This document shows, piece after piece, positions 1 through 64,000 of a stretch of 64,000 bases of DNA. Under the pieces are notes generated by a model. It made no database searches, was not told the origin of the DNA, and saw only the letters and a program-made list of their open reading frames with translations. Every line of letters starts with the position of its first letter. Within the stretch, counting starts at the first letter, position 1. The translations under genes and the position numbers were made by a program. This stretch comes from Acetivibrio cellulolyticus CD2 (GTDB taxonomy: Bacteria; Bacillota; Clostridia; Acetivibrionales; Acetivibrionaceae), in NCBI RefSeq assembly GCF_000179595.2, contig NZ_JH556659.1:285456-349455 (forward strand), in the 5' to 3' direction.

Positions 1-509
1 CTATACCTTTCAGTTATACATACAATATTTGCTTGTCCTACAACAACAGTGTTTCCGTTTCCTTCAAATGATATATTTATACTGGTATCAGTTGAAAGGT
101 AAAGAATATTCTCTTTGTCATTCCAATTGGACTTAATACCAAATGCTTTATATAAGGCATCTTCAGGTATAAATAATCTGCTGTTAATAATAACAACTGA
201 ATTTTTAAGTATAGTCATATCCTGATTAACATACATATTTTTACTATCTGTCTTAAATGAGATTACTTTGGCATCTTTAGTAACTGTAACTGTCTTTGAT
301 GTGTTATCCCAATTTACTAAGAAGCCGAGAAGGTCCGAAAGTTCCCTTGCAGGCATATATAATTTACCGTCAATCTGCCTTGGAGTTAAGTTGAAACTTA
401 TGGGATAACCATTTATACTCACACTAGCTATTTCCTTGTCAGCCCAAACTGTTATCCGACAAAGTGAAGCTGCCATCAGTATGATGAGTAGTGCTATTAA
501 TTTTTTCAT
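1..509 (-). CDS. Secreted copper-amine-oxidase-N-like protein, C-terminus outside window
   Basis: The reading frame starts at ATG 509 and is still open at base 1, so only about 169 N-terminal residues are seen. It begins MKKLIALLIILMAASLC, a signal peptide, followed by two repeats of the copper amine oxidase N-terminal (stalk) type, recognisable from phrases such as INGYPISFNLTPRQIDGKLY, MPARELSDLLGF and INSRLFIPEDALYKAFGI. This fold is common in exported Clostridia proteins and does not itself imply amine oxidase activity. The last visible residues contain SFEGNGNTVVVGQ, a motif that recurs in the two genes upstream. The gene lies 74 bp downstream of the next minus-strand gene, so they are probably co-transcribed. 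Function unknown. Confidence 0.8.
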   Translation of the reverse strand, partial: MKKLIALLIILMAASLCRITVWADKEIASVSINGYPISFNLTPRQIDGKLYMPARELSDLLGFLVNWDNTSKTVTVTKDAKVISFKTDSKNMYVNQDMTILKNSVVIINSRLFIPEDALYKAFGIKSNWNDKENILYLSTDTSINISFEGNGNTVVVGQANIVCITERY

Positions 510-582
510 GATATTCATTCCCCTCTTATATTTTGTCTATGCATCTAAAGGTTCTACATAATAACTAAAATAGTAGTGTAAG

Positions 583-2139
583 TTATATTTTCAGCAGTCC
601 TAAATTAATATAGCTTTTCAACAAAAGTGATAGAATTGTTAGTGTATGGTGGTATGCGGGGTAATCGTCCTTGGTAAAGACTTTTAAAGCTTCATCATAC
701 GAGTTTAAAGCATTTGAAAGATATTTTGTCTGCCTTTTATTGCATGCCATATGTACATAGGCATTTCCAAGGTCATAATTTATTGTGGCATAATTGACAG
801 GGTACTTTTCTAGTGTATAGACGGATAGGCTTTCATTATACCTGAAAACTATATTCTCTATCTGTATACGGGCGTCTTCGGTAAAGAGCATTATCTGGTC
901 GATTTCACCAAGACATTGTTGAACTCTTGCGTATCCCTTGGGATAACTTTCTATTGTCCACACATCCAGGGATTTTTCGTAGGCATTGATAGAGCTTGTA
1001 TAAATTTCTTTTGTATGGGATATAGAATATAAAATTCTATATATGTCTCCCAATTTTTGCTGAATAACAGCCCATTGTAAAGGAGTATCTTTTAGATTAT
1101 GAAGTTTCAAATAGTCTGTATATATTACTTCTGCATTAGAGAGGCTCACTTTGGACAATTCTTGCTGTCCTGATTTTGCATATACGGAACCTAAATTATA
1201 CTGCAGTGATGCATATTCCAGCAGATGAGTTTCGGGCCAGTTATTGTTTGCAGCTGTTTGATAATACCTGATAGCTGTTTGCAAATCTTTACGTTTACCT
1301 GTAACCTTCCATAAAATTTGATAAGCATTACCAAGGTTGTTATAAGTAATATTGGCCTTGGTTTCTTGTAGTTCTGGCAAATAGTATTTTAGCGCTTTTT
1401 CATATGAATCTATGGCATGATTAATATTATTAAGTGTATCTTTATTCTCTGCATTAAGAGTATACGCATTGCCAATATTGTTCATTATTTGGGCATAAAT
1501 ATCAGGATTATCCTCTTTAGACAGGTCATTCAGGATTTCTTTATATTTTGTAAGTGCATCACTATAAAGATTGCTCGCAAGAAGGCTATCTGCATAGTCC
1601 AACATGTCGTAAATAGTGTCAATTCCATAGGGCTCGACGATATTTACAAGCATACCGTTCCCGGCTACTACGATATTTCCGTTCCCGTTTACGGCAATAT
1701 CACAGTCAATATTATTTGACACTATTATCAAATTGTCTTTTTTATTCCAGCGTATTCTTGTACCAAAATGATTAACTAATATTTTACTCTGTATATATAT
1801 TGCTCCGTTAATAATAACGGGAGGGCTGTCAAGAATTATTGGTTCATTGTTTATGCTGGCAACAGTGCTGTTAATTTTAAAAACGGTTTTATCTTCACCT
1901 TTAACACATGTAACTGTCATATTTGTACAATCCCATACAAGTTCCCAGCCAAGAGCCTCTAATAGTGGGCGTACAGGTACGTATGGAATGTTGCCTATTT
2001 TTTTTGTTGGAAGGGTAAAAGGTTCTATTTTATCAACTGTTATTTTGATGTCTTTAGCACGTGTAATACATGGAAATAAAGTCCCCATAAATAATTGCAG
2101 CACCAAAATTGCAGACAAATATATCATTATTTTTTTCAA
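583..2139 (-). CDS. Secreted CuAO-N domain and TPR repeat protein
   Basis: About 518 residues. The open frame extends upstream to 2196, overlapping the preceding gene, but a TTG at 2139 is the better start: it follows an AGGGGAG box and gives a clean signal peptide (LKKIMIYLSAILVLQLF). An ATG at 2127 is also possible. After the signal come copper-amine-oxidase-N repeats (residues ~30-140), then a GN-rich stretch (VNGNGNIVVAGNG, ~150), then tetratricopeptide repeats to the C-terminus (~170-500) with typical NNLGNAYQI and QYNLGSVYA helices. It is predicted to act outside the cell as a protein-protein interaction scaffold. It shares the GN motif with both neighbours. Its target is unknown. Confidence 0.8.
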   Translation of the reverse strand: MKKIMIYLSAILVLQLFMGTLFPCITRAKDIKITVDKIEPFTLPTKKIGNIPYVPVRPLLEALGWELVWDCTNMTVTCVKGEDKTVFKINSTVASINNEPIILDSPPVIINGAIYIQSKILVNHFGTRIRWNKKDNLIIVSNNIDCDIAVNGNGNIVVAGNGMLVNIVEPYGIDTIYDMLDYADSLLASNLYSDALTKYKEILNDLSKEDNPDIYAQIMNNIGNAYTLNAENKDTLNNINHAIDSYEKALKYYLPELQETKANITYNNLGNAYQILWKVTGKRKDLQTAIRYYQTAANNNWPETHLLEYASLQYNLGSVYAKSGQQELSKVSLSNAEVIYTDYLKLHNLKDTPLQWAVIQQKLGDIYRILYSISHTKEIYTSSINAYEKSLDVWTIESYPKGYARVQQCLGEIDQIMLFTEDARIQIENIVFRYNESLSVYTLEKYPVNYATINYDLGNAYVHMACNKRQTKYLSNALNSYDEALKVFTKDDYPAYHHTLTILSLLLKSYINLGLLKI

Positions 2140-2161
2140 GATTTCCACAGCTCCCCTGGGC

Positions 2162-3280
2162 CTAATCATTTTCTTTAATAATTGTTGAGTTTCCAACAGC
2201 TAAATCATTGTCATTTCCTTCGAAGTTTATATTATAATTATTGATTACTCCAGTATTGGTTGAACTAGTATTTGAATTATTATTATCTATTACCTTATTA
2301 TAGGTAGTAGTGTTTTTGTCCTCTGGCTTTTCGGAACTTAAAGATTCCTTAGCCTTTTGAGCTGGTGATGGGGTGGGAGCTGGGGTAAGTATTGGTGTTT
2401 GGGTTCGGATATTGCTATCATCAGCAAAAGTTTCAGATTTTAGGACTGGAGTTTTATTTGATTTGCTCATATCTGCATCGTTGGGAGCAAATGTTTTGGA
2501 TTCTGCAGGAGTTGGGGTGGCTGCAGTTGTAACTGCAACCGTAGGGATTACTCCTTCATTGGAATTTGGACCTTTACCTTTATTATTATCTGATGCCTGA
2601 GCTATTAAAAATCCTGAAATAGATACTAAAACAATTATGCCAATTGTCATTCTGTTAAGCATATATTTACTGATTTTATTTAAATCACCTTGCTTTGCGC
2701 TGAAGCTGATATCAATATCTTTTTTAGCATTACCCGTAAACTTTTTGTTATCTTTTTCTTTTTGCTTTAGCATTAGTAAATCAAATTGAACTACACCAGT
2801 ATAATTGCCGATAACATCTTCTGCATTATCATGAAGAGATTTTGCGTAAGTTTCTAAATCCACAGCTGTATTATTTTTATACTGTTGTGTTTTGTTGTCG
2901 CAAGGTTTAAGCTCGTTGTTTTCACCAATAATGTACCCATAGTCAATTGATAAGGCACTCAATGTTTCTGTGAGAAAATCTTCAAAATTCTCTTTTTCGA
3001 GTATAACTTCAAGTATATCTTTTTTTAATGGAGAAGCCTTAAGAATTTTTATAATTTCATCCTTCATTACAATACGCTGTACACCAGTCGACTCACTAAC
3101 GGCAAATTCAACAATCTTTCGTAAATCTTCAATTTTGGGAACAACAGTATTATTCTTCCACCTGGAAATAATAGATATGTCTTTCCGTAAGTAACAATCA
3201 GCGAAAAACTGAGCACTTTTTGTTGTTGTTTTAAAAATAACATTTAAAATACTTTCAAAATTTAAAGCATTACTTTCCAT
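2162..3280 (-). CDS. Membrane-anchored HTH protein with extracellular Thr/Pro-rich tail
   Basis: About 372 residues. The start MESNALNF at 3280 is chosen over the ATG at 3289 because the GGGGG box sits nine bases before it. Residues ~17-60 look like a lambda/XRE-type helix-turn-helix (FFADCYLRKDISIISRWKNN). A single transmembrane segment lies at ~211-229 (TIGIIVLVSISGFLIAQ), so the N-terminus should be cytoplasmic and the Thr/Pro/Ser-rich remainder outside. The C-terminus carries NFEGNDNDLAVGNS, matching the GN motif of the two downstream secreted proteins. I infer a one-component transmembrane regulator whose outer tail may contact those proteins. The HTH call is by eye and moderate. Confidence 0.75.
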   Translation of the reverse strand: MESNALNFESILNVIFKTTTKSAQFFADCYLRKDISIISRWKNNTVVPKIEDLRKIVEFAVSESTGVQRIVMKDEIIKILKASPLKKDILEVILEKENFEDFLTETLSALSIDYGYIIGENNELKPCDNKTQQYKNNTAVDLETYAKSLHDNAEDVIGNYTGVVQFDLLMLKQKEKDNKKFTGNAKKDIDISFSAKQGDLNKISKYMLNRMTIGIIVLVSISGFLIAQASDNNKGKGPNSNEGVIPTVAVTTAATPTPAESKTFAPNDADMSKSNKTPVLKSETFADDSNIRTQTPILTPAPTPSPAQKAKESLSSEKPEDKNTTTYNKVIDNNNSNTSSTNTGVINNYNINFEGNDNDLAVGNSTIIKEND

Positions 3281-3674
3281 AATTAACATCCCCCAAGATA
3301 AGTAAAACTAATTATATATAAGCGAAATCTTCACTCTAGCTATAAAAAAGCCAGATAAAATAGCTGATTTATAAAGCGACATAATTATTGTCACATAATA
3401 TCATATTTTGGTAATTATATCAATAATTATGCAGAAATTGTGCATTTGTTTTTCATGAAATAGTCAAGTATTACGCACACAAAGTACTTTAATGCTGTGT
3501 TAGAATTTTCAGCAAGATAATTGTATCACGTAACAGAATTAATTTATGAAGCGTGTGGGGCTTCGAACTGATGAAGTGCATTTTTAGCATTATAAAAGAA
3601 TAGAAATCAGCGTTGTTAAAAAACACTTTAACATTGAGGTAAGTGGCTTATTAGTTTAAAGGGGGAGATAAAGG
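3281..3674. other. Intergenic region between divergent genes
   Basis: This 394-bp AT-rich stretch separates the minus-strand GN-motif genes from the plus-strand LuxR-type regulator and should contain both promoters. I see an imperfect dyad, ATGCA and TGCAT around an 8-base spacer, near 3429-3445, but no gene and no clear -35/-10 pair. Confidence 0.4.
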
Positions 3675-4499
3675 GTGACAAATGACATACAGCTATATCA
3701 AAGCTTATTAACATCATGGGAAGTATGCAGCGAGAAAGGTATTTCAAGAGATTTAGAAAAGCCATTGATAAAACTTTCTGCTGACGAACTTAAAACAACC
3801 GTGAAAAAAAACGAATTTATAAATAGGTTTAATGACTTTATGTATAGACATTTAGATACTATAAAGAATGTAAGAGGTGAGTACTGCTTCACTCTGGTTG
3901 ATTCGCAAGGTTATCTGATTGGTCAAAAGAAAAAGCCGGGTTCAGCTTTATGCTGGTCTCAATATAGTATGTTTTTTGAACAGGGAGTTTCGTTTTCTGA
4001 TGAAAGTATCGGAACAAACGCTATTTCATTGGCTAAGTTGATTAAAAGGCCTGTATACATATATCCGGCTTTTCATTATAGCAATAAGCTGAAAAGTTTG
4101 TATGAGTATTGCATACCGGTTATACATAAAAGCAAAATCTACTGCTATATATCCGTAATAAGCCTTTCCAATCCCATATCGAATGCTCTGGTAGGTCTGT
4201 TGGAATTGCTGGCAATAAATATTTACAGTGAAAGCTCACAAATCAGCTATTCTGATTGTGAGGAGCTAAACCTCTCTCATAAGCTGACAGAAAAGCAAAT
4301 TGCAATTATAAGTATGATAGCACAAGGATTCTCAGATGAACAAATAGCACAAGAATTAAGCCTGTCTTTAGCCACAATAAAATACCACAATCAACTCATC
4401 TTTAAAAAGTTAAATGCTAACAGTAGGGTTGATGCAGTTGTTAAAGCGTTAATGCTAAATGAACTGTCATTTTACGATTTATATAGTCAACATGGATAA
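3675..4499 (+). CDS. LuxR-family transcriptional regulator with GAF-like sensor
   Basis: 274 residues from a GTG start that follows GGGGGAG by seven bases. The N-terminal ~190 residues resemble the GAF-like input domain of AcoR/DhaR-type activators, most clearly in FSDESIGTNAISLA, where those proteins carry a conserved GTNAI. Residues ~205-265 are a LuxR/GerE helix-turn-helix (LTEKQIAIISMIAQGFSDEQ, then LSLATIKYHNQLIFKKL). It probably senses a small ligand in the cytoplasm and binds DNA. The next gene, on the opposite strand, is a CBM3 protein, but nothing shows it is a target. Strong terminator follows. Confidence 0.8.
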   Translation: MTNDIQLYQSLLTSWEVCSEKGISRDLEKPLIKLSADELKTTVKKNEFINRFNDFMYRHLDTIKNVRGEYCFTLVDSQGYLIGQKKKPGSALCWSQYSMFFEQGVSFSDESIGTNAISLAKLIKRPVYIYPAFHYSNKLKSLYEYCIPVIHKSKIYCYISVISLSNPISNALVGLLELLAINIYSESSQISYSDCEELNLSHKLTEKQIAIISMIAQGFSDEQIAQELSLSLATIKYHNQLIFKKLNANSRVDAVVKALMLNELSFYDLYSQHG

Positions 4500-4532
4500 T
4501 ATAGAGGGCTGTAAAAAACTATAGAGCCAAAT

Positions 4533-4577
4533 AAAAACTGGCAAATGCAGAGGATTAAGCATTTGCCAGTTTTTTTA
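4533..4577. terminator. Bidirectional terminator between convergent genes
   Basis: A 12-bp perfect stem (ACTGGCAAATGC at 4537-4548 and its complement at 4559-4570) is flanked by T7 on the right and A5 on the left, so it can end transcription from both sides. Confidence 0.9.
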
Positions 4578-4600
4578 TGTTACCCGACTTTGGCGTTTAT

Positions 4601-5710
4601 TTATTGTGGCTCTATGCCATATGCAAGTGTGTTTGAGTAGTATGCTGTAATATGATTATATTCAACATAAGTATACGCTGAAGAGTTGAAAGAATAATCA
4701 TTTGTTTGAGTGAAGTTGCTCCAATCACTATTTGTGATCCTTAAGACTATTTCTGTGCTGGCACCGGGAGCAAGAGTTCCAGCTGTCCCTGTAAAGGATA
4801 CTTCACAATACTTGTCTGCATTAGTTTTGTTATTTGAAAAGAATGCTCCGTTAATATTTGAACTTCCAGCAGTAGCCCAGTCACAATTGAATACAGGAGT
4901 TGATGATACATCTTGAGTAAAATGATAGCGAAGCTTAATTTGACTTAAGTCTAATGTGCCTGTTCCTGTATTTGTAACTCTAAATCTTTCGTAAATTGTA
5001 TTGCTTGATTGCGTTGTATTAGTATTGTACGATTCTACTTTAAAGCTTGGTATAACCGGAGTTGCTGATGGGGTTGCAGTTGGCGTTGCAGTTGCAGTTT
5101 CTGTAGGTGTAGCGGTACTGGTGGTTGTTGGTGTGGTAGTAGGAGTAGCTTCACCTTCTACATTAAACTCATAACGGAATATACGGTCGGAAGGAGCAAA
5201 AAATCCGCCTGTGCTGTCGTAAAACATCCAGTTTGCTGTGGAACCAGCAGGAAATCCATCAACAGGATAAGGCAGTTCTGAATTGTTCCAGTTCCATGCA
5301 TATGACCAGCTTGAAGCATCGTAATCTGGTTGGGAATAAGTGCTTGGCCAACCATCGCAGGTAGCTTTCCAATTTGATCCTGATACATGATGGACACCAT
5401 CTACTTCAAGATCTGCAATAATACCTGCTTTGTTTTTGTTGGTTGAGCATATGTTACCTATTGAATGATGAACAATAACTAATGCATTTTTTCCGGGTTG
5501 AAGAGTTAAATCAAATGTGCTGGCAACCACATCGGGAATATATGAATTTATATAGTTACCGTTTAGATAAATGTTGCAGCTATTAGCCAGATTTCCTGAT
5601 ACAATAAGTTTACCGGTAGTTGATGCAAATACCGATGGTATAGAAAACGAACAAACTGACAAAACAATTGCTAATGAGACAATAAAGCTGATTAATTTTG
5701 ACTTACGCAT
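4601..5710 (-). CDS. Secreted protein with N-terminal beta domain and C-terminal CBM3
   Basis: 369 residues, ATG start after AGGGGGAAATTTT. Signal peptide at 1-30. Residues ~31-190 form an unassigned domain, probably a galactose-binding-like beta sandwich (SGNLANSCNIYLNGNYINSY). A Thr/Pro linker follows (~192-222), then a family 3 carbohydrate-binding module (~223-369) with hallmark phrases RFRVTNTGTGTLDLSQIKLR, NCDWATAGSSNINGAFF, SDWSNFTQTNDYSFNSSA and YGIEP. CBM3 binds crystalline cellulose or related surfaces. No catalytic domain and no dockerin are visible, so it may be a free cellulose-bound accessory protein. The linker DNA is a low-complexity repeat. Confidence 0.88.
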   Translation of the reverse strand: MRKSKLISFIVSLAIVLSVCSFSIPSVFASTTGKLIVSGNLANSCNIYLNGNYINSYIPDVVASTFDLTLQPGKNALVIVHHSIGNICSTNKNKAGIIADLEVDGVHHVSGSNWKATCDGWPSTYSQPDYDASSWSYAWNWNNSELPYPVDGFPAGSTANWMFYDSTGGFFAPSDRIFRYEFNVEGEATPTTTPTTTSTATPTETATATPTATPSATPVIPSFKVESYNTNTTQSSNTIYERFRVTNTGTGTLDLSQIKLRYHFTQDVSSTPVFNCDWATAGSSNINGAFFSNNKTNADKYCEVSFTGTAGTLAPGASTEIVLRITNSDWSNFTQTNDYSFNSSAYTYVEYNHITAYYSNTLAYGIEPQ

Positions 5711-5897
5711 AAAATTTCCCCCTGTTTTGTATTATTTTAGAAAAATACTACCATCTAAATACCTTAAAGTATAGATAACATGTGTAACTAAAACCATGTA
5801 AAATGTAATGTATTTTAAATGATACATGTCATTTGAGACACATTACACTTTGCAAAAGAATTAATGCATTTGCACTTAAATAATGACATATGACATT

Positions 5898-5926
5898 TTT
5901 ACAACGCATTCTATAATAGTTATAAT
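5898..5926 (+). promoter_or_regulatory. Predicted sigma-A promoter of the hybrid kinase gene
   Basis: TTTACA (5898-5903), a 17-base spacer and TATAAT (5921-5926) sit about 60 bases before the start codon at 5988. Confidence 0.55.
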
Positions 5927-5987
5927 TATATAAGTTATGATATTGGAGATTACATGAATAATTGTCTCAAGTTAAAGGAGCATCAGA

Positions 5988-8900
5988 ATGGAAAGCGGCA
6001 AAATTCTAGACAGCAGGCTTAAGATATTGGAAAAGCTCGGTGAAGGCGGAATGGGTATAGTATACTCAGCTGTAGATTTGTTTGAAAATAAGCCTGTTGC
6101 TGTAAAAGTTTTAAAATCGCAGAAGACTTCTCAATACATAGAAGATATTATACGTTTCAAAAAAGAACTTGAAATATTAAGCAGGCTGAGCCATGATAAC
6201 ATAATTAAATTATTTGGAACCGGAGAATATGAAAACAATTGTTATATGGTAATGGAAAAGCTGGTTGGTTATAATTTATCGTCACTTCTTGCGGAAAATT
6301 ATCATTTTTCTCTGAGTGAATCAATTGACATAATAAAGCAAATTACGATGGCTCTTGAATACGTTCACAGTCATGGCATACTACACAGGGATGTAAAGCC
6401 AGGAAATGTATTTATTTCTCAAAAGGAAGATAAGAACAACGTAAAGCTTTTGGATTTCGGGATTTCTCATATAATGGAGCTGAATTCGATTACATCAGAG
6501 AATGAGGTTGTTGGAACATTTGGCTATATATCCCCTGAAGCGTCAGGAATTCTAAATAACGTGGTTGATGAAAGAAGCGATTTATATTCTGTCGGGATTA
6601 TTTTTTATCAGCTTGTTACAGGCCAGATGCCTTTTAAGGGTAAAAATACAAGAATGCTCCTTCATAACCAGGTTGCGTATATGCCTATAAGACCCATGCT
6701 TATCAATCCTTCAATTCCGGAAACGGTTGATGAAATTATCATGAAGCTTATTAATAAAGATTCAGATTTACGCTATCAGAGTGCAAAAGGGCTTGTTTTT
6801 GATCTTGAAAGATTTGAGGCAGGGGAAAAAAACTTTCCTATTGGCAGTATGGACCAAAAAGTCAAACTTACATATCAGACTAAACTAATCGGGAGGGAGC
6901 CCGAGTTTGGTAGGCTTAAAGAACTGTATGAAAGAGCCTGCTGTGGCAAGGGAGCCTTTGTCTTAATTTCAGGAGAGGCTGGTGTTGGCAAGACAAAGCT
7001 TGTAGAGGCCTTCAAAAGTTATGCTTACAGTAATGGGGGCCTGGTTATAAGGGGAAGAAGTTTGAACCAGTCAAATAAGGTACCTTATGAGCTTTTTAAG
7101 GATGCTACTGATGAGTTAGTTGCTATTTTGGAAACATGGGATAAAGAAAATATGGCAGCCTTGCAGGAAAAAATTAAAAAGAAACTTGGAAGCCTGCTTG
7201 AAATACTTGAAAAGCTAAATCCAAGAATTAAAAAAATTGTCGGTACTGAAAAGAGGCTTCAGTCAATTGAACCTGAACGGGAGAATCAAAGGTTTTTAAA
7301 TGCTATCTCGGACTTTTTATGCAATATAGGGAATACCGGGGAGCCACTGGTTTTACTTCTTGAAGACCTGCATTGGTCAGAAGATGGAAGTATGCTTATT
7401 TTGGAGGAAATTTCAAAGAAAATTGAAGTTTCCAATATTTTAATTGTTGGAACCTATAGGAGTAGTGAAATTAATTCAGAGCATAGAATAAACAAAATAA
7501 GAAAAAAGTTTTTTAATGGATCTGACTATTTTGCGGAAATAAAACTGTCAGTCCTTGATCTTTTTTCAATAAACAAGCTGGTTAAAGATGTACTTTATGA
7601 AAATGAAGAGGACTCAAAAGCACTGGCTGAGTTTATTTATAAAAAATCGGGAGGAAATCCGCTGTTTGCCATACACTTGCTTCGGGATATGGTAGAAAGC
7701 AAGTCGATAGTATGGGAGGAAAACAAGTGGCATGAGGATTGGAATAAGGTTAAGGGGTTTTATATCTCTGATAATATTATCGATATCATATTAAAAAGGG
7801 CTGGACAGCTTAATTATAAGCAATTAAAGTTGATTTCCACTGCATCTGTAATAGGAAGGGAGTTTGATCTTGAGATTCTTTATTTCCTGTTGGATTTAAG
7901 CAAAGAAGAGGCAATAAACCTTGTGGATGAGATTATTGAACTCAACCTTTTGGAAAGAGGGACTGAAAAAGGCAGAATTTCCTTTACTCATGACAGAATA
8001 AGAGATGCTTTCTATGAAAAAATAAGTGATTCTGAAAAAGTAAAGATTCATCACAAAATAGCTGAAATTCTTGAAAAAGAAAGCAAAAAAAGTGATGCCT
8101 ATATTTTTGATTTGGCGCACCACTATATTGAAGGTCAGGACACGGATAAGGCACTAAAATACATTTTACCTGCAGCAAATTTAGCTTGTGAGACTTTTGC
8201 TTATGATACTGCAATTCATTTTTATAATATAGCTCTCAGTTTACTGGAAGAGGAAGGTATGTTAGGCAGTGATGAGTGGTGTTCGGCATGTCAAAACCTT
8301 TCTGAAGTTTATATAATCATAGGTAAATGCCAGCCTGCAATAGAGGTTCTGGAAAAAGTACTTCCATTAGTTACCGATAAAGTATTAAAAGCTGGAATAC
8401 TAAGAAAACTTGGAATTGCGCAATACAAAATTGATAATTGGGACAAGGCTGAAGAACTGATTTATAGTGGTTTGGAAATACTAGGTGAAAGGGTTCCATC
8501 CAATCAGGCAGTTTTTGGTGGAAGCCTTGTAAAAGAGTTTTTAATGCACTTTGTACTGTTAAGATCTGCAAAGAAGAATTTATATAAAAACAACTTAACT
8601 GACAAGAATTATATTGATGGAGGTTTTGGCAATAAATCTTTATGTAATGAGGAAAAAATCCAGAAAGCTGAAAATCCGAATTTGTACAAAGAAATAATTT
8701 CACTTTATAAAATACTGTTTCATATATTTATATTTAAGAGAGTTGACTTAAAATACTTTTATTTGTTTTTAAGAAACCTTAATATTTCAATATTGAATCC
8801 TCCCGGAATTATTGAACTTGGTGAGACGCTGTCAGAATATTCAATTATGTTAAGCATAATTCATCAGAATAGAAGGTCTGAAAAATACTTTAAACTGGCA

Positions 8901-11165
8901 TCGGAAGTTTTTTATTCTTTAAATGATGAGTGGAAGTACTTCTGGAATATGAGGAATCAAGGCTTTTTATACTCATGGATGGGAAAAAGAAAGCAAAGTC
9001 TTGACTATTTTGAAGAAGCAAGGGCGTTTTTTGAAAAGATTGGTGACTACTGGGAACTGGCTTTTATTTACGATGGGTTAGCAGAAAACTATTATTACAC
9101 TTCTGAATACAAAAAAAGTCTTGAAGCGGCTTATAAAAATTTGAAAATAAAGCAGCAAGTCAACGAAATTTATGGTATATGCAATGCCAAAACTGAGATT
9201 GCTATTGTTTATATTGATACCGGAGATTTTGTCAAGGCTGAGGCGTTGTTGAATGAAGTGTTGAAAGTAACCAGAGAAAATAAAATATGGTTTATAAACT
9301 GTATTGCTCTTTTCCAATACGGATATCTTGAAGCTGAAAGAAGTCAATATGATATAGCTGCAGATTTTCTTTATGAGGCTATAGAAATAAACGAGAAGAA
9401 TACTTTTTTAAAGGACTATACTGTCCAGGTTTATTCAAAGCTTGCAGAGGTATTGATGAGGAAATACATTTCTGATGGAAATGTTAAGAATATATCATGG
9501 GACAGAAAAGTGAAAAATGAAATAGCAAGGGCAGTAGCCAAATCCTTAAGGTTTTCAAAGTCATGGCCTAACCAATATGGGGTTGCCCTGGGGGTTGCAG
9601 CACTTTATAAGGGGCTTCTTGGGAAATGGAATTCTTCAGAAAGATTATTTGAAAAAAGTCTAAAGTCACTTAAAAATACTGGACGTAAATTTGAAGAAGG
9701 TAAAGCATTAATGGATTTTGCAATTATATTAGCAAATCAGAATAGATTAGTAGATTCAAGACGTTATTTTGAAAAGGCATATTCTATATTCAAATCTATA
9801 GGAGCCAACAATTATTCACAAAAGTGTGCCCGTATTATTGGCTATAACAGGCCAGACAATGAGGAAAAACACACATCCCAGAAGGATAGACTTTCATGGG
9901 ATAGACGCATGGATACAGTTTTGACCACAAGCAGGCATTTGAGTTCAATCCTTGATATCGACATGCTTTTGGAAAAAATACTTGACTGCACTATTGAACT
10001 TGTAGGTGCGCAAAGAGGATTATTGTTTATATATTCCCAGAATGAAAGCAAGAATTTAGAAATTAAGGCTTTGCGTAATTTTTCTGAGAATGAAGTAAAA
10101 AACAGGCAATTTGAAATAAGCCAAAGTATTTTAAAAAAGATTGAAAGCGAAAAGTCACCTGTAATTATTTCGGATGCAATATCGGATGAGAGTTACAAAA
10201 ATCAATACAGCATTATTCAGAGCAGTATCAGATCAGTATTGTGTGCTCCCGTTATTACTCGTGGTGAGATGATTGGACTTATTTACCTTGATAATAATCT
10301 GGTCAGTGGCCTTTTTACAGACGATGATATAAAGGTGCTTGACATTATATCCAATCAGGCGGGGGTTTCCATTGAAAATGCCAGGCTTTATAACAAGTTG
10401 AAAGCATATTCGGAGGAAATTGAAATGTCCAGAAACCAGATTTCTTTATGGAGCAAGGAGCTTGAGACAAGAGTTGAAGAGAGAACCTGTCAGCTCCAGA
10501 AGGTTAATGATGATTTGGCACAGATGAATATCCAGCTTAGGGAGTATGCCCAGACTGTAGAAGAACTTTCGATAATAAAAGAAAGAAACAGGATGGCAAA
10601 GGATGTACATGACACGGTGGGGCACTCAATGACATCGCTTTTGACTCTTTTGGAGGTTTGTAAGGTATCCTGCGGCAAGGATGTTGGAAAGACCGTCGAA
10701 AAGCTGGATGAGGCATCGGATATTGCTCGTACGAGCCTTGAGAAAATCCGACGGTCTATTTCGGGGCTTTTGCCGGAGGAGCTTGAAGAAAGGGATATAG
10801 TTTCGGCTGTTGAAAGCATGATCGAAAGCTTTAAACATACCGGAATAGAGTTTAATTTTTCTGTAGACCAGCCCGATATAAAAGTTTCACAAAAGTACTC
10901 TTCAATAATATTCAGAGCATGTCAGGAATCCATTACAAATGCACTGCGCCATGGAAATCCTACAGAAGTAGACATTGTATTAAAACTTATCAATGATAAG
11001 ATAAAGCTATTTATAGTAGATAACGGAAAGGGATGCGCGGAGATTGAAGAAGGAATAGGCCTTAGAAGCATGAAGCAAAGGGTTGAATCGGTGGATGGCA
11101 TTTTAAGGTACGGTTCAGATGGAAATCAGGGATTTCATATAAATATAGAAATACCTTTGAAGTAA
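5988..11165 (+). CDS. Ser/Thr kinase - ATPase - TPR - GAF - histidine kinase hybrid
   Basis: 1725 residues, ATG seven bases after AAAGGAG. Domains in order: eukaryotic-type Ser/Thr kinase (~10-275: GEGGMG loop, HRDVKPGN ~133, DFG ~156); an AAA/STAND-type ATPase with Walker A GEAGVGKT at 329-336; a long helical TPR region (~680-1280); GAF (~1315-1460, LVGAQRGLLFIYSQ); a coiled coil; a HisKA_3 dimerisation domain with DVHDTVGHSMTSLL (His ~1541); and a HATPase_c domain ending near 1725 (DNGKGC, GIGLRSMKQR). No transmembrane segment is visible, so it should be cytosolic. This PknK-like/histidine kinase hybrid architecture is known in cyanobacteria and Clostridia. The response regulator that starts 67 bp downstream is the likely phosphate acceptor. 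Both kinase halves retain key residues. Confidence 0.93.
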   Translation: MESGKILDSRLKILEKLGEGGMGIVYSAVDLFENKPVAVKVLKSQKTSQYIEDIIRFKKELEILSRLSHDNIIKLFGTGEYENNCYMVMEKLVGYNLSSLLAENYHFSLSESIDIIKQITMALEYVHSHGILHRDVKPGNVFISQKEDKNNVKLLDFGISHIMELNSITSENEVVGTFGYISPEASGILNNVVDERSDLYSVGIIFYQLVTGQMPFKGKNTRMLLHNQVAYMPIRPMLINPSIPETVDEIIMKLINKDSDLRYQSAKGLVFDLERFEAGEKNFPIGSMDQKVKLTYQTKLIGREPEFGRLKELYERACCGKGAFVLISGEAGVGKTKLVEAFKSYAYSNGGLVIRGRSLNQSNKVPYELFKDATDELVAILETWDKENMAALQEKIKKKLGSLLEILEKLNPRIKKIVGTEKRLQSIEPERENQRFLNAISDFLCNIGNTGEPLVLLLEDLHWSEDGSMLILEEISKKIEVSNILIVGTYRSSEINSEHRINKIRKKFFNGSDYFAEIKLSVLDLFSINKLVKDVLYENEEDSKALAEFIYKKSGGNPLFAIHLLRDMVESKSIVWEENKWHEDWNKVKGFYISDNIIDIILKRAGQLNYKQLKLISTASVIGREFDLEILYFLLDLSKEEAINLVDEIIELNLLERGTEKGRISFTHDRIRDAFYEKISDSEKVKIHHKIAEILEKESKKSDAYIFDLAHHYIEGQDTDKALKYILPAANLACETFAYDTAIHFYNIALSLLEEEGMLGSDEWCSACQNLSEVYIIIGKCQPAIEVLEKVLPLVTDKVLKAGILRKLGIAQYKIDNWDKAEELIYSGLEILGERVPSNQAVFGGSLVKEFLMHFVLLRSAKKNLYKNNLTDKNYIDGGFGNKSLCNEEKIQKAENPNLYKEIISLYKILFHIFIFKRVDLKYFYLFLRNLNISILNPPGIIELGETLSEYSIMLSIIHQNRRSEKYFKLASEVFYSLNDEWKYFWNMRNQGFLYSWMGKRKQSLDYFEEARAFFEKIGDYWELAFIYDGLAENYYYTSEYKKSLEAAYKNLKIKQQVNEIYGICNAKTEIAIVYIDTGDFVKAEALLNEVLKVTRENKIWFINCIALFQYGYLEAERSQYDIAADFLYEAIEINEKNTFLKDYTVQVYSKLAEVLMRKYISDGNVKNISWDRKVKNEIARAVAKSLRFSKSWPNQYGVALGVAALYKGLLGKWNSSERLFEKSLKSLKNTGRKFEEGKALMDFAIILANQNRLVDSRRYFEKAYSIFKSIGANNYSQKCARIIGYNRPDNEEKHTSQKDRLSWDRRMDTVLTTSRHLSSILDIDMLLEKILDCTIELVGAQRGLLFIYSQNESKNLEIKALRNFSENEVKNRQFEISQSILKKIESEKSPVIISDAISDESYKNQYSIIQSSIRSVLCAPVITRGEMIGLIYLDNNLVSGLFTDDDIKVLDIISNQAGVSIENARLYNKLKAYSEEIEMSRNQISLWSKELETRVEERTCQLQKVNDDLAQMNIQLREYAQTVEELSIIKERNRMAKDVHDTVGHSMTSLLTLLEVCKVSCGKDVGKTVEKLDEASDIARTSLEKIRRSISGLLPEELEERDIVSAVESMIESFKHTGIEFNFSVDQPDIKVSQKYSSIIFRACQESITNALRHGNPTEVDIVLKLINDKIKLFIVDNGKGCAEIEEGIGLRSMKQRVESVDGILRYGSDGNQGFHINIEIPLK

Positions 11166-11232
11166 TTTCTGTTATAATAAAGGGACATTCCTTGCAGGAA
11201 TTGATATTTTATTATGAGTTGGGGTTGATGTA

Positions 11233-11880
11233 ATGATTAAAGTAATTATTGCAGATGATCAGGAGATAATTAGAGAAGGAATCAAGTATTTGATAGAACA
11301 GGACCCTGAAATAGAAGTTCTGGGGGTGGCAGGAAACGGTAGTGAGGCTTTGGAACTTTGCGAAACCATAAAGCCCGATGTTGTCCTTATGGATATTGTT
11401 ATGCCTGAAGTTAGCGGAGTTGAAAGCACTTTGCTTATAAAAGAAAAGTATCCGGATATTAAGGTCATTATTTTGACTACCTTCAACCATGATGAAAACA
11501 TTTCGAAGGCATTGGAAAACGGTGCAGACGGTTACATTTTAAAAGATATAAAGCCTAAAGAGCTTATATTGGCTGTTAAAAGTGCTGCTTCAGGACTTAG
11601 AGTTTTACATAAGGATGCTTTCCCAAGCATTGTAAAAAAGGTAAGTGACCAGAGGAAAATGTCCTTAATCCAGAAGGACGAATTGACCAACCTTCTAACG
11701 CCAAGGGAAATAGAAATTATCAATCTGGTTGTAGATGGAAAGGATAACAGAGATATTGCTAACAGTCTTTTTATATCTGAAGGTACAGTCAGAAATACAA
11801 TTTCGTTAATCCTAAAAAAGCTGAATTTAAGAGATAGAATACAGTTGGCTGTATACGCAGTCAAAAATGACATTGGTTAA
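11233..11880 (+). CDS. NarL/FixJ-family response regulator
   Basis: 215 residues. A receiver domain (1-120) has the acidic pair IADDQ, phospho-acceptor Asp54 in VVLMDIVMPE, Thr in ILTT and Lys in LKDIK. A LuxR-type HTH occupies ~148-210 (LTPREIEIINLVVDGKDNRD, then ISEGTVRNTISLILKKL). It lies just downstream of the HisKA_3-type hybrid kinase, the class of kinase that pairs with NarL regulators, so the two should form one two-component pathway. Target genes are not shown by the sequence. Confidence 0.92.
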   Translation: MIKVIIADDQEIIREGIKYLIEQDPEIEVLGVAGNGSEALELCETIKPDVVLMDIVMPEVSGVESTLLIKEKYPDIKVIILTTFNHDENISKALENGADGYILKDIKPKELILAVKSAASGLRVLHKDAFPSIVKKVSDQRKMSLIQKDELTNLLTPREIEIINLVVDGKDNRDIANSLFISEGTVRNTISLILKKLNLRDRIQLAVYAVKNDIG

Positions 11881-12130
11881 ATAGGGAGTGAAGCGAAGTA
11901 CTGATTAAATTAAAAGAGCTATGTTTTATATTTATTACCATGGAATAGTAAATTTGAAATTTTTTGCTTTTTATTTATATATTTAAATTTTGCAAGTTTA
12001 AGTTTAAAATGTTGCAGAATTTTTTATAAAAACTATTGAATGCAAAATGCACAAATGCTATAATATGCACCATAGGTTAATTTGTTTTTCAAAAAGTTAT
12101 ACAGTTTTATAGGATATTGGATAAATGGCT

Positions 12131-12210
12131 GTATAGGCAATGATGTATATATTAAAGCCAAGAGGCGTACTCGATGAAGAGTTGAATGTTCTTCATTGTA
12201 CGCTTTTTTT
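12131..12210 (+). promoter_or_regulatory. ANTAR-type antitermination leader, first copy
   Basis: A weak hairpin with hexaloop AATGAT (12139-12144) closed by C-G is followed by a possible second hexaloop AAAGCC (12154-12159), then an intrinsic terminator (arms from 12165 to 12203, T7 at 12204-12210). Known ANTAR proteins bind two hairpins with hexaloops having A at position 1 and G at position 4; both loops fit. This is the first of two units ahead of the ANTAR gene. Confidence 0.6.
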
Positions 12211-12270
12211 ATAACTTTTTTACAAATTTGTCTATGATGGTTCTTCAAGGTTATTGCTGGAATAATTATA

Positions 12271-12347
12271 TAAGCAATGGTGTATAGTGAAAGCTTAAAG
12301 ACGAGCGAAGTGAAGAGTAGAAATATTCTTCTTTGGTCGTTTTTTTT
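12271..12347 (+). promoter_or_regulatory. ANTAR-type antitermination leader, second copy
   Basis: Hexaloop AATGGT (12276-12281) is followed by a better second hairpin, GCTT[AAAGAC]GAGC (12293-12306), whose 3' side overlaps the left arm of an intrinsic terminator (12300-12347, T8). The overlap makes hairpin and terminator mutually exclusive, as in ANTAR antitermination. It lies about 145 bases upstream of the ANTAR regulator start. Confidence 0.62.
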
Positions 12348-12492
12348 ATAAATTTTTACTAGTTGGGTTTAAATATTTGCAAGATAAATGCAATATACTA
12401 AATTATAAATTGCATTTTAAGAGTAATTATTTTATAGGTGATTAGAGATTGAGGGAGGTTTTTTGATGTTATTGAGTGAGGGAGGTGTGATT

Positions 12493-13077
12493 ATGGAATC
12501 TGCAAGGATACTGGTCGCTATGGAGAACGATAGTTTAATAAACAAGTTCAGGACTATATTGCTAGAAGGTGGGTATGAAGTAATTGATCAAGCTAAAGAG
12601 GAAAATGAATGTTTAGGTAAAATCAGATCTCTTAAACCGGATATTACTATTTTAGACTACAAGTTAATTTCTATAGACGGGTCTGAGTTTGCAAAAGTAG
12701 TGTCTCAAAACAAACTATGCGATGTGATTCTTGTATCGGATATGCTAAACTGTGAGGAAAAAAGTTCTATTGATTATATTAAAGCTGAATATGATTTTGT
12801 AGTTATTACAAAGCCTTTGAAAAGGGACAGCTTTATCAATACTATAAATTTGGTAATAAAAAACAGAAAGAAGATAATGCAGCTCGAAACAGAGATTGAA
12901 GAGCTAAAAAAGACTTTGGATATGAGAAAAGATATTGAAAGAGCAAAAGGCCTTTTGATGAAACATCTAAAACTTACAGAGGATGAGGCATTCAGAAGGA
13001 TTCAAAAGCAGAGCATGGACAAGGAAATTTCAATGAAGGAAATTGCAAAAGCAATAATTCTGACATATGACTTGTAA
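12493..13077 (+). CDS. ANTAR-domain response regulator (RNA-binding antiterminator)
   Basis: 194 residues from ATG 12493 (GGAGG seven bases before). Upstream starts at 12463/12466 also have a good Shine-Dalgarno box, but the receiver fold begins at MESARILVAMEND. The receiver (~1-118) keeps a likely phospho-acceptor Asp55 (ITILDYK). A coiled coil leads to an ANTAR domain (~130-190: RKDIERAKGLLMKHLKLTED, then EISMKEIAKAIILTY). ANTAR domains bind paired-hexaloop RNA hairpins and prevent termination. Its own leader and that of the facing ammonium transporter contain such hairpins, so autoregulation and nitrogen control are likely. No partner histidine kinase is adjacent. Confidence 0.9.
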   Translation: MESARILVAMENDSLINKFRTILLEGGYEVIDQAKEENECLGKIRSLKPDITILDYKLISIDGSEFAKVVSQNKLCDVILVSDMLNCEEKSSIDYIKAEYDFVVITKPLKRDSFINTINLVIKNRKKIMQLETEIEELKKTLDMRKDIERAKGLLMKHLKLTEDEAFRRIQKQSMDKEISMKEIAKAIILTYDL

Positions 13078-13090
13078 GAACACTAATAAA

Positions 13091-13120
13091 AACCTCGGGG
13101 AGTGCACCTCGAGGTTTTAT
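13091..13120. terminator. Terminator between ANTAR gene and amt
   Basis: AACCTCG (13091-13097) pairs with CGAGGTT (13110-13116), followed by T-rich sequence; the A run on the left lets it serve the convergent gene too. Confidence 0.8.
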
Positions 13121-13136
13121 TTATTATGGAGAAGTA

Positions 13137-14435
13137 TTAAACAATTTTTTTACTCAGTTCATTTAATTGAAAATATAAGTAGTCTAATTTTTTCTGGTTA
13201 TCTGTTTCAATGCTTTCTTCTTCCGGATAAGCGCTTGTGTGGTGAATTGCTTCATCACATCCTAAAAGTTCTTGTTCTTTAGTAATACGAATACCCATAG
13301 TTTTATCCAACACTTTGTAAACTAATAAACCGCTTATTCCTGCAAATAAAATTGCTGCCAATGTTCCTATTAATTGAGATACAAAACTTACATTACCTGT
13401 ACCTCCAAGTAACCTGGATCCAAATATACCTGCTGCTATACCTCCCCAGGAGCCTACTACACCATGAAGCGGCCAGACACCCAGTACATCATCGATCTTT
13501 AAAAATTCTGTTTCAAAAGTGAACATCTTAATAAATATTAAGGAGCCAATACCACCTACTACTAATGCACCTAAGGGATGGAACAAATCCGACCCGGAGC
13601 ATACAGCAATCAAGCCTGCAAGTGCGCCATTATAGATAGCAGTTGGATCATTTTTTGATATAACAAGAGCTGCTAATACACCGCCAACCATAGCAAAAAG
13701 TGAGTTGATTGCAACCAGAGATGAGATGTTCGCAAAGTTTTGTGCACTCATAACATTAAAGCCAAACCAACCAATAGCCAATATCCAGCTGCCTAATCCA
13801 AGGACAGGGATATTGCTTACAGGAATAGAGACTGATTTGTTTTTATTGTATCTGCCTATTCTAGGGCCGAGGATTATTATTGCAGGCAAAGCGAGCCAGC
13901 CACCGATGGAGTGTACAACTATTGAACCAGCATAATCGTGAAGTGTATTTCCTCCAAGGTACGTAATAAAATCCTGGAACCATGCATTCTGTCCCCATAC
14001 CATTGATTCGAAGAGGGGATATATGATACCTGCGAAGATACCTCCGGCAATTACCTGTGGCCAAAACTTAGCTCTTTCAGCTATACCGCCTGATATAATT
14101 GCTGGAATTGCCGCAGCAAAAGTTAACAAAAAGAAAAAATGCATTAAATCAAATCCAGGGATAGAGGTTTGACCGATAAAACCCATTGAAGCAATCTTAT
14201 CTGCAGACTTAAAAAAACTGATACCATAAGCAATAGGAAATCCTATAATAAAGTAAGCTAAAGTTGATACAGACCAATCTGTAAGGATCTTGACTAAAGC
14301 GTTTGCCTGATTTTTCTTACGAACTGATCCTACTTCAAGAAATGCAAAGCCAGCATGCATTGCAAAAATCATAACAGCACCTAAAAACATAAATAGGATA
14401 TTGCTGCTTGTTAAAATGTTATCCAGGTTATTCAT
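13137..14435 (-). CDS. amt: Ammonium transporter, Amt family
   Basis: 432 residues from ATG 14435, ten bases after GGAAGGG; an in-frame ATG at 14462 lacks such a site. About eleven transmembrane helices are visible with Amt hallmarks: HAGFAFLEVGSVRKKNQANA, GGIAERAKFWPQ, GSIVVHSIGGWLALPAII, FGFNVMSAQNF and ILAVWPLHG-like DDVLGVWPLHGVVGSWGG with the pore-lining histidine. It imports ammonium across the inner membrane. No glnK/glnB gene is next to it, unlike many amt loci. Its leader carries two terminators and ANTAR-type hexaloop hairpins, and the ANTAR regulator is the convergent neighbour. Confidence 0.95.
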   Translation of the reverse strand: MNNLDNILTSSNILFMFLGAVMIFAMHAGFAFLEVGSVRKKNQANALVKILTDWSVSTLAYFIIGFPIAYGISFFKSADKIASMGFIGQTSIPGFDLMHFFFLLTFAAAIPAIISGGIAERAKFWPQVIAGGIFAGIIYPLFESMVWGQNAWFQDFITYLGGNTLHDYAGSIVVHSIGGWLALPAIIILGPRIGRYNKNKSVSIPVSNIPVLGLGSWILAIGWFGFNVMSAQNFANISSLVAINSLFAMVGGVLAALVISKNDPTAIYNGALAGLIAVCSGSDLFHPLGALVVGGIGSLIFIKMFTFETEFLKIDDVLGVWPLHGVVGSWGGIAAGIFGSRLLGGTGNVSFVSQLIGTLAAILFAGISGLLVYKVLDKTMGIRITKEQELLGCDEAIHHTSAYPEEESIETDNQKKLDYLYFQLNELSKKIV

Positions 14436-14485
14436 TTTAATAATTCCCTTCCATAAGTTCATTAATAGTTAATAGCAAAAAATAC

Positions 14486-14537
14486 AAAACCCCTCGATTC
14501 TATTGGTACCTAATAGAATTGAGAGGCTTCATTGCCT
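14486..14537 (-). promoter_or_regulatory. Proximal ANTAR-type hairpin and terminator in amt leader
   Basis: Read on the minus strand, a perfect 4-bp stem AGGC[AATGAA]GCCT (14537-14524) is followed by a long terminator stem (14526-14491, 13 of 15 positions paired) and a T run. The hairpin and terminator share three bases, so they exclude each other. The hexaloop has A1 and G4. Confidence 0.65.
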
Positions 14538-14566
14538 TGCTATTGATATGCGCATTTCATACCAAT

Positions 14567-14629
14567 AAAAAACGCCTTTGAGTAGTTTTACCCAAAAGCG
14601 TCATAGCACATTAGTTGAACATCATTGTT
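14567..14629 (-). promoter_or_regulatory. Distal ANTAR-type hairpin and terminator in amt leader
   Basis: Read on the minus strand, AAC[AATGAT]GTT (14629-14618) precedes a terminator whose arms are 14601-14590 and 14583-14572, followed by T6 (14572-14567). This repeats the hairpin-terminator plan of the proximal unit, giving two checkpoints before amt. Confidence 0.6.
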
Positions 14630-14751
14630 TACAATTAATTAATGCAATTTTACCATACCTAAAAATAAAATGCAATATGGAAAATATTAAGAAAATGTTC
14701 TTAAATTTGCAGCTGCCTATATATTTTACTATATTGCAGCGCAGAAATTTG

Positions 14752-14780
14752 TTGATGCATATTTAAAGTGGGTTTATAAT
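14752..14780 (+). promoter_or_regulatory. Predicted promoter of marR-ABC operon
   Basis: TTGATG (14752-14757), 17-base spacer, TATAAT (14775-14780). It lies directly upstream of the palindromic operator. Confidence 0.6.
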
Positions 14781-14795
14781 AAATATATAGTAAAT

Positions 14796-14812
14796 CGATT
14801 AATTATTAATCG
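14796..14812. promoter_or_regulatory. Palindromic operator, probable MarR site
   Basis: CGATTAAT-T-ATTAATCG is a perfect 17-base dyad located just after the predicted transcription start of the marR operon. Size and placement fit MarR autorepression. A hairpin with a T5 tail at about 14853-14885 may add an attenuator before the gene. Confidence 0.65.
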
Positions 14813-14914
14813 GTTATTAATTTGGCCTATTTAGAATTAAGTGAAGAGGTAAAAAATCAGGGACTTGAAGTTCTGGGGTTTTTATCAGCTGATTAATTGA
14901 AAAGGGGGAGAGAG

Positions 14915-15430
14915 ATGGCAGTATCCTTTTTTGAAATAATACAAAGAATGAATAAGCTAAATATTCTTCATCGTATTAATATTTTCAAGCAGGCAGCAAA
15001 AAACGGGCTATATCTCGGACAGCTGCCGATATTAGAATATGTTGAAAGGCATGATGAATGTACACAGCGTGAGGTTGCCGACTACATGCAGGTTTCGCCT
15101 CCGTCAATTGCTACTTCTGTAAAGCGTATGCAAAAAGCCGGACTGCTTGTAAAAGCTGCAGATAAAAGTGATTTACGCTATAACCGCCTTACGGTTACTG
15201 AAAAAGGCAGGGAGATTTCACGTGAGTGCCGTAAGGATTTTGACAAAATAGATGCACAATTATTTTCAGGATTTAATGAGCAGGAATGTGAACAGCTTCG
15301 AGGCTATTTTGAAAGAATGATTGCGAACATGTCCGCAGGTGAATTTGCAAACAAAACTTTTTTTTCACTCGTTGCAGAAGAAAAAAAGCTGTTCGATCAG
15401 CAAAACAAGGAGGGGCAAAATGGAGATTAA
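14915..15430 (+). CDS. MarR-family transcriptional regulator
   Basis: 171 residues from ATG 14915, right behind GGGGGAGAG; a TTG at 14897 is open in frame but has no such site. The winged-helix core is at ~45-115 (ECTQREVADYMQVSPPSIAT, SVKRMQKAGLLVKAADKSDL), with the wing KSDLRYNRLTVTEKG. MarR proteins usually repress a neighbouring drug exporter until a ligand binds. Here the stop codon overlaps the first ABC gene by 11 bases, so the three genes form an operon under the upstream dyad. The inducing compound is unknown. Confidence 0.9.
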   Translation: MAVSFFEIIQRMNKLNILHRINIFKQAAKNGLYLGQLPILEYVERHDECTQREVADYMQVSPPSIATSVKRMQKAGLLVKAADKSDLRYNRLTVTEKGREISRECRKDFDKIDAQLFSGFNEQECEQLRGYFERMIANMSAGEFANKTFFSLVAEEKKLFDQQNKEGQNGD

Positions 15431-17153
15431 AAAACTGATACCTTATTTATCAAAGTATAAATTATTTGCAATTCTATGCCCACTGGCCATTATTTGTGAA
15501 GCTCTGTTAGAGGTAAGGATTCCGCTGCTTATGGCAAAAATAGTAGATGAAGGTATTCCGTCAAAGAATATTTCTCTTGTAATGCAAACAGGCGGACTTA
15601 TGGTACTTATGGCAGTTCTAGGGCTTATATTTGGTGCACTCGCTGCAAAATTTGCTGCAATTGCAGGAATGGGGCTCGGAAGCGAAATCCGTAAGGGACT
15701 TTTTGACAAGATTCAGGAATTCTCTTTTTCCAATACTGACAAATTCAGTACTGCGTCATTGGTTACCCGTTTGACCACTGATGTAAACAATATACAGAAT
15801 GTATTTATGATGATAATCCGTACTTTGGTGCGTGCACCTGTTATGATGATCAGTGCAACCATTATGGCATTTACCATAAACAAAAGCCTTGTTGCTGTAT
15901 TTCTAATAGCAATTCCCTTTTTGGCAACGGTTTTAATACTCATTGCTGTTGCGGCATACCCACGCTTTGGTAAATTACTGAAAAAGTACGATGTTATAAA
16001 TGCTTCTGTGCAGGAAAATTTGGTTGCCATTCGTGTAGTAAAAGCTTTTGTACGTTCAAAATATGAAAAGATGAAATTTAAAATTGCTAATGACGAAATG
16101 ATGAACGCTGCGATAAATGCTGAAAAAGTTGTTATATTGAATATGCCGTTCATGCAAATTACAATGTACGCATGTATTGTCTCTATTTTATGGTTTGGCG
16201 GAAATATGGTTATTGGCGGAACAATGATGAAGGGACAATTAATAAGCTTTATCAGTTATGTCACACAAATATTGGTTTCGCTTATGATGATTTCAATGGT
16301 GTTTATTACAATGTTAATTTCCCGTGCTTCATTAAGCCGTGTTGTTGAGGTAATTGACGAGCCTTTAGATATTACAGATACAAACGTAAGTGAAGATCAC
16401 AAAGTTAAATATGGTTCCATTGATTTTGAAAACGTTTCTTTCAAATACAATCCTAATGTACAAGACAATATATTGGAAGGTATTAATGTCCATATTGAAT
16501 CGGGTCAGACTATCGGCATTATTGGAGGTACAGGTTCGTCCAAATCTACACTGGTACAGCTTATACCTAGATTGTATGATGTAACAGAAGGCAGAGTTCT
16601 TGTTGGGGGAGTAGATGTACGAAATTATAAGCTCGATGAGCTTAGAAATTCCGTTGCCATGGTACTTCAAAAAAATGTACTGTTCTCTGGCACAATTAAA
16701 GAAAATTTGAAGTGGGGTAACCATGATGCGACCGATGAACAAATTATAGACGCATGTAAGGCAGCTCAAGCACATGACTTTATTATGAGTTTCCCCAATG
16801 GATATGAAACTGACCTTGGGCAAGGCGGTGTAAATGTCTCAGGTGGTCAAAAGCAGCGTATCTGTATTGCCAGAGCATTGCTGAAAAATCCCAAAATTTT
16901 AATATTGGATGACAGTACAAGTGCAGTAGATACGGCAACTGATACCAAAATTCGAGAAGCACTCCGTAAACACCGTAAAGACATTACCACCATTATTATT
17001 GCACAGAGAATCACTTCAGTAAAAGATGCAGATAAAATAATAATGTTGGATGATGGAAGAGTTGATGCTATAGGTACTCATGACGAATTGCTTGAAAATA
17101 ACCAAATTTATCAGGAAATTTACTATTCGCAACAGAAAGGGGTGATTGCATAA
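15420..17153 (+). CDS. ABC exporter half-transporter with degenerate ATP site
   Basis: 577 residues from MEIKKLIPYL, behind AAGGAGGGG; the frame is open back to 15321 but that part overlaps marR. A six-helix membrane domain (~1-330) is followed by a nucleotide-binding domain. Walker A reads GGTGSSKST (~369), with Ser in place of the usual Gly before Lys. The signature is VSGGQKQR (~472), and the residue after Walker B is Asp rather than catalytic Glu (LILDDSTSAVD, ~495). This is the pattern of the non-catalytic half of heterodimeric exporters such as TM287/288, BmrCD and LmrCD. The partner starts at the next base overlap. Probably a multidrug or peptide exporter. Confidence 0.9.
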   Translation: MEIKKLIPYLSKYKLFAILCPLAIICEALLEVRIPLLMAKIVDEGIPSKNISLVMQTGGLMVLMAVLGLIFGALAAKFAAIAGMGLGSEIRKGLFDKIQEFSFSNTDKFSTASLVTRLTTDVNNIQNVFMMIIRTLVRAPVMMISATIMAFTINKSLVAVFLIAIPFLATVLILIAVAAYPRFGKLLKKYDVINASVQENLVAIRVVKAFVRSKYEKMKFKIANDEMMNAAINAEKVVILNMPFMQITMYACIVSILWFGGNMVIGGTMMKGQLISFISYVTQILVSLMMISMVFITMLISRASLSRVVEVIDEPLDITDTNVSEDHKVKYGSIDFENVSFKYNPNVQDNILEGINVHIESGQTIGIIGGTGSSKSTLVQLIPRLYDVTEGRVLVGGVDVRNYKLDELRNSVAMVLQKNVLFSGTIKENLKWGNHDATDEQIIDACKAAQAHDFIMSFPNGYETDLGQGGVNVSGGQKQRICIARALLKNPKILILDDSTSAVDTATDTKIREALRKHRKDITTIIIAQRITSVKDADKIIMLDDGRVDAIGTHDELLENNQIYQEIYYSQQKGVIA

Positions 17154-19048
17154 TGCCAGGACCAGGAGGAAAGCCTCATAATTTTCAAAAACCAAAAAGT
17201 GTTGGCAAAACGCTAAAGCGTATTTTTGGATATATGCTCGAAAAAAAATGGATGTTGATTCTTGTAGCATTCTTTGTAATTATCAGTGCGGGTGCCGGTG
17301 TAGTAGGTACTTACTTTTTGAAGCCAATAATCAATGATTGTATTATACCGCTTATTGGTAAAAGCCCACAGGATGCTGATTTTGGACCATTTATCCAGAT
17401 GATTTTGATTATATGTGCTGTATATCTTGTCGGAGCATTGTCTTCATATTTGTACAGCCGTATAATGATTAAAATTTCCCATGGTACGCTTAATGCCATT
17501 CGTAAAGATCTGTTCGAAAGTATGCAGGATTTGCCTATTAAATATTTTGACACACATACCCATGGGGAGCTTATGAGCCGTTACACCAACGATGTTGATA
17601 CACTGCGTGAGGCGATCAGTAATGGTGTTACACAGCTTATAACATCTGCTATTACTGTTGCAGGTACGTTTATAATGATGCTTGTCTTAAGTCCGATATT
17701 GACACTGCTGATTATTGTCATGCTGTTTGTGATGTTTGCAATTATAAAGACAATTGGCGGGAAAAGTGCTGCAAACTTTAAAAAACAGCAAAAAGCAGTA
17801 GGTGAGATAAATGGCTACATTGAGGAAATGATTGAGGGGCAAAAGGTAGTAAAGGTTTTCTGTCATGAGGATGAGTCAAAAATTAAATTTGCCCAATTGA
17901 ATGAAAATATGCGTCAGGCTGCGACCAATGCAAATACGTACGCAAGTGTCATTATGCCGATTATGGGTAATATTTCATATTTCAATTATGCACTTACTGC
18001 AGCTATCGGTGCTATGATGGTTATTGCCGGACGTATGGATATTGGTACAATAGCATCATTCTTGCAATATACACGTTCCTTCTCACAGCCTATTACTCAA
18101 ATCAGCCAGCAGTTCAACAGTATTCTTGCAGCACTTGCCGGGGCAGAGCGTATTTTTGAAATCATCGATGAGAAGCCTGAACAGGATGAAGGATATGTTA
18201 CTCTGGTAAATGTAATTAAAAATAAGGACGGTACTTTAACTGAAACGGAAGAACTTACTGGGCTGTGGGCGTGGAAACACCCTCACCATGATGGTTCATT
18301 AACCTATACCGAACTGACCGGAGATGTCCGTTTTGAGGATGTTAATTTCGGATATGACGAGAAAAAATTAGTTTTACGTAACGTTTCTCTATTTGCCAAA
18401 CCTGGGCAGAAGATTGCCTTTGTTGGTTCCACAGGTGCAGGAAAAACGACTATAACCAACCTGATTAACCGTTTTTATGATGTGCCGGACGGAAAAATAC
18501 GCTATGACGGGATCAACATCAATAAAATTAAAAAGGATGATTTACGACGTTCACTTGCAATGGTATTGCAGGATACTCATCTGTTTACCGGTACGGTACG
18601 TGAAAACATCCGTTATGGAAGGCTTGATGCGACTGATGACGAAGTAATTGCAGCTGCAAACCTAGCCAATGCTCATAGCTTTATCCGACATTTGCCGCAA
18701 GGTTATGATACAATGCTGGTTTCGGATGGTTCCAATCTAAGCCAGGGGCAGCGCCAGTTAATTGCGATTGCGCGTGCAGCAATAGCCAATCCTCCGGTAC
18801 TGATATTGGATGAAGCCACAAGTTCTATTGATACTAGAACTGAGGCCCTTATTGAAAAAGGTATGGATGAACTGATGAAGGGCCGTACTGTATTTGTCAT
18901 TGCTCATCGTCTCTCTACAGTTCGAAACGCCAACGCAATTATGGTTCTGGAAAACGGTGAAGTGATAGAACGCGGCAATCATGATGAACTGATTGCACAA
19001 CGCGGTAAATACTATCAGCTATATACCGGGCAGTTCGAGTTGTCATGA
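17153..19048 (+). CDS. ABC exporter half-transporter, catalytic partner
   Basis: 631 residues. Its ATG shares one base with the preceding stop (TAATG), implying translational coupling. Six transmembrane helices lie in residues ~20-345, then an insertion rich in charged residues (~350-395), then the nucleotide-binding domain with Walker A GSTGAGKTT (~425), signature LSQGQRQL (~528) and Walker B LILDEATSSID (~551) retaining the catalytic Glu. With the upstream half it forms an asymmetric heterodimeric exporter. A bidirectional terminator follows. Confidence 0.92.
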   Translation: MPGPGGKPHNFQKPKSVGKTLKRIFGYMLEKKWMLILVAFFVIISAGAGVVGTYFLKPIINDCIIPLIGKSPQDADFGPFIQMILIICAVYLVGALSSYLYSRIMIKISHGTLNAIRKDLFESMQDLPIKYFDTHTHGELMSRYTNDVDTLREAISNGVTQLITSAITVAGTFIMMLVLSPILTLLIIVMLFVMFAIIKTIGGKSAANFKKQQKAVGEINGYIEEMIEGQKVVKVFCHEDESKIKFAQLNENMRQAATNANTYASVIMPIMGNISYFNYALTAAIGAMMVIAGRMDIGTIASFLQYTRSFSQPITQISQQFNSILAALAGAERIFEIIDEKPEQDEGYVTLVNVIKNKDGTLTETEELTGLWAWKHPHHDGSLTYTELTGDVRFEDVNFGYDEKKLVLRNVSLFAKPGQKIAFVGSTGAGKTTITNLINRFYDVPDGKIRYDGININKIKKDDLRRSLAMVLQDTHLFTGTVRENIRYGRLDATDDEVIAAANLANAHSFIRHLPQGYDTMLVSDGSNLSQGQRQLIAIARAAIANPPVLILDEATSSIDTRTEALIEKGMDELMKGRTVFVIAHRLSTVRNANAIMVLENGEVIERGNHDELIAQRGKYYQLYTGQFELS

Positions 19049-19050
19049 TG

Positions 19051-19095
19051 AAAAAACCGCCAATCAAGGAGTGTTCCATGATTGGCGGTTTTTAT
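19051..19095. terminator. Bidirectional terminator between ABC exporter and gltX
   Basis: A 14-bp stem built on AAACCGCCAATCA and its complement, with a short loop and T5 on one side and A6 on the other, sits between two convergent genes. Confidence 0.9.
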
Positions 19096-19112
19096 ATATT
19101 TCTTGAAATCCA

Positions 19113-20753
19113 TTATATCAAACTTTGAACTCTTTCTCTTACCTTTGTCTCACCCATAATTTGTTGAAGCTCCCAAATATCAGGTGAAGTGCTACGTCCG
19201 ACAAGGGCAATCCTAATGACGGTACTCACATCACCTACATGACCCTTATACATTTCGGGATTCTTCTTATAGTCCTTTGGTTTTGCTGCATATCCGTTTG
19301 CTGTAGCTATTTCTGTTATTTTTCCAAACCATTGAGTTTGGTCATCACTGTGATCATAAGTTTCAAGGTATGCTTTCAATATCTTTTTAGCCTCTGAATC
19401 ATCAATGTTTTCAGGGTAATCATCAACGACTTTAAAATAATTGTCAAAGAAATAGCTGATAAATTCAAATATCTGCTCACAATAAACTAAGTCTTTACGA
19501 GGCTTATCGGAATTTCTCCCAACAGATAACAATTTTATTACATCTTCTTTTTGGTCAACTAACAGATTGACGATTTCTTGCTTATAATCCTTAGCCCATT
19601 TAAGCAGGAAATCATAAATTTCTTCTACCGGAATTTTAACTAAAACATTTTTACTTATATCATTGAGCTTATTTAAATCAAATAAAGCACCTGAGTTGCT
19701 CATTTTGTCCAAAGTGAATTTAAAGTCATATATGCTGTTGTCCGGGTTCGCAAGTCTCCACTCTTCAAAGTTGGAATTTAAAATTGTCAAAAGATATTCC
19801 CTGACTGTTGCAGGATGATATCCTAATTTCATATAAAACTCCAATCCCAATTCAGGATCTTTTCTCTTCGAAAGCTTTCTCTTTACTCCTTCATCTATCT
19901 TCATTAAGTGAGCTGTATGGCAATATACCGGCAGTTCCCATCCTAATGTTTTAAACAGCTCATAGTGTATAGGCAAGGTTGAAAGCCATTCTTCGCCTCT
20001 TACTACGTGGGTAACCTTCATCAAGTGATCATCAACCACGTGCGCAAAATGGTAGGTAGGTATTCCATTAGCTTTCAAAATAACTACATCCTGATTGTTT
20101 TCAGGTATTGAAAGGCGGCCTCTGATGGCATCATCTATCTCGAAGTTTTTTTCAGGATCACCCATTGATTTAAATCTGAGAACAAAACTTTCGTTATTGT
20201 CTAAATGCTTTTGTATTTCTTCTAAGGATGTATCTCTATACTTAGCCCATTTACCATAGTAACCTGTATTTACCTTCTCAGCCTCCTGCTGTTTCCTTAT
20301 TTCTTCCAATTCTTCTTCGGAACAGAAGCAAGGATAAGCTCTGCCAGTCTCAATCAAATATTTTGCAACAGTCTGATATATTTCTCCACGATTGCTTTGA
20401 TAATATGGTCCATAGTTTCCAATTTCTCTATCAACGCTTGCGCCTTCGTCAAACTTTAAACCAAAGTACTCCAGGGAGGAAATAATGAGTTCTACGGCTC
20501 CCTCTACTTTTCGTTTTTCGTCAGTATCTTCTATACGGAGCATAAATACCCCGTTGCTTTGATGTGCTAAACGTTCATCAACAAAGGCTCCGTAAAGATT
20601 GCCCAGATGGATAAATCCCGTAGGGCTTGGAGCTAGTCTGGTGACTTTTGCACCTTCACTTAAGTTTCTATTTGGAAATACAGTTTCTTCATAATAAGAT
20701 ATTGGCTTTGTGATATTTGGAAAAAGTAAATCAGCTAATTTCTTGTAATCCAT
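19113..20753 (-). CDS. gltX: Glutamyl-tRNA synthetase
   Basis: 546 residues, longer than the common ~480-residue form. It ligates Glu to tRNA in the cytoplasm. Class I signature motifs are present: the HIGH motif appears as HLGN (49-52, in PSPTGFIHLGNLYGAFVDER) and the KMSKS motif as KLSKR (~293). The GluRS pattern LRIEDTDEKR follows the HIGH motif, and an all-helical anticodon-binding region fills the C-terminus. The start follows GAGGTACGATT. It is preceded on the same strand by a tRNA-Glu gene. Whether the genome has a second gltX cannot be seen here; the length and HLGN suggest the clostridial long-form subgroup. Confidence 0.93.
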   Translation of the reverse strand: MDYKKLADLLFPNITKPISYYEETVFPNRNLSEGAKVTRLAPSPTGFIHLGNLYGAFVDERLAHQSNGVFMLRIEDTDEKRKVEGAVELIISSLEYFGLKFDEGASVDREIGNYGPYYQSNRGEIYQTVAKYLIETGRAYPCFCSEEELEEIRKQQEAEKVNTGYYGKWAKYRDTSLEEIQKHLDNNESFVLRFKSMGDPEKNFEIDDAIRGRLSIPENNQDVVILKANGIPTYHFAHVVDDHLMKVTHVVRGEEWLSTLPIHYELFKTLGWELPVYCHTAHLMKIDEGVKRKLSKRKDPELGLEFYMKLGYHPATVREYLLTILNSNFEEWRLANPDNSIYDFKFTLDKMSNSGALFDLNKLNDISKNVLVKIPVEEIYDFLLKWAKDYKQEIVNLLVDQKEDVIKLLSVGRNSDKPRKDLVYCEQIFEFISYFFDNYFKVVDDYPENIDDSEAKKILKAYLETYDHSDDQTQWFGKITEIATANGYAAKPKDYKKNPEMYKGHVGDVSTVIRIALVGRSTSPDIWELQQIMGETKVRERVQSLI

Positions 20754-20786
20754 AATCGTACCTCATTTCATGATAATTAAAATTAA

Positions 20787-20824
20787 AGACGGTTTGCTTT
20801 GTCAATTTAAACAAAAAACCGTCT
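20787..20824 (-). terminator. Hairpin between tRNA-Glu and gltX
   Basis: AGACGGTTT and AAACCGTCT form a 9-bp stem; on the minus strand it is followed by TTAATTTTA, a weak terminator tail. It could end the tRNA transcript or partly attenuate gltX. Confidence 0.55.
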
Positions 20825-20833
20825 GTTCCTTTT

Positions 20834-20908
20834 TGGTAACCCATAGGGGAATCGAACCCCTGTTTCCACCGTGAGAGGGTGGCGTCTTAGCCGCTTGACC
20901 AATGGATC
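20834..20908 (-). tRNA. tRNA-Glu (anticodon CTC)
   Basis: Read on the minus strand, 75 nt folds as a cloverleaf: acceptor GATCCAT with ATGGGTT, anticodon stem CCACC/GGTGG around loop CTCTCAC (anticodon CTC), T arm AGGGG-TTCGATT-CCCCT, discriminator A and an encoded CCA. It sits 80 bp before gltX on the same strand. Confidence 0.95.
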
Positions 20909-21138
20909 ATATTTACATTTGCTTATTATACACCTATCGGAAAGATTTATCAATAAAATTTTGAAAAAGTGAGAACCTCTTGTTACCATAGTTGCGTGAT
21001 GTGAAAATAGTGTTTTTTAGTTTTTTAGAAATACAGAAGGGATAAGAAATATTCTGACTAGCATATAATGTAAAAAAATGATAAAGTATTATTGGTTGGA
21101 ACTGTTGGAAGATAAGGAAAATTGAGGAGGTAAGTATT

Positions 21139-21846
21139 GTGAGAAAATGGGTTACAAAAAACCAATATACTATATATCAACTTTTAAAAGGAGGCTCAAG
21201 CGTTTTTGCAGTATCCAACGGAAATAGCCTGCTAATTGTTGATACCAGCTTAAAACCTGGTTGGAAGGAATTATGCAGAAATATTGACAGTTTGACTGCA
21301 AACAATGAGAAGGTAACTGCACTTATAATAACTCATGCCCATAATGACCATACTGAAAATGCAGCAGACTTAAAAGAAAAATACAAGTTAAAGCTGATTG
21401 CTCATAAAAATGAAGCAAAGTACATTACATCAGGAGACAGCTCTATTCCAGAAGGAACAAATGCTTTGACAAGATTTATTGCCAATTCATTCATGAAAAC
21501 GGAAAGTGGAAAATTGCGGATGAAATATAAACCTGCTGTAGTTGATATAGAGGTCGAGGACAAATATGATTTGAGTTCTTTTGGGTTCAATGCCTATATT
21601 ATTCATACACCGGGTCATACCTATGGTTCAATGAGTATAATTGTCGACAATGAAATTGCATTAGTTGGGGATGCAATGTCAGGTCTTTTTAATTCCATAT
21701 GTCCACCATTTGCACTGGACACCAAGCTAATGGCTGAGAGCTGGAAACGGCTGCTGGACACCGGATGCTCAGTATATCTCCCATCCCATGGTACAGAAGA
21801 TAGCAGAGAATTTGTTTCAAAGCAGTATGAAAAATATAGCTTGTAA
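21139..21846 (+). CDS. MBL-fold metallo-hydrolase
   Basis: 235 residues from GTG 21139 after GAGGAGG. The metallo-beta-lactamase metal site is intact: THAHNDHTE (65-73), the second-motif histidine in IHTPGHTYGSMS, GDAMSG as the bridging Asp region, and PSHGTED near the end. It is a cytosolic di-metal hydrolase of the general glyoxalase-II-like group; the substrate cannot be read from sequence. It stands alone, convergent with a small membrane protein gene. Confidence 0.85.
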   Translation: MRKWVTKNQYTIYQLLKGGSSVFAVSNGNSLLIVDTSLKPGWKELCRNIDSLTANNEKVTALIITHAHNDHTENAADLKEKYKLKLIAHKNEAKYITSGDSSIPEGTNALTRFIANSFMKTESGKLRMKYKPAVVDIEVEDKYDLSSFGFNAYIIHTPGHTYGSMSIIVDNEIALVGDAMSGLFNSICPPFALDTKLMAESWKRLLDTGCSVYLPSHGTEDSREFVSKQYEKYSL

Positions 21847-21883
21847 AGAGTTGTTTGAGTATTTGTGTTTCGTTTTATATGGA

Positions 21884-22159
21884 TTATAAAATTAAATATA
21901 AAAGAAAACCTATGATAAATAATATACAGGATAGTTTTGAAAATAGATTTGCCAGCCGGGTTATATCTTCTGATTTGTGGAAAATAGAAAAACCCAGCGA
22001 TGATAATCCCAAAAAGCATGCTAGCATTGACAATACAAAAGGTATCGGAGAAATAAAAGTAGAATGTATATTTTCGTAATAGTGCGATCCCCCAGAATTA
22101 AGTGCTACAAATATTCCTGCTAGCATTCCGATAATAGATGTTATAATTATTTTTTTCAT
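21884..22159 (-). CDS. Small membrane protein, unknown
   Basis: 91 residues preceded by AAGGAGG. Three hydrophobic segments are visible (IIITSIIGMLAGIFVAL, FVLSMLACFLGLSSLGF, CILFIIGFLLYLIL), so it should lie in the cell membrane with little outside. I do not recognise the family. The good ribosome binding site and the absence of any other gene in the gap support it as real. Confidence 0.6.
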   Translation of the reverse strand: MKKIIITSIIGMLAGIFVALNSGGSHYYENIHSTFISPIPFVLSMLACFLGLSSLGFSIFHKSEDITRLANLFSKLSCILFIIGFLLYLIL

Positions 22160-22506
22160 AACTTTAAATTGCCTCCTTCAAGATTAAAAATAAGAATACT
22201 ACTTTATATTGATATGCAAAAAATAAATTGTTGTGTTCCTGGAGTTGGTGTCAAGTGAATTTATGCTTTACATAAAACCAGATCTTTTATTGTTGGGGTT
22301 GGTAATTTATAATTTGATATTTAACAGATATAAGTAATTTGACGATATAGTTTTATATATGTTTTAATAAAGAGGAGTAGACTAGAAACGTTTTTTATGA
22401 GGAAAAGCATGATTTCATATGATATTAAACACCAAGATTATTTGTATCTTCAGGTAAAGATAAATTAATATCATAAGGTTAAAAACAAAAAATAGGGAGG
22501 TCCCAT
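22160..22506 (+). other. Intergenic region with possible promoter for the DUF975 gene
   Basis: No gene is seen in these 347 bp. TTGACG (22339-22344) followed after 17-18 bases by TTTTAAT (22362-22368) is a candidate sigma-A promoter for the plus-strand gene at 22507. Confidence 0.4.
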
Positions 22507-23289
22507 ATGTGGTCAAGAGCAGAACTTAAAGAGAAAGCAAAAGCAGTATTGAAAACAAATTATTGGGAAGCACTTTTAGTTAGTATAGTTATTGCATTAG
22601 CTGGCGGAAGCAATAGCGGAGGAGGCGGTGGAGGAAGCGGCGGAAGCGGAAGTACTAGTGATTATTCAGGCACCAATTCATCCCTTTTTTCAGGCGACGG
22701 TATTTTTTCAAATTGGGGAGTCATACTGCTCATTGTTTTGGTAGTAGTGGTTCTGTTAATTTTAGCTTTTCGAGTATTTGTGGGATATTCTTTAGAGGTT
22801 GGTGGAAGAAGGTATTTTATAAAATCAGCTCAATATGAGGACAACAAAAAATGCTTCAGATTTGCATTTCAGGGAGAAACTTATTTAGGAATAGTATCAA
22901 CAATGTTTCGTAGGGCTGTGCAAAATTTTCTATGGTATTTGGCACTGATTGTACCTGGGATTATTAAAAGATATGCTTATAGAATGGTTCCTTATATTCT
23001 AGCCGATAACCCAAATATAGGGAGTAAAAGAGCAATTGAACTGAGCATTGAAATGACTAACGGACATAAAATGAATATGTTTGTTTTGGACTTGTCTTTT
23101 ATTGGATGGTATTTATTAGGGTTGCTAGCTTGTTGTGTGGGTATGGTGTTTGTATTGCCATATGAAAATGCTACTAATGCTGAGCTATATTTAGTACTTC
23201 GAAAAAATGCTCTTGATACAGGTATGTGCAGGTATGATGAATTGATGTTAAATTATCAGCGCCCGGATGATGGGATTGGTTTGCTATAA
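22507..23289 (+). CDS. DUF975 family membrane protein with poly-Gly/Ser segment
   Basis: 260 residues, start after GGGAGGTCCCAT. It begins WSRAELKEKAKAVLKTNYWE, the usual opening of DUF975 integral membrane proteins. A Gly/Ser-rich low-complexity stretch (~35-60) replaces the usual first loop, then four or so hydrophobic helices follow (ILLIVLVVVVLLILAF, LWYLALIVPGIIKRYAY, WYLLGLLACCVGMVFVLP). The family is widespread in Firmicutes and has no established function. The low-complexity insertion could reflect strand slippage. Confidence 0.8.
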   Translation: MWSRAELKEKAKAVLKTNYWEALLVSIVIALAGGSNSGGGGGGSGGSGSTSDYSGTNSSLFSGDGIFSNWGVILLIVLVVVVLLILAFRVFVGYSLEVGGRRYFIKSAQYEDNKKCFRFAFQGETYLGIVSTMFRRAVQNFLWYLALIVPGIIKRYAYRMVPYILADNPNIGSKRAIELSIEMTNGHKMNMFVLDLSFIGWYLLGLLACCVGMVFVLPYENATNAELYLVLRKNALDTGMCRYDELMLNYQRPDDGIGLL

Positions 23290-23358
23290 TTCAATCTAGC
23301 GTAAATAATAAAATCTTGTTATAGTACAGTATTTACACTGAAAGCCTTATAAGATGTA

Positions 23359-23398
23359 AAACAAGGGGCACTGCGTTCTGTAGTGTCCCTTGTTATAA
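23359..23398 (+). terminator. Terminator after DUF975 gene
   Basis: ACAAGGG and CCCTTGT arms with inner ACT/AGT pairing (about 23361-23394), followed by T-containing AT-rich sequence. Confidence 0.6.
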
Positions 23399-23402
23399 TA
23401 TG

Positions 23403-23431
23403 TTGACGATATTTGGAATTGATTGTATAAT
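23403..23431 (+). promoter_or_regulatory. Strong sigma-A promoter of the rsgA leader
   Basis: TTGACG (23403-23408), exactly 17 bases, TATAAT (23426-23431). The transcript would start about 23438 and run through a leader of about 360 bases. Confidence 0.75.
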
Positions 23432-23479
23432 TAAATTAATGCAGTATTATGCAATTATAAAGCGAAAGGAGTTGTTTTG

Positions 23480-23515
23480 ATGTCTGTAAAAAATGTTGAG
23501 GTGGTTTTTAACTAA
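23480..23515 (+). CDS. 11-residue leader peptide, candidate
   Basis: ATG at 23480 lies after AAAGGAG with good spacing and encodes MSVKNVEVVFN before TAA. Four of eleven residues are Val. It lies between a consensus promoter and three terminator-like hairpins, the layout of translation-sensing attenuators. No family can be assigned to so short a peptide. Confidence 0.45.
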   Translation: MSVKNVEVVFN

Positions 23516-23528
23516 TTTAATATTGGCA

Positions 23529-23735
23529 CAGGTTCGCGTGTATACCTAAAACAGGTTTTATTTGTGTTACCTATGCAGCTTCTTTCGAGCAACCTGAATC
23601 GTGTATTTATCAAATAGCACACGCAAATTGGTAGCGTGTTTTTTTATTGCTTTTAAACAAAGTGAGGAGACGCATCTCTGTAAATGGGAGGTCTCTTTTA
23701 AACCCGCAGGTGGTCGTTATCTGCGGGATTTTTAT
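23529..23735 (+). promoter_or_regulatory. Attenuator region with serial terminators before rsgA
   Basis: CAGGTT (23529-23534) can pair with AACCTG (23591-23596), and GCGTGT (23536-23541) can pair with ACACGC (23619-23624), which is also the left arm of terminator 1 (right arm 23634-23639, T7). Terminator-like hairpin 2 is GAGAC/GTCTC (23667-23671, 23691-23695) followed by TTTT. Terminator 3 is CCCGCAG/CTGCGGG (23703-23709, 23721-23727) followed by ATTTTT. The competing pairs suggest a switch. What it senses is not shown. Confidence 0.5.
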
Positions 23736-23797
23736 ATGCTTTAATATGAGATTTTGAACCAATGAACAGAAAAAATTATAAAGGAAGGATTTATATA

Positions 23798-24853
23798 ATG
23801 AGTATAAATAGTTACGGATGGGATGAATATTTTGAACATGAATGGAAGCAAATATGCGCTGAGAGAATGTTTCGGGGAAGGATAGTGGCAGACTACGGTC
23901 AAATGCTGCGGGTGGCTTCCGAAGAGGGAGATATTCTTGTAAGCAGATCAGTAAGGAAGGCAGATAAAGATATGCAAATTGCGGTGGGTGATTGGGTTGC
24001 ATTGGAGTATGTGGCAGAAAACCAATTACCATGCATACGAAGTGTTTTTAATAGAAAAACAAAGTTTTCAAGGGCAGCGGCAGGAATTGAAGTAAAAGAG
24101 CAGGTTGTTGCAGCAAATGCTGATACAGTGTTTCTTATTCAGTCACTCAATAGGGATTTCAACATGAAGAGGCTGGAAAGGTATATGATTGCAGCGTGGG
24201 AAAGTGGTGCGCTACCGGTAGTTGTATTGACAAAGGCAGATTGCTGTGACGATGTGGCTGATAAAGTGGCAATTGTGTATAATACTGTACCGGGAGTGGA
24301 TGTTTACGCTATAAGCAGCATAACGGGAGAAGGTATCGAAGGCATAAGAAAATACCTTGCACCTGGGAAAACTGTAACTTTACTTGGATCTTCCGGTGTT
24401 GGTAAATCGACATTAATTAATACTTTGGCCGGTAAGGAACTTTTCAAAACCCAGGAAATCCGTGAGGATGACAGTCGAGGAAGACATACAACTACCCATA
24501 GAGAACTTTTACTTTTACCTGGGGGAGGATTGATTATGGATACACCTGGAATGAGAGCTTTATCTCTATGGGAAGCAGATACTGGCATGGAGATTATGTT
24601 TGGTGATGTTGAGGAACTGGTAGAACTATGCCGTTTCCATGACTGCAAACATGAGAATGAACCAGGGTGTGCTGTAAGAGAAGCCCTTAGCACAGGAAAA
24701 CTGGAAATGGGAAGGTGGGAAAGATGGCTGAAATTACAAAAGGAACTGGCTCATATTGAAGCCAAGAAAGAAGGTAAGCTAAGACTTCAGGAGAAGCAAT
24801 GGGGCAAACAGATAGCGAAGCTTCAGAAGCAGCTTGGAAAGCATAAGGGGTAA
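23798..24853 (+). CDS. rsgA: RsgA-like ribosome biogenesis GTPase
   Basis: 351 residues from ATG 23798 behind GGAAGG; the frame is open from 23762 but that start has no binding site. An N-terminal OB fold is followed by a circularly permuted GTPase domain: G4-like LTKAD (~145), G1 GSSGVGKST (~199), G2 region with RGRHTTTHRELL, G3 DTPGM (~248), and a zinc-binding CRFHDCKHENEPGC (~281-294). A basic C-terminal tail follows. RsgA acts in late 30S subunit maturation. The attenuator-like leader makes this copy look inducible; it may be a second paralogue rather than the housekeeping gene. Confidence 0.88.
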   Translation: MSINSYGWDEYFEHEWKQICAERMFRGRIVADYGQMLRVASEEGDILVSRSVRKADKDMQIAVGDWVALEYVAENQLPCIRSVFNRKTKFSRAAAGIEVKEQVVAANADTVFLIQSLNRDFNMKRLERYMIAAWESGALPVVVLTKADCCDDVADKVAIVYNTVPGVDVYAISSITGEGIEGIRKYLAPGKTVTLLGSSGVGKSTLINTLAGKELFKTQEIREDDSRGRHTTTHRELLLLPGGGLIMDTPGMRALSLWEADTGMEIMFGDVEELVELCRFHDCKHENEPGCAVREALSTGKLEMGRWERWLKLQKELAHIEAKKEGKLRLQEKQWGKQIAKLQKQLGKHKG

Positions 24854-25007
24854 GGAAAGGACTTAAAGTTGCAGCAGAAACGATTATGTTGTAATTGTAT
24901 TGACAAGTTGGAAAAGATATGAAAAAATTGTTTAAAAGTGAGTATGCATAAGAGCTAAATTGCTTGAGCTGCATAGAGGCTTTCAAACCTTACACGATGG
25001 GATATAT

Positions 25008-25045
25008 GCCCACGGAGTCACGTATATATGATTCTGTGGGCTATT
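25008..25045 (+). terminator. Terminator after rsgA
   Basis: GCCCAC (25008-25013) pairs with GTGGGC (25036-25041), with further inner pairing, then TATTTATTT. Confidence 0.65.
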
Positions 25046-25074
25046 TATTTAGTTAAGGAAGAGGAGGAGAGTAT

Positions 25075-26229
25075 ATGTATAACTTATCAGAACGGTTAAA
25101 AACGGAATTAACAAAAATGGGGGCTTCACTTGTTGGTTTTGCTGACCTGAGGGATTTGCCTGAAAATCAAAGAGATGGTTTTAATTATGGTATTTCCATT
25201 GCAGTTGCTTTAGATCCGGCAATAATAAATGGATTGGGAAATGGTCCTACAAAAGAATACTATGATGAATATAAAAGAATAAACAGTTTGCTTGACAGTT
25301 TGGATATAAAAGCTGGAGAGATAATCAAGGATGGTGGGTTTAATGCTTTACCGAAGACCAGGGCAAATGTCAGCATTGAGTATAAGGATCACTCTACAAT
25401 CCTTCCGCATAAAACTGTTGCTACGAGAGCTGGCATTGGGTGGATAGGTAAGAGTGCGCTGCTGGTTACAGAAAAATACGGATCTGCTGTCAGGATTTCA
25501 TCAGTATTAACCGATGCTCCGTTAGAAGTTGATAAACCAGTCAACCAATCAAATTGCGGAACATGTGACAATTGTGTCAGGAATTGTCCGGCAGGTGCAC
25601 TTTCGGGGGATTTATGGTTTGCAGGTAAGGAGCGTGAAACATTTTACAATTATAAAGCCTGCAGAAATAAAGCTATTGAAAGAACCTGGAGGATTTCACC
25701 GGGAGAAACACATTGCGGCCTGTGCATTCTTGTATGTCCGAAAACAAAGAATTACATTTCGTCTTCTGGGATAAAATATAGTTTTCCCTCAGTTGATATT
25801 GCTGTAAATGGAGACCTTGAGGAAATACTGGTACTTCAAAAGCTTGCATATCAGGAAAATGCAAGCAGGTATAATGATTATGAAATCTCTCCGCTTATGC
25901 AGACACTTAAAGATTTGCAGGAAGAGGCAAAATCAAAGATAATTTTGAAGGTTGTCCAGGACAGAAGAATTGTTGGGTCTGTGAGGGCTTTTGAAAAGGA
26001 TGGTACCTGTTATATTGGCAAATTGATCGTACATCCTGATTATCAGAACAGAGGTATAGGTAAAAAGCTTGTTGGTGCTATTGAAAAGTGTTTTGGGGGA
26101 GTAAGGTATGAGCTTTTTACGGGGCATTTGGACGAAAAGAACCTCTCATTTTATTCAAAGTTGGGCTATAAAACGTATAAGACTGAATGTGTCAGCGACG
26201 AATTGAAGTTAATTTATTTAGAGAAGTAG
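25075..26229 (+). CDS. Fusion of 4Fe-4S (QueG-like) protein and GNAT acetyltransferase
   Basis: 384 residues, start after GAGGAGGAG. The first ~235 residues resemble epoxyqueuosine-reductase-type ferredoxin proteins: HKTVATRAGIGWIGKSALLV, then CGTCDNCVRNCPAGAL (Cys 161, 164, 167, 171) and CGLCILVCPKTK, enough for two 4Fe-4S clusters. The HEAT-like C-terminus of true QueG is absent. Instead, from ~255, there is a GNAT domain with the acetyl-CoA loop HPDYQNRGIGKKLVGAIE and closing LSFYSKLGYKTYKTE. The substrate is unknown. Both halves are in one frame with no break. Confidence 0.83.
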   Translation: MYNLSERLKTELTKMGASLVGFADLRDLPENQRDGFNYGISIAVALDPAIINGLGNGPTKEYYDEYKRINSLLDSLDIKAGEIIKDGGFNALPKTRANVSIEYKDHSTILPHKTVATRAGIGWIGKSALLVTEKYGSAVRISSVLTDAPLEVDKPVNQSNCGTCDNCVRNCPAGALSGDLWFAGKERETFYNYKACRNKAIERTWRISPGETHCGLCILVCPKTKNYISSSGIKYSFPSVDIAVNGDLEEILVLQKLAYQENASRYNDYEISPLMQTLKDLQEEAKSKIILKVVQDRRIVGSVRAFEKDGTCYIGKLIVHPDYQNRGIGKKLVGAIEKCFGGVRYELFTGHLDEKNLSFYSKLGYKTYKTECVSDELKLIYLEK

Positions 26230-26348
26230 GGCGTTTATCAGATAGTTGAATAGTGCGATATAAAGAAAATATAGTGGTACTTTTTATATTATACATATGC
26301 TATAATATTAAAATATAATTTAACGTAGAAGGGGTGCTAATAACTAAA

Positions 26349-27557
26349 ATGCAAAATATTGATAATACAGAATATATTGAATTGTTAAAAAAAGCAGAAA
26401 AATCTGTAATGTATGTAACTAACAGGCCGGAAATAATTTTTACAAAAGGGGAAGGTTCATACTTATGGGATAGTAATGGAAATAAATATTTAGATATGAT
26501 AGCAGGTTGGGCGGTATGTTGTTTAGGACATTCCTCTCCTGTAATGGTTGAAGCTATGACACAGCAGGCAAAAGTGCTTATAAACCCTAGCCCGGCATTC
26601 TATAACAAGCCTGCGATTGAGTTTGCAAGCTTGCTTACGGAAATTTCATGTATGGATAAAGTTTTCTTTATTAATTCTGGTGCTGAGGCAAATGAGGGTG
26701 CTATCAAACTTGCAAGAAAGTATGGCCAAAAATATCTTAATGGTGCATATGAAATAATAACTACCTGGAATAGTTTTCATGGAAGAACGTTAGCTATGAT
26801 GGCAGCTTCAGGGAAAAAGAAATGGGAAAATCTTTTTGAGCCAAAACCAAAGGGATTTAAAAGAGTAAACTACAATGATATTGAAGATCTTAAGCAAGCT
26901 ATTTCCAAAGACACTTGTGCTTTTATGCTCGAACTTGTACAAGGAGAAGGTGGTGTAGTAGCAGCTGACAAAACATACATAAAACAAGTTAGAGAACTTT
27001 GTGATAAAAATAATATTTTGCTTATTGTAGATGAGGTACAAACCGGATTGGGTAGGCTAGGGCATATGTTTGCATATGAGAGCTATGGTATCGAACCGGA
27101 CATAATGACTCTTGCAAAAGGAATTGGAGGAGGATTTCCGCTCTCAGCAACGTTAGCTAAGGACAAGGTATGCTGTTTTGAAGCTGGAGATCAAGGCGGT
27201 ACATATTGTTCCACACCATTAGCAACTGCAGTAGGGAAAGCAGTAGTTGATGAAATTATTAAGTCAGACCTGTGTAATAATGCAAAATTAGTGGGAGAAT
27301 ATTTCATAGGACAACTAAATAAGTTAAAAGAAAAGTATAGCTTTATAAAAGAGATTAGAGGAAGCGGATTGCTGCTTGCAATCGGGTTACATAAAGAAGT
27401 TGCTAACCAAATAAAAGATGAATGTATGAATAAATTCCTATTAGTGAATGCTCCAAATGATAGCACTATTAGATTTATGCCTCCTTTAAATATATCTAAT
27501 ACTGAAGTTGATGAAACAATAAGTATTTTAGATGAAATTTGCAGCCATATTTCTTAA
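26349..27557 (+). CDS. Class III aminotransferase, acetylornithine-aminotransferase-like
   Basis: 402 residues from ATG 26349. A GTG at 26334 is open in frame but sits on the AGAAGGGG box itself, while the ATG has long spacing, so the start is uncertain. PLP fold-type I hallmarks: NSGAEANEGAIKLARKYGQK, SFHGRTLAMMAASG, DEVQTGLGRLG and the Schiff-base Lys257 in TLAKGIGGGFP. It transfers the amino group of an omega-amino compound, most like ArgD (acetylornithine or succinyl-DAP). It heads an operon with dapA and a class IV aminotransferase, which suggests amino-acid synthesis or interconversion rather than arginine synthesis alone. Confidence 0.87.
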   Translation: MQNIDNTEYIELLKKAEKSVMYVTNRPEIIFTKGEGSYLWDSNGNKYLDMIAGWAVCCLGHSSPVMVEAMTQQAKVLINPSPAFYNKPAIEFASLLTEISCMDKVFFINSGAEANEGAIKLARKYGQKYLNGAYEIITTWNSFHGRTLAMMAASGKKKWENLFEPKPKGFKRVNYNDIEDLKQAISKDTCAFMLELVQGEGGVVAADKTYIKQVRELCDKNNILLIVDEVQTGLGRLGHMFAYESYGIEPDIMTLAKGIGGGFPLSATLAKDKVCCFEAGDQGGTYCSTPLATAVGKAVVDEIIKSDLCNNAKLVGEYFIGQLNKLKEKYSFIKEIRGSGLLLAIGLHKEVANQIKDECMNKFLLVNAPNDSTIRFMPPLNISNTEVDETISILDEICSHIS

Positions 27558-27580
27558 AATCGCTTTGAAAGAGGTGTAAA

Positions 27581-28459
27581 ATGAAATTAGAAGGTGTGTA
27601 TGTTGCTGTTGTTACTCCATTTGAAAATGGTAAAATAGCAGAGAAAACATATGAAGAATATTTAGAGAAATTAATACAGTCAGGAATTGCTGGAATTGTT
27701 GTTTGCGGAAGTACCGGGGAATCTTCTATGATTACAATGGAAGAGCATACTAGTCTTTTTAGGCTTTCCAAGGAAATTGTAAATAACAGAATACAAGTTA
27801 TTGCAAATGCAGGAGCTAATTCAACTGATGAAGCTGTTTACTTAACGAAAGAAGCTGAAAAGACTGGGGTTGATGCAGTACTGTCTGTAGTTCCTTATTA
27901 TGTAAAACCTACTCAAGAAGGTATATTCCTGCATTATAAGGCTATTCATGATGAAACTGACAATATTCCGTTAATTATATATAATGTGCCAGGTAGGACA
28001 GCAGTTGATATTAAAGTTGAAACTGTAGTTAGGTTATCTTCGTTAGAAAGATATATTGGTATTAAGGAATCTTCTTCTGATATGGAAAAGGTAAGTAATT
28101 TGGTAGCGCAAACAAAACCAAACTTCAGCGTTTTATCAGGTAATGACGGTACATTTTTGCCATTGCTGGCAGTTGGTGGGCACGGCATAATATCTGTTAT
28201 TGGGAATATAATGCCAAAAGAACTGGTTGCGCTATACAATAGCGTGAAGAAGGGCGATTTGAATACAGCTATTGAAATCAATACAAAAATGTTGCCTCTT
28301 TTCCAAGCTCTTTCCTTTGAAGCAAATCCAATACCTGTGAAATATGCTTTGTATAAGATGGGACAGGTTTCTAGCGAATTAAAGCTGCCACTTACTATGT
28401 TAAGCGAGACATATCAGAAAAAGATGGATCAGGTATTAAAAGATTTGTCATTGATATAA
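27581..28459 (+). CDS. dapA: Dihydrodipicolinate synthase family protein
   Basis: 292 residues, the usual length, start after GAAAGAGGTG. TIM-barrel lyase of the DapA/NAL family: substrate loop GSTGESSMIT, tyrosine YNVPGRTAVDI with Arg, Schiff-base Lys162 in GIKESSSDM, and late glycine-rich ISVIGNIMPKE. DapA condenses pyruvate with aspartate semialdehyde in lysine and diaminopimelate synthesis. Relatives use other aldehydes, so the substrate is inferred. It begins 24 bp after the class III aminotransferase. Confidence 0.88.
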   Translation: MKLEGVYVAVVTPFENGKIAEKTYEEYLEKLIQSGIAGIVVCGSTGESSMITMEEHTSLFRLSKEIVNNRIQVIANAGANSTDEAVYLTKEAEKTGVDAVLSVVPYYVKPTQEGIFLHYKAIHDETDNIPLIIYNVPGRTAVDIKVETVVRLSSLERYIGIKESSSDMEKVSNLVAQTKPNFSVLSGNDGTFLPLLAVGGHGIISVIGNIMPKELVALYNSVKKGDLNTAIEINTKMLPLFQALSFEANPIPVKYALYKMGQVSSELKLPLTMLSETYQKKMDQVLKDLSLI

Positions 28460-28548
28460 TAAATTTAAGGAATAGCTGAAGTTATGGCTTTGACAGAAAA
28501 AGGGCAAGAAATTGAAATGAATATAAATATCATATAGGTGATGATAAA

Positions 28549-29379
28549 ATGGTTATATCCGATAATGCAAGCGGTTATTGTATAGTTAATGGTGAAATTA
28601 AAGCAGTAGATGAACTGAAATTATTAAATAGCGATAAAATGGTATATGAAGTTGTTAGGGTTATAAGTAGTGTACCTCTTTTCCTTGAAGACCACTTTAA
28701 AAGGTTGGAAAATTCTCTAAATTTAATAGGAACTGAGTGCTCATGTGATATAAAAACTATAAGAGAATGTATAACAAAACTGACTTTTGTAGAACAAGCT
28801 AATAATTTTAATGTGAAGCTTATTATATCAGTTTTAGATTCCATACAGACGCTTGTAGTATATACCAGTAAGTCTTACTATCCAACAAATGAAGAGTATT
28901 CAAAAGGAGTATTGGTTAATCTGCTTAACTTGGAAAGAGAAACTCCTAATATTAAAAAAATAAACTACAATTACACCAATACTATACGTGAGAAAATCTC
29001 TGAGACAAAAGCTTTTGAGCTTTTATTAGTGAATTCAAGTAATCAAATTCTTGAAGGCAGTAAGTCAAATGTATTTTTTGTTCAAGATAAAAAAGTATTA
29101 ACAGCTCCAAATAATCTCGTTTTAGTAGGAATAACCAGATGCTTTGTTGTGGATATATGTCATAGAATGGGATTTGAATTGAGTGAGACTTGTTTAACTG
29201 TCAATGATCTTTCAAGTATTGATGCTGTATTTTTAACAGGCACTTCTATAAAAGTACTGCCGGTAAAAAGCGTTGACAATTATTATTATGAGTCATCTAC
29301 CAATTCTATAGTAAATTCTATTCAGCATGAATACGATAATATTATCAATCAATATATTCAAGATAATTGTATCAAGTAA
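28549..29379 (+). CDS. Class IV aminotransferase (D-amino acid / BCAT / ADC lyase family)
   Basis: 276 residues. Fold-type IV PLP enzyme: VYEVVRVISSVPLFLEDHFK, RLENSLNLIG, the PLP lysine in KKINYNYTNTIREK, the LEGSKSNVFFV phosphate and carboxylate region, and VGITRCFVVDI. The family covers branched-chain and D-amino acid aminotransferases and aminodeoxychorismate lyase; the motif set alone does not decide. It follows dapA by 89 bp in the same direction, a gap holding only a short 17-codon frame. Third gene of a likely three-gene operon. Confidence 0.85.
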   Translation: MVISDNASGYCIVNGEIKAVDELKLLNSDKMVYEVVRVISSVPLFLEDHFKRLENSLNLIGTECSCDIKTIRECITKLTFVEQANNFNVKLIISVLDSIQTLVVYTSKSYYPTNEEYSKGVLVNLLNLERETPNIKKINYNYTNTIREKISETKAFELLLVNSSNQILEGSKSNVFFVQDKKVLTAPNNLVLVGITRCFVVDICHRMGFELSETCLTVNDLSSIDAVFLTGTSIKVLPVKSVDNYYYESSTNSIVNSIQHEYDNIINQYIQDNCIK

Positions 29380-29440
29380 GGATTGATTGGCAAATTCGAG
29401 TATAATTGGATTTTTTGGGATAGAGTTTCATTGCTTTTAC

Positions 29441-29495
29441 AAACCCCAAAAATTATGGTGTCTTAAATGTAGACACTATAGTTTTTGGGGTTTAA
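29441..29495. terminator. Strong bidirectional terminator
   Basis: AAACCCCAAAAA and TTTTTGGGGTTT arms with additional GTGTC/GACAC pairing form a long stem between convergent genes. Confidence 0.9.
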
Positions 29496-29507
29496 TTTTA
29501 GCTGAGA

Positions 29508-30977
29508 TTAGTTAAACTCAAGGACTGTATTGTTGTCCTCTTCACCTGTATCGGTATATGCTGAATTCAAAAGGAAGCCTAAAGATTGGGTCATAGGATC
29601 TGATGAACCAAGCATACCTTGGGAAATTGCACTTACTATAGGGTTTGCTTCTTCATCTCCTTCATACTGTTGAACCCTTGCCTCAATCAATAGATCATTA
29701 ATAGTCATAGGTGTTAATGAAGGTGCGGGCTGAATGTTTAAAGTGTTCACAGCTGCCGCATAAGCTTGTTCTTGTGTCACAGAAGGATTCATTTGCCTTA
29801 TAAGAGATGAAAGCATGGAGGGTATCGAGGCTTTTAATCCTGTTCTAAGAAAATTGCATGAATATTCCTCAAAAGGGACTCCATCAGTGTCATAGTCAAT
29901 ACTTTTTATGGTTTTTGATTCTACAGTCAGGTTATTTTTTGTGAGATCAACAATACGATACGGGCATGGATAAGAGACAAGTGAGCCTGTTTCAATATCA
30001 TATATTTTGTTGCCTGCAGACGTTGTTTTGCTTGTAATGTCCTGTGCATGATAATGTCCTGTAAATACAGCTTCCATACCTAAGTCAGCTAATTCTTCAG
30101 AAACATTCTCCCCATTGTCTATAACGAAATCTTTAAAATATTGTTTTTGCCCATCGAAATGCTCAAGTAAACCATGATGCATAAATCCTATTACTGTTTT
30201 TCCATTAGCTTTTGCTTCTGATACTTGCTGCTTTATCCAATTATATGTGCTGTCGCTAAACTTACCACCTGTTTCAGGTGCACTTTTACCTGCATTTTCA
30301 TTATGTTTTGTCGAATCCATTGCAATAATCCTCAAGCCTCGTTCTGGCTCAACAACATAGGACAAAGAGTTTGGATCCTTTGAAATAGCTTCTGCATAGC
30401 CAAAATCTTTATATATTTTCTTAAATTGTTCCTGAGATATATTTTTTACCGCTATTGTTTTATCACCTGAATATGAACTTGATGAAGGATTGTTTATATC
30501 ATGATTGCCTGGAACTACAAATACTTTCTTACCAGCTTTCTCGAGCTTTTTTAACAGTTTTGAAAACTGCTGATGGGAAAGCTTTTCTCCATCCTTTGTT
30601 AAATCTCCACTTATAAGTACTATCTTGGCATCACTTTCCTTTATTTCATCAATAGCAGATTTTGAAATGGCACTACTTTCTGCAAGAAGTTTTGTATCCT
30701 GTGCCAGGTAGGCATCAAATGCAGCTCCTGATGTGCCGAGTTCTGGTGCGTAGTAATGTGTATCCGAAAGTACTGCGATTTTTGCGTTTTCAAATTTGTG
30801 TGGTTTTTTACAGCTTTGTGAAAATTGAATTTCCATTCCTGAATCGGAAATTGAAGCTGCGCTTACACCTCCAGTATTAAAATTACTAAAAGGTATAAAG
30901 CCACCAATTAGCGCAGATACAATAAACGTAGATATTACCTTTTTAGAAATACTGGTTTCCTTATTAAAAATTCCCAT
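29508..30977 (-). CDS. Secreted calcineurin-like metallophosphoesterase
   Basis: 489 residues, start after AGGGGGGCATAACT. A signal peptide ends near residue 40 (FNTGGVSAASIS). The metallophosphoesterase metal motifs are all present: LSDTHYY, SGDLTKDGE, VPGNHDINN, FMHHGLLEH and FTGHYHAQD. A ~130-residue C-terminal region of unknown function follows. It probably hydrolyses phosphomono- or diesters at the cell surface, for example phosphate scavenging or envelope turnover. Neighbours give no further hint. Confidence 0.9.
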   Translation of the reverse strand: MGIFNKETSISKKVISTFIVSALIGGFIPFSNFNTGGVSAASISDSGMEIQFSQSCKKPHKFENAKIAVLSDTHYYAPELGTSGAAFDAYLAQDTKLLAESSAISKSAIDEIKESDAKIVLISGDLTKDGEKLSHQQFSKLLKKLEKAGKKVFVVPGNHDINNPSSSSYSGDKTIAVKNISQEQFKKIYKDFGYAEAISKDPNSLSYVVEPERGLRIIAMDSTKHNENAGKSAPETGGKFSDSTYNWIKQQVSEAKANGKTVIGFMHHGLLEHFDGQKQYFKDFVIDNGENVSEELADLGMEAVFTGHYHAQDITSKTTSAGNKIYDIETGSLVSYPCPYRIVDLTKNNLTVESKTIKSIDYDTDGVPFEEYSCNFLRTGLKASIPSMLSSLIRQMNPSVTQEQAYAAAVNTLNIQPAPSLTPMTINDLLIEARVQQYEGDEEANPIVSAISQGMLGSSDPMTQSLGFLLNSAYTDTGEEDNNTVLEFN

Positions 30978-31219
30978 AGTTATGCCCCCCTGGCTTATAA
31001 TGTAATTTTACGCATAATTGTACCATTTTAAAGAATTTGCAACAATAGATATTTAATTAAGAATTTATTAATTTTGGTTCTAAAATAAGGAAGTGCTATA
31101 ATTCCTTTTCGTTGGAGTAGAATGTGATTGTCACTATTTTATTTTTGTATGAATAAGGTTGGATACTATGATATAATATTGCAGAATATTAAGATTGTAA
31201 ATGAAAGGAATTCTATATT

Positions 31220-32347
31220 ATGAATGATGCGAACAATTTAACGCAAAAATCAATTGTAAAAACAATTATTTTAATTGGCGTAGTACTATTAATAATTCTG
31301 AATTTTGCCGGGGTCATTAATATAGTAAGAAACATATATGGAGTTGTTTTCCCTTTGTTGCTTGGCGGTGGAATTGCCTACGTTCTTAACTTATTAGTAG
31401 TGCTATATGAAAAAATATATTTTCCTAAGAGCAAAAATAAAGTAATTATTAGCAGTCGCAGGGGAATAAGTATACTTCTATCAATTTTAACAATTGGAGT
31501 ATTTCTGTTATTTTTCCTGATTATACTTATTCCACAGGTTAATCAATTTATTGATTTGCTTATAGAAAGATTCCCTGCCATATATGAAAGCGTAGTTGCA
31601 TGGGCGAATCAATATGCTGATCAGCTTCCGGTATTACAAGAGAAGTTAAATGGACTTAATATGGATGGTAAGACAGCTCTGGAGAAAGGTTCAAAAATAC
31701 TGGGCAGCTGGGCTGGGGGAACGGTTTCCTTAGTGGGGACGATATTTGGCAAGATTATGAGTTTTATATTGGCTTTATTTTTTTCCATCTATATTCTTTT
31801 TAGTAAGGAAGACCTTAAATATAAGTTTGAGAAATTGATAAATACATTTATGAGGGCAGATAGAAGGAAAAAATTATATAATGTTTTACGGACGGCGAAT
31901 GAATCGTTTTCAAGCTATATTGTAGGTCAGTGCAAAGAGGCTGTTATCATCGGTGTATTGTGTACTCTTGGGATGGTGATATTTGGTTTTCCATATGCAA
32001 CCGTGATTGGGCCAGTTATTGGAATGACTGCATTGATTCCAATGGTTGGTGCGTATATTGGCGCAGCTATAGGCTTTTTGTTAATCGTAACTGATGACCC
32101 AATAAAGGCTTTATTGTTTATTTTATTCATTGTTATTCTTCAACAGGTTGAAGGAAACTTAATTTACCCAAAAGTTGTTGGCGAAAGTGTAGGGCTTCCG
32201 GGGATATGGGTATTTGCTGCAATTACTGTTGGGGGCGGATTGCTTGGAATTTCCGGTATATTGTTTGGTGTACCGATTTTTGCTACAATTTACAAGCTGG
32301 TGAGCCAATCTGTAAATGAAAGACAGAAAGCAAGGAGAGAGGGGTAA
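31220..32347 (+). CDS. AI-2E family transporter
   Basis: 375 residues, start after AAAGGAATTCTATATT. It has about eight hydrophobic segments and the conserved late region VGAYIGAAIGFLLIV, EGNLIYPKVVGESVGLPGIW and GGLLGISGILFGVPIFATIY that defines the AI-2E (UPF0118/TqsA) family. Members export small molecules or act as Na+/H+ antiporters; AI-2 itself is proven for few. Membrane protein, monocistronic here. Confidence 0.9.
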   Translation: MNDANNLTQKSIVKTIILIGVVLLIILNFAGVINIVRNIYGVVFPLLLGGGIAYVLNLLVVLYEKIYFPKSKNKVIISSRRGISILLSILTIGVFLLFFLIILIPQVNQFIDLLIERFPAIYESVVAWANQYADQLPVLQEKLNGLNMDGKTALEKGSKILGSWAGGTVSLVGTIFGKIMSFILALFFSIYILFSKEDLKYKFEKLINTFMRADRRKKLYNVLRTANESFSSYIVGQCKEAVIIGVLCTLGMVIFGFPYATVIGPVIGMTALIPMVGAYIGAAIGFLLIVTDDPIKALLFILFIVILQQVEGNLIYPKVVGESVGLPGIWVFAAITVGGGLLGISGILFGVPIFATIYKLVSQSVNERQKARREG

Positions 32348-32438
32348 AGGCTTTGTAGCTCTATAAGGTTTCAAAAATATTGATAGGGTTATTAAGTCTG
32401 TTTATAACTTTAAGGCCTCCGACGATTAAGCAGGTCAA

Positions 32439-32531
32439 ATGAATATGATAAAGGATGAGTATCCGCTGCCGCAAACTGCTATTTATGGTGTGCATACCAT
32501 GAAATTTATAGAGAAGGAATGTTTTATTTGA
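32439..32531 (+). pseudogene. N-terminal remnant of an aspartase/fumarase-family lyase
   Basis: This 30-codon frame reads KDEYPLPQTAIYGVHTMKFI, closely matching the N-terminus of aspartate ammonia-lyases (KD-x-LP-x-x-AYYGVHTLRA-x-ENF). It then stops inside the left arm of the following terminator. No more of the ~470-residue enzyme is visible in any frame. It is best read as the debris of a deleted aspA-like gene. Confidence 0.55.
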
Positions 32532-32561
32532 AATATCGCTCAAATAAAACATTCCTTTTTT
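32516..32561 (+). terminator. Strong intrinsic terminator
   Basis: A 16-bp stem from GGAATGTTTTATTTGA and its complement, 8-base loop, then T6. It ends the transcript of the AI-2E gene or the decayed gene before it. Confidence 0.9.
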
Positions 32562-32779
32562 AGTTTTATAAAGCTTATTGTGCGAAATAAAGAGAACAAG
32601 TGAGATATTTGAACGTAATTTGGCATAACTACACTTGGGAATTGTAGATTGACAATATCAAACAGACATCTTGCTTTCTATTTCTAGCATATATATATAT
32701 AATATAGATTATCGCTCTACAATACACATAGTATTTGTCGATTATATCAATTTAAATATTAGAAACGGGGGGTAAATGT

Positions 32780-33739
32780 GTGAATAAAAAGATTTTGGCT
32801 ATTTTACTTGTTGTAGTTTTTGTAGTGTCAAATGTTGGAGTCTTTTATGCGAAGGGGTATAGGAGTTCGGGGAGATCCAGGAGCTCTTCAAAAAGTTCTT
32901 CTGTGTCTAGAAGCATAGGAGGGTATTCGGGATCATCTCAGTCAAAAAAAAGCTCTCAAGGATCTACAACAAAGAGCAGAAGTATTCCAGGGAAGTCGAC
33001 AACCAGCAATGGGTATTCAGGCAGTTCCAAGCAAAGTACATCGGGGTATGCAGGAACTTCAAAAAGTAAGACTTCAACTTCAGACAGCATAAAAAAATCC
33101 AAGATGGAGAGTGCTTTTAAAAACGCAGACTCTAAAAGAAGTTATACCACTTACAAACAAAACCTGAACGGCGAACAGAAAAAAGTTTATGATTCGTCCA
33201 TGAAAAAAAGCTTTAATAATGTAAATAGAATGGATTTTGATTATGCAATGAATACTAGAACCCAAAGAATTAATACTTTTGGAGCAAGACCAGTTATTAT
33301 CAATGTAAACAGGGGGATTTTTGGAGGTTCGTTATCATACGGTTCAGCTTATGTAGGGATATGGGATCTATGGTTTCTTATGAGGGCTTCTGATATGTTC
33401 TGGTTTCACCATTGGCATGAAATAAGTCCTTACAGGAATTATTTTGATGAGGTCAAATATGCTCAAATGGAGGCTAGAGTGGCAGCGTTAGAGGCACAGG
33501 GAAATGTAAGGAATACTGATTACATTGATCCAGATGTTGATCCAGATCTCCAATTTTCTAAAGAATATCAGCAACAAAACTTGAACAATGTTTATAGTTC
33601 AAAAGATACTTCAGAGTCTTCTAATAACCCAGTTGCTTTGATAATTATTCTTGGTGGTGCGGCAGTACTGCTGATAATAATTGTCAAAAGAGTCTCAAGA
33701 CCAAAAAACAGAGCAGCCTTTAGCAGCAGGATCTATTAA
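32780..33739 (+). CDS. Exported Ser/Gly-rich protein with C-terminal membrane anchor
   Basis: 319 residues from GTG 32780. Signal peptide 1-24 (NKKILAILLVVVFVVSNVGV), then a basic Ser/Gly/Lys low-complexity stretch to ~110, a conserved-looking middle (YTTYKQNLNGEQKKVYDSSM; DLWFLMRASDMFWFHHWHEI), and a transmembrane helix at ~288-306 (PVALIIILGGAAVLLIIIV) followed by a short basic tail. I do not recognise the family. It starts a run of three plus-strand genes with a DUF350 membrane protein, hinting at an envelope-stress or surface function. Confidence 0.7.
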   Translation: MNKKILAILLVVVFVVSNVGVFYAKGYRSSGRSRSSSKSSSVSRSIGGYSGSSQSKKSSQGSTTKSRSIPGKSTTSNGYSGSSKQSTSGYAGTSKSKTSTSDSIKKSKMESAFKNADSKRSYTTYKQNLNGEQKKVYDSSMKKSFNNVNRMDFDYAMNTRTQRINTFGARPVIINVNRGIFGGSLSYGSAYVGIWDLWFLMRASDMFWFHHWHEISPYRNYFDEVKYAQMEARVAALEAQGNVRNTDYIDPDVDPDLQFSKEYQQQNLNNVYSSKDTSESSNNPVALIIILGGAAVLLIIIVKRVSRPKNRAAFSSRIY

Positions 33740-33798
33740 TGAATATAAAAAAACATGTGATTTCTATTAAAACTATGCAACCGGGAGGGGTTGGTTAG

Positions 33799-34374
33799 AT
33801 GTTTGATTTATCAGATCGAAGTAAAAAGGTGTTCAATCCACTTAATGTTAATGCAAATTCAATTATTGAGTTTAGTGCAGGTCCCTTATCTAATAATGGC
33901 ATTTACAGGTTTAAAAAGATAGTAGAATTTAGTATCAATGAAAGTAAATATTCCAGATATCTGCTATATTCAAAGGTAGATGACGATGAGTATGTAATGG
34001 AGGTACATACAGGAAATAACAACTGTATTGAAACATACATCTATTACTTAAGTGATACGGTACCTTTTTCAGAGGAATTTTTGGAAGTAGTTGGGCAAAA
34101 ATTCCTTACCACACCTGATGGCTTTGAGTTTGAGAGAACTATAATGCCATATAAAGAAGAAAGAATTGATGGTGCACAAGCAAAGGTTAAGATATATGAT
34201 ATTGAAACGGATAGGACTGAAAAACAACTTGTGGTAAACTTGTGGGATTACCAAAGAGATGCTGAGGGAATTACTGAATACCTGAACATTGAGATGTCTG
34301 AGGAAACAGGTTTATTTAAAATATTTGTTGGTGAGGGGATTGAAGATATATTTTACAAGATATATCAATCATAA
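33799..34374 (+). CDS. Hypothetical cytosolic protein
   Basis: 191 residues, start after GGGAGGGGTTGGTTAG. No signal or membrane segment. The sequence (for example YRFKKIVEFSINESKYSRYL, VPFSEEFLEVV) loosely recalls the DUF2491/DUF4178 proteins that sit beside DUF350 genes in other bacteria, but I cannot assign it. It lies 36 bp before the DUF350 gene, so the two are probably cotranscribed. Confidence 0.65.
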   Translation: MFDLSDRSKKVFNPLNVNANSIIEFSAGPLSNNGIYRFKKIVEFSINESKYSRYLLYSKVDDDEYVMEVHTGNNNCIETYIYYLSDTVPFSEEFLEVVGQKFLTTPDGFEFERTIMPYKEERIDGAQAKVKIYDIETDRTEKQLVVNLWDYQRDAEGITEYLNIEMSEETGLFKIFVGEGIEDIFYKIYQS

Positions 34375-34410
34375 AATTTTAAATTCTATTATTCATAGGA
34401 GGTTTAGAAA

Positions 34411-35304
34411 ATGGATTTCAATTCAATTCTAAAATTTGTGTGGCAGGATGCATTATTTAGTTTTATTATTATAGCTATAAGCTTTTGTTTAGGATGGGTT
34501 CTTTATGACAAGGTAATTCTCCGTAAAATAAAATTAAGTGAAGCATTATTTGATAAAGATAATTTTGCAGCTTGGGTGGAGTTCATCGGGGCCTTTATCT
34601 TCCCAGCTCTTTACCTTGCTGCTAAAGCAGTTTCCGGTTCGGTAAGTGATAACATCTGGATAGATCTTTTAGTGAGCGGTGTTTATGCTGTTTCATATGT
34701 TGTTATGTTTGCAGTACTTCGCTTATTATCAGGAAAGATTGTAAAATTTATTGGTACGGAAGACAGCCATGGCAAGGTTGAGCTAAACAATGAAATTTAT
34801 GTTCAGAAGAATGTTGCTGCATCATTGTTTTCCGTTGCTTTGTCAGTTATATTTGCAAACATAGTAACTTTTCTCGATGTACTACCGCAATATTTCCCCA
34901 TATCAGTACTAAAAATGCTTGGAATATTTGTTCTTACAACACTGGCAATCATAGTTTATTTTGTAATTTTAAGAAGAAGAACTACGCTTTTTAAAGAGTT
35001 ATTTGTGGATAACAATATCGCTGCCGGTATTCATTTTGTTGGATTTGTATTTGCAATACAGACTATTTTGTGTAATATTTTTACCTATGGTGATGAATTC
35101 GATTTTACACTTGCTTTAGTTATGAGCCTTGCTGCTTTAACCTTATTTGGAATAATATCATTCGTTCTAAAATCAATTTTTTGTAAGATAGTTAAAATTG
35201 GCCTTTATAAGGAGATATTCGAAGAAAACAATAAAGGTGCAGCATTAGGACAAATAGCATTATATATAGGTGTTGCGAATATCATTGTTAATTTCTTAAA
35301 ATGA
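34411..35304 (+). CDS. DUF350 family membrane protein (duplicated domain)
   Basis: 297 residues, start after AGGAGG. Eight or so transmembrane helices in repeated units, each preceded by a DN-x-AA-type turn (FDKDNFAAWVEFIGAFIFPA; VDNNIAAGIHFVGFVFAIQT; EENNKGAALGQIALYIG), which is the DUF350/YjfL pattern in tandem. In other bacteria the family is linked to envelope stress loci; its biochemical role is unknown. It closes a three-gene run with the Ser-rich protein and a hypothetical protein. Confidence 0.78.
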   Translation: MDFNSILKFVWQDALFSFIIIAISFCLGWVLYDKVILRKIKLSEALFDKDNFAAWVEFIGAFIFPALYLAAKAVSGSVSDNIWIDLLVSGVYAVSYVVMFAVLRLLSGKIVKFIGTEDSHGKVELNNEIYVQKNVAASLFSVALSVIFANIVTFLDVLPQYFPISVLKMLGIFVLTTLAIIVYFVILRRRTTLFKELFVDNNIAAGIHFVGFVFAIQTILCNIFTYGDEFDFTLALVMSLAALTLFGIISFVLKSIFCKIVKIGLYKEIFEENNKGAALGQIALYIGVANIIVNFLK

Positions 35305-35522
35305 TGTGATTTCCAATGGTGGGAATGATTCCTATTGTAATAAGCAGAAATATGTGGAGTTTAGTAAGAAAAACAAATATCTGAGGCTGTGAGGAGTGTT
35401 TTCTAATTTATTCCTCACAGTCCTATGAAGTCAATACTACTAATGACAAATCTCAACTTTCTGCTTCATATCTTTGTTAAGGGTTATTTTATCATATTTA
35501 AAACTAAATATTCAAAGCTATT

Positions 35523-35939
35523 CTACCTATGTTTATTATAGATCTCAAAGGCATAATTCCCTATATCTCTTGAAGAATTTGGGTTAGCGAGTATTTCTTC
35601 TATAATCTTTAATAAATCATATTCTTTATATTTCTTTTGCCCTGTGTTCAAAATTCTGTTTAGCATAGTAAGTGTAAATTTTGTTGGTTTTCTTCTTAAT
35701 GAATTTATTAATTCTTCCTCATAACCTATAGAATCCTCAAGAGTATGAACAATAGTCCACATTGTCTCATTGTAGTTATTTGGATACCGCTCAAACACTT
35801 TATACATTGACTCAAAAGCAGGCATAGCATCATTAACATCTAACAGTTCAGCAAGTATATTATCTATTTCGATAAAGCTCCCGCCTTCAGGTGTAAATAC
35901 ATCTAATCTTTTTATAACCCTGTTAACTATTTTATCCAT
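35523..35939 (-). CDS. Hypothetical small protein
   Basis: 138 residues from ATG 35939, six bases after AGGGGG; a TTG two codons earlier is inside that spacing. All-helical in appearance (MYKVFERYPNNYNETMWTIV; SLRRKPTKFTLTMLNRIL), no signal or membrane segment. It looks like the small helical immunity-type proteins scattered in Firmicutes, but no toxin gene is adjacent, so this is only an impression. Confidence 0.6.
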   Translation of the reverse strand: MDKIVNRVIKRLDVFTPEGGSFIEIDNILAELLDVNDAMPAFESMYKVFERYPNNYNETMWTIVHTLEDSIGYEEELINSLRRKPTKFTLTMLNRILNTGQKKYKEYDLLKIIEEILANPNSSRDIGNYAFEIYNKHR

Positions 35940-36032
35940 ATTCAACCCCCTTCATTTAGCGCTAACTTTATATCCCAGTAACATAAAAAGCTTATCCATA
36001 AAACAATCTTCTTCCAATTTGCTCTTCTTAAC

Positions 36033-36593
36033 TTAATCATTCAACTTTTCCTTTTTAGGATTAGATTTTCTATAATAAAAATATGTATCACTTACCATAT
36101 TGGCTTGTTTATGTCCGATAGGAATTCTTTTTTCAAACAATTCAAATCCGCATTTTTCTGCCAAATTATGAGATGGTACATTTTCTTTATCAATTGTCAA
36201 AATTAAATACGGAACATCTGAATTTGTAAAACACCAGTCTACCAAAGCAGAAGTAGCTTCACTTCCATAACCTTGTTTATAATAATCATTAGAAATAAAG
36301 TAGGCAACTTCTACTTCATTTAATGAATCCTCTAATCCCATTCCTACCATACCAATCATTTTATCCGTATCTTTTAATGCAACAACATATCTCTTGTTCT
36401 CATAGATATCAGTTGAATTTTTCTGTGTTTGATGCCAATCGATATACCCGTAGTAAGATTCAGGAGAACTACCAGCTTCAGACCAATCTCTCATAAATCG
36501 CACAATGTTTTCTTGTCTAACTATCTTAAACAGGTCTTCTGCATCTCTTCTTTCAAAGTCTCTTATTATTAGTCTGTTTGTTTCTATTCTCAT
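36033..36593 (-). CDS. GNAT family N-acetyltransferase (RimJ/RimL-like)
   Basis: 186 residues, GGAGG ten bases before the ATG. It opens MRIETNRLIIRDFERRDAED and has the acetyl-CoA-binding turn YYKQGYGSEATSALVDWCF and VPSHNLAEKCGFELFEKR, typical of the RimJ/RimL group that acetylates N-termini or small amines. Acceptor unknown. Confidence 0.88.
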   Translation of the reverse strand: MRIETNRLIIRDFERRDAEDLFKIVRQENIVRFMRDWSEAGSSPESYYGYIDWHQTQKNSTDIYENKRYVVALKDTDKMIGMVGMGLEDSLNEVEVAYFISNDYYKQGYGSEATSALVDWCFTNSDVPYLILTIDKENVPSHNLAEKCGFELFEKRIPIGHKQANMVSDTYFYYRKSNPKKEKLND

Positions 36594-36700
36594 TATCTTA
36601 AATCCTCCAATTTTAGGTTCTTATCATATAAAATGCATAAGTGAATTAACTAAATCTTTAAAGCCTGATTTCAAAACCGGCCCAAGGATGCGCCGTCTTC

Positions 36701-37009
36701 CTATTCAAATACCGGTCTCATAAAACTTCTCTCATAACTTATAATACATCTTGTTTTTTCTGCATATTCAAATGCTACCTGACAATCTTTATCTGTAAGA
36801 ATATTTTTACGATACTCCTCATATTTGGCAAGGTCTGGGAAACTAAATAAAGCATAAGCTATATTATTTGCTCCTTCATATGGCATGAAATATCCATGAT
36901 GTACTCCACCCATTCTATTAACAATAGTTATCCATATCTTACCATATTCTTCGAATTCCTTTGATTTGTAAGGGTCTATTATATACTTTAAGTAACAAGT
37001 TACCATCAT
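36701..37009 (-). CDS. NIPSNAP family protein
   Basis: 102 residues, start after AAGAGGTGCAATG. A ferredoxin-like alpha/beta barrel of the NIPSNAP type is suggested by MMVTCYLKYIIDPYKSKEFE, MGGVHHGYFMPYEGANNIAY and RSFMRPVFE. Function of bacterial members is not established. It follows the small membrane protein gene by 36 bp on the same strand. Confidence 0.75.
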   Translation of the reverse strand: MMVTCYLKYIIDPYKSKEFEEYGKIWITIVNRMGGVHHGYFMPYEGANNIAYALFSFPDLAKYEEYRKNILTDKDCQVAFEYAEKTRCIISYERSFMRPVFE

Positions 37010-37045
37010 TGCACCTCTTGATTCAAATTTTGTACTAAGTAAAAT

Positions 37046-37282
37046 TTACTTTTGACCAAACCCAAATACATTAACTACAAACCCAATTACTATTAAAGCA
37101 ACACCTGTCAAAAATAAAAAAATATTTTCATTAGAACCAATAAAAATGGTTATTAATACCGCTCCTATAATAGTGATTTCTATCCCTAGGAGCATTAACT
37201 GGGTAGAAGTTTTGCCTATTTCTAGTTTACCTAGAATGACTATTGTTAAAAATGCTGCAATGATAGCAACTGCAATTTCCAT
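37046..37282 (-). CDS. Small membrane protein, unknown
   Basis: 78 residues, start after AAGGGAAGGTG. Three hydrophobic segments (IAVAIIAAFLTIVIL; LMLLGIEITIIGAVLITIFI; IFLFLTGVALIVIGFVVNVF) cover most of it. No recognised family. Likely cotranscribed with the NIPSNAP gene. Confidence 0.6.
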   Translation of the reverse strand: MEIAVAIIAAFLTIVILGKLEIGKTSTQLMLLGIEITIIGAVLITIFIGSNENIFLFLTGVALIVIGFVVNVFGFGQK

Positions 37283-37425
37283 GACTAAACACCTTCCCTA
37301 AAATAGATCTACTAATATTATACCGCAAAAATATACGCTCGATAGCCACTCGTACCTAAGATAAAAGGAAAAAGGTCTTCTAAATCAACATGTGAAAAAC
37401 CTGTCCAAGAATTAGAGCCCCTTAA

Positions 37426-37977
37426 TTAGAATCTATTACTAACTGTCTCAATTGAGTATATAGCATCTTTACACAAAGAGTATTCAACCTTTGACTTCAT
37501 TAACTCAATAAGTGTTGGGAAACCTATATAATGCATATGAACTTTAATCTTTGTTTTATCAGTTATCAACGCCAGTTCAAGCATTGATTTACTGAAGCCC
37601 ACTTTCTTTATGTCATTCCACATAATTACTTTTTGCTTTCCTGTTATACCAATATACGTTATCTTTTCTTCGTTAGCCTCAATTTTAACTCTTTTTGCAA
37701 CTAAAACTAGTGGCACACTTAAGCCTAGAAATAATAAGACAAGGCCGATAACAATAAATAAATCTTGGTTTGATTTCACAGTTCCTAAACTTGCAATAAT
37801 ACCAATTATAGCGGTAAAAGCTATACCAATATATCCAATAATCGCATAAGCTTTGTTCATTTTTAGAATAATAGTACCTTCCTCATTGATGATTGGCTGT
37901 TTTTTAGAACTTGCTAATAAGTACTTCATCAAAACAGAAACAACTACAACAATTATCACAGTGCTAATATAATTCAC
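37426..37977 (-). CDS. Membrane protein with PH-like C-terminal domain
   Basis: 183 residues from GTG 37977 after GGAGGGG. An N-terminal helix, a two-helix membrane hairpin (AIIGYIGIAFTAIIGIIA; LFIVIGLVLLFLGLSVPL), then a beta-rich domain (KITYIGITGKQKVIMWNDIK, KKVGFSKSMLELALI) of the bacterial PH-like type found in small Firmicutes membrane proteins. Function unknown. Confidence 0.65.
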   Translation of the reverse strand: MNYISTVIIVVVVSVLMKYLLASSKKQPIINEEGTIILKMNKAYAIIGYIGIAFTAIIGIIASLGTVKSNQDLFIVIGLVLLFLGLSVPLVLVAKRVKIEANEEKITYIGITGKQKVIMWNDIKKVGFSKSMLELALITDKTKIKVHMHYIGFPTLIELMKSKVEYSLCKDAIYSIETVSNRF

Positions 37978-38222
37978 TTTGACCCCTCCAACCTTTTATC
38001 AATCTTTATACAATTATACCAAAAAGACACTAATTGTAAAACCTTGTTTTTTCAAGGTTATATTATTAATTTTACTATTGAGCATTGCTACGTAACAGGG
38101 GTTTCATATTGATATACCTTATTTAGAAGTATAATAAAATAATTAAGATAATTCATTAGTTGATTATAGTATAATGTGTATATATAAACAAAAATGAACG
38201 ATTAGAGAATGGGGGATTTTGA

Positions 38223-38837
38223 ATGGGACTTCTTCGTGAAATATTTGGACCAAGCAGAAAGGAAATTTGGCAGGTGCTATCGGAGCAAATGGGCAGTGAA
38301 TATATTGAGGGAGGCTTTTTTTCAGGGGATAAAGTAGTTGCACATGTAAAGGAATGGATTGTAACTATGGATACATATACAGTATCAACTGGTAAATCCA
38401 GTGTAACATATACCAGGATTAGGGCGCCCTATGTAAATAAGGACGGATTCAGATTCAAAATATACAGAAGTGGGGCGTTTAGTGAAATTGGGGCGTTCCT
38501 GGGGATGCAGGATGTTGAAGTGGGATTTGAAGAGTTTGACAGAGAGTTTGTTATAAAAGGAAATGACGAACAAAAGTTAAAAGATTTGTTTTTAAATACA
38601 CAGATAAGGAGTCTTATTGAAATTCAACCAAGATTCCATCTTGAAGTAAAGGATGATGAAGGCTGGTTTGGAGCTGGTTTTCCAGATGGAGTTGATGAAT
38701 TGTATTTTTTGGTTCCAGGGGTTATAAAGGATATAGATTTGCTAAAAGCTCTTTTTGAGGTGTATTCAGAGATACTGAATCAATTATGCATTATAGGCTC
38801 GGCATACGAAAGCGATCCTGGAGTCACGTTAAAATGA
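38223..38837 (+). CDS. Hypothetical cytosolic protein
   Basis: 204 residues, start after GGGGGATTTTGA. No signal or membrane segments. Beta-rich middle with FEEFDREFVIKGNDEQKLKD and LNTQIRSLIEIQPRFHLEVK, which recalls DUF3137-type proteins in a general way only. It stands alone upstream of the thiamine operon. Confidence 0.6.
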   Translation: MGLLREIFGPSRKEIWQVLSEQMGSEYIEGGFFSGDKVVAHVKEWIVTMDTYTVSTGKSSVTYTRIRAPYVNKDGFRFKIYRSGAFSEIGAFLGMQDVEVGFEEFDREFVIKGNDEQKLKDLFLNTQIRSLIEIQPRFHLEVKDDEGWFGAGFPDGVDELYFLVPGVIKDIDLLKALFEVYSEILNQLCIIGSAYESDPGVTLK

Positions 38838-38857
38838 GGAGTTCTACTCTAATACAT

Positions 38858-38887
38858 TTGACAACTTGTGTTAACTTGTGCTAAAAT
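38858..38887 (+). promoter_or_regulatory. Predicted promoter of the thiamine operon
   Basis: TTGACA (38858-38863), 18 bases, TAAAAT (38882-38887), directly upstream of the TPP riboswitch. Confidence 0.6.
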
Positions 38888-38909
38888 ACATCAACATAAT
38901 AAAAAATGG

Positions 38910-38998
38910 ACAGGGGAGCTTGTGTAGCAGGCTGAGAGGAAGTTAGCAACTTCGACCCTTACACCTGATTTGGGTAATGCCAACGTAGGAAGTAGTAC
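38910..38998 (+). ncRNA. TPP riboswitch (THI element)
   Basis: The conserved blocks are all present in order: GGGGAGC, GGCTGAGAGGA (38930-38940), GACCCTT, ACACCTGATTTGGGTAATGC (38961-38980) and CAACGTAGGAAG. It precedes thiM-thiE-thiD and should shut them off when thiamine pyrophosphate is bound. Confidence 0.95.
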
Positions 38999-39010
38999 AA
39001 TTGCGTATTT

Positions 39011-39046
39011 GCGGGAAATGCCTAATGGTGTTTCCTGCTTTTTGTT
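39011..39046 (+). terminator. Riboswitch expression-platform terminator
   Basis: GCGGGAAA (39011-39018) pairs with TTTCCTGC (39031-39038), followed by TTTTTGTTTT. It lies just after the TPP aptamer and is the likely off-state terminator. Confidence 0.8.
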
Positions 39047-39092
39047 TTCCTGTTCATGAAGTAAAGGGGATGGAATTTTTGAAAGAGATTAA

Positions 39093-39179
39093 GTATTTGA
39101 TCATGGAGTGATATGGTTTGGCGCAGCGGTATCTATTATGATTATTGCTGCTGTACTTTGTATTATTGTGAATAAATAA
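39093..39179 (+). pseudogene. Remnant of a CytX-like HMP/thiazole transporter
   Basis: Between riboswitch and thiM, one frame reads GVIWFGAAVSIMIIAAVLCI then IVNK and stop. WFGAAVSI is the N-terminal signature of CytX-type permeases of thiamine operons (WFGAAVSIAEILTG). The rest of the ~400-residue permease is missing, with the signature apparently joined to a late hydrophobic stretch, as after an internal deletion. It could alternatively be translated as a 23-residue membrane peptide from GTG 39108. Confidence 0.5.
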
Positions 39180-39200
39180 AACTAACTGGAGGGGAAAAGC

Positions 39201-40025
39201 ATGTTTAATGAAATGCTTGAAAATATTAAGAAGACACATCCGCTTGTGCATTGTATAACCAATTATGTTACAGTGAACGACTGTGCCAACATTTTGATTG
39301 CCTGTGGCGGTTCTCCAATTATGTCGGACGATACGGGTGAAGTTGAAGAGATTACTTCTATTTGCGGCGGCCTGGACTTAAACATCGGAACACTTAATAA
39401 GAACACCATTCCGTCTATGTTTTTGGCTGGAAAGCGGTCAAATGCGCTGGGGCATCCTGTCATTCTTGATCCTGTAGGAGCAGGAGCATCAAATCTTCGC
39501 ACTGAGACAGCGCAAAAGCTGCTGGACGAGGTGAAATTCACTGCGATCCGCGGGAATATTTCAGAAATTAAAGCGCTTTCACAGGGAAAAGGAACAACAA
39601 GGGGTGTTGATGCTGATGTTGCAGATACTGTAACAGACGAGACTCTTGAAGGTGCAGTTGCTTTTGCAAAGGCATTTTCAAAAAAGACAGGTGCAGTGAT
39701 AGCAATTACAGGTGCAATTGATATTGTAGCAGATGAAAAAAATGCTTACATTATCCGAAACGGTAATTCGATGCTGGCACAAATTACTGGAAGTGGCTGC
39801 ATGCTGACAGCAATGACAGGAGCATATTTGGTTGCCAATCCAGGCAGAGTACTCGAAGCAACTGCTGCAGCAGTATGTGCAATGGGACTTTGTGGTGAAT
39901 TGGCTTTTGAAAGGTTGGAAAAAATCGGCGGTGGAAATTCTACATACAGAAATTATTTGATTGATGCGGTTTACAGCCTTGATGGTGAAACTTTGATGCG
40001 AGGTGCTAAATATGAAATTAAGTAA
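39201..40025 (+). CDS. thiM: Hydroxyethylthiazole kinase
   Basis: 274 residues, start after GGAGGGGAAAAGC. It phosphorylates the thiazole moiety for thiamine salvage. Family motifs: VHCITNYVTVNDCANILIAC, GGSPIMSDD, HPVILDPVGAGASNLRTE, IRGNISEIKAL and the anion-hole Cys in QITGSGCMLTAMTGAYL. First intact gene behind the TPP riboswitch; its end overlaps thiE by 14 bases. Confidence 0.95.
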   Translation: MFNEMLENIKKTHPLVHCITNYVTVNDCANILIACGGSPIMSDDTGEVEEITSICGGLDLNIGTLNKNTIPSMFLAGKRSNALGHPVILDPVGAGASNLRTETAQKLLDEVKFTAIRGNISEIKALSQGKGTTRGVDADVADTVTDETLEGAVAFAKAFSKKTGAVIAITGAIDIVADEKNAYIIRNGNSMLAQITGSGCMLTAMTGAYLVANPGRVLEATAAAVCAMGLCGELAFERLEKIGGGNSTYRNYLIDAVYSLDGETLMRGAKYEIK

Positions 40026-40680
40026 ACAAGCAATGCTTTTGTATGTAGTGACAGACCGTGCATGGCTTGGTGAGCATACTCTTGCTGAACAGGTAGAAAA
40101 AGCATTAAAAGGTGGTGCAACCTTTATTCAACTACGAGAAAAGGAGTTGGATTACGATTCCTTTTTGGCTGAAGCCAAAGAAATCAAAGTGCTATGTGAA
40201 CGCTATCACATTCCGTTTGTCATCAATGACAATGTAAATGTGGCAATTGCATGTAATGCTGACGGCGTACATATAGGACAAAGCGATATGGAAGCTAGGA
40301 ATGTGCGTGAAATGCTGGGGGAAGGCAAAATTATCGGAGTTTCTGCACAGACTGTGGAGCAGGCAATTCTTGCTGAACAGCATGGAGCAGATTACATCGG
40401 TGTTGGGGCGGTGTTTTCTACCTCAACAAAATCTGATGCAGATGCGGTTTCTCAGGAAACACTGAAAGCAATTTGCAATTGTGTAAATATACCGGTGGTT
40501 GCAATCGGTGGAATTGGTGCACATAATATTTTGGAGCTTTCGGGAACAGGTATTGACGGGGTTGCGGTTATTTCTGCTGTTTTTGCACAACCGGATATCA
40601 GGGGAGCAGCGGAAGAACTTCTAAGGCTTTCAGAGAAAATGGTGAAATACGAAAATAAAAGCACGGCTAAGGAAAAATAA
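40012..40680 (+). CDS. thiE: Thiamine-phosphate synthase
   Basis: 222 residues from ATG 40012; the open frame begins at 40003 but the GAGGTG box fits the ATG. It joins HMP-PP with thiazole phosphate. TIM-barrel motifs: FIQLREKELDYDSFLAEAKE, PFVINDNVNVAIACNADGVH, VGAVFSTSTKSDA and VVAIGGIGAHNILEL. It overlaps thiM and is followed by thiD after 14 bp. Confidence 0.95.
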   Translation: MKLSKQAMLLYVVTDRAWLGEHTLAEQVEKALKGGATFIQLREKELDYDSFLAEAKEIKVLCERYHIPFVINDNVNVAIACNADGVHIGQSDMEARNVREMLGEGKIIGVSAQTVEQAILAEQHGADYIGVGAVFSTSTKSDADAVSQETLKAICNCVNIPVVAIGGIGAHNILELSGTGIDGVAVISAVFAQPDIRGAAEELLRLSEKMVKYENKSTAKEK

Positions 40681-40694
40681 ATAAGGAGATTCGA

Positions 40695-41480
40695 ATGATG
40701 ATAAAGAAAGTATTAACCATTGCTGGCTCTGACTGTAGCGGCGGAGCTGGTATTCAGGCAGATATAAAAACAATTACAGTGCATAGGATGTATGCGATGA
40801 GTGCAATCACTGCGTTGACCGCACAAAATACAACAGGCGTCTACGGAGTTTTGGAGGCAACTCCTGAATTTGTTGCTCAGCAGATTGACTGCATATTTTC
40901 AGACATTCGTCCTGATGCAGTTAAAATAGGAATGGTTTCAAACAGCCGGATTATTGAAGTTATTGCAAACAAGCTGATTGAGTATAATGCAGAAAACATT
41001 GTTGTTGACCCCGTTATGGTTGCTACAAGCGGCAGCCGCCTTCTCTGTGACGAAGCGATGGAGACACTGATTACAAAACTGCTTCCTCTCGGTACAGTTA
41101 TCACACCTAATATTCCGGAGGCGGAAACACTATGTGGCTTTAAGATTCAGAACGGATCTGATATGATAAAGGCTGCAGAAAAGATTTCGAATATGGTAAG
41201 CGGTGGAATACTGATTAAAGGTGGACATTTTGAAAGTACTGCCGATGATTTACTATATATTGGCGGGAAAACTCATTGGTTTAAAGCTGAACGCGTGAAC
41301 AACCCTAATGCGCATGGAACAGGATGCACATTATCATCTGCTATCGCCTGCAATCTCGCTGATGGCTATACTTTAGAGCAAAGTGTTGAAAATGCAAAAA
41401 GGTATATTACAGGTGCACTCAAGGCGGAACTGAATCTTGGGGAGGGCAGCGGACCTCTAAAGCATACATACAATATATAA
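40695..41480 (+). CDS. thiD: Hydroxymethylpyrimidine (phosphate) kinase
   Basis: 261 residues, start after AAGGAGATTCG. Ribokinase-fold HMP/HMP-P kinase: LTIAGSDCSGGAGIQADIKT, MYAMSAITALTAQNT, VVDPVMVATSG, TPNIPEAETL and NAHGTGCTLSSAIA. It supplies HMP-PP to thiE. With thiM and thiE it makes a salvage set; the de novo genes thiC, thiG and others are not in the window. Confidence 0.95.
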   Translation: MMIKKVLTIAGSDCSGGAGIQADIKTITVHRMYAMSAITALTAQNTTGVYGVLEATPEFVAQQIDCIFSDIRPDAVKIGMVSNSRIIEVIANKLIEYNAENIVVDPVMVATSGSRLLCDEAMETLITKLLPLGTVITPNIPEAETLCGFKIQNGSDMIKAAEKISNMVSGGILIKGGHFESTADDLLYIGGKTHWFKAERVNNPNAHGTGCTLSSAIACNLADGYTLEQSVENAKRYITGALKAELNLGEGSGPLKHTYNI

Positions 41481-41535
41481 CTAGCATGACAAAGAAGTTT
41501 TTGAATGGTCCGTATATAAATCACATTTTAAATCT

Positions 41536-41563
41536 GCCGGGATCATACTGCCCGGCTTCCTTT
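41536..41563 (+). terminator. Terminator of the thiamine operon
   Basis: GCCGGG (41536-41541) pairs with CCCGGC (41551-41556), followed by TTCCTTT. Confidence 0.7.
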
Positions 41564-41666
41564 ATGCCCGAAATTACTGTTTTGAGCATTTAGCAAGAAA
41601 CCCAAACTAGAAAGTGGAAATATCTGCATAAAATCCCCACAATGCAGTTTGGGATTAGATTACAAG

Positions 41667-41692
41667 CAAAAGTTCTGCGTGCAGAACTTTTT
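41667..41692 (-). terminator. Terminator of the parB-like gene
   Basis: AAAAGTTCTGC and GCAGAACTTTT form an 11-bp stem with a two-base loop; on the minus strand it overlaps the stop codon and ends in TTTT. Confidence 0.7.
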
Positions 41693-42455
41693 ATCCTAAA
41701 TTATACCTATTCACAAATTCATTTATCGCAGTACTTAACTGTGCAAGCTGATTTTTAAGGTTTTCTTTTTCTTCATCACTAGAAATAACAATGTTTGACT
41801 TGCTTAGTTTCCCGGTCAAACTTTTTATAAAACCAAGAGCCAGTTTATAGTTTTCCTTCCCATCTTTTTCGGCATCTTTGGGTTCTTCTGTTTCAGGCTT
41901 GTAATTTGTCAGCTTGTTATATGCGTTAATTTGGCCTTCTTCACTCCGCATTCTTGCGATTTTTACAAGTTCTCGTTTGGCTAACTCAGGGTTTGCTTTG
42001 TACCTTTCCTTGATAGTGTCGGACAGTTTGTTTATACTAAGTGTTTCACTGATGGTATTTGGGGCTTTGTTAAAAACCTCTGATAGTTTTTCATTTGAAT
42101 ACTTGTATTTGTCTTTTAAACGCTGGAACGCTTCTGCTTCTTCTAATGGAGTTAAATCCTGCCTTAAAATGTTTTCAACCAAGGCTACTTTATCTGCCTC
42201 GTTTCCGTCAATAACAATGGCTGGAATCTCGCTTAACTGAGCTTTTTTGGCTGCTTGATATCGTCTTTCTCCTGCTACTATTATTTTTTGACCACTTTCA
42301 TTTACATAGTAGATTATGGGCTGCAATACACCATATTGTTTTATGGATTCTGCCAGCTCACTAAGTGCTGTTTCATCAAAATACTTTCTAGGCTGGTTTG
42401 GGTCAGGCTGAAACTCTGCAATTGGCGTTTTTAACTGTGAAATATCATTTGGCAT
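41691..42455 (-). CDS. ParB/Spo0J-family partition protein, orphan
   Basis: 254 residues from ATG 42455 after GAGGAGTTGATACC; the frame is open to 42509 without a binding site. ParB N-terminal domain: FQPDPNQPRKYFDETALSEL, GQKIIVAGERRYQAAKKAQ (the CTP-binding GERR box) and ALVENILRQDLTPLEEAEAF, then an HTH (SNEKLSEVFNKAPNTISETL). A Lys/Glu-rich C-terminus follows. ParB-type proteins bind parS-like DNA and slide as clamps. No parA gene is next to it, so this is an orphan, perhaps from a plasmid or integrated element. Confidence 0.88.
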   Translation of the reverse strand: MPNDISQLKTPIAEFQPDPNQPRKYFDETALSELAESIKQYGVLQPIIYYVNESGQKIIVAGERRYQAAKKAQLSEIPAIVIDGNEADKVALVENILRQDLTPLEEAEAFQRLKDKYKYSNEKLSEVFNKAPNTISETLSINKLSDTIKERYKANPELAKRELVKIARMRSEEGQINAYNKLTNYKPETEEPKDAEKDGKENYKLALGFIKSLTGKLSKSNIVISSDEEKENLKNQLAQLSTAINEFVNRYNLG

Positions 42456-43056
42456 GGTATCAACTCCTCGTAGTTTAATTATAAGAAGGTTATCGGATAC
42501 TTTTTCCAAATAATATATACCTGATTTAAGCTAGTGTATAAGTGTTTCTGCAAATCTGCTTTAAGCCACTCACGAAGCAAAATTCTGGGCAAACCAATCC
42601 CCCATTTTTGAAGGACTGACGAAGACATTCTTAAAGAATCTACACAGTGGCTTATAAGCATCTGATATGCAACCGCAAATAGACATTACAGTGTCAAGGC
42701 ACGAAGAGTATACAATAAAATCTTTATCGTATACTCTTCATGTCCCTGTTAGTAATTTAAGAGGCTTTACAATAGGGATATAGGTTATAGGTATAAGGAG
42801 TACTTGTTAGGTACGATATGTCACTTAATATTCAATTCATCTCGATAACCTTATCATCACTTTATGAAGAAAACAATTGACAACTATAGCACAAATTTAA
42901 AGACTGTAAGAAGACAATACCACTTGACAAGAAGTTATAAAATAATAAAATTGCGGTTGTCTTGAAAATATGGTATATTAACAATTGTAAAATGATATCA
43001 TTTATTTGATAGTGAATTCTATTATATAAAAGGTTATTATAGAGAGGACTGGAAAT
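42456..43056. other. 601-bp non-coding region around an accessory boundary
   Basis: I see no convincing gene here. It holds the parB promoter region, an 11-bp inverted repeat (42703-42739) and, just ahead of the nucleotide cluster, a perfect 14-bp palindrome AAATGATATCATTT (42990-43003) that could be an operator. Confidence 0.5.
42703..42739. repeat. 11-bp inverted repeat, possible regulatory or ParB site
   Basis: GAAGAGTATAC (42703-42713) and GTATACTCTTC (42729-42739) are exact complements separated by 15 bases. There is no T tail, so it is not a standard terminator. It lies about 250 bp upstream of the parB-like gene. Confidence 0.6.
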
Positions 43057-43329
43057 ATGATTGACCTTGAAAAGTTTATATCAAATGATATAAAAACCCA
43101 AGAACTAATTAGCAGTATTTTGAAACATAATAATGAAAATATTATGATGAAAATTAAAGAACTGAATAATTATTTATTTAAAGAGCTGTGCCTTAAAGAG
43201 TATTTGGATGAGTGTGAGCCAGAGTACTGTTCTTTTAGACTAAGCAATACATGTCCATATGTAGTAATAATTAAGTTAATGTATTCAAAATATAAGATAA
43301 ATCTTATAAAGGAAACAGTTAGTAATTAA
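43057..43329 (+). CDS. Hypothetical small protein at head of nucleotide cluster
   Basis: 90 residues, start after GAGAGGACTGGAAAT. Mostly helical, acidic, with five Cys-rich positions in the second half (CLKEYLDECEPEYCSF, NTCPY), which could bind a metal. No family recognised. It is 43 bp upstream of a P-loop kinase gene on the same strand and may be the first gene of that operon. Confidence 0.55.
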   Translation: MIDLEKFISNDIKTQELISSILKHNNENIMMKIKELNNYLFKELCLKEYLDECEPEYCSFRLSNTCPYVVIIKLMYSKYKINLIKETVSN

Positions 43330-43372
43330 TAATTAAATATTAGAGTAATATACTAAATTTAAAGGTGAAAAT

Positions 43373-43897
43373 ATGAAAAAAATTGTTATAATCATAAATG
43401 GTCGAGGCGGTGTTGGAAAGGACACCCTTTGTAGTTTCATTAGTCGATACTATAAAACTATCAATGTATCCGCAATTACTCCAATAAAACAAATGGCTTC
43501 ATGTTATGGATGGAATGGAGAAAAAGACGAAAAATCAAGACGTTTTTTATCAGAACTTAAGCGTGTATTTATTGAATATAATGACCTTCCTAATCAATAT
43601 TTAGTAGCAGAGTATAAAAAGTTTTTAGATGATGATAATATGATTATGTTTGTGCATATTAGGGAAAAAGACCAGATCTCAAAGTTTATTGAGAGTGTTG
43701 GTGGACACTGTATAACATTATTGGTTAGAAGCAATATATTTGGTTCAACTAATTTTATCTACAGAAATTATTCTGATGACAATGTAGAAGATTACACTTA
43801 CGATTACTATTATGATAATAATAAGCCATTAGAATTGGCAGAAAAAGATTTTTTTGATTTTTTTAATATGATTTTAAATAGTGAGCATGTAATTTAA
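43373..43897 (+). CDS. P-loop (deoxy)nucleotide kinase-like protein
   Basis: 174 residues. It begins MKKIVIIINGRGGVGKDTLC with Walker A GRGGVGKDT, as in deoxynucleoside monophosphate kinases of phage and adenylate-kinase-like enzymes. IVRFVHIRE-like MIMFVHIREKDQISKFIE corresponds to the middle strand. The lid region is short and acidic (DDNVEDYTYDYYYDNN). The likely role is phosphorylation of a (deoxy)nucleotide; the substrate is unassigned. Confidence 0.7.
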   Translation: MKKIVIIINGRGGVGKDTLCSFISRYYKTINVSAITPIKQMASCYGWNGEKDEKSRRFLSELKRVFIEYNDLPNQYLVAEYKKFLDDDNMIMFVHIREKDQISKFIESVGGHCITLLVRSNIFGSTNFIYRNYSDDNVEDYTYDYYYDNNKPLELAEKDFFDFFNMILNSEHVI

Positions 43898-43955
43898 CTT
43901 TTAACCCTATTATAAAGCTATAAGTTTATAAATAGTGGAATGGAGAAGTAAATTA

Positions 43956-44438
43956 ATGAAGTTGCGAAATTTAACTGTTGTTTACATTTTTGACCAAAAT
44001 AGAATTCTTATGATGCATCGATTTGCTTCAAAAGTATCAAATGTACCATACTGGACAGGAATTGGCGGTCATTTTGAGGAAAATGAACTTAACGATCCGC
44101 AAAAATGTTTATTGCGCGAATTGTTTGAGGAAACTGGTATTGAAGTTAATTCAATAGAGAAGTTAAATTTAAAATATATTGTACTAAATAATGTTGGACA
44201 TGAAATCCAACAGCAGTATGTATTTTTTGCGCAACTCAAAAATAAGCACGTGAAACTAATCGATTGTACAGAGGGGCATGCAGTTTGGATTGATGCTGCT
44301 CATGTTTTTGGTTTACATATGTCTTATACTAATACTGCCATCCTTAAGCATTACTTCAATATTGGTTTAAATTCTAAAAAAATGTATGTTGGTATTTCTG
44401 AAAAAGATAGTACAAGCGTATCAATTATCCCATTATAA
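43956..44438 (+). CDS. NUDIX hydrolase
   Basis: 160 residues from ATG 43956 after GGAGAAG; the frame is open to 43935. The Nudix box is complete: a GGHFEEN start and RELFEETGIE end spanning ~38-62 with the catalytic Glu residues. NUDIX enzymes cleave nucleoside diphosphate-linked compounds, often damaged or modified dNTPs. Its last 18 codons lie in a 164-bp segment that is tandemly duplicated downstream. Confidence 0.88.
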   Translation: MKLRNLTVVYIFDQNRILMMHRFASKVSNVPYWTGIGGHFEENELNDPQKCLLRELFEETGIEVNSIEKLNLKYIVLNNVGHEIQQQYVFFAQLKNKHVKLIDCTEGHAVWIDAAHVFGLHMSYTNTAILKHYFNIGLNSKKMYVGISEKDSTSVSIIPL

Positions 44439-44711
44439 AATCAGGAGAAATATTGTAAAACTAGATAAAATATTGTAGAATAGTACATAGTTGTTAATCT
44501 TAATTTGAGGTTTATATATTAAAAACATATTTAAGGGTGGTTAATATTTATGTTGGTATTTCTGAAAAAGATAGTACAAGCGTATCAATTATCCTATTAT
44601 AAAATTAAGAGAAATATTGTAAAACTAGATAAAATATCGTAGAATAATACATAGTTGTTAATTTTAATTTGATGTTTATATATTAAAAACATATTTAAGG
44701 GTGGTTAATAT
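44385..44711 (+). repeat. 164-bp tandem direct duplication
   Basis: Copy 1 (44385-44548) and copy 2 (44549-44711) differ at about seven positions. Each contains the last 18 codons of the NUDIX gene and the region up to the ribosome binding site of the next gene. Copy 2 is non-coding and puts an extra spacer between the two genes. Confidence 0.95.
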
Positions 44712-45183
44712 GAAAATATATTTAGGTGGTCCAATGTTCTCATATGCTGACGTTGTGAATAATTTGAGGCTAGCGACTAAATTGAGACAAAACGGATTTG
44801 ATGTTTACTGTCCAAACGAAAATATGTCTATAAATGATAAAGCAAGAACAGATATTACTGCTGAAAGAATATATTTAGCTGATATTCAAGAGTTAGAGTC
44901 TTCTAATATTTTTGTTTGTCAAATTGCCGAGGATTCTGGAACTATGTGGGAATCTGGATATATGGACTGTTTGTCAAAATACGTAAATTCCGAGAAGTAT
45001 CTGGGATGTATTGGTTTGGCTACAGATATTCGTCTACAGACTTTGCCTGATCCAAATAAATTTGGAGTGGATAATCAATCTATGTATCTCAACCAATTTA
45101 TAGTTGGAGGACTTAAATTATCTCTAGGTGTATATTTAAATGAAGATGATATGATTTTAAAGATTATTAATTTAAAGAGGTAG
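44710..45183 (+). CDS. Nucleoside 2-deoxyribosyltransferase family protein
   Basis: 157 residues from ATG 44710 after AAGGGTGG. The N-terminus MKIYLGGPMFSYADVVNN and the pair DIQELESSNIFVCQI and DSGTMWESGYMDCL match the PF05014 family, whose Glu (here WESGY) is the nucleophile. These enzymes swap the base of deoxynucleosides or cleave deoxynucleotides. The setting next to deoxynucleoside kinase and NUDIX genes supports a deoxynucleotide-related role. Confidence 0.82.
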   Translation: MKIYLGGPMFSYADVVNNLRLATKLRQNGFDVYCPNENMSINDKARTDITAERIYLADIQELESSNIFVCQIAEDSGTMWESGYMDCLSKYVNSEKYLGCIGLATDIRLQTLPDPNKFGVDNQSMYLNQFIVGGLKLSLGVYLNEDDMILKIINLKR

Positions 45184-45187
45184 TGTT

Positions 45188-45793
45188 ATGAACGACAAAA
45201 CTGTATCTATAGCACTTGTTGGTGGTATTGCTGTCGGAAAAACAACTATTGGAAAGGAATTATGTAATAGACTTAGCAATTGTAGATTTATTGAAGAGGA
45301 TGTTACTAAAAATGTATTTCTACCGGATTTTTATAATGATATGAAAAGGTGGGGATTTCACAGTAGAGTATCCACTCTAGCTATGATTGCTTCAAATTAT
45401 CTAATAGATACAAGCAATGAAAATTATGTAGTGATGGACAGATGTCTAGACGAGCTAATTACATTTGCGGAGATGCATTTTGATAATGGAAATATGAATA
45501 GTATGGAATATGAAGTTTATCGTAAACTATATGATTGTATGGTATCATTTGCACCTAAGATAAATATATTTATTTATTGTTATTGTAGCATAGGCACTTC
45601 TTTGGAACGGATAAAAAAAAGAAACAGATCTTTCGAACAAACCATTAGTAGCTCATATCTTTATAGACTGAACAGCTATTACGAAAAGTGGATTAATTCG
45701 GTGGAAAAGAAAAGAATCGTCAAAATTGATACGGATGTTGAAAATGATATTGATAAAATTGTTAATGACATAATTTCTGTTTCAAAAAACTAA
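45188..45793 (+). CDS. Deoxynucleoside kinase-like protein
   Basis: 201 residues, four bases after the previous stop, so cotranslated. Walker A GGIAVGKTT (~12-20), the DRCLDE element where dNKs have DRS, and the lid ERIKKRNRSFEQTI then YLYRLNSYYEKW match bacterial deoxyadenosine/deoxycytidine kinases. It should phosphorylate a deoxynucleoside to its monophosphate. It follows the deoxyribosyltransferase, so the two could make and then trap a nucleoside. Confidence 0.82.
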   Translation: MNDKTVSIALVGGIAVGKTTIGKELCNRLSNCRFIEEDVTKNVFLPDFYNDMKRWGFHSRVSTLAMIASNYLIDTSNENYVVMDRCLDELITFAEMHFDNGNMNSMEYEVYRKLYDCMVSFAPKINIFIYCYCSIGTSLERIKKRNRSFEQTISSSYLYRLNSYYEKWINSVEKKRIVKIDTDVENDIDKIVNDIISVSKN

Positions 45794-45817
45794 ATTCTAT
45801 TTAGCGGTAGGTATATT

Positions 45818-47248
45818 GTGAAAAAGTCCATATCCACATTTGAGAGAAAAAACATTTTTTTAGATTTTATGAGTCCAGATAATTGGAAAACATATGCAAC
45901 TTTTTCTGAAAAAAAATCAGATGATTCCAAAGTATCAATACTCCAAAAAAGTCTTAACATAGCTGTGCTTTTATCAAAGGACTATTGTTTACTACCACCT
46001 GGTTTTATTGCACAGTCGGTCTTAGCCAAAAAAGCACTCGAGCAAAAAGCTGCATTTTTAGAGGAACGATTAATATTGTTTCCACTTAGGGAAAGTAACC
46101 TTGGAGATTTTTTTGAAAAAAAGCAATCTGAATATATGCAAGTTAAAGATAGTCATAAGGGTTTTTACAAAAAGGATGGACAGATTTTTATCAAAAAGTA
46201 TGTTGGTGCGATAATCGGGCGCCAAGCGTCAATGGGTTCAACTATAGCAGAGCAGTGGCAAAGTATTCCTGATAGTTCAAAAGTGTGGTCTCCGATTATA
46301 CAGGTAGCACCTAAACTGGCTGACCAGATTCGAATAGCACCAGCAAGTTTAAAGAACCAAGGATTATCAGTTACTCTTGAAGCTGTAAAACTTACTTTAG
46401 GTATTGAAAATAATTATTTAGATTTTGTGTTGAATCAGGCGATTCAACATGAATATACTAAAACCTATCTTGATGAATATGATGCAGTAATAATTAGAAA
46501 TATTCCCCCGAAACCTTATAACATCAATTATTTGGTGGAAACTGAATGGTTGTTTTATGATTACTATATTTTTAGCGAAGTCCTAAAAGTTATTGGAGTT
46601 AACTCTTATATTGAAAATACTAATGCCGAAACTATTATTTCTATTAGGAGAAGTCCTGAATACTTTAATTTTATGCAATTATATGAAACAGTTTGTTGTG
46701 ATAAATTAAGCAGGGGCGAGGTAGTAGCGTATTTTGCCTCAATAAAAAATATTATTGGGAGTTCAGTGAAAAGTGAGTTTTTACTTGATGAAACAAACCC
46801 CAAAAAACAGCTAGATACTGTTTTGCAAATATTAAATGCTATAGTAGAATTACGTGATGACAATGCTTCAGCAAATGAAGCTAGAAAAAATCATCAACAA
46901 GTTAGTAGTGCGTATATTGAAAATGCAATACGCTTATGTGAAAGCGAAAAGAACGATATTTGTAAAAAAATCAAAAATAAAATAACTGTGTATGACAATT
47001 ATATAGAAAATCTTAAAAAAAATGCTGGGAATGAATGCAAAATTATTGGATTAGTCACCTCAAAATGTGATCTATTAAACAAATTAGAGGATAAAGTACA
47101 AGAACATTTTACACAATCCATATCAATTATAAGTAACGCAAAGTCAATTAGGGAGATAGATTTATTAAGAAATGAACTAGCAAAAGAATTATCTGACTGT
47201 TGCTTAGAAGTTGAGAATATAATAAAAAAAGGTGAAAGATATGAATAA
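45818..47248 (+). CDS. Unknown 476-residue protein
   Basis: 476 residues, 24 bp after the kinase gene. The start is taken as GTG 45818, after GCGGTAGG with usual spacing. No signal or membrane segment, no motif I recognise. It opens KKSISTFERKNIFLDFMSPD, has a globular middle (YVGAIIGRQASMGSTIAEQW; DEYDAVIIRNIPPKPYNINY) and a long helical, probably coiled-coil C-terminus (NAIRLCESEKNDICKKIKNK onward). It overlaps the next gene by 8 bases, so the two are translationally coupled and probably act together. Confidence 0.7.
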   Translation: MKKSISTFERKNIFLDFMSPDNWKTYATFSEKKSDDSKVSILQKSLNIAVLLSKDYCLLPPGFIAQSVLAKKALEQKAAFLEERLILFPLRESNLGDFFEKKQSEYMQVKDSHKGFYKKDGQIFIKKYVGAIIGRQASMGSTIAEQWQSIPDSSKVWSPIIQVAPKLADQIRIAPASLKNQGLSVTLEAVKLTLGIENNYLDFVLNQAIQHEYTKTYLDEYDAVIIRNIPPKPYNINYLVETEWLFYDYYIFSEVLKVIGVNSYIENTNAETIISIRRSPEYFNFMQLYETVCCDKLSRGEVVAYFASIKNIIGSSVKSEFLLDETNPKKQLDTVLQILNAIVELRDDNASANEARKNHQQVSSAYIENAIRLCESEKNDICKKIKNKITVYDNYIENLKKNAGNECKIIGLVTSKCDLLNKLEDKVQEHFTQSISIISNAKSIREIDLLRNELAKELSDCCLEVENIIKKGERYE

Positions 47249-48566
47249 GATTAAAAGAATTTTTTGTGTTCTATTTAGGTTAAATAGTAATACTTTCACT
47301 TTCTTGAGCGGTATTTTTGTATCCGCCGTAGTAAATATGTACACTTCATTATTTTTTAGCAATGATATTACTAATAAATATTTAGTGTATTTAGCAATGA
47401 TTGCTATGTTAATTGTAAGTATTCTTTGGTTAGTTATTGCTGTCATTTTACAGCCACTACAAGATGTTTTCAAACAAACCCCAGCTGAAATTCTTCAAAG
47501 TATAGGGGCAGATAATGTTTGGAATGGAATTATATCCTCTCATTTGAAAAAAGTAATTATTATGTTAGCTATATGTATTGCTTTATCTGTTATTAGTATT
47601 GCACTAACTCTGCCACAGGAATCTACAGTACAAACGGAATCAATAATAAGTATCGGAAGTTATTTGCAGATGGGAAGCTATAACAATGAACCTATCTTAT
47701 GGAGATGTGTTGATATTGATAGTAATGGTCCTCTTATGCTTGCTGATAAAATCTTATGTTTAAAACCATTTGATGCAGCTGGAAGCCATAAATATTTAGA
47801 TGGTACTGCTCAAGGTGATGATGTTTACAACTACCGTAATAGTCTTGGATCTAACCTCTGGGAAACGTCGAACTTACGAGCATGGCTTAATTCTACAGCC
47901 AGTACGGGCAATATAATATGGATAGATGAATGTCCACCTACAGAAGCCTATGTATGGAATGGTTATAATGATTATGCAAATGAAAAAGGATTTTTGACAG
48001 ACGATAATTTTTCTACAAATGAAAGGAACTTTATAAAGTCAGTTTCTCAGAAGTCATTGCTAAGTACTACAGATGCAATGAAATTAAAGCTTGGTGGTAC
48101 TACTATGCACATTTTTAATGGGTCAATTTCATCAATTGTGCAAAACTATGATGTTGCATGTTACCAGAATATGACAGATAAAATGTTCTTACTAGATATA
48201 AAGCAACTATATAAATTATTCCAGAATAGAGCCGTTCTTGGTACAGATTATTATATAGGTCAACTAACAGAATATGCAGTAAGAAATTCTGATATTAAGG
48301 AAAACGGATTATTGCCAGGTAGGAAATGGTTAACGTGGATTAGAACGCCAGATAGCAGTAATGGTAGAAATGTGCGAATTGTCTCCTCTGATGGTAGTAT
48401 AAACTGTGACAGTGCGTATATTGGTCGTATTGGTATCAGACCTGCTTTCTACTTAAATATTTTGCTGACAACACCTCTAGCTGGGAAGGGTACTGATGTT
48501 AGCCCATATACAGTTATAGGTTGTAATTCTAGAACTGTTGATGTGGAACATGTGAAAAATAATTGA
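47241..48566 (+). CDS. Membrane protein with DUF6273-like C-terminal domain
   Basis: 441 residues from ATG 47241 after AAAGGTG. Three transmembrane helices (~15-40, 45-70, 105-128) are followed by an extracytoplasmic domain of the DUF6273 type: GSYLQMGSYNNEPILWRCVD, LMLADKILCLKPFDA, SNLRAWLNSTAS, FLLDIKQLYKLF, RKWLTWIRTPDSSNGRNVRI and IGIRPAFYLN. Such domains resemble the C-type-lectin/formylglycine-like fold used for binding. It is translationally coupled to the unknown 476-residue protein. Role unknown. Confidence 0.72.
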   Translation: MNKIKRIFCVLFRLNSNTFTFLSGIFVSAVVNMYTSLFFSNDITNKYLVYLAMIAMLIVSILWLVIAVILQPLQDVFKQTPAEILQSIGADNVWNGIISSHLKKVIIMLAICIALSVISIALTLPQESTVQTESIISIGSYLQMGSYNNEPILWRCVDIDSNGPLMLADKILCLKPFDAAGSHKYLDGTAQGDDVYNYRNSLGSNLWETSNLRAWLNSTASTGNIIWIDECPPTEAYVWNGYNDYANEKGFLTDDNFSTNERNFIKSVSQKSLLSTTDAMKLKLGGTTMHIFNGSISSIVQNYDVACYQNMTDKMFLLDIKQLYKLFQNRAVLGTDYYIGQLTEYAVRNSDIKENGLLPGRKWLTWIRTPDSSNGRNVRIVSSDGSINCDSAYIGRIGIRPAFYLNILLTTPLAGKGTDVSPYTVIGCNSRTVDVEHVKNN

Positions 48567-48710
48567 AAAACTCAATCAGTAAATTTGCTAATGTTATTCA
48601 ACAAGAATCTAGAGAATAAAAGAAAAAGACAGGTTTTTTTATTCCATTTCCCTTATTCTTGAACTGATTTCCAATTTTCCAGAATGATGATTTCCAGCAA
48701 CAAGAATATT

Positions 48711-48910
48711 CAGAAGAAACGGATTGTAAACCGCTACTTTATAATTACTACCACAGGAAGATAAAAGAAGGCAAAACAAAACATCAGAGGTTGAAGTGTG
48801 TTGAAAGAAAACTGGTAAATATCATTGAAGTATAAAACCGAGTACAGAAATCCAGAAACACAAGCCTTTGAAGAAGAAACACATATAGTTCAAATGATAG
48901 CAAAAGTTTG
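48711..48910 (+). pseudogene. Frameshifted C-terminal remnant of an IS110-family transposase
   Basis: One frame reads KPLLYNYYHRKIKEGKTKHQ and RLKCVERKLVNII, typical of IS110/IS116/IS902 transposase C-termini; the continuation TEYRNPETQ appears in another frame from about 48831. The N-terminal DEDD catalytic part is missing. It abuts the left end of the ISKra4-like element. Confidence 0.65.
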
Positions 48911-48974
48911 ATACATTGTAAATATGGCATTGAAAGGGGGGTGCATAAAATAATCGTGAACCATATTTTTACAT

Positions 48975-50297
48975 TCAGGCTGCTTTTGATTTCTTAAATA
49001 TAACTTTCTCAACCTCTTCCCAACGGTTACTTTCATGTTTAGCTCTTAGCACGGCCATATACTGAGCTCCATCAGTACCCCACCGCATGCCAGCCTGCTT
49101 CATACGCTTTTGAACAATGGTCTTGTTACCACTTTCTATCATACCACTACCAATGTAATAATTTTTGTTTTTATATTCAAGATAATGCATCTTATCAATG
49201 TTATTTTTGATATAACCTTCAAGATTCACTGTTTTGTTAGCCTTATCCACACTTATAGTACTTCTTGCAACCTTTTTCAATGCCTTTTTGAATTGTTCTG
49301 TCTTTATATAGTATATCATTGTATCTGCCCATTTTTTATACTTCTTTTCAATGCATGAAAGCAACTCTTTCGCATAGCTATAAACGTTTTCTGTCATATG
49401 ATAAAAATCTAGAATGTATTCAGCATCAGGAAACATCTCTTCACACATATTCCATACCCAATGTGCACCATCTCCAATTATCACTACCTTTTTCACTCTG
49501 CCATATCCAGCTCTTGCAGCAGAATCAAAGAGCACTTTCTTAAATTCTGCTACACTGCCCATGTAAGTAATATATTCCTTTTTTGTGATAATGGAACTGC
49601 CATTTTTTCGCTTGATTACATCCTTGTCTAGGAATGTTAGTCCAAGTTTCATTTCCTTCCATGTGCTTCCATTTTCATCTTCAACACGAGTGTTAACCGC
49701 AGAGCCATCCATAGATATGTATAAAATTGTATTTTCTTTATCTTTTTCAAGCATTGCTGGAGCTGCTACTTCAGGACAGGAATATGCTAGATTAGACTTT
49801 TCCATTTGTATTTCAAACAATTCTTTACCAACTTCTTCAGATAAAATTTGGATTTGGGTAGCACTGATTTCTATTCCCCTTAATTTTAATAATACTTCTT
49901 GAGCATTATTAAACCCGGGGATTATTTGTCCTATATATGTTATAAGTTCAAGAGAATCTTTGGTTAATCTATGTTCCTCATTAATTTGGAATAATTCATC
50001 ATTATGCCCGTATAATTTCCCACATTTACTGCAATAGTCCATATTACGAACAAAAACAAGCTTACCATAGGGCGTTAAAATAACTAACGGTTGCTTTTTC
50101 TTTTTGTTTTCGGATGGCTTAACTTCTTCAGTTATCATTTTACTTGTATCTTGTAAAACCTTTTCTTTTGCTTTTTCCAGATGTTCCCCAATCAATTGAC
50201 TAATACCTGTAGCATCTAATTTATTATCTTTCAGACCGTTTCTTAATTTTTCTTCGAGTTCTTTCATAATTGAATTTACATCTATTTTATTGTTCAT
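48975..50297 (-). CDS. ISKra4-family transposase
   Basis: 440 residues from ATG 50297 after GGGGGTTACAGAAG; the frame is open to 50321. Features in order: zinc-like DYCSKCGKLYG (~115), an ILYISMDGSAVN strand with the first catalytic Asp, VVIIGDGAHWVWNMCEEMF with the second, DFYHMTENVYSYAKELL, and the closing IGSGMIESGNKTIVQKRMK and MKQAGMRWGTDGAQYM block with Glu. These fit a DDE transposase of ISKra4 type. The gene looks intact. Confidence 0.85.
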   Translation of the reverse strand: MNNKIDVNSIMKELEEKLRNGLKDNKLDATGISQLIGEHLEKAKEKVLQDTSKMITEEVKPSENKKKKQPLVILTPYGKLVFVRNMDYCSKCGKLYGHNDELFQINEEHRLTKDSLELITYIGQIIPGFNNAQEVLLKLRGIEISATQIQILSEEVGKELFEIQMEKSNLAYSCPEVAAPAMLEKDKENTILYISMDGSAVNTRVEDENGSTWKEMKLGLTFLDKDVIKRKNGSSIITKKEYITYMGSVAEFKKVLFDSAARAGYGRVKKVVIIGDGAHWVWNMCEEMFPDAEYILDFYHMTENVYSYAKELLSCIEKKYKKWADTMIYYIKTEQFKKALKKVARSTISVDKANKTVNLEGYIKNNIDKMHYLEYKNKNYYIGSGMIESGNKTIVQKRMKQAGMRWGTDGAQYMAVLRAKHESNRWEEVEKVIFKKSKAA

Positions 50298-50543
50298 CTT
50301 CTGTAACCCCCTATTATACATTGATTTTTATATTTGTTTATATATGTAAATTTATGCTCTATTTTACATCATGACGCAAAACAAAAACTGGAATAAGCCC
50401 ATTGTTTTGAACTATTCCAGCTTCTATTCCTTTTGCTTTCTATATTTTTTAACTGTGTTTCTACTACTAATTTCTAATTGGAATAATATAGTGTACGAAA
50501 ACTAAATGTATCCATAAGAAAGGCCGAAATTAGGCTTATACCC

Positions 50544-50747
50544 TGTTTTAGTGTCAAATGACGTAATGCTTGACCTGAGCATTAAAATCAGTGGCCGAAA
50601 GCTTGATAATTTTGAAGCAAAAATGCCAAGGACGGCATTTTTAGCGTCTCGGGACAGGATGTCCCATAGACGCGGCGAAAAATTATCAAGCCGAGGCCTA
50701 CTGATTTTTTGCGAAGGTCACGCATGGAGTCGTTTGACACTAAAACA
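50544..50747. repeat. 204-bp branched palindromic element
   Basis: Outer arms of 15 bp are exact complements (TGTTTTAGTGTCAAA at 50544-50558; complement at 50733-50747). Pairing continues imperfectly inward through 50613 and 50676 (AATCAGTGGCC region, CTTGATAATTTT region). The centre holds two separate hairpins: AAAAATGCC/GGCATTTTT (50619-50642) and GCGTCT-GGGACA/TGTCCC-AGACGC (50644-50673). The whole folds as a long stem ending in a three-way junction. Confidence 0.85.
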
Positions 50748-51005
50748 ACAGGCACTGGATCTAAATCAGCTCCATAATATCAAGATTTAGCTATTATACT
50801 TTTATAAATGGTTATGATTTAAAATAATCTTCTTGGGTAATCAAACAACACTAAAACTTATTGATGTTATTTCCACAATATGGTTCGCGGAAATTAAATG
50901 CACCCTTGAAAGAGTGCCAATAAAAATACTGAAAAAGTACATTTATTAAGGATTTTGGGCTGAAATGATTTTTATATCATATTCAGCCTAACCTAAAGCT
51001 TTTAT

Positions 51006-51320
51006 TTATTGCATAGGTGCATTAAAATTCTGTGCTTGCTGCTGTTGTATGGCTTGTTTTCCCTTTTCGGTATGTTCTGCTTCTTTTGGACATAAAATAT
51101 ACAACAGTTGCTGAAGCTCTCCAACATGTTGTCTTTCTTCATCAGCAATATGATAAAGAATCTTTTTTGCTCTTTCATCGGTTGTAGCCATAGCATGAGC
51201 CTCATATCCTATAATAGCTTCAAGCTCACCAGCCATATCTACTCTAAGAGCCTGAGCTAATTCTTCATTGGACATTTGCTTTGGGACGTTTGCTACAAAG
51301 GGGTTTCCTAAAAGTGCCAT
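51006..51320 (-). CDS. Short ferritin-like protein (encapsulated-ferritin-like)
   Basis: 104 residues, start after AAGGAAAAGGATGTG. Two helices carry a ferritin-like half-site: GELEAIIGYEAHAMATTDER and ADEERQHVGELQQLLYILCP, with Glu and EExxH ligands. This two-helix plan is seen in encapsulated ferritins, which dimerise to complete the diiron centre; rubrerythrin-like relatives are an alternative. No encapsulin gene is in the window. The Gln-rich C-terminus (QQQQAQNFNAPMQ) could be a targeting tail. Confidence 0.7.
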   Translation of the reverse strand: MALLGNPFVANVPKQMSNEELAQALRVDMAGELEAIIGYEAHAMATTDERAKKILYHIADEERQHVGELQQLLYILCPKEAEHTEKGKQAIQQQQAQNFNAPMQ

Positions 51321-51556
51321 TTTAACACATCCTTTTCCTTAGATATATAAAGTATTTTTTGTAGTTTACAGAATAATATACATCTGAAGATATCCAGCTG
51401 TAAAAGTCAAAATAGGCTTTATAAGCACATAATACACTTGCTTGGTTTATTAAGGCATGAATGAAAAATTGTTGTTTGGCATGTTTTGTTTGAAATAATT
51501 CAGGGAAATATGTATATTTATTACATCTGTTTAATAGATTTATAGGAGTGTTTTTT

Positions 51557-51673
51557 ATGTGTGATTATATTCAAACAGCATCAGACAGTATAAATGATGT
51601 TGGAAATAAGACAAATAAGGGTATTTTTGCGGCAAGCCTTGGGGAAAGTAACTTTATGTTCAAGTTGGAATGA
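51557..51673 (+). CDS. 38-residue protein upstream of hydrogenase, unknown
   Basis: ATG 51557 follows TATAGGAG with good spacing and encodes MCDYIQTASDSINDVGNK and so on to FMFKLE, stop. It is not recognisable as part of a NiFe small subunit. It is 70 bp upstream of the large-subunit gene on the same strand. Confidence 0.4.
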   Translation: MCDYIQTASDSINDVGNKTNKGIFAASLGESNFMFKLE

Positions 51674-51743
51674 AGAGGACATGTTGCACGCATCATAGGT
51701 AAAAACCATTCGTTTCATACAACACGACAAGAGAGGTAAAGAA

Positions 51744-53156
51744 ATGTCACAGAGGATTGTTTTAAACCCGGTTACAAGAATCAGCGGTTTCATGGAGATT
51801 GATGCTGCAATTGATAACAATATGGTAGTAGATGCAAAAACAAAGGGATTACTTTTTCGAGGGTTTGAGAGGATGCTGAATGGAAGAAATCCTCTTGATG
51901 CAATATATTTTACACAGCGCATATGTGGAATATGTTCAACGGCACACTCAATGGCATCAACTCTTGCACTGGAGGATGCAATGGAGGTTGTTCCGACTGA
52001 ACAGGGCAAGTATCTTCGTGATATACTCCATGGCTGTGAATTTCTGCAAAACCATATAAGGCACTTTTATCAGTACTCACTACCTGATTTTGTGAGGCTA
52101 CCTGATCAGTATCCTCTATATGTGGCCGATCATGATGACTTCAGAATTCCAAAGGGAAAAAACGATGAAATGGCGGAACACTATATTGAGTCTCTTGATA
52201 TTAGCCGAAGCGCGCATGAAATGCTGGCAGTGTTAGGAGGGAAAGTGCCGCACAATCATGGGATTTTCGTTGGAGGGGTTACTACTACGGCTACTGCAGA
52301 TAAGGTTATTAAGATGAAATCTATTTTACATAAAATTAGACAATTTATTGTTGAAAAGATGCTGCCGGATGCTTATGCAATTGCCCAACATTATAGTGAT
52401 TATTATAATATAGGCGGCGGTTACCGGAATTTCTTGAGTTATGGGTGTTTCTGCGGGTATAAGGAATTCGGAACTCTTTATGTAAATCCTATGGTCTACA
52501 TACAAGGAAAAGAAAGCACCTTCAATCCCGGTAAAATAACTGAAGAGATTAATTACTCATGGTATGTCGGCAAAAAGGATGAGTATAAACCTATGGAAAT
52601 AATTACAGATGAAGATATGGACAAAAATAAAGCGTATTCATGGGTGAAAGCTCCTAGATATAATGGTTTGCCATGTGAAGTCGGTCCACTGGCAAGACAG
52701 TGGCTCAGTGGTGATTATAGAAACGGAATATCTACCATGGATAGAATTATTGCCAGGGCATTGGAAGCAAAGAAGATAGCTGAAATTATTGATGTATTGC
52801 TTGAAAATTTGAATCCGGGGATTTCTTTACAAAAAGAATATGCCATGCCGGTTTCTTCAGAAGGAGCAGGGCTTATTGATACAACAAGGGGGGCGCTGGG
52901 CCATTGGCTTAAAATAGAGAACGGAACTATCTCTTTTTATCAAATCATTACTCCGTCAGCATGGAACCTTTCTACCCGGGGGAATAATGATATTAAAGGA
53001 ACAGCAGAACAAGCATTGATTGGTACTAACATACAAAGCCTTGAAAATCCGGTTGAACTGGGTAGAATTATTCGTGCCTTTGATCCGTGCATATCCTGTG
53101 CAACCCATGTATATTCGCAGGGAGAATTCGTAAAAAGTATACAGGTGATGCCATGA
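51744..53156 (+). CDS. NiFe hydrogenase large subunit
   Basis: 470 residues, start after AGAGAGGTAAAGAA. Nickel ligand motifs are complete: RICGICSTAHS (Cys61, Cys64) and DPCISCATH (Cys449, Cys452), followed by a 15-residue C-terminal extension after His455 that must be cut off during maturation. HNHGIFVGGVTTTAT is another family block. The protein holds the NiFe(CN)2CO site and oxidises or makes H2. The usual partner small subunit gene is not upstream or anywhere in the window. The maturation protease gene overlaps by ATGA. Confidence 0.92.
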   Translation: MSQRIVLNPVTRISGFMEIDAAIDNNMVVDAKTKGLLFRGFERMLNGRNPLDAIYFTQRICGICSTAHSMASTLALEDAMEVVPTEQGKYLRDILHGCEFLQNHIRHFYQYSLPDFVRLPDQYPLYVADHDDFRIPKGKNDEMAEHYIESLDISRSAHEMLAVLGGKVPHNHGIFVGGVTTTATADKVIKMKSILHKIRQFIVEKMLPDAYAIAQHYSDYYNIGGGYRNFLSYGCFCGYKEFGTLYVNPMVYIQGKESTFNPGKITEEINYSWYVGKKDEYKPMEIITDEDMDKNKAYSWVKAPRYNGLPCEVGPLARQWLSGDYRNGISTMDRIIARALEAKKIAEIIDVLLENLNPGISLQKEYAMPVSSEGAGLIDTTRGALGHWLKIENGTISFYQIITPSAWNLSTRGNNDIKGTAEQALIGTNIQSLENPVELGRIIRAFDPCISCATHVYSQGEFVKSIQVMP

Positions 53157-53617
53157 AATCGCTAATGGTTCTTGGGATTGGAAACCGAATTATGATGGAT
53201 GACGGCATAGGTATTCAGGTAGTAGAAGAGTTGGCAAAAAGAAATACAGATCCCTTTATACAATATATTGTTGGCGAGACAGACATTTTTTATTGTTTGA
53301 ATGAAATCAAGGAGGCATCATATAGTGTTATAGTTGATGCTGCATATCTTGGCGAGAAACCTGGAACATTAAGTATTATTCCATTGCAGCAAATTTCAGA
53401 AACTACAATCAAATCAGCTTCTGCTCACGATTCACATTTTATAAATGAATTGAGAATTGGCAGTAAAAATATTAAAGGTACTTTCTTAGGCATTGAACCG
53501 TATTATATTGATTACGGTACAAATTTGTCACCCACACTTGCGGAACGGTTTATTGAGATTGTTAATCATGTAGAGAGAATAATTCAGCATATCAATCACA
53601 ACTATATGGACTATTGA
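53153..53617 (+). CDS. Hydrogenase maturation endopeptidase (HyaD/HycI family)
   Basis: 154 residues from ATG 53153, which overlaps the large-subunit stop (ATGA). It begins MKSLMVLGIGNRIMMDDGIG, with the nickel-probing Glu/Asp region, then VDAAYLGEKPGTL and SAHDSHFINELRIG with the metal-binding His. It removes the C-terminal peptide of the large subunit after nickel insertion. The coupling points to that large subunit as its substrate. Confidence 0.92.
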   Translation: MKSLMVLGIGNRIMMDDGIGIQVVEELAKRNTDPFIQYIVGETDIFYCLNEIKEASYSVIVDAAYLGEKPGTLSIIPLQQISETTIKSASAHDSHFINELRIGSKNIKGTFLGIEPYYIDYGTNLSPTLAERFIEIVNHVERIIQHINHNYMDY

Positions 53618-53705
53618 ATATTATGCTATTAGGAACGATCGCCTACGTGAAAGATCTGAAGTGATATTTCAGCTGTTCCTAAACTATAACAAGGAGGAAT
53701 TAACA

Positions 53706-54266
53706 GTGTGGGATTACAGCAGTATGCCTTACATGACATATACACCACCTTGCATGTTAATGCAAAATCAGTACATGACTCAGGGGCAGTTTGATACACC
53801 CAGGGTTCCTGTAACTACGTCAGGACTTGAACAATATACTTATCCCCAGAATGTTCCGGAAGCTTTGAAGCTAATCAAGGAAGCTGTAGAGGGAGAAACG
53901 GAAGACAGGATGTTTTATCAATATTTGATTGATAATGCACCGTCTGAAGAAGATAAAGTAATAATTACCGGGATACGTGATGACGAAATCAGTCATTTCG
54001 CACTTTTTAGACAGGTTTACTTCCAGTTGACAGGACAGACGCTGCCTCCACCACAGAATGTAACGTTTGAGAAACCGGCATCTTACTGTGCAGGTGTAAA
54101 AAAAGCATTATTGGGAGAGCAAAACGCAGTGAGAAAATATAGAATGATACTTTTTGCTCTGCAGGACAGGGTACAAATCAATATACTTACCAGAATAATA
54201 ACTGACGAAATCAGGCATGGTATCTTATATAATTATTTGTATTCGAAGAATGGGTGCAGGGTATAA
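53706..54266 (+). CDS. Ferritin-like (rubrerythrin-like) protein
   Basis: 186 residues from GTG 53706, eight bases after AAGGAGG; the frame is open to 53661. After a Tyr/Met/Pro-rich N-terminus (YSSMPYMTYTPPCMLMQNQY), two helical pairs carry likely diiron ligands: EAVEGETEDRMFYQYLI with DDEISHFALFRQ, and GEQNAVRKYRMILFAL with DEIRHGILYNYL. Probably oxygen or peroxide detoxification in an anaerobe. It follows the hydrogenase genes closely. Confidence 0.8.
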   Translation: MWDYSSMPYMTYTPPCMLMQNQYMTQGQFDTPRVPVTTSGLEQYTYPQNVPEALKLIKEAVEGETEDRMFYQYLIDNAPSEEDKVIITGIRDDEISHFALFRQVYFQLTGQTLPPPQNVTFEKPASYCAGVKKALLGEQNAVRKYRMILFALQDRVQINILTRIITDEIRHGILYNYLYSKNGCRV

Positions 54267-54409
54267 ACTGATCAAAACCAGATTTATTTTTATTTAAGCG
54301 TAGAGCTAATGGTTGATTGTGATATAATTGAATCGACTATTAGCTCTATAGTTTGTGGGGATACTTATAGGTAACGAACGCTAAAGTAAGAAGGGGAGAA
54401 GCTAAACAA

Positions 54410-55300
54410 ATGAAAAGATTTAAAAAGTTTTATATTGAAATTACAAATGTATGTAATCTTGCCTGCAGCTTTTGCCCACAGACAAGAAGAAAAGCTGAAT
54501 TTATGAAAGTAGATACATTCGGCAAAATATTAGATAAAATAAAACCACATACAGATTATATATACTTCCATGTAAAAGGTGAGCCTCTCCTTCACCCGGA
54601 AATAGATAAATTTTTAGACTTAAGCTGTGAAAAAGGTTTTAAGGTTAATATAACAACAAATGGGACCCTTATTAATAAGGTTAAGGACAAGCTAATGTCA
54701 AAACCAGCGCTTAGACAGGTTAACTTTTCGCTGCACAGTTTTTATGGAAATGAAGGCTGCAATAAGGATGAGTATATAAATAACATTCTATCATTTGTAA
54801 GAGAAGCAAGAGCTAAGACAGATGTTATTTTATCTTTGCGGCTTTGGAATTTGGAACAGGATAATGCAGTTAATTTAGAGATCAAAAGAAACAATGAATT
54901 ACTGGAGATAATTGAGAAGGAATTTGCTTTAACCTACAAGATACAGGAAGAAGTTACTCCGGCCAGAGGAATTAAGATTGCTGATAAAGTCTATCTAAAT
55001 CAGGATCATACATTCCAATGGCCAGACTTAAATGAGGAAGAAGACGATGGAGTTGGCTTTTGCTATGGGCTTAGAAACCAGGTGGCAATATTGGTTGATG
55101 GAACTGTGGTGCCATGTTGTCTTGATGGTGAGGGTATAATTAATCTAGGAAATATTAATAGTATGCCTTTCTCTGAAATAGTTGAAAGTGAGAGAGCAAA
55201 CAACATTTTCGATGGTTTTTCAAGAAGGCATGCAGTTGAAGAACTATGTAGAAAGTGTGGATACAGGAAAAAGTTTGGTACTGATTACTCGTGCAATTAA
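54410..55300 (+). CDS. Radical SAM/SPASM domain protein
   Basis: 296 residues, start after GGGGAGAAGC. The SAM 4Fe-4S motif CNLACSFC has Cys 15, 19 and 22. GEPLLHP and ITTNGTL are typical radical SAM core strands. The C-terminus has SPASM-like cysteines (GFCYGL, VPCCLDGEG, ELCRKCGYRKKF) for auxiliary clusters. Such enzymes often mature peptides or proteins. No precursor peptide is evident next to it, although the 186-residue ferritin-like protein lies upstream. Confidence 0.88.
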   Translation: MKRFKKFYIEITNVCNLACSFCPQTRRKAEFMKVDTFGKILDKIKPHTDYIYFHVKGEPLLHPEIDKFLDLSCEKGFKVNITTNGTLINKVKDKLMSKPALRQVNFSLHSFYGNEGCNKDEYINNILSFVREARAKTDVILSLRLWNLEQDNAVNLEIKRNNELLEIIEKEFALTYKIQEEVTPARGIKIADKVYLNQDHTFQWPDLNEEEDDGVGFCYGLRNQVAILVDGTVVPCCLDGEGIINLGNINSMPFSEIVESERANNIFDGFSRRHAVEELCRKCGYRKKFGTDYSCN

Positions 55301-55369
55301 TCAAAACACTTTAGACAACAGAAAATCCAATCTTAAGAATATTGAGGTGCGTGAAGAAGCTTGAAAACT

Positions 55370-55416
55370 AAAATCCTGTCCAACATAACGAATTTTATAT
55401 TGGACAGGATTTTTTG
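55370..55416. terminator. Terminator after the radical SAM gene
   Basis: AAAATCCTGTCCAA and TTGGACAGGATTTTTT form a 14-bp stem with a T6 tail. Confidence 0.9.
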
Positions 55417-55486
55417 TAATATAGAAATAGGTGTTTTTATGGTTGGTTTTATAAAAGCAGATTCTATTGTTTCTTATTTGGTTTTT

Positions 55487-57331
55487 CTACCAGTTGCCCC
55501 AACCAGTATTCGTGGACGTTGGTTTCCATCCGGATTGGTCTAACCACGCAGCTCTCTTTAGAAGGAAGTTTTGTAAAATTGTAATCTGTTCTTCCCAGGT
55601 TTGAGTGGTCTGAGTGGCAAATCCACCTACAGTAGCAGTGTTGAGAATATTCCATTTCTGGAAGTTTCGTTTTGCTGCATTGTTTAATGGTGTAGATAAC
55701 TCTGCAACCCTGGCGGTTAACTGTTCATCTGAAAGAGGACCCTTTCGTAACTCTTGCCAGCGGGCACTAATCTTAGCCTGAAAACTTGGGTCCTTCATCA
55801 ATGTGTAGTACCAGTCAGTAGTAGAACTAAATCCACCAAACATTGGCTGGAACTGCCAACCTTGTATAGTAGCCCCCATACCGGTATAGCAGTCATATCC
55901 GAGGTCATAGTCCCATAGAGGGCCAGCTGTTAGTTTTTGATTACGGTCTTTGTATAGGCGTGTACTACGCATATATGCGTCAACTTCACGAGCTAGCTCG
56001 TTTTGAATAATGTAATTTACAAAGGAATCAACATCAATGTATGCAGGATAGCCAGTTTGTGGATCAGATGGATTCGAACTGTGAATTGAGTTGTGCACAT
56101 TTTGGATGTAATTGGTTATCCATGTAAGTTGCTCAGGTTGCAGATCATTCGGTTCTGTGACTTCAAGGTCACTCCAACCACTACCTTTGATCAGAGGCTC
56201 TTCAGCTGCGGACATGTTGAACTGAAGAAGGTATCCGCCCGAAATATTAGGTTCTGTCAAATCAGTTTTCTTAAGCTTTGAAAGGTTGAGTCGGTTAGAG
56301 GATATTTCCGGAGTTTCTACAAGTAAGTAAACACCTTGGTAGTCATCAGCAGATAAGGGCTGATTGTCAAAGTTAAGGTACACTTCGACAAATGAATATT
56401 TAGGTACAGCTAACCCCATATCTTCTCCCAAACCATAAGCTAATGCATTACGGATCAGGGACTTGTCTGGATAAGGTGACAGCAGTGCCCAGTCGCCATC
56501 AGCAGGCATACCCATTAATGGATACTTGGTGTCTTTGTCCTCATTGTTCCTTAACTCGAGTCGGTATGGTGTCTTTTCAAATTTGGATGATGACTGTCCG
56601 CGTATATGGAACCCGGCGCGTGTGGCAATAGTTGGAGTTTGTAACACAGAAGTTTCATTGTTATTTGGCTCCATGAGCATAAAAGCAACGTCTTTGTATT
56701 CGTCTCCAGGTTTACCTTTGCCATAAGCATCTAAAATCAATAGAGGGATATCGTGCTTGGCGTCGATCGAACTTGCAACATAAATTGCAGTACCCATTGC
56801 ACCACTTGCAGTTCCGTTAACAAAAGACTGAGCTCTTAGCTGAGTTGTGGTTGTAAAGACTAAAGCATTTGTATATACAGTTGAGCTGCTGGTTGGAACA
56901 CTGCCATCGGTGGTGTAGCGGATTTCAGCGTCGGCAATTTTGGAACTTAATGTTACCGAAATTTGATTCTTAAAAGTTCTGCTAGGCACAGAGAAGTTAA
57001 TATCCCCAATCAAATTTGCGGCTTCTTCGGTTAATGCTGGATTTGAAGTTTGAGCAGGAAACGAAGAAATAGTTCCTAACAAATAGCTTCTAAATAATGC
57101 AAAGTCAATGGAATTTGTTGAACCATCACCATTTAAATCTGATACAGAAGTATCAATAGTAGTTGAAACACCTAACAGGTGACTTCTCATTAAAGCAAAA
57201 TCAATTGAGTTTACTTTTCCGTCAGAGTTTAGATCGCCGTATAATGGAGCTGCGGCAACAGGTGTAACGGAAAAAATATTTGCTGCAAGCGCAATAGCTA
57301 ATGAGAAGATTAGAAAACGACTTTTTTTCAT
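55487..57331 (-). CDS. CotH-like protein with N-terminal type I dockerin
   Basis: 614 residues, start after AGGAGG. Signal peptide 1-28. Dockerin at ~30-92 with two calcium-loop repeats, GDLNSDGKVNSIDFALMRSH and SDLNGDGSTNSIDFALFRSY, which should dock it to a scaffoldin cohesin. Residues ~112-190 resemble the CHB_HEX_C beta domain (IRYTTDGSVPTSSSTVYTNA). From ~205 a CotH-type kinase fold follows (FHIRGQSSSKFEKTPYRLEL; AGPLWDYDLGYD). CotH proteins phosphorylate secreted proteins in spores and host-facing fungi; in cellulosome-forming Clostridia their role is not settled. Confidence 0.93.
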   Translation of the reverse strand: MKKSRFLIFSLAIALAANIFSVTPVAAAPLYGDLNSDGKVNSIDFALMRSHLLGVSTTIDTSVSDLNGDGSTNSIDFALFRSYLLGTISSFPAQTSNPALTEEAANLIGDINFSVPSRTFKNQISVTLSSKIADAEIRYTTDGSVPTSSSTVYTNALVFTTTTQLRAQSFVNGTASGAMGTAIYVASSIDAKHDIPLLILDAYGKGKPGDEYKDVAFMLMEPNNNETSVLQTPTIATRAGFHIRGQSSSKFEKTPYRLELRNNEDKDTKYPLMGMPADGDWALLSPYPDKSLIRNALAYGLGEDMGLAVPKYSFVEVYLNFDNQPLSADDYQGVYLLVETPEISSNRLNLSKLKKTDLTEPNISGGYLLQFNMSAAEEPLIKGSGWSDLEVTEPNDLQPEQLTWITNYIQNVHNSIHSSNPSDPQTGYPAYIDVDSFVNYIIQNELAREVDAYMRSTRLYKDRNQKLTAGPLWDYDLGYDCYTGMGATIQGWQFQPMFGGFSSTTDWYYTLMKDPSFQAKISARWQELRKGPLSDEQLTARVAELSTPLNNAAKRNFQKWNILNTATVGGFATQTTQTWEEQITILQNFLLKRAAWLDQSGWKPTSTNTGWGNW

Positions 57332-57866
57332 ACCTCAATAACCTCCTAATAATTTATAAAATTGTTGCACAAGATTTTAGAACACTCAAAACATATTTCT
57401 GTTACCTGACGTGTTAAAATAAAGAATATATAACAGAAAATGTATATTTGATTATATAAAAACTCTGCAACTTATATACAGTAATTATCATTTTAAAAAA
57501 TAACAGTTTTGTAGCAAAGAATAATCAGAAAGAGATTCATTTTGCTAAGGAATAGCTGAAATAATACTTAGATATGAACAGATGTAGATATATGTAAGCA
57601 TAAAAGATTGGTATACTTATAACCATCATTGATTATAGAAAATAATATAGCTGCAAGTGTAAATCTTAGAGCTATGCAGAAAAAATACTTTTTGATGTTC
57701 ACTGATTTTTCAATTCAATTAACAAGGTTCAAACGCCTACCATTTGTAAATTAATACATATAGAATATACCTAATTATAGAAAATATCAATTAAGTAATA
57801 CAAAAAATTCTGACTACATAAGAATTGTTATTAATTAATAGAAGGCGTTGAGTTAACCTATACAGT
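57332..57866. other. 535-bp intergenic region
   Basis: AT-rich, no gene recognised. It should contain the promoter for the minus-strand CotH gene. At its end (57803-57826) is one copy of a short repeat whose second copy is near 62055. Confidence 0.45.
57803..57826. repeat. Short dispersed repeat, copy 1
   Basis: The core AAAATTCTGACTACATAA also occurs at about 62056-62074, both followed by A/G-AATT. Unknown role. Confidence 0.55.
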
Positions 57867-58793
57867 TCAATTCGAGCCGATAACATAGCAATATTTACAA
57901 CCATGCAAGCACTTCATACCGTTAATATTTTTGGAGTATATACCTATTTCCCTGCTATAGGTACAGCCACATGATCCCCTTTGACCATTATCCTTTGATT
58001 TTTTTACTTTACCGCCAAAAAGCTTTTCGAGCAGTTCACCATCAATACAATGTCCTTTATTAATACCTTTGACCTTTTCTATAGTAGGGCTGGCACAGGA
58101 ATATAACGAAATACCATATTCTTGTGCTACTCTAACCATTTGTGTAAAAAATGCAATTTGCTTTTCTTCATCCAAATGAATTACATCAAGCCCACTTTTT
58201 CCTATTTTAGCTTTAACATGTCCATACAGCGATAGATATGACGTTGTAACACGGCAATTTTCCATACCAAGTGCCTTTAAATCCTTACAAAGCTGTTCAA
58301 AAGCAGTTAACCTTGCCCTTTCAGGCATATCAAAGGTGGGATTTATTTCACCTTTAGTAGAAATAATAACCGGATCAAATCTTATATTAAACTGCTCTGG
58401 TGCATATTTCTTCAGCAATCCTTCTAAAGTTTTCAGGGTAGTTTTGTACTCAGGTACATTAGGTTCAAGGAATTTGGAATAGTTGTTAACTGTATATTGG
58501 AAGTAAAGGTTATATTTATCGAGATGCCCAGGATTCATTAATACATTCTTAAAATCCTTACTCCATAGCACAATGGAGTGGACACTCGAAGGTCTTAGGT
58601 CTACAGTATATTTTTTGTTAGGAAACATAGGATTAGGAACTTCAACCGACTCTTTAGCAAGAGCTTCCTGTAACCAATCATAGAAAAATGCCGGTATATC
58701 TGTTCTTCTTGATGCAGAAATTACAGTTTTGGCTTGTTTATGACCTTCGTTCTGTTTTACTTCTTCTCCAAATATACTTAATTGATTTAGCAT
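57867..58793 (-). CDS. DUF1848 family protein
   Basis: 308 residues, start after GAAAGGATC. The opening SASRRTDIPAFFYDWL and the block SIVLWSKDFKNVLMNPGHL, FQYTVNNYSKFLEP, together with RFDPVII, are typical of DUF1848. The C-terminus has clustered cysteines (GSCGCTYSREIGIY, CLHGCKYCYVIG) likely to bind an Fe-S cluster, and the family is often grouped with radical SAM-like barrels. The catalysed reaction is not known. It ends the four-gene minus-strand block downstream of BlaR1-like. Confidence 0.85.
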   Translation of the reverse strand: MLNQLSIFGEEVKQNEGHKQAKTVISASRRTDIPAFFYDWLQEALAKESVEVPNPMFPNKKYTVDLRPSSVHSIVLWSKDFKNVLMNPGHLDKYNLYFQYTVNNYSKFLEPNVPEYKTTLKTLEGLLKKYAPEQFNIRFDPVIISTKGEINPTFDMPERARLTAFEQLCKDLKALGMENCRVTTSYLSLYGHVKAKIGKSGLDVIHLDEEKQIAFFTQMVRVAQEYGISLYSCASPTIEKVKGINKGHCIDGELLEKLFGGKVKKSKDNGQRGSCGCTYSREIGIYSKNINGMKCLHGCKYCYVIGSN

Positions 58794-58810
58794 TAAAATG
58801 ATCCTTTCAA

Positions 58811-61522
58811 TTAACGACTTCTCACATAGGGGAAATTATCAAAGTTCTTCTCGAAAAACTCATGAAGTTCCCTCGAATACATAAGACAGTTTTTGTCAAC
58901 AAACATCCAGTTACAATCATCTGATGCCATTGTAATATCCATTGTTCTTCCATCACTAAAAGTAAGTGTAAGAAGTCCGTCAAGCGGACAACCACCAGCC
59001 TGAGTTTGTTTAGCCCCACAAAGCCCTTTTTCAATTTCTTCAATAAGAAGCTTATCCTCTATTGTAGACTCATAGGTTCTCGTGTTAGTTCTAAAGCTGT
59101 ATTTTGCTTTTACAATTCCTTTAAACTTTGAAGTATCGAATATTTCATAACCATATTTTTCTTTTGCCAATTCAAGTATCATTTCTGCAAGAACAGGGTT
59201 TTTATAATATTTACCGCCACTTGCAATAGTTTGTTTATCGTCACATACGTGATACCAGTCTTCGCCGTCTTCCCCTAACACTAAATACAAATTTACAGTA
59301 TTATAAGATAATTCATCTTTTGATTTCTTGGACCTTTTAATCTCTTTTCCTAATTTTATAGCTTTCTTCATCTCTCTAACTTCTTCATCACTTAATTCAT
59401 AACTTAAGTTTTCACTTCGATGGTAAGACCAAATGTAAACGCCTTTTTTTACTTCAACAGCTTTATTCTCATCTTTTGGATAATCAGTCAATAACATATC
59501 TATATTAGTGAACTTTTCAAGCTTCCCGATTGGCGCTGATGAATATCCGACGTATCCATGTTTATATTCATAGTCGAATTCAGGATAATTGTCATTCCCT
59601 CTAAAGTACAACAAGTCATTATGACTTCCTGTAACAGGCATTAGAAGCTCATTGAAAACTATCTCTGTTTCTTTTCCGGAAACATCAAATTTATAACCTC
59701 GTATATTTTCTTTGTAGTTTAATTGGATAATAGTTTCCTTTTCCCTCATTTTGTTGTCATCTTCCGGAACAAACTTATAATTTGCATAATCAAGTTTATT
59801 AACAAATCTTGCATCTATAAGCCTTATAAGCTCATCTCGCCTTTCCCAATCCAGATCGGCATAGCTAAACTGTGTTGCATTATGAAAAATTGAAATATAA
59901 TCTGGCAAAGGAAAGTTTTTAGGGTTATACGGCTTAAAAAGCTTGCCTTCACGCTCTAGCGTTCCTTTAACTATCATATTATCCAAAACAGCCTTTACAT
60001 TAGGTTGAATTTCACCACCAACACAAAAGCTACCAAGACTCAGAATCAGTTGCTCGCTCTTCTCATCCAAACGGTCCAAGTATACCCCAATTTCAGGCGG
60101 AACCATCGAATAAAGGGCTGACCAAAAAGCTCCCTGATATATTTTTTCTCCATCAGCCACTACTACAAATCTGCGCTGCAAAAGCTCATTGGTTATCTTG
60201 CCGGTATTTTTTATTTTCACACTGTGCAGATCCCAATTATATGAAATAATATCATCTTTAGAAAGCAGAGGCTCATTCTCCAACTCAAGTGATGCCAAAT
60301 CTGCCACTTCGCTAGTGTATTTCTGATTACTTCCCTTAACAAGGTAAATTTCCATTCCACTCGTTTTCGTCTTCACCACATCAGTTTGCGCCTTGTTACC
60401 ACCCTTATTTTCTAAAGGTTTACTACTTGTGTTCCCTCCATTTGGATTGGTAAGCAGAACCACTCCTAATGTGACAAGAGCTAGTGCAGTTATTACAATC
60501 GCCCAAAAACCTCTCTTTTTGTAATTCATAATGCCTTTAATTCTGCTTTTTATGCTGCTCTCCCCAAAAGCTAAAAGCCCGCCATTCAAATAAGAATTCT
60601 GCCTGACTGAAAGATTTATAAGTGAAGTTGCATAATCGCTTCTAATATCAGCATCAGATACATCAATTACTTTTTCATCGCAGGACATCTCCATATCCTT
60701 TTGTGAAAGGAAAAAACATAACCATATTACAGGGTTAAACCAATGGATGCACATCGCTAAAACCGATAAGGGCTTTATTAAATAGTCAAATCTTTTTATA
60801 TGTATAAGCTCATGAGTTACAATATGTTCAAGAGCTGATAAATCACTCCCCTGTACTAAAGACAAAGGCAGTATAATCCGTGGTTTAATAAGACCACACA
60901 CTATAGGGGTATTTATTACATCAGAAGAAAATAAATGGATTTTCCTTCTCAATTTGAGCCGTCGGCTTACTTTATTTACAATTCTGTCATAACTATATAT
61001 GACTGCTGTTTTAAGTCTTTTTACAGTACCAAGATACATTATAACGCTAATTGCGATGAGAATTACAGTTCCTAGAATCCAGACTATAGCAGCTAGAAAC
61101 ATTACAACTTGTTTTGAATCAATGTGCTCTTTTTGTTTGCCTGACATAGATGTTTCATTTTTACTTGAAAATTCATCCTTACTCTGATTTGTTTGAGCTG
61201 CGTTGCTATACTTTGTTTGAAGCTTACCACCAATATTTGTCTGTACTTCGCTATTGTATGGAATATACCGTATTACTCCAATGTTTTGTGAAACATTAGT
61301 CCTAGCAGGTATATGTGACGCAGGCAAGACATTAAATATGCTGAATACTGCTCCAAAATAAACAGGAACTAATAATCTTACCAATAGAATTGACCATGCA
61401 GCATAACTAAATACCTTAGGCAGCTTATTTTTCAACATTTGCCTGACAGTTAATATCATTATGGCAACAACTATTGCTGTAAGGCTCATATTCAATACTG
61501 ACATAAAAATGTTCTCAAGCAC
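58811..61522 (-). CDS. BlaR1/MecR1-family M56 peptidase sensor
   Basis: 903 residues from GTG 61522, which lies seven bases after AAGGAG inside the end of blaI; the ATG at 61543 has no site. Transmembrane helices near the N-terminus surround the zinc peptidase motif VTHELIHIKRFDYL and the Glu in DMEMSCDEKVI. A further helix at ~340-360 leads to an unusually long (~530-residue) extracellular region without penicillin-binding motifs that I can see. BlaR1 proteins sense a ligand outside and trigger cleavage of BlaI. The ligand here may not be a beta-lactam. Confidence 0.88.
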   Translation of the reverse strand: MLENIFMSVLNMSLTAIVVAIMILTVRQMLKNKLPKVFSYAAWSILLVRLLVPVYFGAVFSIFNVLPASHIPARTNVSQNIGVIRYIPYNSEVQTNIGGKLQTKYSNAAQTNQSKDEFSSKNETSMSGKQKEHIDSKQVVMFLAAIVWILGTVILIAISVIMYLGTVKRLKTAVIYSYDRIVNKVSRRLKLRRKIHLFSSDVINTPIVCGLIKPRIILPLSLVQGSDLSALEHIVTHELIHIKRFDYLIKPLSVLAMCIHWFNPVIWLCFFLSQKDMEMSCDEKVIDVSDADIRSDYATSLINLSVRQNSYLNGGLLAFGESSIKSRIKGIMNYKKRGFWAIVITALALVTLGVVLLTNPNGGNTSSKPLENKGGNKAQTDVVKTKTSGMEIYLVKGSNQKYTSEVADLASLELENEPLLSKDDIISYNWDLHSVKIKNTGKITNELLQRRFVVVADGEKIYQGAFWSALYSMVPPEIGVYLDRLDEKSEQLILSLGSFCVGGEIQPNVKAVLDNMIVKGTLEREGKLFKPYNPKNFPLPDYISIFHNATQFSYADLDWERRDELIRLIDARFVNKLDYANYKFVPEDDNKMREKETIIQLNYKENIRGYKFDVSGKETEIVFNELLMPVTGSHNDLLYFRGNDNYPEFDYEYKHGYVGYSSAPIGKLEKFTNIDMLLTDYPKDENKAVEVKKGVYIWSYHRSENLSYELSDEEVREMKKAIKLGKEIKRSKKSKDELSYNTVNLYLVLGEDGEDWYHVCDDKQTIASGGKYYKNPVLAEMILELAKEKYGYEIFDTSKFKGIVKAKYSFRTNTRTYESTIEDKLLIEEIEKGLCGAKQTQAGGCPLDGLLTLTFSDGRTMDITMASDDCNWMFVDKNCLMYSRELHEFFEKNFDNFPYVRSR

Positions 61523-61526
61523 ACAA

Positions 61527-61892
61527 TCACTCCTTGTCATCATATTCTTTTACTATTTTTTTAAGCTCTTCAATCTCATCCTTAGTCAACTTTTCCTTAT
61601 GTAAAAAAGCACTAAAAAATAATTTCAAGGATCCTCCGTATATTCTATCTATGTGTTCTTCAGTTTCAGCTTTCATTACTTGCTCACGATTTACCAAAGC
61701 ACTGACCATTGTGTTCTCATTTTTTATGGCACTACGTTCGCAAAGCCTTCTTATGACGGTGTATGTAGTTGACTTTTTCCAGCCAAGCTCGTCAAATGCG
61801 ATTTTAGCAAGATCTGTGCTTGATATTGGTTCATTGTCCCATATAATATTCATAAACCTGTATTCCGCATCAAATATCTTAATTTTATCCAC
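61527..61892 (-). CDS. BlaI/MecI/CopY family repressor
   Basis: 121 residues from GTG 61892 after GGAGG. Winged-helix repressor: YRFMNIIWDNEPISSTDLAK and KKSTTYTVIRRLCERSAIKN are the BlaI DNA-binding core, followed by a dimerisation helix region. It overlaps the BlaR1-like gene. Two palindromes in its promoter are the probable operators, so it should repress its own operon until cleaved by the sensor. Confidence 0.9.
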   Translation of the reverse strand: MDKIKIFDAEYRFMNIIWDNEPISSTDLAKIAFDELGWKKSTTYTVIRRLCERSAIKNENTMVSALVNREQVMKAETEEHIDRIYGGSLKLFFSAFLHKEKLTKDEIEELKKIVKEYDDKE

Positions 61893-61913
61893 TCTTTAAT
61901 CCTCCAATTTCGA

Positions 61914-61927
61914 TTTAATGCATTAAA
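61914..61927. promoter_or_regulatory. BlaI operator 1
   Basis: TTTAATGCATTAAA is a perfect 14-bp palindrome just upstream of the blaI ribosome binding site. Confidence 0.7.
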
Positions 61928-61939
61928 CCAATTAAAATA

Positions 61940-61968
61940 AGTTTAATACATTAAACCTCTGTTGTCAA
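61940..61968 (-). promoter_or_regulatory. blaI promoter with operator 2
   Basis: On the minus strand, TTGACA (61968-61963), a 17-base spacer and TAAACT (61945-61940). The near-palindrome TTTAATACATTAAA (61942-61955) covers the spacer end and -10, so bound repressor would block RNA polymerase. Confidence 0.7.
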
Positions 61969-62055
61969 TATTTACATACCAATATGAACCGAGTGAATTC
62001 TACTATAAAAACTCATTAATTATGTATTAACAAAAGCTTACGTAACTGTAGCCTC

Positions 62056-62080
62056 AAAAATTCTGACTACATAAAAATTA
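62056..62080. repeat. Short dispersed repeat, copy 2
   Basis: Second copy of the AAAATTCTGACTACATAA sequence found at 57803-57826, here in the 5' region of the RNase J gene. The surrounding 61956-62219 shows no gene. Confidence 0.55.
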
Positions 62081-62219
62081 TAAATACTAAGAATATTATT
62101 GAATTAATGGAAAAATAATGGAAATAATCATAGTGAAAGAATTACTTTATATTTCCGGATGGAAGTTATTATTTTTCAAAAATAGAATTTATAATTAAAG
62201 TAATAATTGGAGGACTATC

Positions 62220-63878
62220 GTGGCGAAGAGTAAGAAAAAACTAAAAGTTATTCCCCTTGGAGGACTGGGGGAGATAGGAAAGAATATCACTGTATTTGAA
62301 TATGGTGATGATATTTTTGTAGTTGACTGCGGCACAGCATTTCCGGACGATGAAATGCTAGGTATAGATCTGGTATTGCCGGATGTAACATACCTGATAA
62401 AAAACAAAGACCGCGTAAGAGGAATTATAATTACTCATGGACATGAGGACCATATTGGAGGATTGCCTTATGTGTTGAAGGAGGTCAATGTTCCTGTATT
62501 TGGCAGCAGGCTTGCACTTGGATTGCTGGAATATAAGCTGGAAGAGCATGGAATTCTCAATAAAAGTAAACTCCAGCCTGTAAAGCCTGGTCAGACTATT
62601 GAGTTGGGTGTATTCAAAATCGAATTTATCAGGACAACTCACAGCATAGTAGATGCCATGGCATTGGCTATTCATTCTCCGGCTGGCATAGTTGTACATA
62701 CATCGGATTTTAAGGTTGACTACACACCTATTTCCGGTGAACCAATTGATCTTCCGCGTTTTGCAGAACTTGGCCAAAAAGGTGTTTTACTTCTGATGTG
62801 CGATAGCACCAATGTTGAGCGCCCGGGTTATACTATGTCGGAAAGAACTGTAGGAGAGACTTTTAATGACATATTCCGCAATGCAAACAGCAGGATTCTT
62901 ATTGCAACTTTTGCTTCCAATGTACATAGAATTCAACAGATAGTTAATGCAGCAGTAAAGTTTGAACGTAAGATCGCATTGTGCGGCAGAAGTATGGTAA
63001 ATGTATGTAATAAAGCGATGGAACTTGGGTATTTGACAATACCGGAAGGTACCCTGATAGATATTGAATTGACAAGGAACTACAACAGAGAAAAGATTGT
63101 AATTATTTCTACAGGTAGTCAGGGTGAGCCTATGTCCGCACTGTCAAGGATAGCGGCAGGAGAGCACAGACAGGTAGAAATAGTTCCTGGGGACTTAGTT
63201 GTGATTTCCGCTACACCTATTCCCGGGAATGAAAAATCTATATCAGGAGTAGTAAATGATCTGTTTAAAAAGGGTGCTCAGGTTATATATGAATCTCTTG
63301 CTGAGGTCCACGTTTCAGGCCATGCATGCCAGGAAGAGCTCAAACTGATTCACAGATTGGTAAATCCTCAATTTTTCATGCCTGTTCATGGAGAGTACAG
63401 ACATTTGAAGCGGCATGCCGACCTTGCCCATAATCTGGGGATGGATGAGGAAAAAACTTTAATTATGGAAATTGGGCAGGTACTTGAGATAGATGCAGAT
63501 AATGCAAAGATTAAAGGAAGCGTGCCTTCGGGTAAAATCCTTGTTGATGGTCTTGGTATTGGAGATGTTGGCAATATTGTATTAAGAGACAGAAAGCATC
63601 TGTCGGAAGACGGTATGATTATAGCTGTCGTTACCATTCAGAAGGAGACAGGTAATATTCTTAACGGTCCGGATGTTCTTTCAAGAGGTTTTGTGTATGG
63701 AAGGGAATCGGAAGAATTTATGGACGATGTAAAACAGGTTTGCATGGATTCGATGATGAAAGGCGGCGGTAGGAATTTGGCTTCAAAAAAGAATAGAATT
63801 AAGGAGACGATGAGAGATTACATATATCAAAAAACGAAACGAACGCCGATGATAATTCCGATAATTATGGAAATCTAA
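62220..63878 (+). CDS. rnj: Ribonuclease J
   Basis: 552 residues from GTG 62220 after TTGGAGGACTATC. Beta-CASP metallo-beta-lactamase RNase. Metal motifs: THGHEDHIGG (~75), RTTHSIVDAMA, TSDFKVDYTP; beta-CASP motifs in LLMCDSTNVERPGYT, FASNVHRIQQ, STGSQGEPMSAL and HVSGHACQEE, then the C-terminal domain. RNase J does 5'-3' exo- and endonucleolytic RNA decay and rRNA processing in Firmicutes. The whole gene is intact. Confidence 0.95.
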   Translation: MAKSKKKLKVIPLGGLGEIGKNITVFEYGDDIFVVDCGTAFPDDEMLGIDLVLPDVTYLIKNKDRVRGIIITHGHEDHIGGLPYVLKEVNVPVFGSRLALGLLEYKLEEHGILNKSKLQPVKPGQTIELGVFKIEFIRTTHSIVDAMALAIHSPAGIVVHTSDFKVDYTPISGEPIDLPRFAELGQKGVLLLMCDSTNVERPGYTMSERTVGETFNDIFRNANSRILIATFASNVHRIQQIVNAAVKFERKIALCGRSMVNVCNKAMELGYLTIPEGTLIDIELTRNYNREKIVIISTGSQGEPMSALSRIAAGEHRQVEIVPGDLVVISATPIPGNEKSISGVVNDLFKKGAQVIYESLAEVHVSGHACQEELKLIHRLVNPQFFMPVHGEYRHLKRHADLAHNLGMDEEKTLIMEIGQVLEIDADNAKIKGSVPSGKILVDGLGIGDVGNIVLRDRKHLSEDGMIIAVVTIQKETGNILNGPDVLSRGFVYGRESEEFMDDVKQVCMDSMMKGGGRNLASKKNRIKETMRDYIYQKTKRTPMIIPIIMEI

Positions 63879-63879
63879 C

Positions 63880-63917
63880 AAAATCCAGATTGGAGCAAGT
63901 CTCTGATCTGGATTTTT
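63880..63917 (+). terminator. Terminator after RNase J
   Basis: AAATCCAGAT and ATCTGGATTT arms (63881-63890, 63906-63915) with a T5 tail. The remaining bases to 64000 show no gene. Confidence 0.85.
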
Positions 63918-64000
63918 AATGCCTAAGAAATTTGTGAAACAAATGCTCTCATAGCACAGTTTAAATTTTAAAAGAGTTGTATTTGTTTTTGGAATTTGTT

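Follow-up and report, generated by a model that had tools for sequence, protein, structure and literature searches.

The amt leader of Acetivibrio cellulolyticus, a probable tandem attenuator in an RNA-level ANTAR nitrogen regulon

The ammonium transporter gene amt in the window (the whole 64,000-nucleotide stretch of DNA that was analysed) is preceded by a leader that probably acts as a tandem transcription attenuator under an ANTAR antiterminator protein. A preliminary description of this DNA, made from the letters alone, had proposed that the transporter and a neighbouring ANTAR regulator form one regulon controlled at the RNA level. Comparison of leaders gives good support to such a nitrogen regulon, in which the genes for glutamine synthetase (glnA), glutamate synthase (gltB) and the ANTAR regulator share one leader element; amt is a likely member, judging from imperfect units in one genome. 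Its leader is the weakest of the regulon, with imperfect partner hairpins in both units. In this one genome the uptake of ammonium, both glutamine synthetase and glutamate synthase, and the regulator itself would be tied to a single RNA-level switch.

The amt leader is composed, in order on the minus strand, of AAC[AATGAT]GTT, terminator T1, a 10-pair hairpin with a 7-nt loop, AGGC[AATGAA]GCCT and terminator T2, both terminators being detected in the direction of amt. The features of the gene and its leader are as follows.

14647–14675, minus strand: promoter-like site TTGCAT, 17 nt, TGG-TAAAAT (extended -10), read by eye
14618–14629, minus strand: unit 1 P1 hairpin AAC[AATGAT]GTT, from the sequence and the hairpin scan
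14598–14607, minus strand: unit 1 candidate P2, GC[TATGAC]GC, 2 pairs only, its 3′ arm within T1
14571–14602, minus strand: terminator T1, a 14-pair stem followed by TTTT, from the terminator and hairpin scans and folding
14541–14567, minus strand: unit 2 candidate P1, TATTGGTATG[AAATGCG]CATATCAATA, 10 pairs and a 7-nt loop
14524–14537, minus strand: unit 2 P2 hairpin AGGC[AATGAA]GCCT, from the hairpin scan
14482–14532, minus strand: terminator T2 with its tail; GCCT is common to T2 and P2
13137–14435, minus strand: amt, ammonium transporter (PF00909), from its Pfam domain, start codon taken at 14435
13089–13118, listed on the plus strand: terminator between the convergent ANTAR and amt genes, with a T-rich tail also on the minus strand by eye

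A second in-frame ATG for amt lies at 14462. Transcription would be expected to start near 14640. The promoter-like site is absent from the promoter scan of the window and matches at 3 of 6 positions of its -35 element; the scan has little power, because it returned 17 sites where 15.1 are expected by chance. On the amt strand it places sites upstream at 14755–14728, 14809–14782 and 14988–14960, and a start at any of these would retain the complete leader. The leader folds to -65.5 kcal/mol, compared with -42.6 ± 4.1 kcal/mol for dinucleotide shuffles (z = -5.55), and none of 200 shuffles was as good. The window also contains a TwoAYGGAY RNA (RF01731) at 50580–50712, above its gathering score, and a TPP riboswitch at 38902–39008.

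The two hairpins singled out in the preliminary description, AAC[AATGAT]GTT (14629–14618) and AGGC[AATGAA]GCCT (14537–14524), are present on the amt strand as it said. It had each of them preceding a terminator, and two terminators were indeed found; the 3′ arm of AGGC[AATGAA]GCCT, however, is inside the T2 stem. To assign one hexaloop to each terminator is an oversimplification, since every terminator of the ANTAR leader has both a P1 and a P2 hairpin, and AGGC[AATGAA]GCCT corresponds to P2. In unit 1 the linker between P1 and P2 is 10 nt, and the folding energies of P2 (-0.8 kcal/mol) and P1 (-0.1 kcal/mol) compare with -17.5 kcal/mol for T1. In unit 2 the linker is 3 nt with the full P1 stem, or 10 nt if P1 is trimmed to 3 pairs. 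A hexaloop with A at loop position 1 (A1), G at position 4 (G4) and a stem of at least 3 pairs is found in unit 1 P1 and unit 2 P2; their partners fall short of it, one being a 2-pair P2 with T at loop position 1 (TATGAC) and the other having a 7-nt loop. The overlap of P2 with the terminator is clear in unit 2, and in unit 1 it occurs solely through the weak P2.

The ANTAR gene converges on amt and has two attenuator-like units of its own, in each of which the terminator is accompanied by P1 and P2 hexaloop hairpins and P2 overlaps the terminator stem.

12132–12151, plus strand: ANTAR unit 1 P1, TATAGGC[AATGAT]GTATATA, 2 pairs, a mismatch, then more pairs
12169–12182, plus strand: ANTAR unit 1 P2, ACTC[GATGAA]GAGT, within the terminator stem
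12162–12210, plus strand: ANTAR unit 1 terminator and T run, from the hairpin scan
12270–12286, plus strand: ANTAR unit 2 P1, ATAAGC[AATGGT]GTATA, 2 pairs, a mismatch, 2 pairs
12293–12306, plus strand: ANTAR unit 2 P2, GCTT[AAAGAC]GAGC, overlapping the terminator, loop closed by T-G
12299–12347, plus strand: ANTAR unit 2 terminator and T run, from the hairpin scan
12493–13077, plus strand: ANTAR response regulator (PF00072 and PF03861, from Pfam), homologous to EutV and Rv1626

Under the same rule of at least 3 pairs with A1 and G4, the P1 stem of ANTAR unit 1 is interrupted and its P2 loop has G at position 1, while in unit 2 P2 passes and P1 consists of 2 pairs, a mismatch and 2 pairs. With stems as drawn, the linkers are 6 nt in ANTAR unit 2 and 18–19 nt in ANTAR unit 1 and glnA. 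The four C-G-closed AATG hexaloops on which the case had first been built do exist; they are a selection, which omitted the ANTAR P2 loops GATGAA (12173) and AAAGAC (12297). One of the four, the AATGGT loop of ANTAR unit 2 (12276), has a weak stem and is unlisted in the hairpin scan of the window. Presumably two ANTAR P1 loops had been compared with one P1 and one P2 loop of amt. Loop identity across P1 and P2 does not serve as a criterion. Position 1 is not strictly A: the P1 loop of this genome's glnA leader is TATGGA, and G occupies the position in 5 of 23 P2 loops of the set described below.

The protein encoded in the window aligns over most of its length with EutV (6WSH, E = 3.7e-21) and Rv1626 (1S8N, E = 4e-22). 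Its Asp55 pairs in the alignments with an Asp in both, at the likely phosphorylation site of the receiver domain. Two ANTAR proteins score above the Pfam cut-off in the genome, the window copy and one encoded behind glnA, and they are 58% identical; the second is located at L165:1013-1588. The Asp55 position is Glu in the glnA-linked ANTAR proteins of this genome and of two genus mates (G001 and G002), and Asp in that of G007. Since the window copy has Asp and the glnA-linked copy Glu, phosphorylation control of the two paralogues may differ. In the two genus mates glnA, ANTAR and amt lie in that order and all point the same way. The convergent layout, which had been offered as support for a common regulon, lends none, because the genes are codirectional there and a second ANTAR gene lies behind glnA here.

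How often such loops arise by chance was examined at several levels. We rejected the bare hexaloop pattern CAATGNNG..CRATGNNG as a genome-wide signal, as it shows no excess over the reversed pattern (55 sites against 53 in this genome). The two strands of the window hold 57 terminators, and at 3 of them the 5′ arm bears an A1/G4 hexaloop with a stem of at least 4 pairs, two of the three being in the ANTAR–amt pair; T1 has no overlapping hexaloop of this kind with 4 pairs. A rule combining the loop with its position was then applied to 155 terminators, from the window and 34 other stretches of the genome. C[NATGNN]G in both loops was found at four of them, those of ANTAR unit 1, amt unit 1, gltB and glnA, compared with 2 in all for the other 255 combinations of core and closing pair; the glnA and gltB stretches were included on account of the motif, and of the 34 other stretches, 22 had come from a search with the bare loop pattern. 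This rule is a widened one, as narrower versions missed known glnA-type units: the first of them gives 1 of 155 (amt unit 1), and the second again passes amt unit 1 alone, against 2 for the other combinations.

The shared element was modelled from four sequences, ANTAR unit 1 and the glnA leaders of this genome, G001 and G002 (covariance model R1). The set was confined to this glnA type because a mixed alignment of ten units set P1 against P2 and was rejected. In its own genome, where 150 of 3103 first-look candidates were scored, R1 recovers glnA (105 bits) and ANTAR unit 1 (88.6 bits) and, outside the training set, ANTAR unit 2 (48.4 bits, E = 9e-6) and gltB (35.2 bits, E = 0.006), whose product has GATase_2, Glu_syn_central, Glu_synthase and GXGXG domains. 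Two weaker matches follow, an echo of glnA on the reverse strand (E = 0.09) and one other site (E = 0.37). The search was also run on 58 genomes of the order under tighter filters, 75 candidates being scored in each. With the E limit set at 0.01 it returned 25 sites, spread over 18 of the genomes: the 4 of this genome, the 2 training glnA leaders of G001 and G002, and 19 others. At 18 of these 19 we searched for domains in the longest of the frames that begin no more than 0.8 kb downstream. Four encode glutamine synthetases, and in 13 the product has a class II amidotransferase domain of the glutamate-synthase type (PF00310), three of the 13 (L230, L235 and L247) being short proteins with weaker matches; the product at L231 has no domain at 1e-10 and resembles these three, and the gene at L239 is gltB by eye. 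All 25 sites thus precede glnA, a glutamate-synthase-type amidotransferase gene or ANTAR.

To examine the structure of the element we aligned 26 matches; 24 of the rows are distinct, including the 4 training sequences, and the weakest site, from G053, is absent. All four pairs of P1 change on both sides, and the values observed for the structure of P1 plus P2 were equalled in none of 500 shuffles; P1 is favoured in that the alignment was fitted to it, and relatedness alone, with no structure, can outscore shuffles. When the partners are slid, the covariation score drops from 0.247 to 0.134 or less, though a slide of +3 still gives four two-sided pairs. P2 is almost invariant in this glnA-type set and shows no two-sided changes. 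Its loop is legible by pattern at 23 of the 25 sites, with G at position 4 in all 23 and A at position 1 in 18. A P1 with C-G closing and G4 is present at 19 of the 25; the six sites where P1 is illegible include ANTAR unit 2, G002, in which a 7-nt P1 loop sits within an otherwise conserved glnA leader, and G033, which lacks G4. The glnA and glutamate-synthase leaders tested match no Rfam family at cut-off, and a search of eight related loci at a relaxed threshold gave three chance-like matches. A covariance model is now available for this leader class.

Even at a limit of E = 10, R1 finds no match in the amt leader, and a DNA search across 391 genomes of the class recognised no homologous amt leader: 374 of the 391 gave a match at E up to 1, those listed besides the window being short (19–73 bases). 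The closest relatives of the amt protein are mostly of Geobacter type, at about 65–68% identity among the best 80 of 593 candidates, in a scan that may omit records near this genome. Within the order, amt is 56–59% identical in three other genomes, and the remaining matches are at 32–38%. We scanned amt leaders of the order at loci from 30 of the 34 genomes with an amt match, using a loose rule (G4 in both loops, A1 in one, 3 pairs, P2 at a terminator) that has no shuffled control, and 12 of the 29 others pass; the window leader passes, with 3 pairs, only through pairings that look accidental. Convincing dual-hexaloop amt leaders are those of G041, G027, G054 and G032, together with the near-identical G019, G020 and G022. 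In G041 the leader reads TATAC[ATAGTT]GTATG, 10 nt, GGGT[AATGTT]GCCC, with an overlapping terminator. A composite leader in G048 (L144:1276-1390) comprises TTAC[AATGAC]GTAA, a terminator-like hairpin, and GGGT[AATGAT]GCCC with its terminator, an order of elements similar to that of the window amt leader.

In the leaders of 23 loci from the Geobacter-type amt set, no two A1/G4 hexaloops occur together with the second of them (P2) at a terminator. Nine of the amt starts in that set (L055, L056, L058, L059, L061, L064, L068, L070 and L080) have ACC[AAYGGR]GGT at the ribosome-binding site, and the same nine have GTC[AAYGRY]GAC right after the start. These hexaloops could be translational ANTAR targets, or a ribosome site combined with conserved codons. 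Geobacter has an ANTAR nitrogen regulator of its own, GnfR. The relationships suggest that a Geobacter-like amt has been drawn into the ANTAR regulon, and amt appears from these comparisons to lie often within reach of such a regulon, by different routes. The second ammonium transporter of this genome is an Amt–PII fusion (PF00909 and PF00543; L226:2409-4436), in whose leader terminators are present, with no dual hexaloop at one.

On the reading that we favour, RNA polymerase starting near 14640 would halt at T1 or T2 when no active ANTAR protein is available. Under nitrogen limitation an activated ANTAR dimer, presumably of one or other of the two proteins, would bind the hexaloop hairpins of each unit, P1 serving as the recruiting site and P2 as the antiterminator. 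Because P2 and the terminator stem have bases in common, capture of P2 would preclude the terminator and amt would be transcribed. Since glnA, gltB and the ANTAR gene have leaders of this kind, a joint rise would be expected in ammonium uptake, in both glutamine synthetase and glutamate synthase, and in the regulator itself.

A variant of this reading, possible in our estimate though the less favoured form, has only one amt unit under ANTAR control, either unit 2 with its strong P2 or unit 1 with its good spacing, the other terminator being a constitutive damper or a decaying copy. The 2-pair P2 of unit 1, the 7-nt P1 loop of unit 2 and the lack of a 4-pair A1/G4 hexaloop overlapping T1 all fit it. 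A fully constitutive strong T1, however, would silence amt ahead of T2; the arrangement at T1, a 10-nt linker between two C[NATGNN]G loops, is rare; and the 7-nt P1 loop has a counterpart in the otherwise conserved glnA leader of G002.

It is improbable that the leader is an attenuator of another sort (a riboswitch, the site of another RNA-binding protein or a leader peptide) whose hexaloops are coincidental. The failure of R1 to find it and the imperfect partner hairpins would agree with that explanation, but the loop rule picks out nitrogen genes, and the leader matches no Rfam family at cut-off, the best being a weak match to rli56 (26.7 bits against 47). Still harder to credit, and very unlikely in our judgement, is that the terminators merely insulate amt from upstream transcription without regulating it. 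Two strong tandem terminators would suit such a function, but the next long frames upstream (14897–19048) point the other way, and the terminators sit between the promoter-like site and the amt start.

The type of switch is already known. ANTAR attenuators such as the EutV target eutP of Enterococcus faecalis consist of P1 and P2 hexaloop hairpins with P2 overlapping a terminator (PMC3369931), and the leaders described here resemble them in having two small hexaloop hairpins, imperfect in part, a terminator-overlapping P2 and a REC-ANTAR regulator. That paper already reports dual-hexaloop matches before ammonium transporters and glutamine and glutamate synthases, and one organism whose six transcription units hold no fewer than 13 units; because it names ammonium transporters as targets, we regard the amt leader as belonging to a known kind of system. 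Like those predicted nitrogen regulons, the present one covers nitrogen genes including an ammonium transporter, with several units per organism and per transcript. Relative to the attenuators described there, loop position 1 is relaxed here (G or T in places), P2 of amt unit 1 is very short and the P1 loop of amt unit 2 has 7 nt. The eut linkers between the hairpins are 5–12 nt, and a 14-nt linker sharply cut eutP induction (PMC3369931), so the 18–19 nt of ANTAR unit 1 and glnA lie beyond the lengths that eutP tolerates. The Listeria RNA rli56 (RF01483), with the consensus GAGC[AACGGG]GCUC at its terminator, is matched over its full length by amt unit 2, at a score that leaves the unit outside the family by Rfam's own gathering rule. 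PMC4676874 describes the antiterminator nitR in Clostridium acetobutylicum and an ANTAR gene with the GS–GOGAT cluster in Clostridium thermocellum. As in those cases, an ANTAR or antiterminator gene is linked here to ammonia assimilation, with GS and GOGAT co-regulated; unlike them as described there, this genome has a second, doubly attenuated ANTAR gene beside amt. To a switch of known type (PMC3369931) the amt leader thus adds slightly unusual details.
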